Below the pieces are notes generated by a model that had not been told where the DNA came from, did no database searches, and worked only from the letters and a program-made list of their open reading frames with translations. 27,283 nucleotides of DNA. Origin: Ectocarpus siliculosus. Lineage: Eukaryota > Sar > Phaeophyceae > Ectocarpales > Ectocarpaceae. The stretch lies in NCBI GenBank assembly GCA_000310025.1, contig FN649727.1, positions 1,137,056-1,164,338 of the forward strand, in the 5' to 3' direction. The first letter of the stretch is position 1, and every line of letters begins with the position of its first letter. Shown here in pieces: positions 1-27,283 of this stretch. Made by a program: the position numbers and the translations under genes.

Positions 1-1724
1 CCTCATCCGAGAAGTACTCCCCCCCGTGCGCGCGTCTAGAAGCAAACTCAGGCCCCTCAGTTTCGCCGTCGGCCGCGGTGTCCGAGTCTAACCTATCGCT
101 GGCCATCTCGTCCGCGCCCAGCCTGTGCTCCCACGGCGCCAGCCGCACGGGGGACGCCGAGTCCGGAGCGGCATCGGCGGCAGCGGTGATAGAGGACGGC
201 GACATCGGTTCTTGGTCTTCTTCTTCTTCCTCATCGTCATCGCTGCCGCCGCCGCGGTGTTGTCGCGGAGAAGGGTCCGACGAGGATCCCTGGCTCCAGA
301 AACCATCGCCTTCGTCGTCATCATCGCTACTGCTGCTGCTGCTGCTGCTGCCTTCCGTGTCCTCGTCGCCGCAACCGTCGTCACTAGAAGAAGAGCGGCC
401 TGCTGCTGTAGCACCGCCGCGGCCGCCGGCGCTCAGCAGCACCATGACGTCGTCCGACATCTCCGAGAGGATCACCTCCGCCAGCGCCGCCGCCGGTGCC
501 GGCCGCGTGTCTGCTCCGTTGCCGCGCTGCCCGGCCGGCCGCGGTACTCCGATTCCGCCGCCGCCGCTTCGGCGTTCTTCTTCTCCTCCGCTTGTGGAGC
601 CTCGAGAGGCGGGCCCTCCCGCCGCCGCCGCTACCGCCGCCGCCGCTGCCACCGCCGCCGCTGCTTCCGTCGCTCCGGCCTTCGCCGCCGCGGCCACTGC
701 CTCCTCCCGCTCCCACTGCGCCCGCTCCGACTCCTGCTTCCGCTTGGTCCGCTCCTCATTGAGCTCTCGAACCGCGCTTGTGTGGTCTTTCCTTGCCGTG
801 GTGAGCTGGTGGTCCTTGAAGGTAAGCTTGCTCTGCAGCGCCTTCGCTTGCCTCTCTACCCGGTGCGAAGCTTCGACCTCGATCATCTAATGGGGGGAAG
901 GGGAGCAATAATGTAAACGCATTTCGTAGTCGTGAGACCATTTGACCTCGCATATGCCATGCCGGGTTTTTCGCAGGCTACAAAAGGATGTGCGTGTGTG
1001 TGACAACAAGCGTGGTAACAATTGAGATGGCTGCGTACCCGTGCTGCCTTGATCCAAGGCGCCGCCGGGGCTCCCGTGATTGGGTTAGGCGTTGCAGGTG
1101 TGCTTCATGTGGGGGCATGAACAGCACACAGCACATCGTTCTCGTCCATCACCACGAAGCGATTTCTCAGGCGCCTTGATAACAAATAGCAGTGACGAAT
1201 GCGTGTGTATGCATAACATAGTCCAACACCCGCGCCGCGACTCGCTTCCCCGCACCAACGTGATGGCACGTGTCTGGAAGGCCTTTTCGCACACCTGCAT
1301 CGCCGCCTCCAGGTCGAAGTTGTTCTCCTCCAGCTCCCGCACCCGCGCCAGCGCCTCCGCGTTCTTCGCCTCCGCTTCCGCCAGCCGCGCTCGGAGCGCC
1401 GCCACTCCGTCGGGCGCAGCAGCAGCAGCAGCACTCCCGCCGCTAGGAGCAACGGAAGCAGCAGTGAGAGCGGCAGAGGAAGAAGCAGCCGGTGGTCTCA
1501 CCGCTGACGGAGAAGGCTGTGATTGGTTCGGAGGAAGAGATGTGGACGTACCTCCGGCGTTTGTAGAAGCGGAAGCAGCTGTAGTTGAAAAAGGAGCGGC
1601 TGTGCTGCTATTGTTGTTGGCTCCCTGCCGCACGCTAGGCTCTTGCTGCCTGGTCGACCTAGCCGCAGGCGCTGCCGCCGCCATTCCATTGTTGTCTGGA
1701 CGGCGTGGCGTCTGCGATGACCCT

Positions 1725-1769
<45 letters not shown>

Positions 1770-1970
1770 GGGAGTTGTTGGCTTGCCCTATGTTGCTGGT
1801 GTTGGTGCTGGTGACCGCCGTTGCCTGACTGCCTCTCCTGGCTGCGCCCTTGCCCTGGCGCCGCCTCACCTCGCGCCCGTACTGCGTTTGCTTGCCGTCC
1901 CGGTTGACTTCCCGACCCACCTCTGCCGCCGGCCGCAGGCCCGTTGCCAGTGCTAGTCCCACGCGTGTGT

Positions 1971-2008
<38 letters not shown>

Positions 2009-2320
2009 CTGCTGCTGCTGCTGCCGTTGCTGCTGCTGCCATTGCTGCTGCCATTGCTGCTGCTGTTGGTGCCTACCCCCCGTCTGCGGGCCGCTAGTAC
2101 CCTGCTGTGCTCGATTGTGCCGAGCGTTGCTGCTGCCGTGAGCGTTGCTTGCGCCCTGTTGTCCGGTGTTTTGTCGGTATCCGTTGCTGCCGTTATTGCT
2201 GCTACTGCTCCTGTTCACCTGGTGGTCGGTGTTTCCTCCTCCTGTTCCTCCTCCTCCTCCTGCTGCCGCCGCACCAGAGTTCGTGGTTTGCATCGTTTGC
2301 ATTCGACCACCACCCGATCT

Positions 2321-2358
<38 letters not shown>

Positions 2359-3372
2359 CCGAAACGTTGCCAAGGCCAGACGCTCCGGTGGCAGGAAGTG
2401 CTTCTCGGGAAACGGCTTGGAACTGCCGGTCAGCGGAAGAAGCGCAAGGGTCGTGTTGAGTCGGTGGTTGTACGGTAGCCTCCAAGCGGTGGAGTAAGAT
2501 TGGTGCCCTACTACATACCGACTGATGCTATTCGCTGCCTTTTGTCATGGGGTTGCTTGTCTTGATGGTCCACCAACCTCGGACAGAAGCAGGCGCAGGC
2601 AGGAATGTGCTGGCCTTGTAGATAGCTTCTACGGCCCTTACTCACTTGCAACGGTCCTTGTTCGGCCGCTTTCAAAATTGACCTTCCTAGAATACAATCA
2701 TTTCGCCCATTGAACAGATTCATAGAGCTTCTACACACCAAGATGACGAGCGGTTTGCCGGGAAAGGCCGCAGAGTACAGCCGTACCGTCTTCTCATCCC
2801 TCACATCAAGACACCGTCTATTCTAAAACCGTATCCTCGCACCCTCACCCCTCACGTTCAGACACCTGCTATTCCAAAGGGCACCGGTTCTGCCGCCTAC
2901 CTGGAGCTGCCCCGCTCTTGGACCGATGCGCACGCCTCCGCTTCCGCTGCCTCCGCCGGCTCCCCGGCGGGCAGCAATGTGATCATGATTCTGCAAAGAG
3001 GATGCAAAAAGAGTTTTGCGGCCCACCGTTTCAGCTTCGGGCTGGGATATTCGCGCTGGACTTGGTTTGATTCATGGCGTGCAGCCTGCGCTCGGCTGCT
3101 TGGTTTTGAACATGCAATTGTGCCAACCGTTGTTGGTTGCCGTTAACCCCCATGGCCGTGCCTGCGGCTTGACTTGTTCCACCTCGAATACCACTTATAC
3201 TTGAGCATAGACCACAACCCGTTTGAAGCCTTACGTTGTGCCTAGGATTGCTGGTAACAACGACTCCAGCCCCCCCGGCGCCTGGAGCGGCTCTGGAAAG
3301 CGGTAGTGGCGAGGCCTTTCTCTTGGATGAGCTCTTGTTGTAGGCACCACCCCCGCCGCCGCGCTCGTTCAT
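1..3372 (-). CDS. Q-rich coiled-coil protein, family not recognised (partial, multi-exon)
   Basis: Four exons are proposed on the minus strand: 3372-3235, 2990-2901, about 2521-1256, and 886 to beyond base 1. All joins are phase 0. The first ATG is at 3372. Exon 2 is flanked by a pyrimidine-rich CAG acceptor and CAG|GTAGGC. The last intron ends in a clear polypyrimidine-TTAG acceptor at 887. Exon 3 carries several glutamine runs of up to about 13, coded almost only by CAG, with W/Q-rich stretches such as WQQQWQQQQ. These are followed by a heptad-like segment (LRARLAEAEAKNAEALARV) that runs across the intron into MIEVEASHRVERQAKAL in exon 4. Exon 4 then becomes Ala/Gly/Ser-rich and ends in Ser and Asp/Glu tracts that are still open at the window edge. 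At least 790 residues are visible. I recognise no catalytic domain. The coiled coil and Q-rich region suggest an oligomerising or scaffold protein, which is inference. Exons 3-4 are well supported; exons 1-2 and the start of exon 3, which has a weak acceptor, are tentative. Confidence 0.55.
1730..1768. repeat. CTG/CAG microsatellite coding a polyglutamine tract
   Basis: A pure run of about 13 CTG triplets on the plus strand. It reads as CAG on the minus strand and encodes a polyglutamine run in the third exon of the left-edge gene. Confidence 0.9.
1968..2068. repeat. Interrupted CTG/CAG tract coding Q/W-rich segment
   Basis: A long CTG array with CCA and CCG interruptions. On the minus strand it encodes glutamine runs broken by single tryptophan and arginine residues (WQQQ, RQQQQQW). 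The regular placement of W within the Q tracts suggests the array expanded in units larger than a triplet. Confidence 0.85.
2321..2357. repeat. CTG/CAG microsatellite coding a polyglutamine tract
   Basis: A pure CTG run of about 12 units in the third exon of the left-edge minus-strand gene. It encodes the N-terminal-most glutamine tract, just after the GLGNVSG segment. Confidence 0.9.
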
Positions 3373-5333
3373 AAGCTCACTTTCCAGACAAACCCTTCTG
3401 CTATGAGTCTTGAGGTAGAGCGTCAAGTAGCCCCTCGGGCTTCCCGAGCTCTATAACTGATGGTAGACACACTGATACATAGATCTTCCTTGCTTTTCAC
3501 AAGCAAGGCAACGGAGAAGCCTGTGCTGCCGGCTGCGCAGTGCGCGGAAACAGCAGCTGACAGCTCGCACGAGACGACACCCAGGGGGGGAGGCGCGGTG
3601 CGGCGAAATTGAAGTATGATATCGCGGTGCCCCCCGGAAAAGTAACTTCTGCGAGAGACTATTTCAGTATTGCATTGTGGTAGGGTTGATGAAGGCCCTT
3701 CACAGATCAACGCCGATCGGGGGGGGGGCTATTGTTTATGTCAAGGGAGGAAGTATGGCCACAGAGATTGCTGTTCTTCAGCGTGCGGTGTTTGAGAAAA
3801 AACTACAAATAATGCGGAGTTCTGAACTTCATACATCCGCTGTATCGACGGAACGGGACCAGATTCCAGATTTCCACACTGAAAGCAGATCCAGTGGCGG
3901 ACGGTATATCAGCTTCCGATTATGGCATCGCGTGCGGTGATTGCTAATGCGCACTACACATGAGGCGGAAGTCCGTGTGCTGAGTAAGCGGTCTTACGAC
4001 CAACAAACGGAAAATAAGGCCACGAAAGAAAGCAGTTTCCGCAATCGTAAGTGGGCCTCGGCCATGGCATTTAGTTGGGGATCAGAGACTGACGAAGACA
4101 TGCTTTGTGGTGTGAAGATAAGCGTATCTCGTCGGGACCGTCTGACAAGCACGAGAAAACTAAGCAGTGTCCATAGTGTTGTTAAGCTGAAATATGATGG
4201 ATCACGTGTTTGACTTTTTCTCACGTTCATGTTCGACGCACGTTCACCTGCTTGCTTCGCCATCCCTACTGGTCTGGTGGAGGTGGCGGTGCCGCTGCGT
4301 GCTAGTAGCGCGGATCCTCCGAGTGCAGCGAAAATGTTGGGTTTTGGACGCGATCGCACACCAATACATTGACGGCTTCGATTGGGGGCACGCCCCCCAC
4401 ACGTAAACATCCACAGCCCGTATCTGCGGCAGGTTCAAAGCCCAAACCAACACAATAATTTCACTTTTAACTCCACCGAAACATGCACGATGCCGTCCCT
4501 CACGGACCATTCTCTTCTCCGGCTAGCAGCAGCAACAACGTGTAGGAATGAAAGCACCAACCGTTGCGCGGCTACCGAGACAGAAGAAGGTGTTGACGCT
4601 ATGGTAGGCGGCAGAAAAAAACTCGTGCAGTGCCTCTGTATCACTTCCGACCGTTGTTGGTTGCACCGCTTCAATACACATCTGGGGCCTACGTTGCATT
4701 CTTCCTTTTCCCACCTACTGCTGTACGCCTAAACGACCATCACCCAACACGAACTTGACCGGACGGCAAAGCGGAACACCGAGGCCAATCAGAAATCAGC
4801 GGCGCCAGTGATGGCCATAGGAAGACTGCGAGCCACACGATGCCTCTCTAGGTATGTATCACGCAACAGCAGTTCTTCCCTCGCAACACCTTGACAACGA
4901 AGCCCTCGGACTCATCGTTAGTTGACACGAGCGGCTGGTCTTCTACGTAAAGAAAGCGCCCTGCACAGGGAGCATCACCATGACGACCGACGCCTTCCTT
5001 TGAAAAAACGAAAATGAAAAAAAAAAGAAGCTGCTGCAACCCAGGGTAAGGGTACAGGCAATCGACAACGAAGACAACTCCTCATGATTGGTGCAAGAAC
5101 TTGATTGTCCAGGAGGGCGGGTTATTTCATCTCGCAGAACTCATTCCACAAGCAGGACGTAGCCCCACAACCATTGCAACCAAACCAAGCAAAATAAATC
5201 CCGTCTGAGGGGTCCCTGGAGCTCATCCTACCGACGTGTTGACTCGAGTTGTTGTATGTCGAAACTAGCATTTTCCCTAACCCCGGGGCAGTGGCGATTG
5301 GGTCTGTACATATTCTGAATCTGGTTCTGGTTC
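3373..5333. other. Intergenic stretch, no gene recognised
   Basis: About 2 kb between the proposed first exon of the Q-rich gene and the ELOF1 stop codon. It should hold the promoter and 5' UTR of the Q-rich gene and the 3' UTR of ELOF1. Short open frames exist on both strands, but none has recognisable protein features, good splice context or repeats. A further 5' exon of the Q-rich gene could lie here. Confidence 0.5.
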
Positions 5334-8205
5334 TTAGCCCTCCGCTATCTCTTGGTCGTCGATGAACTGCTCGTCATCTTTGTGCTCCTCCGCAGCCGCG
5401 TCGACCGCGTTAACCGCCTCGCATTCGTCGATCCAGTCTGTGTACACGTCTATCGGCTCCGTCAAGTCTGAATCGGGACCACGAGTGACAATCGAGGGGT
5501 AGGGGAAAGGAAGTGTGGGGCAAAGGGTGCTCGCTCTCTGCTGTAAATTGCCTTGGAGAACGAAGCACAGCAGTAGGTTGCAAATGTTGCACATCCTGTA
5601 CAACTACAACTAATGACTAAATAAGTTTGTTGTTTGCCCGACAACTACCGGCTAGTTGTTCGTAAATGACTAGATACGCACGAGTCTGGAAGGCTAGTCG
5701 TCTGTATGCGACTAGTTACGCACGATCCCGGAAGAGTAGTCGTCTGCAGGCGACTAGTTGCGTTTGCTCCTGGAACAGTAGTCGTATGCAGGCGACTAGT
5801 TACGCACGAGTCTGGAAGGTTAGTCGTCTGCAGGTGACTAGTTGACGGGCAGGTGTCAATGTAGAACAATTACAATTCGTTAGTCGCCCGGGTACTTGTC
5901 AACAACAGACCCGTGTCAACAACAGATTAATTCAGGCTAGGGGCCGTTGTTGGCTGAGACGAGCTGACGCACTCACACACATCAAAACACACACACACAC
6001 ATAATAAACCACCACACCCTGTACAACTACAACTAATAACAAAGTTAGTTGTTTGCCAGACAACTACAGGCTAGTTGTTCGTAAATGACTAGTTACGCAC
6101 GAGTCTGGAAGGTTAGTCGTCTGCAGGCCACTAATTACGCACGATCCCGGAAGAGTAGTCGTCTGCAGGCGACTAGTTGCGTACAATCCTCGAAGAATAG
6201 TTGTCCTGCAAACAACTACCAACTAACGTAGTTGTACAGAGTGTGAAATGTTGCCATCACTGACGGGCGCGCGTGTGTTGAAATAGTAACCGTATGCAGA
6301 TGCTGTTGTTTCGAAGCGAAACCTGTCAAAAGCAACACTTAGGTGGTAAGTGGTGTGTCTGGCTCCGCTTTGGAACGTATGCACACGACAGCGGTGTGTG
6401 GCTGGGGCTAATTCAACTGGTGCAAGTGCGGTAGACACCGCTGCCACTCACAGTTGATTGTCATTTCGTAGTTCACGTCGCACATCCGGCACAGTAGCCG
6501 CGCCGTCTTTTCCTTCTTGTTCCTGCCCATCCGCCACCATCGGATGATCGCCACCGCAGCGGTCGCCAGAGCACACGGGAGCAGCACAACAGCAACACCA
6601 ACCAGGGACAAAAAAAGAGCAAGAAACAAATTATAGGATTAGCTGGGGTTCCAGTATCGCCCATGAATTCATCAGCAACACCTAGCACCAATCAGCCGAA
6701 TGGTGCTCCGAGGGTTGCCATGAAGGTGTTCCCGCGTAGTTTTTTGTGCTAGCAGTGATCGGTCAAAGCTTCGGCCGCGGTGGAAACAATGTCATACCGC
6801 CTCTGCGCTCACAGGAGCGTCTTGTCTTGGCCAACCAAACGTGTGGCATCGCACACCTCCACCACAATGTGATATGGACAGCAGTAGTTGGTTTCGGAAT
6901 GTGTGCGCCAACATGACATGTTTGCATGCAGCTGTTCGGTGAGCGCGTGCTCAGCTGGCTCGCTTGCCTACGCATGCATACGACGTGCGTTGTAACGTGA
7001 AGCACGCCATAACAGCAAGGACTCTACTCCGTATAGGGCGGCACCCCATAAAGTGGGTGCGATGTCTGTCTGTACAATGTATTCATCTAATCTGTTTTGG
7101 GCGCCAGTCTAAGATCATGCGGTGCGTATGAAGCACCAGCCGGGGTCGCACACGAGTAATGAAACAACAACTGTTGCTTATTTCTTATTTCCCCGCCATT
7201 TGCTGCTGCCTGTGGTGCTTGCCTTTCCATGTTTTACAACGCGAGAAGGTTTCAGCTATTCAGCAAGCAGCTCCTTCCCCTCTCCCGGTGCACTACTCGC
7301 GACTATTTAGTGAAGCAGTAGCGCTCCACCTCAGATTGCGATTTTCTAGGTTCAAACCCGCACCCTCGAGACTCTGCAACCATGGCCGCCACCGCCTGTG
7401 AAGAAAAACATTGATCGGTTCGTCCACTTGTTCTTGGTGAGGTTCGTCGAGGCGCCGGCCGGCACAGGCGCCTCGATCTGGCACACTACGCCGCGCCCAG
7501 GCACCACACAATATCCGCCCCCGGTATACACCACGTGCACCACTGAAAAAAGAAGCTGGTGCCCCCAGTGGCCAGATTGTGGTCATGCATTAGGCACGTA
7601 GACACCTGCTTTGTAGCTCAAGACCAAAATGGAATTAAAAAATAATAGCCACGGATTCGTAATCCCCACCCCAAAATTACCTTAACCTGAAAATTTCAGA
7701 TCGATCTGACCACTTTTGAAAAGCGGGGATTTTTCGGGACCATCCCCGGGGTTTTGCGTTTTTCGAATTCCCTGGGTAAAAAATAGTATAGCAACATCGC
7801 GACGTGCCGGTCTGCTGATCGCCTGCTGAGACATGAATGTACCTTGTAGGCGACATGACAGGAGATACCACACGCCACCCCCTGGACCGATTTTCAAAGC
7901 TCGATTACTCCACGACGAAGAGGATGCCGAAATCAAATGATGCGTTTTCGGAATGTTTTCGACGAGACGGTTCCGACGCCGGTATTTTCGGCACCGTCGC
8001 TGCTTTTCCTGCCGAGTAGTTTGAGCTTTGAAAATGCGTCCAGGGGGTGACACGATACGCAACCAATAACCAACGGCATGTAGTCTACTCACATGGTGCA
8101 CTCCACCACCTTGTCGTGGTTGCAGAAGGGGCACTTGAACACCTTGTCGAGCGTGGTATTCTTCTTCACCACGATCTTCTTCGTGCTCTTCTTTCGCCGC
8201 CCCAT
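5334..8205 (-). CDS. ELOF1: Transcription elongation factor 1 homolog (ELOF1/Elf1)
   Basis: Small zinc-ribbon factor that travels with elongating RNA polymerase II in the nucleus and, in yeast and human, also acts in transcription-coupled repair. Three exons: 8205-8093, 6522-6452 and 5467-5334, ending in TAA. Both donors are GTGAGT, both acceptors are CAG, and the phases (2, then 1) join cleanly into 105 residues; the human protein has 83. The N-terminus is the family's basic tail (MGRRKKSTKK). Four zinc ligands are present as CPFC (C25, C28) and CRMC (C49, C52). The family signature follows: YLTEPIDVYTDWIDECE at residues 62-78. The C-terminal 27 residues are an acidic tail (EEHKDDEQFIDD), as in several fungal and plant homologs. 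The start is fixed by the conserved MGRRK and by A at -3 and G at +4. Introns are 1570 and 984 bp and both carry mobile-element-like repeats. The gene is head to head with PHB1. Confidence 0.96.
5694..5850. repeat. Tandem 42 bp hairpin repeat, cluster 1
   Basis: About four head-to-tail copies of a 42 bp unit. Each contains the palindrome TAGTCG, an 8-base loop (TCTGCAGG in most copies), then CGACTA, followed by a spacer like GTTACGCACGAGTCTGGAAG. Every unit can fold into a short stem-loop. The unit is a multiple of three, so the array translates into a 14-residue periodic peptide, but this is a by-product of the repeat. Confidence 0.85.
5981..6001. repeat. AC dinucleotide microsatellite
   Basis: A short run of alternating A and C between the two hairpin clusters, within ELOF1 intron 2. 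Confidence 0.8.
6044..6217. repeat. Tandem hairpin repeat, cluster 2
   Basis: Second cluster of the same hairpin units. It is bracketed by related stem-loops of the form TAGTTGT-N7-ACAACTA near each end (around 6046-6066 and 6198-6218). The entry sequence, including GGCTAGTTGTTCGTAAATGA, matches the start of cluster 1, showing that the two clusters are copies of one parental element. Confidence 0.8.
7876..8049. mobile_element. MITE-like element with 35 bp inverted ends, in ELOF1 intron 1
   Basis: The left end (7876-7910) begins CACCCCCTGGAC and continues with ATTTTCAAAGCTC. The right end (8014-8049), reverse-complemented, begins with the same 12 bases and the same second block, with differences only in two short gaps. 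The enclosed sequence of about 100 bp has no coding potential. ACACG occurs at 7870-7874 and 8050-8054, one base off the left end, and may be a 5 bp target-site duplication. It lies 43 bp inside the donor of ELOF1 intron 1. Confidence 0.6.
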
Positions 8206-8842
8206 GTTGTGAAGGGGCTACCCAGTACCGCTGCGTTGGCTGCTCTGCTGTACAGCAGTAGTAGTCGGTCTCTGGTCAACGTCAACAACGGCCAACAGCA
8301 AAGAGAACAAACACAAAAGTGGGCAAAAAAACACACCGCACTTTAATGAGAGCCGAGACGTGGCCTGAATCGAAAAACTAGCGAGGAAACACCAGAGGAG
8401 CCTCAAGCTTAGCCACGCCACTAGCTAAAACAGGTCCTCCGTGTACTCACATGGATAGTTGCGTAGTGTTGTCTGATCATATGTGATGGTAAGGATGATA
8501 AAGACACGGAGGGGGGGAAATAAACTGGAGTATTGTTGTATGCCCGCATTGATTTTACGGAGCCCCCCAGCTAGCCAGCAGGCTGGTGTGTGTGCTCCAC
8601 GACACGCACAACAGCAACAAGGAGAGGTGTGAGCGTCCGGCGTAGCATTTCGTAAGAGTGCCCAGCTAGTGCGAACGAGTCGTTGATTCCGAATCCCTTG
8701 TTCTGGGAGGTGCTTGTAAGCACTCGTCTTTGAGCGGAGAAGTCGAAACCTGCGGTAGCCGAGCGCCTCAGAGCTCTCAGACCCAGGCAGCCTTCGGAAG
8801 CGCGAGAGAGGCAGGCACAGGAGAGCCAAGGGAGAGGGAAGC
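8206..8842. promoter_or_regulatory. Shared ELOF1/PHB1 divergent promoter region
   Basis: 637 bp separate the ELOF1 ATG (minus) from the PHB1 ATG (plus), and no other convincing gene lies between. Both promoters and 5' UTRs must therefore lie here unless a start site lies further off. The PHB1 side ends in a purine-rich leader (GGAGAGGGAAGC before ATGG). No TATA box or known operator was identified. A GTGAGT at 8446-8451 on the minus strand could be the donor of a 5' UTR intron of ELOF1, but this is uncertain. Confidence 0.5.
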
Positions 8843-11800
8843 ATGGCGGAGAAGTTGCTGCAAAATGTGTCCCGGCTAGGTGGCGTGGTGGCGATAGCGG
8901 CGGCGACGTGAGTGTTGGTCGGAAGCAAGGTGTTGGTGTGTTATGGGGGGGGTTGGTTCTGCGTATGTACGAGGCAGACCCAGCGGCTCTGTGTTAGCTC
9001 CTCGTTGACTCACGGGCGTACAACATTGCAACTAAATCGACGATAGCAATGCACAGATAACAGCTAACCAGCCGAGGAACGAAACGGATAGTTCGGTGTG
9101 AAGGCATCCGCGTTCGGTCTGTCCACATCCCACTGGGATACTGGTATACTCCCCTTTCCTAAACATGTAATTTAATGGTTTTTGACGCGTGTAAAGGCTG
9201 TCTATTCCTGGCCGTCGTCGGGGAGCAATGCCCGTGGCCCCTTGCGAGTACAGCCCGTGGCCCCTTGCGAGTACAGCAGTTTAGTTTATCACCCGCCCCC
9301 TCCTGAGTCGTGAGTGGATCGGCCCAGCAACGATGCATTGCTTTGCTACGACACGCCTTGATAGCCAAGGTATTACGAAAGCATAAAATTACACTTGGTT
9401 GTGTAGGGTTCGAGAGAAGCTCAGATCCCTTGGTTCTTCTACTGCGGTTTACAAGTACTTCATACTGCGCGTCAAGTGTTGGATCAGTATGGACAATATG
9501 AAGGCTGGGTAGAGAGATCGGAACGGTTATTAATGTGAAGACAACAACAACAACAAACTACGCAGTAGCACTCCCGGGCCGTTATTGCAAGCAAACTCCC
9601 GCCTTGCCACTGTTTGGATGGCGGCGAGCCAAGTCACCCGTTGTATCCGACAAGCCTGCAGTAGTGCTTGGCCGCCCCACCACACACGTTGCGCCGACCT
9701 GAAGAGTCGTCTTGGACTGATCGTAGCGTTGTGTTCGCGATGAAAACGACCTTTCATGTCTTTTTTGAAAATGTAGATACCATCACCAAAAGACTTCAGC
9801 AGTACCAAGAAAACACCAGCTGGGACATGATGGTAATTTTTTGCAATATCGGTGAGGGTGGGGGGGGATGCAGTTGCTATGTATGCCACTCCTGAGATCT
9901 AGGAGCTGTGATGTTCAATGAACGCTGACGCTCCCACCCCCTCGCAACGGTTCTCTCGGAGATTTTGGACATGTCGAAGAATATGCATCAAGTACGTAAC
10001 GAAGTAGGAGATATCATCAGCGTTTACAGGCGGCAGAGGTGATCTTTGCCGTCCTTCTCAGCGAGAATCATGTCACATGCCACCATAGCACTTTCACAAC
10101 CGCCAGCAACGGTCGACACGCACGCGAAAAACTACTGCTGCGGGGAACGTTGCTGTGCGTTTAGATTATCGTCGACATGCTGACCAATGACAGACGCCAG
10201 TCTCCTACGCTTAGAGGCCGCAGTTGACGTCCACGCCCTTTCATTTATCTTGTCTGCTTTCCGACAGGGGGGGTCGTTATGTGTTTTTGATCCTCACACA
10301 CCCAACCCCAGCGCAATCCGCCGAAACGCCAGCGCTGTCGCTGCTGGTTCCATCGTATACATGAGAGCCAAACAAACAGCAGCAGCGTCAAGCCCTGGAG
10401 TACTAGTTGCTGCTGCCCATCTCGCCCTTTCACCTACACCGAGATATGGCTGGCCTGTAGTGCATGCACCAGAACCTTCGTCAATAACAGTTCACGCCCA
10501 TCACGATGTACCACAGGCCCTTATATCTCGTCTGGACTCGTATCAGACTTGAGCCGCAGTTCGCTCGCAAACGACAACCGCCGCACTCGAACAACCGCTG
10601 TACGAAGAAGCTCTGAACGGCAAATTGGCAAGGGTGTGCGGACATGCGATCTACTCGCTTTCCCGAACTCGTTTTCCCTCTCTCCACCCCTCCTCCTTCC
10701 CAAAATAACTATGGAAGCATCACCGAACGTCAACGTCTACAAATGTTTTTTACAAATCTACCGAAGCCAACAACATTGCGCACATCACGTGACACGCATT
10801 TAGCTCCCCTGACACCGAATCGATTGCCTAGTTGACAGCTCTGGTTCGTTCCCATGCCTTGGTCGAAAAAAAACAAAAACTGATGCAACAGAGAGATGTG
10901 CCTCTTCAACGTGGACGGCGGGCAGCGGGCAGTCATCTTCGACAGATTTCAGGGAGTCAAAGAGGCGGTCGTGGGGGAGGGGACGCACTTCATGATCCCC
11001 ATCGTGCAGAAGCCTATCATCATCGACGTGCGGGCCAGGCCGCGCACGATCAACTCCATCACGGGGACGAAGGACCTGCAGATGGCCAACATCTCTCTAA
11101 GGTGTGTGTGTATGTGCGTATGGTATGGGAGATTGTTGGTATTATAAGACTCAGATTGTCAACGGAAACACATTAAGTACATTTCTCTGATGTGTGGGGG
11201 TGCGATGACTCGCAATCTTACGGTGGATGACCAACATTTCACTACCGTGTGTGGGGGGCGGGGTGGGTACAGAGAGATCTGGATTTGACGCCGCGACGAC
11301 ATGAGCGCTCGAAAGCCGTGTTCGCATTGTTTAAGGATTTATGTTTCATGCGATTCCAGAACCTAATCCTAATGCTAACCCTAATCCTAATACTAATACC
11401 AATCCCAATGCTAATGCTAATGCTAATGCTAATCCTAATCCTAATCCTAATCCCATTGCTTATCCTAATCCTAATCCTAATCGTGGAGGGAAGGAACGAT
11501 CACTTCCTTATCCCAGCTCTCGCACGCCGCTGGGGGTACATCAGAGTATATGGTTGCGAGATTAGAAGGTTTGACGAAAGGATAAGAGTGGAGCAAAGAA
11601 TCACAACGTGTGGGTGGCGTCGCGAAGAGACCCACTGCTGTTATCTACTGCATGGTACAGAGTCTTTGAAATCTCTCGACGTTGAGCGGTGTAGGCTTTG
11701 GCACTTGCTCCGTCTCTCGGATGAGCTCTTGGTGTGGCATTTAGCGGAGGACAATCGTTCGACTTATGATCACCTGTGACGTCATCTGACGCACGCTACG

Positions 11801-13997
11801 AAGCCATCGTGTTATGGATACCAACATGGCTGCGCGGGAATCGGTGCGTCAAGAGCGGCAGCAGAAAGCTGCAGAGGCCACCGAGGCCACCGCCGAGAAG
11901 GCCACCAAACTGCGGGAACCAGCGCGCCACCGCCACTGATCGCCCCCAACAGCTGCGCCGAAGAGGCATCTGCCATACGTAGAGCGCCAGCAGCGAGACA
12001 GGCAAACAGCCATCGACCTGCCGGAACGAGAGGAGCAAGCTGCAATCACCGAGCGTTACAACGCCACCGACGAGCGCGACACGCCGTCGCACTCGGTGGA
12101 CGGCGTATCTCGGTCGTGGATGTCGATGTCGTTGTTCCGTTCAGTGATGGCGGCTTGCTCCTCTCGTTGCGGCAGGTCGATGGCTGTTTGCCTGTCTCGC
12201 TACTGGCGCTCTAGGTAGGGCGGCTGCCTCTTTGGCGCAGCTTTTGGAGGCGATTGGTGGCCGTGGCGCGCTGGTTCCCGCAGTTTGGTGGCCTTCTCGG
12301 CGGTGGCCTAGGCAGCTTTGTCTGCTGCCGCTCTTGATTCACCAACTCCCGCGCATGCTGTGCGGCGGCGTCGCTCTCCGGTCGTATTACCACCCGCACT
12401 GATTTTTTTATATATTGCATCCCACACCTCGTCCGGTTCTCTCCAACCCCCCGTTGCCCCCTGTGTCCCCAAAACCCCCTCTCACGCATTAAACCCCCTG
12501 TGTCCCGCTGTTGGTTGTTGTCTTTGGGGGTGGTGGTTAGGGTACTGTCTCGGCCGTTGGAGTCGGAGCTGCCCCGCATCTACCAGGAGCTGGGGACTGA
12601 TTTCGACGACAGAGTCTTGCCGTCGCTGGGAAATGAGGTACGGCGGGCCCGCAGGATACCTCTGAGGAGGAGGGGTTGGTCGGGGTCGGGGTCTTGGAAG
12701 ACGCCGCGGGCTGTTGTGTTTGTACCTTTATACCACAGATTATGTAGGCGTCCCTACCAAATCCGGGACGGAGAATGAACGGGTTTCCACCAAACAGGCC
12801 CGTGAGCAGGTCGAAAAGTACGCAACACGTCATGGTCCGTGATGCGTGTGACGTTACGCATCAAAACAGGTGCTCAAGGCAGTCGTGGCCAAGTACAACG
12901 CTGAGGAGCTGCTGAGCAAGCGTGAGTCGGTCAGCACCCGCATCCGGGACGAGCTGACCCACCGCGCCAAGCAGTTCCACCTCATCATGGACGACGTGTC
13001 CATCACCCACCTCACCTTCGGCCACGAGTTCACCAAGGCCATCGAGAACAAGCAGGTGTGTTGTTGTCTTCACATTAAGAAACCGTTCCGTGTTGTTGTC
13101 TTCACATTGAGAAACCGTTCCGGTCTCCGCTCGGTACCTTGTAATGTCCGTCGGTACTGGTCCAACTGACGCGGACACCTTCGGTGGTCACAAGCCGACT
13201 TGCCCCAACAAAGGGGGTACACCTTTCTAGAAAAAAAAAAAAAAATGGACTCCAGAATAGATAGTCCTCCAAGACGCCAAACGAGTATTCGAGATAAACT
13301 ACGACCGTGTAACGTAAGGCTGTTGGATAAGATGTTGCTTTGCATCTGTCAGACATTCTTTTTCGTTTCCATGATGTTTTCATTGTGCGCGAATTGTCTT
13401 GGTACAAGGCGGGGGGGAGGGGAGGAGAGGTGTAAGTGTAGGTGGCTTCTTGTGCCACCGCCATTCACTGTGTATCTTGAAATTGCTATCAGAGATTTGA
13501 GCTGTCACACATACAATTCAAGCTGCTACAATTCAACGTGCGCAGCAATGCGCTTCTCATCCTCGACCAGCATTGCCCCGTCCGTACCCGTAGACAATTT
13601 CATGATGCTTGTCACACAAGAACGACCTATTAAGCTGCTGCTGCTGCTGCTGCTAGAATCCAACAAAACACAAGGGCAAAACTAAAGCTGCATCGTACGA
13701 TCCAACGTTCACGCGCAACCAACCCCGCAGGTGGCGCAACAAGAGGCCGAGCGGCAGGTGTACGTGGTCGCGCTGTCCGACCAGGAGAGGCTGGCCGCCA
13801 TCATCCGCGCGGAGGGAGAGGCGGAGGCCGCCGAGCTGATCTCGGCCGCCCTGAAGGAGAGCGGCATCGGGCTCATCGAGGTGCGGCGCATCGACACCGC
13901 CAAGGAGATCGCCCTCACCCTCGCCACCTCGAGAAACATCACCTACCTGCCAACAGGGGGCGGGTCCAACATGCTCCTGGGTCTCAACACGGCTTAA
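8843..13997 (+). CDS. PHB1: Prohibitin-1
   Basis: Mitochondrial inner-membrane protein that forms ring complexes with PHB2. The rings act as scaffold for cristae and the m-AAA protease. Five exons: 8843-8907, 10892-11101, 12541-12637, 12870-13055 and 13731-13997 (TAA). All introns are GT-AG and the phases join to 274 residues (human 272). Exon 1 gives the short N-terminal anchor with the hydrophobic [10 protein letters not shown]. Exon 2 opens the SPFH/prohibitin domain ([28 protein letters not shown]). Exon 3 gives [19 protein letters not shown]. Exon 4 has [19 protein letters not shown], and exon 5 VAQQEAER and [14 protein letters not shown] and the C-terminus identify PHB1 rather than PHB2. 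The coiled-coil stretch after VAQQEAER reads [17 protein letters not shown], less charged than in animal homologs. Introns are 1984, 1439, 232 and 675 bp. The 65-nt first exon sits 2 kb from the rest and is supported by its phase, its donor and the fit to the family N-terminus. Confidence 0.97.
9231..9276. repeat. Exact 23 bp tandem duplication in PHB1 intron 1
   Basis: Two identical adjacent copies of a 23 bp unit starting CCCGTGGCCCCTTGCGAG. Probably replication slippage; no function is suggested. Confidence 0.9.
11361..11482. repeat. Degenerate CCTAAT hexamer tract in PHB1 intron 2
   Basis: About 20 units of a 6 bp period, mostly CCTAAT with GCTAAT, ACTAAT and CCCTAA variants. On the other strand these are ATTAGG/TTAGGG-like, resembling degenerated telomere repeats. 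The tract lies 260 bp inside the intron and would translate as Asn-Pro/Asn-Ala repeats, but it is intronic. Confidence 0.85.
11831..12355. repeat. Large inverted repeat in PHB1 intron 2
   Basis: Arm 1 (about 11831-12080) and arm 2 (about 12107-12355) are reverse complements with scattered substitutions and a loop of about 25 bp. Long identical blocks include about 45 bp beginning GCCACCGCCGAGAAGGCC and about 31 bp beginning GCGAGACAGGCAAACAG. Both arms, read in the same direction of the unit, give related peptide fragments ([11 protein letters not shown] and [11 protein letters not shown]). The unit therefore looks like a decayed coding fragment that was duplicated in inverted orientation. 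Neither arm keeps a long open frame. Confidence 0.85.
13058..13121. repeat. 32 bp tandem duplication at the 5' end of PHB1 intron 4
   Basis: Two adjacent 32 bp copies starting GTGTTGTTGTCTTCACATT, differing at one base (AAGAAACC versus GAGAAACC). The first copy begins 2 bp after the exon 4 junction, so the donor abuts the repeat. The second copy runs on into the interspersed repeat ending near 13205. Confidence 0.85.
13090..13205 (+). repeat. Interspersed repeat copy 1 (PHB1 intron 4)
   Basis: Shares with copies at 19619-19746 and 24588-24667 the ordered blocks TTGTCTTCACATTGA, CCGTTCCGGTCTCCGCTC, AATGTCCGT and GTCCAACTGACG, then a block with GGTGGTC. No coding capacity. Probably a short non-autonomous mobile element; its superfamily is unknown. 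Confidence 0.7.
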
Positions 13998-15060
13998 GAA
14001 AGGGCAAGGTAGTGATGATAGTAGATGCCTCGCATGATGTTAGCCTGAAGGTGGTGCCTGCTGCTGCTGGTGGTTTTTGGCCGTTGTGCAGGGTTGATTA
14101 GAGGTGCGCGTTTTGTCGTTTTGCGGCGGAGGGTGGGAATGCTCAGCCCGCGCCATTTCGTGTATTGTGCTGCCGTGCGCGGGAAGCGGGGGGCTCGCTC
14201 TAGATTTTGATCGGCAGCGGATGGGGGTCGGAGAGCGTCACTTGTTTTCAAGTGTAGGGGGGTAGTTTGAGGTGATGTGAGGGAGAGAAGAAGCCTCGGG
14301 GCTTTGATCAAGCGACGAACGGCCTTGTAACGGGGGTATTTGCCGTGGAGCGTACCAATCACGGTTGGTTTTCCTGTTGCCGTGTTCTACCGAGAGCCGT
14401 AGCGCAGGCCGGGACGTCGTCCTTCTTGAAGTCTATGATTATACTAGTTTTTGTTGCGCCCCACCTCTATCTGGATGCTCGCACGCATTTGGCGTCGTCG
14501 CATGACCCGCAGTAAAATATAAAATACGCTGTGGCAGCAGCTGCGGCAGTCGAAGAACCGGCAGCGGCGTGGTGTGGCGTCGCGTGGGCGCTGTTAAGGG
14601 CCCTCGTTGGCGCACGGCGTCCGTTGCCGCATAGAGCAACCCCTTGAGTTCGCTCTCTCGGCATTTGGCAACGTGGTGGAATCTTGTAGCTTGCGGGGGA
14701 ATTTTGTCGAACGAAGGCGTATGTACGTACACGCGCGAGAATACTAACGTTTTCGCCGCCCGAGGACTGAACGTCGTTCCTGAACGTTCCCGACATGACG
14801 AGATGTCGACTCGTTGGTGGATACCATCGCTTCTTGGTGACGCCTCCCTGGTGGGGTCGAGAGGCGTTGGGTCCACCAACACTAGCGCCGCGAAACTGCT
14901 CGGCGCTCTTCTCATGGTATGGAGCTCAAGAGGGCTGGTTTCCGCTGACGAGACGATTTGGTTGGTGGTTGTCGAGGGAGAAGAACGTGTGCGCCAACAA
15001 GCCGTTGTGGGTTGCACAAGGTGTTGGACAAGACTCCGGACATGAGCATCATCCCCTCCG

Positions 15061-15062
<2 letters not shown>

Positions 15063-15092
<30 letters not shown>
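15063..15092. repeat. CTG microsatellite, apparently non-coding
   Basis: About nine to ten CTG triplets outside any supported gene. In the overlapping 340-codon plus-strand frame they would encode polyleucine. Confidence 0.9.
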
Positions 15093-17083
15093 GGCTATAT
15101 CGCCGCCGTGCGCGCGACCGTTTCAAGTTTGTGTCTAGGCTGGTGTTGACACGTATCGTGGTGTTCACGTCGGGTTGTGTGGTGATTGGCTTGTACCGAT
15201 TGCCGGGGACGGCGGCAGACACTTACACTAGATTGATCGTTTGGCTGCTGAAGCGCCCTCCGCAACTCATTTATTGTGTTCGAAGGGGAGCTGGAACGGC
15301 AGTGCGCGATAACAAAGCAAGGGAATTGGGGCGTGTGTACGAGGCGATCAGCTTCCTCGTCTTGCTTTCTTCCCGCACGTCCCCGTGCCCCAACGCCCAA
15401 TCTCATCACCAAACCCCGCGTGAGACGCAACGCGGATCGATTTGGTTGCTGCGCGTGCGGGGGACGACGACGACGACGTACCGTTTCCCCCAATTGCACC
15501 AAGATGTGGAATGTCTCACCCCCCGAAGAACGTCAATCGCGTCAAAGCCTCAAATGGGAAGACATGGTACGCACCAGCAGCAAAGGTGCATATATCTCCT
15601 TTCTTCCGTTGCATCCCCCCCTTCGATGCTTGCATTGACCAACGCTGGTCGCACGCTTCCTGTCATGAGGCGCTTGACGCAACTTCTCCCATCCAACTCG
15701 CATTCCTTCACTCACCCCCATCTCCTGCCTATTCTTCGCAATTTTCCTTCTCCTTGCGACGACGACTTCCCAACACCTCAAGCAGTTCAATCCATCACGA
15801 TTGAACCCCTAGAATAAAGCAGACCTTGAAAATACCGTTCCCATTCTAAAACAATGCCCCTTCCCAGTGAATCACTAGAAATACAGGTGCGTGCAAAAAC
15901 CCGAAAAACAGCTGAATTCTCGCCATTGGTAACAAAACAAAATAAAAGAGGTCCGTAAGTCCGTAATCCCAAGGACTGCCAGGCTCTTGTTGGGGCGGTC
16001 GTATGCCCTCTGAAGAACCCTTGCATGTACATCGGTCCAAAGGGATGCCGACACTTAGTGTACTACTGCTGCTGTCTAACAAAGACACACAAACACACAC
16101 AACACAGCTGGCGAATCCCACGCCACGCCTACACCATGCTACGGCACCACTGTCAAATCATACCACGATATAGCACAACGCCTCGAGAGTATTGAACAGA
16201 CGATGCCACGCACCTAATGCCACGCACAAATCATTTCCGAAAACAGAAAACAAAAACAAATACTTCAAGGTGAACAGGCACACCAACAAATGTGTTGCGA
16301 GTTCGAATCTCAAGAGTTCGGGGCACGGTTTCCACATTTACATTGATTGTTGCTTTGAAAGCAAGGTCGCCGCCCCTACGAACAATTTCGACTCGACGTA
16401 AAAGAAAAAAAACAAGCGCGAAACAGCACCTGTCTTATCGTGGTGGTGGTGGGAAAAAAGCAGTCAACAACCGCGGTAGAAAATAGCGTTTTCTCGGAAA
16501 GACGAAGGTATAGGTTTGGCACTTCTTCTAAACAAAGCTCTGGGTGCCTTCTGCCACTCGTACATATCTCGTTCGTGCTGAATATGAATTTCTTCCCTTG
16601 TATTTCACCCCCCCCCCACCTTGATCCCTGAGGCAAAATGCACCCGCCGACATGCATGCGCACATGCTAGAACGGATCTCCTCCGTCCCACTATGGCTAG
16701 GATTCCAACGGGTCAGCCGGTAAACAGGGCCGGTGCTCTCAAAAACAAACGTGGTACACACAATCCAAGCCAAGGGCAAACACCCCACCACACCCTGTTG
16801 CATCTCTAGACCAGTAAATATTTTTTCACCAGAAATAGGAGTAGCAGGAGAGCAGCGCCGCAAGCTGCTACAGCAGTAGCCCGCTACCCTAGCCCTCCCT
16901 GCCCTCAAGGCGGAGAAAGAGCCGCCCGGTCACGACGCGCTTTGTCCCCAGGGACGCCGCCCCCCCCCCAAAAAAAAAGCGCTTCTTGAAATAAGACAAA
17001 GAAAGGCCCTTCACACACGCCTACCTTTTTCCACCCAACTAAGCATTGGGGAGCACTTTTGCATCCCACACACCTTCCGGGGC

Positions 17084-17105
17084 GGGGGGGGGGGGGGGGG
17101 GGGGG
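17084..17105. repeat. 22-base G homopolymer
   Basis: Uninterrupted run of G downstream of the PDS5 stop codon. Its exact length is probably unreliable in the assembly. Confidence 0.8.
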
Positions 17106-17475
17106 TGCGCTACTTTCGCAGACCTCCCCCCTCCAAGAGTTCGAGAATATAATGATGACACCCTTCCTTCTGCCTACTACCAAGAAGCGTCTTCGGTTCG
17201 AAGGACGGCACCATGTAGGATAGAATACGAGCCAGTGTAGGCCCCACTGCCCCACTTGTATCCGCCGCGAAAAGCCGCTAACCCTCTCGGCCTTGGCTCT
17301 TCTAGCGGCCTATTCTTGCATCACCGCGCGGCGGCGGCGGGAGAGCGCCATCTGTTAGGGTTGGGGACAGATGAACGCCGATTTGCGGAACGAGCGCGTG
17401 TGAGAGAAGGGGGGGTCAGGGGGTCAACCCAGCCAAAAAATGGGGTGGGCGGGGGCGGGCGGGCTGCCATGGCGT

Positions 17476-18757
17476 TCAGCACATCGCCTCTAGACTTCTA
17501 GACCACAAGCAGCGCAACCACACGAAAACCCGACACAAAAGACGGAGAATGGACATAAAAGACGGAAACGATACCCATCGCTCGACGATATAAACACCCC
17601 CCTCGTCCCTCGGCGGGAAAAAACGCACCAGTGCTTCGTCCTCCGAGTCATCATCATCGTCCCCACCCTCCTCCTCCTCCTGCTCGTTCTCGCTATCGTC
17701 CTTGCGCCCTTTTCCCCTCGTGTCCCCCCGCCCCGAGGCCGTAGCCTTGGCCGCCGCCGGCACCGCACCCCTCACCCTGGGAGGTCTCCTTCCCCCAGCA
17801 CGACCGGTACCAGCACCAGCACCAGCACCAGCGGTAGCGGTACGGGAGGATGGTTTCTTCTTCGCGGCTACCGGCTTCGCCTGCTGCTGCTGCTGCTGCT
17901 GCTGCTGTTGAGGTTTCCTGGCTGCGAGAGGGGCCGCCTTCTTGCGCCCGCCGCCGCCGCCGCCGCCTGCAGCGGTCTTGCTCTTCACCTCGTTGTCTCC
18001 GACATGATCGGGGGTGGCCGACGTCGCCACCCGGGGAGACCGGCGAGACGGGGGTGTGGAAGGGGCAGCAGCAGTCCTGCTGGCACCCCGTTTCTGCTTC
18101 TTGGCTGGAGAAGGCTTGTCCTTTTCCTCCTCGTCCGCGTCGTCGCCCGAACCCGCTCCTGCTTCACCGCTCTTCTCTTCCGTCTCCGCCGCCACCGCAC
18201 CTCTGCCTTTCGCTCCCCGCCCGGTACTACTACTACCACCACCACCACCACCACCACCGGCAGCAGCAGCAGCAGCAGCAGATCGCCCTGCCCTCTTGCG
18301 ACCAGCCGTCGTTTTCTCCGTCGCCGCGATCCTGCTCCTGGCGACACGCGCGGCCGCCCTACCCTCCCTCCTCTCTCCCGCAGGCGGCGATTCCCCCGCC
18401 CCCGCCCCGGCAGCCGCAGCCGTAGCCGGAGACGGCCTCGGAGGAAATGGCGACGGCGACGACACCTGTCCCCGGTCCCTACCCCGGCCGCTGCCTGCCC
18501 GATGGGGCGAGGCTTGCTGGGATGACCCGGGGGAGGGGGCCGCGTTGGCAATGGGCGACAGGGACGGGGAAATAGGCCCTCCTCCTCCTCCTTGTTCTCC
18601 GATGTCGTCGGAGAAGGGCGATTCCGGTGTCGGCGGCGAGGCCGACCGCCGGCGAGCGAGGCGCCGCGCGCGAGACGCCGCCGCCGAGGTGTCTCCTGAA
18701 CCATCCCCGGCCTCAGCCTCCGACGAACGGCGGCACCTGCTGCTACCAACACCGCCA

Positions 18758-18789
<32 letters not shown>

Positions 18790-21700
18790 ATCATCGCCAA
18801 CAGAGGATCTGTCAGCGGAACCAGTGGAGGAAGTCCGACGACGGACTCTCCTGGAGGGTGCGGAGGAAGACGACGACGATAACGGCGAAGAAGCGGCACT
18901 GCCGCCGCCACCGCCGCCACCGCCGCTGCTGCTGTTGGGGGTTGCCGCCGCCGCTGCCCCAGCGGCACTCGAGCGGCTGCGGCGGCGGTGGCGCGCCGCA
19001 GGCGCCCCCGCCGGGCTACCAAAGCCCGGGGCCTCTCCGGCAAGCCTGGTGGACGGCGAAGGGGACGACGAGGAGGAGGGGGTCTCATCCTCGCGGCAGC
19101 GGCGCTGGAAGAGCGGGGCCGGCAGGAATATGTTCCCCGGGTACGGCTGTAGGTCGCTCTGGGTCTTGATCTTGCTCAACAGTAGCTGCACTCGCGGGCG
19201 GGCGGGGGGGGGGAAGGTACGCTTTAGCGACGAGGTTCGAGTTGACGGTGACTACAAGGGCGGGGTTACAGCGGTGTTTTTTGACCGGAGGGTGTTCCTA
19301 GAGTGCAACACGGCAGCGGCGAAGAGGGTGGGGGAGATACGATGACACGCAGGGTGCAGGACCAGCACAGATCGAACCTCTCACGACAGCCGTTTCGCAG
19401 CAATACATGCTGAGAGCAGCACCGAATGACGAGTGGATCTATTCAAGCACGGAACCCGCGCATACACCACGGGGGCTGAGCAACGGCGAACGGTAGGTCA
19501 AGCGTCGACCTTTGTCGCAAAGCTGGGGGCAACACTACACGAACCAAAACGAAGCAGCGCCGACTACGCCAACACCTCCATTCGAGACGGAACCGACACG
19601 GATACTGCCTCGCGAACGGAACGGTTGGTTGTTTTGGTTGTCTATACATTAAAAACCCTTCCGGTCTCCGCTCAGTTCCTTCTAATGTCCGTACTATAAC
19701 AGTCCAACTGACGGGGACGCCTTCCGTGGTCGCAGGCTGAACACCCAAAACACGACACGGATATCGCAACACAAGAAAAAAAACGACAAGGGAACCACCA
19801 AAAACTTGGCCGACATGCTTCCGCGTTTCCAGTATAATAGCCCTCGTAGGTTGTTGCTATAATATTATGTAAACATGTTGGATAAAGCATTTAATCGGGG
19901 GGAAGTTGGGCTAGGGTTAGGGTTAGGGAGTACGGTCTGCGTACCCCCTCCCTGTTCTATTTCCTCATAAAAAAAACTCAGTTTCTCGCCAAGGCGGCCC
20001 GGCGTTTCGGCACCGGTGAAGTCGCGAAACACCGCCAGACCAACAAGAGCGGAGCAAAACACAACGAATCGACCAACCTGGCGGGCTATTCGTGCGGTGA
20101 GGTGGATGCGGTTGTTGGAGGGGTCAAGCGCGTCACGGTAGGACGTGGTGATGGTGTCCAGCATCTGCAGGAGCATGGACATGTTGTCGGCCTCTCCCGT
20201 CTGCCGGCCGGCCCCGATGAGCGGCTCGATGAGAAAGTTCAGGTACTTCTCCAAGTTCTTGATGCGCTGCTTGTCGTCCTGATCGACCGAAAAAGACACC
20301 CCGCGTCAAGAGGGGGTAGAATTTCTTGACTACAGCAGCGGGCACGGTGAAAGAGAAGATCGGGACAAGCCAAAAAAACGCTACTGTTCTCTTAAAAAAA
20401 AGTAATTCACACGGCTGCGCCAAGCGTTTTCTATTCTTCGTAAATCCGTAGTACATGTGTTTCTCACGGCCGTGACAAAGCGTTTTCTCCTTGCTATAAA
20501 CCCACACCCGCAGCCACGATTTAGCGTATACAAATTCTGTCTCTTGCCTTGTGCGCCGGAAAGTCCGGGTGGTACGCCAGCAGGTGGATCGCGTAGGGCA
20601 GCACGTACTCCGGCATCGACCTCTCCAAGGCAGCTGCCGCCGCCGCCGCCGCCGCGGACGATGCCTTTGTCGACGCCGGCGACCCCCCCCCCCCTTCCTC
20701 GCTGCCGGCATCGCCAACGCCGTCGTCAGCTGCTGCTGCTGCTGCGGCGGCGGCGGCCGCGGCGGTTGCCCGCTGGTGCGCGAGCCTCAGCTGGCGGACG
20801 TTGTTGGCGACGGCAAGGGTTGCCTTTTTCCTGATCGGTTCGGACTGTCAACGGGGGCATGGGGACCGGGGTAGGGTGGACGTTGAGACCGGCTGGTGAA
20901 GCAGCAACACAGCAGCAGCGGCAGATGGGTGACTTATGCTTGAACAAGAATTAGCCGGTGGTTGGCGTGTCGGCTGTTCAGTCTAGTGCATCGCTTCCTC
21001 TCCTCTCGTCTGTCTTCTCGGTCCCGATCACGGCCCTCTTCCTCTTTTGCCGGCAAGCAACGACACCTTCCGAAATCATACCCCCCGCCCCCCCCAATCA
21101 CTCGATATCATCATCTCACGACGCAGAACAGGATTGTGCTCGAACACCACACAAACGATGGAGAGCCCGAACAAAAGGGAGCACAAATGACACACTTTCG
21201 GTTGAGCCGGCTATGTAATCAGTAGATAGATAGCCCGCGGCAGACATTCCATCTGTCGCCCCGCCCCCCCCCCCTGGGCCACCTCCGTCGGCCACCCTTC
21301 GTCCAACCTACGGACGCCGAGAAAAAACATTGCCCGGGGGGGCACGAATGTCTTGCATGCCTTTGTTATTAGACCGTTGACCACGCGCCAAAGAGGGGAC
21401 GGAGCATTATTCCCGCAGCGATGGCCAATCGTTCCTTCCTGCTTTGCCAAAGGGTGGCTCGGGGGGGGGGGGGGCTGTCCGGTCTCCTCACCTCGAAGGC
21501 CATGAGACACAGGTAAGCCATGAACCTCAGCGTCGACGGGCCTCTCTCGCCCGCCGCCCCCGTCTGCTCCAGGCCACGGCACACCTCGCGCATGAAACCG
21601 AGCCTCACTTTGGCGGACGGGTCCATCAGCGTCCACGCCAGCGAGTGCCACCGATGCGGGGTGAGCAGCGTCTGAAGGGGTTTGGGACAACGGTGCAAGA

Positions 21701-24700
21701 CAAGGAAGGAGAGGGGGAAGGCGGGATGGGTGCGAGCGTGGCGTTAACTCCACGTCAGTTACAGAGGGGACCGGCCCTGTATTCAAAGTGCTGACAACGA
21801 CGTGGAAATTCAGCGTGCGCCCGCCGAAAACACCGGTACTTTACCGGGCATTGGCCCCATTCAACCGGCGCTAAACAGGGAGCCCCTCTGTACTCCATTC
21901 TGGAGTCAAGTACCACTCAAGAACAAGAAACTAGCATACACCGCCGCCACATACCACAGCCGTCGGAATCAGCGTCATGCCATCAAACACCACCACGACC
22001 GCCGCATAACCCAACACACCTGCACGTTGGCGCTGTTGACGCACAGCCGCACGACACGGGTCGATCCGGCGAGCCTCAGCTCCGCCCGTTCCGCCTCCCC
22101 CATCTCCCTCTCCCCGTCACTCTCCGGCTGCCCGTCCGCCTTCAGCAGCGCAAACACCGTACTCAACCACGCTTCTCCCCTGTCTTCCGCACCTCCGCTA
22201 ACGTCCGTGGCCCGACCTGGCGCCATGAGACAGTTGCACGCGAGCTTTATCGAGGCGCAGAGCGTGAGACACGCCGGCGAGACCGCTGTCGCCGCCGCCC
22301 CTTTTCCGCCGCCGCCGCGCTTCTTTTTCTTGCCACTCTTCTTGGCAACCTCCTCCTCGTCCTCTCTCCCTTCCCCGACCCCGATCGCACCGGACATCCT
22401 CGCCATCGCAAACGACAACGCCTTCCCCTCGTGCCTCTCGAACTCCCGCGGGAACTCGCGCGCGAACGCCGCCAGCGCCGTAACCTCTGTCGCTCCCACC
22501 CCACCATCCCTACACTTCTTGCCGGGAGCGCCCCCCCCCCCCGCCGCTGCCGCCGCCGCCGCCGCCGCAGCAGCAGCTGTCTCGCGGAGGGCATCGAGGG
22601 CGGAGAACCTGGCGGCCTCGCCGGCCTGGGTGTCCGGCCGGGAGGCGAGGGCGGCGAGGGCGCGGACGGCTGCCGCTGCTTCCGAGGGGGCACCGTCCTT
22701 CGTGCAGAGCTTCACCAGGCTCTGTGGTCGAGGGAGTACCGGGGGGGTGAAGGGGGCCTCATGAGTGCCACGACACAACCGTATACAGAGTAGCCGTGGT
22801 CTCTGTTCAAGGCCGCATAGTGCCAGGGGTTTGGACGGCATTAAACCGGGCGCTAGGCAACTGCCATGACATGCAGGTAACGAGACAAACTTGAACATCC
22901 CACCCGGGTGTCACGCGGTATTACCGGCCTATACAGCGCGACGGGCCTCATTTATGCGGCCTTACACAGGGGCCACTACCGGCTGGTTAAAAAAACACAG
23001 CGACAACCAATGCTAACTTGTGAGCGGTTCGTTGTGACCCTTGGGAAAATCTTCACGAACCCGGAGCAAGAAAAAATACGAGTAGAAATAGGAAGGCCGC
23101 CTTGCCTCCGAAAACTCGAGTAACCCTAAACTTACATCCAAGAATCCGTCCGGCAGCTCGTCGTCGTCGTCTTCCTCGCCCCCCCCGTCCTCCTCCTCCT
23201 CCTCTTCTCTCCCGGCCTTCTTCTTACCCCCCATGCCGCCGTCTTCTGCCTCGTCCGGAGGGCGGCGGCAGGCGGCGACGACGGCGAGGACCCTCGTCAT
23301 CTCCTCCCGGTAACCGTTTTCCTGCCGAGGTACGTGCATGGATGTAGAGTCCCTTTAGTTGCTACGCATAAAATAGGGTGGAGGGGGCGAACGTCAGCTG
23401 AGAAAAAACACGAAAGTTTGACAAAAATTGGGCAACACGGACCGGAGTTACAGGGGAGCGGGCGCTGAAAACCCTGGAGTCGAAAGGTTTAGGCCGAGTG
23501 AAACGCCCGCAGCTGAGCACGCTATGCATATGAAAGCGTGGCCACCAAGACGCGACATAACTATTTGGCACTGGTCGATCGATCAAGAAAGACGCTGGCT
23601 CCTTCAGACAAAAACAAAGTCGTCCGCCACGCACAGCAGCCAGGGCAATACCAAACCCCTTATGTAAAAAAAATCACAAGAAGCAATATACAAGTGTACA
23701 AGGCGCGCCTCCGGAGTGGGCTAATCAGCACAGTAGTAGCGTCATGAAGGCGTGATGCAAGATGAAAGTAAAGCATGATGTGTTGGTGTGAATCAGCTGC
23801 CAGCCGCCATCAGTGACGTTCCCCAAGCTCGAACACCTGGCGTGTTTTTGACCCCAACGAACCAAAAAAATAACTTGGTACAAATTTGTAACAGCTCTCT
23901 CAAAGACATCCCAAACAAAAGTCTTGAGATTCCTGAAAAACATTTGCAAACCATGACTGACATGTGATGACCATAAACTATTAAAATAATAAACAAAAAA
24001 AAAGCGAGTATTTCAGATGGATCCTACCAAAGGGGGGAGGAGTCTGAAATTGGTGTTTATTGGAGTTGATAGAATAAGTGGGCATTTATATTATATGGCA
24101 AAGAGTATGTCTGCGTACGCGCAGGAGAGGAGGCATGCGCGCCGAGATAAGGCAGCTGCTCGCAGGATATTCCGTTTGCGCCCGATCACGTTGAAGCATC
24201 AGCAGTGCTGGAGCACAGGGACTGCTAGACGTACGATTGGACAACACTGCCAGCTGCTGGTTTAGGACATTCTGTTCCGGGAGCTAGTGTTGTCGTAGTG
24301 GTGTTGTGTTGCCCTACCTCGGCGACGAGGAAGACGGAGGCCAGGTTCCCCTCCTGTCCTCTGGCTTGCTCGGGAAAAACCTTCACCATCGCCTCTAGCA
24401 GACCGAGGGGGGGGAGGAAAACACCGTCGTCCCCCTCTTCCATGCCTCTGCGGCACGCCAGACACAGCTCCTGGAAACCCGCCGGGCTCATCGCCAACGC
24501 GGAGCACCTGCGTGGTGATTTTATTTTTTCGAGGCAAGGGTGGCAAGGGTGGAGCAATCAGAAAGGGGAGGCGGGTAGAGCACGGAACCCGTCCGCATCT
24601 GTTGGACCGTTACACGGAACGGTCTTCGAGTAGAGACCGGAACGGTCTTCATTGTCAAGACAACAATAGTACCACCGCCAGTTCCAACAGCAGCAATAGC

Positions 24701-25320
24701 AACAACAGCAGCCACAACAACAACGACAACATCAGCAGCAACAGCAGCAGCAGCAGCAGCACCACCACCACCACCACAACCACCACCACCACCACCACCA
24801 CCACCAGCAACAACAACACCACCACGAACAACAACCCACCGCGTGGAAAGCGTCTTGAGGTACATCCCCAGGCCAGTCTGGGTGCCGACCTTCTTGATGA
24901 GGTCGACGCGCGCCGCGGCGGTCACGCTGTGCGGCGCGTCGGGAGAGCACACCGTCCTCAAAAGACGGAAAATCTGAATCGGAGGAGGTTTGGTGGGGTG
25001 GGGTGCGGTACGGTGAGGACGGCGTTGTGGTCCAGGGGGGGGGGGTCGGCGTACCAGAAGAGAGGGGGGGGGGGGGGCGGGGGGGAGATCAAGACACACA
25101 GACACCGTCGGGCGGCGTCCTATCAGACAGGAGGGAGTTGAGCGCCAAAACTGTACTGTACTGTAGTGACGCTTTTCGTACGAGAAGACCACGGGTATTG
25201 GTGTTCGGCGCATGTCGGCCGACTCCAGTGCTAGGATCACCAACAAGCAGGCACCCCGAAATTCCTAGTCTGCGGCGCATATTGTTCGAACACACCGAGT
25301 GAGCGTCTGTGGGACCTCCC

Positions 25321-25351
<31 letters not shown>

Positions 25352-26909
25352 TTCTCTCTGTGAATCCTCTCTCTCTCTCTCTCTTCCTGTCTGAATCCTC
25401 TCTCTGTGGATCGATGGCAGTGTGTACTCGCCGGCCGTCGGCAATGAATTTCTTGCATAACCAAAGAAAAAAACATACTTATATATCCATGGCGTGCTTG
25501 ACCCTCGTACTACAGGGCTTCTTCATAGCAGACAGCACTATTAGTAGCTCTGCTCCAAACGAATGCTTCGTTGCAGCAGGCACGCTCTTCCTACGGTCGC
25601 TTGGCAGCCGAAGCCACGCGCCCATCAGGAAAGTGAAACCGTCCGGATACATGGGCACCTTCTTTTGGTCCTCTCACGTGTCAGGGTTTTGGCCTGGGGT
25701 CGAGAAAAGGTACACGGATCTACACCGCACCTTCTTGTCCTGAAATGTTAGAGAGGTAAGAGTCACGCCCGCGGTCAAGAAATGGTACACGTCTAAACCG
25801 CACCTTCTCGTCGTGTAACATTGCCTTCAGCCAGGGCTAGCCACGTCTGGCGTCAAGTAAAGGTACACGGATCTACAACCGCACCTTCTTGTCCTGCTTG
25901 TGGGCCAGGTCCCTCAGCAGGGTGAGCTGCTTTCCCGAGGGCGAGGTCGACGGGTGCAACCTCGCCACCACGGCCATCGCCGCGTCCAGCTTGGCCTCCA
26001 ACGCCTGCACGTTAGTTCGGCAACAGCAGCCGGTGGCGTGTAAGGGGCTCGATGCGAGGGAGACAGCACCTGCGCCACTCGTGACTAACGACACCGTTTC
26101 TTCATGACATCAGTGTTGTTGTGGTTTAAGGGGTCAGCAATAATGTGAAAATACGAGGCGTTGCGGCGTAGAGAGACAGACCTGTCATGAAGGCGGTGAC
26201 ACGAGACTGCTGTTGAGCGTCAAAGGCCGTAGGAGAATCGTAGAGGATAACTGCGAAAGAGTCCCGCAGGAACAAATAATGAATCTCGAGAAATAATACC
26301 GTTTCTTTGTTTGCGCCCTCGGACTCTCAATCAACATGGTACGTACGGCGCATGGTTGATCATGAGGAAACCATGTCACCCCCTTGCCCCCCCCCCCCGT
26401 AGGTTGCCGTTTTGTGCAAGGTCATGTATGAGAGTCATCACCAGTCATCACCTTGTCTTCGGAGGTAGCCCTGGTGGCCTTGAAGGCATCGCGGGCGTCG
26501 AGGTATCGCAGCACGGCCCCGCGCACGTTCCTTTTGTCCTGGCGAGTGGAAAAGAAGGGCGTGCACCACAAGAACGAGGGTGAGAAAAACAGAAAGATAA
26601 AAGAGAAATGTACCTGTCGGCATGACGACCGTCGTCAAAAAGAACCAATACCTGCCGTAGAAAAGGATTATAATAGGGTGTTGTAAACTAATTCTCTGTC
26701 TCTGTCTCTGTCTCTGTCTCTGCTGTCTTTTCTGTCTGTCTGTCTCTCTCCCGCTCTCTCAGCCCTCTCCCTCTCTCTCTCCGACCATCTACAGTATCTC
26801 CCTTTCCTCTCGCCCACCTGCAGTATCCACGTCACGCCATTCTTGGCCTGCTGGTCCATACCATGCAGGAGGTGGGCAAGCACCGCAGCTCGAGCCTCGT
26901 CGCGAAGAT
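17476..26909 (-). CDS. PDS5: PDS5 sister-chromatid cohesion protein (C-terminal part; 5' end outside window)
   Basis: Nuclear HEAT-repeat protein that binds cohesin and controls its loading, release and acetylation. Visible exons: 26909-26818, 26538-26452, 26004-25885, 24973-24840, 24507-24318, 23321-23136, 22721-22020, 21671-21492, 20844-20548, 20278-20078 and 19185-17476 (TGA). They keep frame through about 1,300 codons. PDS5 hallmarks are SLVKLCTKDGAPSEAAAAV and the LRLAGSTRVVRLC helix in the 702-nt exon, MAYLCLMAFE joined to SEPIRKKATLAVANNVRQL, and MPEYVLPYAIHLLAYHPDF followed by KYLNFLIEPL and LQPYPGNIFLP. The HEAT part is interrupted by acidic, poly-Ala and Lys/Gly inserts. The last exon is a 570-codon disordered tail with Ser, Ala, Gly and Gln runs and basic patches (KKQKRG, RKKAAP) that could be nuclear-localisation signals. 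The N-terminal portion is missing. All introns are GT-AG except 20547-20279 (GC-AG). A TGG|GTATCG near 17586 could end the last exon earlier, so the final ~35 residues are uncertain. Confidence 0.93.
17881..17910. repeat. CTG/CAG tract coding polyglutamine in the PDS5 tail
   Basis: About nine CTG triplets then TTG. It encodes the Gln run within the basic KPQQQ...AKPVAAKKK segment of the last PDS5 exon. Confidence 0.85.
19619..19746 (+). repeat. Interspersed repeat copy 2 (PDS5 intron before last exon)
   Basis: Same block order as the copy at 13090-13205: TTCCGGTCTCCGCTC, TAATGTCCGT, GTCCAACTGACG, then GGACGCCTTC and GTGGTCGCA. It lies in antisense orientation to PDS5, wholly inside intron 20077-19186. 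Confidence 0.7.
19911..19928 (+). repeat. Short TTAGGG telomere-like repeat
   Basis: CTAGGG followed by two perfect TTAGGG units in the last visible PDS5 intron. It is short enough to be chance or a remnant of break repair. Confidence 0.6.
20279..20547 (-). other. GC-AG intron in PDS5
   Basis: The exon coding PDFPAHK ends at AAG|GCAAGA, and the next exon begins after GATCAG with GACGACAAGCAG. Both sides are phase 0 and the protein joins where PDS5 homologs run on. The nearest GT downstream (GTATAC) would break the frame. Confidence 0.75.
24588..24667 (-). repeat. Interspersed repeat copy 3 (PDS5 intron), inverted
   Basis: On the minus strand it reads GTTGTCTTGACAATGAAG, CCGTTCCGGTCTC, then GTCCAACAGATGCGGAC, matching copies 1 and 2 in order. 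The GGAACGGTCTTC block occurs twice, like the duplicated block in copy 1. It lies in intron 24839-24508, in the sense orientation of PDS5. Confidence 0.65.
24666..24838. repeat. CAA/CAG/CAC trinucleotide microsatellite in a PDS5 intron
   Basis: Interrupted arrays of CAA, CAG and mainly CAC triplets, extending to within a few bases of the donor at 24839. On the PDS5 strand this is a G/T-rich (GGT/GTT) tract that follows the donor directly and adjoins the interspersed repeat copy 3. Confidence 0.85.
25321..25383. repeat. TCTG and CT microsatellites in a PDS5 intron
   Basis: About seven TCTG units (25321-25350) followed by CT-rich repeats to 25383. Confidence 0.9.
25699..25902. repeat. Tandem triplication including a PDS5 5' splice site
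   Basis: Three diverged copies of a unit of about 75-80 bp. On the PDS5 strand each contains GAGAAG or CAAGAAG followed by GTGCGG and then a GTGTACC block. The first copy is the true exon end (junction 25885/25884). The others lie 81 bp and a further 73 bp into the intron (junctions 25804/25803 and 25731/25730). The exon-end 18-mer CAGGACAAGAAGGTGCGG is identical in the first and third copies. Confidence 0.8.
26693..26790. repeat. TCTCTG/CT pyrimidine-rich microsatellite in a PDS5 intron
   Basis: About five TCTCTG hexamers followed by TCTG and CT repeats, starting about 27 bp inside the intron after exon 26909-26818. Confidence 0.85.
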
Positions 26910-26978
26910 CTGAAAAAGTTACAAAACAACACAATGACGACAACAACACACCAAAAGGGAGGCGTGTTGGTAGGTACA

Positions 26979-27283
26979 GGGGGGGGGGGGGGGGGGGGGC
27001 CCCCCGGAAATTGTGTATGGCTAAAAACCCCGTTTGGGGGGGGGGGGGAAAAAATTCCTTTTTTACTTTTCCGGGGGGGAGGACCCCCCCCCCTTTTTTT
27101 TAAAACAAGGGGCCCCCTTGGGTATACAGGGGCCGGGAAAAACCCCCTTTTTTTTGGGGGCCCCCTGGACACCTTTTCCCTGGTGGGAAAATCGGCCCCC
27201 CCCCAAAAAAAGGGCGAAAAAAAAAAAAAAAAAAAAAAAAAAACCCTTGGGGGGCCCCCGTTTAGAAAAATTTTTCCCCCGGG
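26979..27283. other. Homopolymer-rich, probably low-quality terminal sequence
   Basis: The final 300 bases are made of long runs of G, C, A and T (for example about 20 G from 26979, and an A run of more than 20 near 27219-27243). This is unlike any other part of the window. It looks like a degraded read end or assembly-gap edge. No PDS5 exon can be read in it. Confidence 0.7.

Follow-up and report, generated by a model that had tools for sequence, protein, structure and literature searches.

A MITE-like DNA transposon family of Ectocarpus siliculosus with 8-bp target-site duplications and 42-bp arrays that repeat its terminal hexamer

Related transposons and the element in the ELOF1 intron

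The nearest mechanistic precedent for the family described here is provided by the CACTA/EnSpm elements, with which it shares a short terminal inverted repeat (TIR) and structured subterminal repeats. The available part of a study of the soybean element Tgmt* describes a short TIR and direct and inverted subterminal motifs forming 14 stem-loops, presents the subterminal motifs of Tgmt*, Tgm1 and maize En/Spm as cis-determinants, which are bound by TNPA in En/Spm, and states that these CACTA motifs diverge between subfamilies while the TIR stays conserved (PMC2613891). In that same part of the source, Tgmt* has CACTA ends and a 3-bp duplication, whereas the present family has CACAC ends and an 8-bp duplication. 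A further difference is that in this family the inner hexamer of the TIR is itself the repeated motif, and both change together. Membership in CACTA was considered and rejected, as the CACAC ends and the 8-bp duplication depart from the CACTA ends and 2-3-bp duplications of that group.

The ends of hAT elements follow the pattern YARNG, and the subterminal motif of Ac is a precedent from this superfamily. In the hAT element Kat1, according to the portion of the report available, subterminal repeats are important for transposase action (PMC4763223). The present family is like hAT elements in its 8-bp duplications and subterminal repeats; however, its ends do not follow the YARNG pattern.

A third comparison concerns the KDZ elements, among which Kyakuja makes a 7-bp duplication. 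The accessible sections of two papers attribute 8-bp duplications to Zisupton and to one Dileera element, and 5'-CA..TG-3' ends to Kyakuja (PMC12730594, PMC12477816); within the accessible sections of the second, giant KDZ elements account for 1.8% of the Ectocarpus genome, and 51 unclassified DNA families are also reported (PMC12477816). The family shares with KDZ elements the 8-bp duplications and the CA..TG ends, here in the form CACA...TGTG; no KDZ transposase has been linked to the family ends.

The DNA analysed is a stretch of 27,283 nucleotides from Ectocarpus siliculosus contig FN649727.1, here called the window. It contains a 656-bp DNA transposon at 5590-6245, bracketed by an exact 8-bp duplication of AAATGTTG (Table 1). 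A first-pass annotation had proposed the coordinates, the 8-bp duplication and the ends, which match in inverted orientation at 16 of 18 bases (5590-5607 against 6228-6245), and all of these were re-derived exactly from the sequence. Exact 8-bp direct repeats spaced at 60-3000 bp form 6,260 pairs across the whole window, and the pair belonging to the element is the only one with termini that match at more than 13 of 18 bases.

Table 1. Features of the window element and of the surrounding ELOF1 intron, in window coordinates
Feature	Position	Strand	Remark
ELOF1 last coding exon, down to stop codon	5334..5467	-	
ELOF1 intron housing the element, 985 nt, GTGAGT...CAG	5468..6452	-	
Left 8-bp target-site duplication AAATGTTG	5582..5589	.	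Fits family consensus NAANNTTN
Outer left terminal inverted repeat, CACATCCTGTA-CAACTAC	5590..5607	+	
Left subterminal hairpin	5629..5647	+	Inverted partner: right hairpin at 6198-6216, 89% of 19
Array 1, 42-bp units, 4.2 copies, mostly TAGTCG-N8-CGACTA arms	5668..5843	+	
Spacer, 169 bp	5844..6012	.	Partly like L009 spacer (97% over 58 bp)
Inner left terminus	6013..6030	+	Perfect match to family 18-mer; degraded counterpart in L009
Inner left subterminal hairpin	6046..6066	+	Inverted partner: 6198-6218, 90% of 21
Array 2, 42-bp units	6088..6197	+	
Right subterminal hairpin TAGTTGTCCTGCAAACAACTA	6198..6218	-	
Right terminal inverted repeat	6228..6245	-	
Right 8-bp target-site duplication AAATGTTG	6246..6253	.	
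ELOF1 upstream exon, part used for Pfam search	6453..6515	-	

From left to right, the element consists of an outer left end with its hairpin, array 1, a spacer, an inner left end with its hairpin, array 2, a right hairpin and a right end. The two arrays account for about 300 of the 656 bp, with the ends, the subterminal hairpins and the 169-bp spacer making up the remainder, and the earlier description of almost all the interior as an array was overstated. As a tandem repeat, array 2 extends over 6088-6210 (2.9 copies). The unit form TAGTCG-N8-CGACTA that had been given for the arrays is exact in four of the five window units that pass the unit scan, and does not hold for the fifth. Foldback elements are also internally repetitive, with tandem units near their ends; this affiliation was rejected because the arrays of the window element and of another copy, L022, stand in direct rather than inverted orientation.

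The placement of the element inside an ELOF1 intron was borne out: the reading frame continues when the two exons are joined across the intron, and the resulting fragment hits PF05129 at 5.4e-14. The window element is not overlapped by any reading frame of at least 120 aa, in agreement with the earlier view that it carries no transposase of its own.

Family members, insertion sites and the long form

A similarity search of the element's own genome (189 Mb, 492 contigs) returned at least 78 matches to the window element. When other copies were sought with the ends, 106 termini were found within one mismatch of the 16-mer CACACCCTGTACAACT, against 6 for the reversed control, and the possibility that no other genomic copy carries these ends can be dismissed. 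Of these termini 100 were listed and 97 were fetched, with C32, C36 and C56 left out. Perfect 8-bp duplications are present in 17 of the 40 end pairs at the fetched loci, whereas pairing left flanks with the right flanks of other elements, as a control, gave a perfect 8-bp match in 1 of 1,560 comparisons. The proposed DNA transposon with TIRs and 8-bp duplications is thus a multi-copy family. The remaining 23 end pairs comprise two false pairings (window 6013-6245 and L055 737-1569), four pairs with one mismatch in the duplication and 17 with more. The consensus of the target is NAANNTTN, with A at position 2 in 32 of the 34 strand readings of the 17 perfect duplications.

Four copies of 1.7 kb (L020, L022, L023 and L028) occupy different sites, with different duplications, and are 99.1-99.7% identical. 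Empty paralogous sites were sought for 15 of the 17 elements with perfect duplications, the window copy and L067 being left out, by searching the genome with the joined flanks and scoring the best 40 of 2,549 candidates; the four insertions for which such sites were found (L020, L023, L024 and L033) are accordingly a lower bound. The empty site of L023 is 100% identical over 140 bp across the junction. The shortest organisation is represented by L013 (448 bp) and L036 (316 bp), each of which has a single array between one left and one right end, flanked by perfect duplications.

The termini, their flanking duplications, the near-identical copies and the empty sites together show that elements ending in CACACCCTGTA insert by an 8-bp staggered cut at NAANNTTN sites. 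TIRs with constant 8-bp duplications at many sites, precise empty sites and no transposase seen inside are features of MITE-like elements, and the family is classed as a non-autonomous, MITE-like cut-and-paste DNA transposon that has been recently mobile. The window copy is older, because its best family matches reach just 85-91% along 159-329 bp, with one short stretch of spacer (58 bp) at 97%, and because no near-identical sister was seen in the own-genome similarity search. It would be an old passenger in the ELOF1 intron, where nothing pointed to a function for it.

The second left terminus at 6013 had been noted in the first-pass annotation, which took it as a sign that the element grew by internal duplication. 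The terminus is indeed present, and matches the family 18-mer perfectly, but its duplication did not take place in this copy. On another contig, L009 shows the same succession of outer left end, array, partly similar spacer, degraded inner left end, array and right end; a CA-rich edge precedes its inner left end, as in the window, and a clean duplication is lacking. The 1.7-kb subfamily also retains an inner left end, in degenerate form, and its spacer partly resembles the window spacer by eye. Since both L009 and the 1.7-kb subfamily carry an inner left end, the duplication of the left end predates the window insertion, and the long form seems to have arisen when two element parts fused, prior to the spread of the family.

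Array units and the terminal hexamer

The 42-bp units were extracted by their loop and spacer columns alone, so that the arms were not selected; this yielded 385 units, 237 of them distinct, across 39 loci. Of 311 steps from one unit to the next, 291 measure exactly 42 bp. With 10.5 bp per turn of DNA, 42 bp corresponds to four turns. CAACTA and CAAATA are the most frequent right arms. The former occurs with the left arms TAGGTG (42 distinct units), TAGTTG (29) and TAGTCA (28), and the latter with TATTTG (25 distinct units).

The hexamer that persists in the units, CAACTA or CAAATA, also makes up the inner portion of the TIR. The TIR of subfamily A reads CACACCCTGTA-CAACTA, and its units have TAGTTG/CAACTA arms; that of subfamily B reads CACACCCTGTA-CAAATA, and its units have TATTTG/CAAATA arms. 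The window element, in which TAGTCG/CGACTA arms stand alongside a CAACTA end, represents a further arm variant, CGACTA being one letter off the end hexamer. The coupling was counted in loci from L038 onward, which had been fetched via the TIR pattern and not via similarity to the window, to lessen bias. All ten CAAAT-type loci contain more CAAATA than CAACTA inside. Among the 25 CAACT-type loci, CAACTA is in the majority in 16, seven are ties (six of them free of either motif) and two show the opposite (one CAAATA versus none). Five of the 16 agreeing CAACT-type loci hold one or two CAACTA, and two CAAAT-type loci hold two or three motifs; the shuffle expectation for the hexamer is below one per inner stretch. 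The end counts started from 103 ends, of which one was dropped for its short length and 23 for carrying other hexamers; ends identical over their first 60 bases entered once, loci L001-L008, L058 and L059 were excluded, and CAGATA (L045) was put in the CAAAT class. A third hexamer class was sought with CACACCCTGTACABBTA, a pattern that spans part of the possible hexamers, and only three termini matched it.

Within subfamily B, L038-L042 and L045 are sister copies or closely related. Because most B loci are related copies, the number of independent hexamer switches is small, and the switch between A and B may represent a few events or one. Four further CAAAT-type loci (L043, L044, L046 and L047) failed the main-array unit scan and are alike over short stretches at most; although outside the main B array family, they likewise follow their TIR class.

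These relationships bear on the possibility that the arrays are passive satellites, produced when slippage or unequal exchange expanded a duplicated terminus, with the hexamer and the period reflecting descent and homogenisation rather than binding. Such expansion would fit the differing numbers of units among copies, the copied left end of the long elements and the one spacer common to four subfamily-B loci, by which the switch may have been a single event, and tandem duplication alone could maintain a 42-bp period. However, by eye, the rest of the spacer diverges between A and B units, in contrast to the hexamer, the loop near CTGCAG and the 42-bp phase, which are retained; in addition, the TIR and both arms differ at the same letter, and the four loci outside the main B arrays still match their TIR class. 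We regard passive expansion as unlikely.

Comparison of the unit sequences indicates that the hexamer and the 42-bp spacing are better conserved than the stem. Relative to shuffles of the units, which disregard relatedness, stem pair 3 shows strong covariation (Watson-Crick in 213 of 237 distinct units; shuffle mean 150, maximum 167) and stem pair 5 modest covariation (174 of 237; mean 151, maximum 164). Pairs 1, 2 and 4 have no pairing excess over the shuffles, and pair 6, also at 174 of 237, lies inside the shuffle range (mean 167, maximum 177). Mean pairing is 4.71 of 6, versus 0.70-2.19 in slid registers. In the near-identical youngest copies the stems are imperfect, mostly with 4-5 of 6 pairs. 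The predicted fold of the window-element RNA has a z of -2.55, with 1 of 20 shuffles as good, and features a few local hairpins and mostly distant pairing; the L020 RNA (485 nt) gives a z of -2.30, and that of the subfamily-B copy L042 a z of -10.65.

The earlier expectation that the RNA would fold into a chain of small hairpins thus finds no support, as the minimum-energy fold of the window element mostly pairs distant stretches, at a modest z, and the youngest stems mostly stop at 4-5 of 6 pairs. The same observations weigh on the wider idea that the hairpins themselves act, either in DNA, where cruciforms or single strands would be recognised during transposition, or in RNA, where they would feed small RNAs. 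The covariation at pairs 3 and 5, the excess of pairing over slid registers and the L042 RNA, which is far better folded than its shuffles, all speak for this idea; the absence of any excess at pairs 1, 2 and 4, the position of pair 6 below the shuffle maximum, the imperfect stems of the youngest subfamily and the modest z of both the window and L020 RNAs, in which distant pairing dominates over a chain, speak against it and leave it improbable. Finally, the notion that the window element is no transposon, but a host tandem repeat between chance inverted ends, could appeal to the age of this copy, its 16/18 TIR match and closest matches of 85-91% plus one short match of 97%, yet it has practically no standing, being refuted by the multi-copy family, its duplications, the near-identical copies and the empty sites.

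Transposase searches, affiliation and a proposed mechanism

An autonomous element sharing the family ends, which had been suggested as something to look for, was found neither by transposase profiles nor by end pairing nor by spacer probes. Among interior frames, four of L022 and two of L048 gave no transposase, with those of L022 producing weak Pfam matches below the cut-offs, and the 48 proteins compared with Pfam from long or unpaired loci (part of their frames) gave no transposase and just weak matches below the curated cut-offs. Inspection by eye of 100 of the 106 termini, those that had been listed, revealed no facing pairs 3.5-150 kb apart. The KDZ profiles PF18758 and PF18803 had no match in the genome, and control genomes were equally silent. 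None of 45 MULE matches was seen in an element with family ends, the nearest of the 100 listed termini being 19.7 kb away. Of 31 hAT matches, two have one of the 100 listed termini within 10 kb, but in neither case do match and terminus seem to be parts of the same element: the terminus beside the hAT match on C476 is one end of a complete insertion that is flanked by a duplication of its own, and the terminus 7.9 kb from the match on C9 is a left end pointing away from the gene.

Used as a probe, the spacer of the 1.7-kb subfamily gave 25 matches, which lie in family loci except for one 100-bp piece in C28; that piece adjoins a masked stretch. The spacer of subfamily B gave four matches, all of them in known copies. 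A copy on C71 was considered as a transposase carrier and rejected, as the gene belongs to a pogo-like DDE_1 element of 4.2 kb that is nested in the copy and bounded by TA. In the viral contigs, neither the unit nor the end pattern was matched, and ARAGORN detected no tRNA in L043. The available part of one source reports that the EsV-1-7 domain has proliferated in brown algae (PMC12477816); in the present searches, the best 150 of 880 EsV-1-7 repeat candidates in the Ectocarpus genome were scored as matches, and none was found in 14 control genomes.

Our best guess for the superfamily is KDZ, offered tentatively; an undescribed lineage is possible but somewhat less probable, and the rest of the probability falls to hAT or others. 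The TIR string was absent from the paper texts searched, and the titles and abstract beginnings covered describe no such family; a catalogued consensus may exist in supplements or in Repbase.

The explanation we consider best, and rather probable, is that of a MITE-like transposon moved in trans, with arrays that serve as phased subterminal putative binding sites carrying the same hexamer as the TIR. A transposase encoded elsewhere in the genome would move the elements, and the same transposase, or an accessory protein of its element, would bind CAACTA, or CAAATA in subfamily B. The loose inverted hexamer pairs, recurring every 42 bp, or four helical turns, would then present a row of sites on one face of the DNA. 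By analogy with the TNPA sites of CACTA elements, such an array might raise the local protein concentration and aid the pairing of the ends. As no autonomous element or binding protein was found, we infer both the movement in trans and the binding. It is also conceivable, though doubtful, that the family represents an undescribed lineage, with CACACCCTGTA ends and NAANNTTN 8-bp duplications, that has a built-in recognition code. The hexamer would be repeated in up to some twenty units at intervals of four turns, and the transposase and its sites would shift specificity together, giving rise to mutually exclusive end-and-array types in one genome.

The kind of element is already known; the new and testable part is the coupling of the terminal hexamer with a phased array. 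How transposon ends are recognised usually has to be established separately for each protein. In this family the recognition word may be visible in the genome sequence, once in the terminal repeat and again, in phase, in the interior, one letter apart between subfamilies in both places, and the co-evolution of transposase and site would thus be testable from sequence plus one binding assay. Half-sites in a row can look like a chain of hairpins, which calls for caution when hairpin elements are called from palindromes alone.

Elements within and beside the family

A 4.2-kb pogo-like element on contig C71 is nested within an array of the transposon family built on the 42-bp unit; it carries a DDE_1 match (PF03184, 2.4e-18), inverted ends of about 28 bp and a TA duplication. 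The short family member at L043, one of the loci extracted for the family study, has a perfect 8-bp duplication, and contains two oppositely oriented stretches that by eye resemble tRNA T-arms; ARAGORN called no tRNA in L043. On contig C476, a hAT-type open frame stops approximately 0.6 kb ahead of the copy at L022, which is among the youngest insertions of the family, and no ends common to the frame and this insertion were seen.

Positions of transposase matches, the short family member and other repeats
Feature	Location	Description
Pogo-like element	L027 1214-2801, continuing into L080 1-2648 (C71)	DDE_1 match, inverted ends, TA duplication
hAT-type open frame	L058 2683-4059 (C476)	459 residues
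Short family member	L043 1031-1431	401 bp
Interstitial telomere-like hexamer array	window 11362-11482	CCTAAT (ATTAGG) x20
Tandem pair	window 13058-13122	32-bp unit, 96% match
MULE matches	contigs C1, C6, C8, C9, C16 and others	transposase matches in genome

Similarity between two loci on C16

Loci L050 and L051, approximately 69 kb apart, are 77-89% alike in several pieces over >5 kb, and the likeness spans both the inside and the outside of a CACACCCTGTACAACTAG terminus. A segmental duplication, or else a larger mobile element, may account for this pair.

MULE matches in the genome

For more than half of the genomic MULE matches (25 of 45), the open frame that holds the match is exactly 233 residues long, and their scores are nearly equal. 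The matches in these frames probably represent a recently active family.
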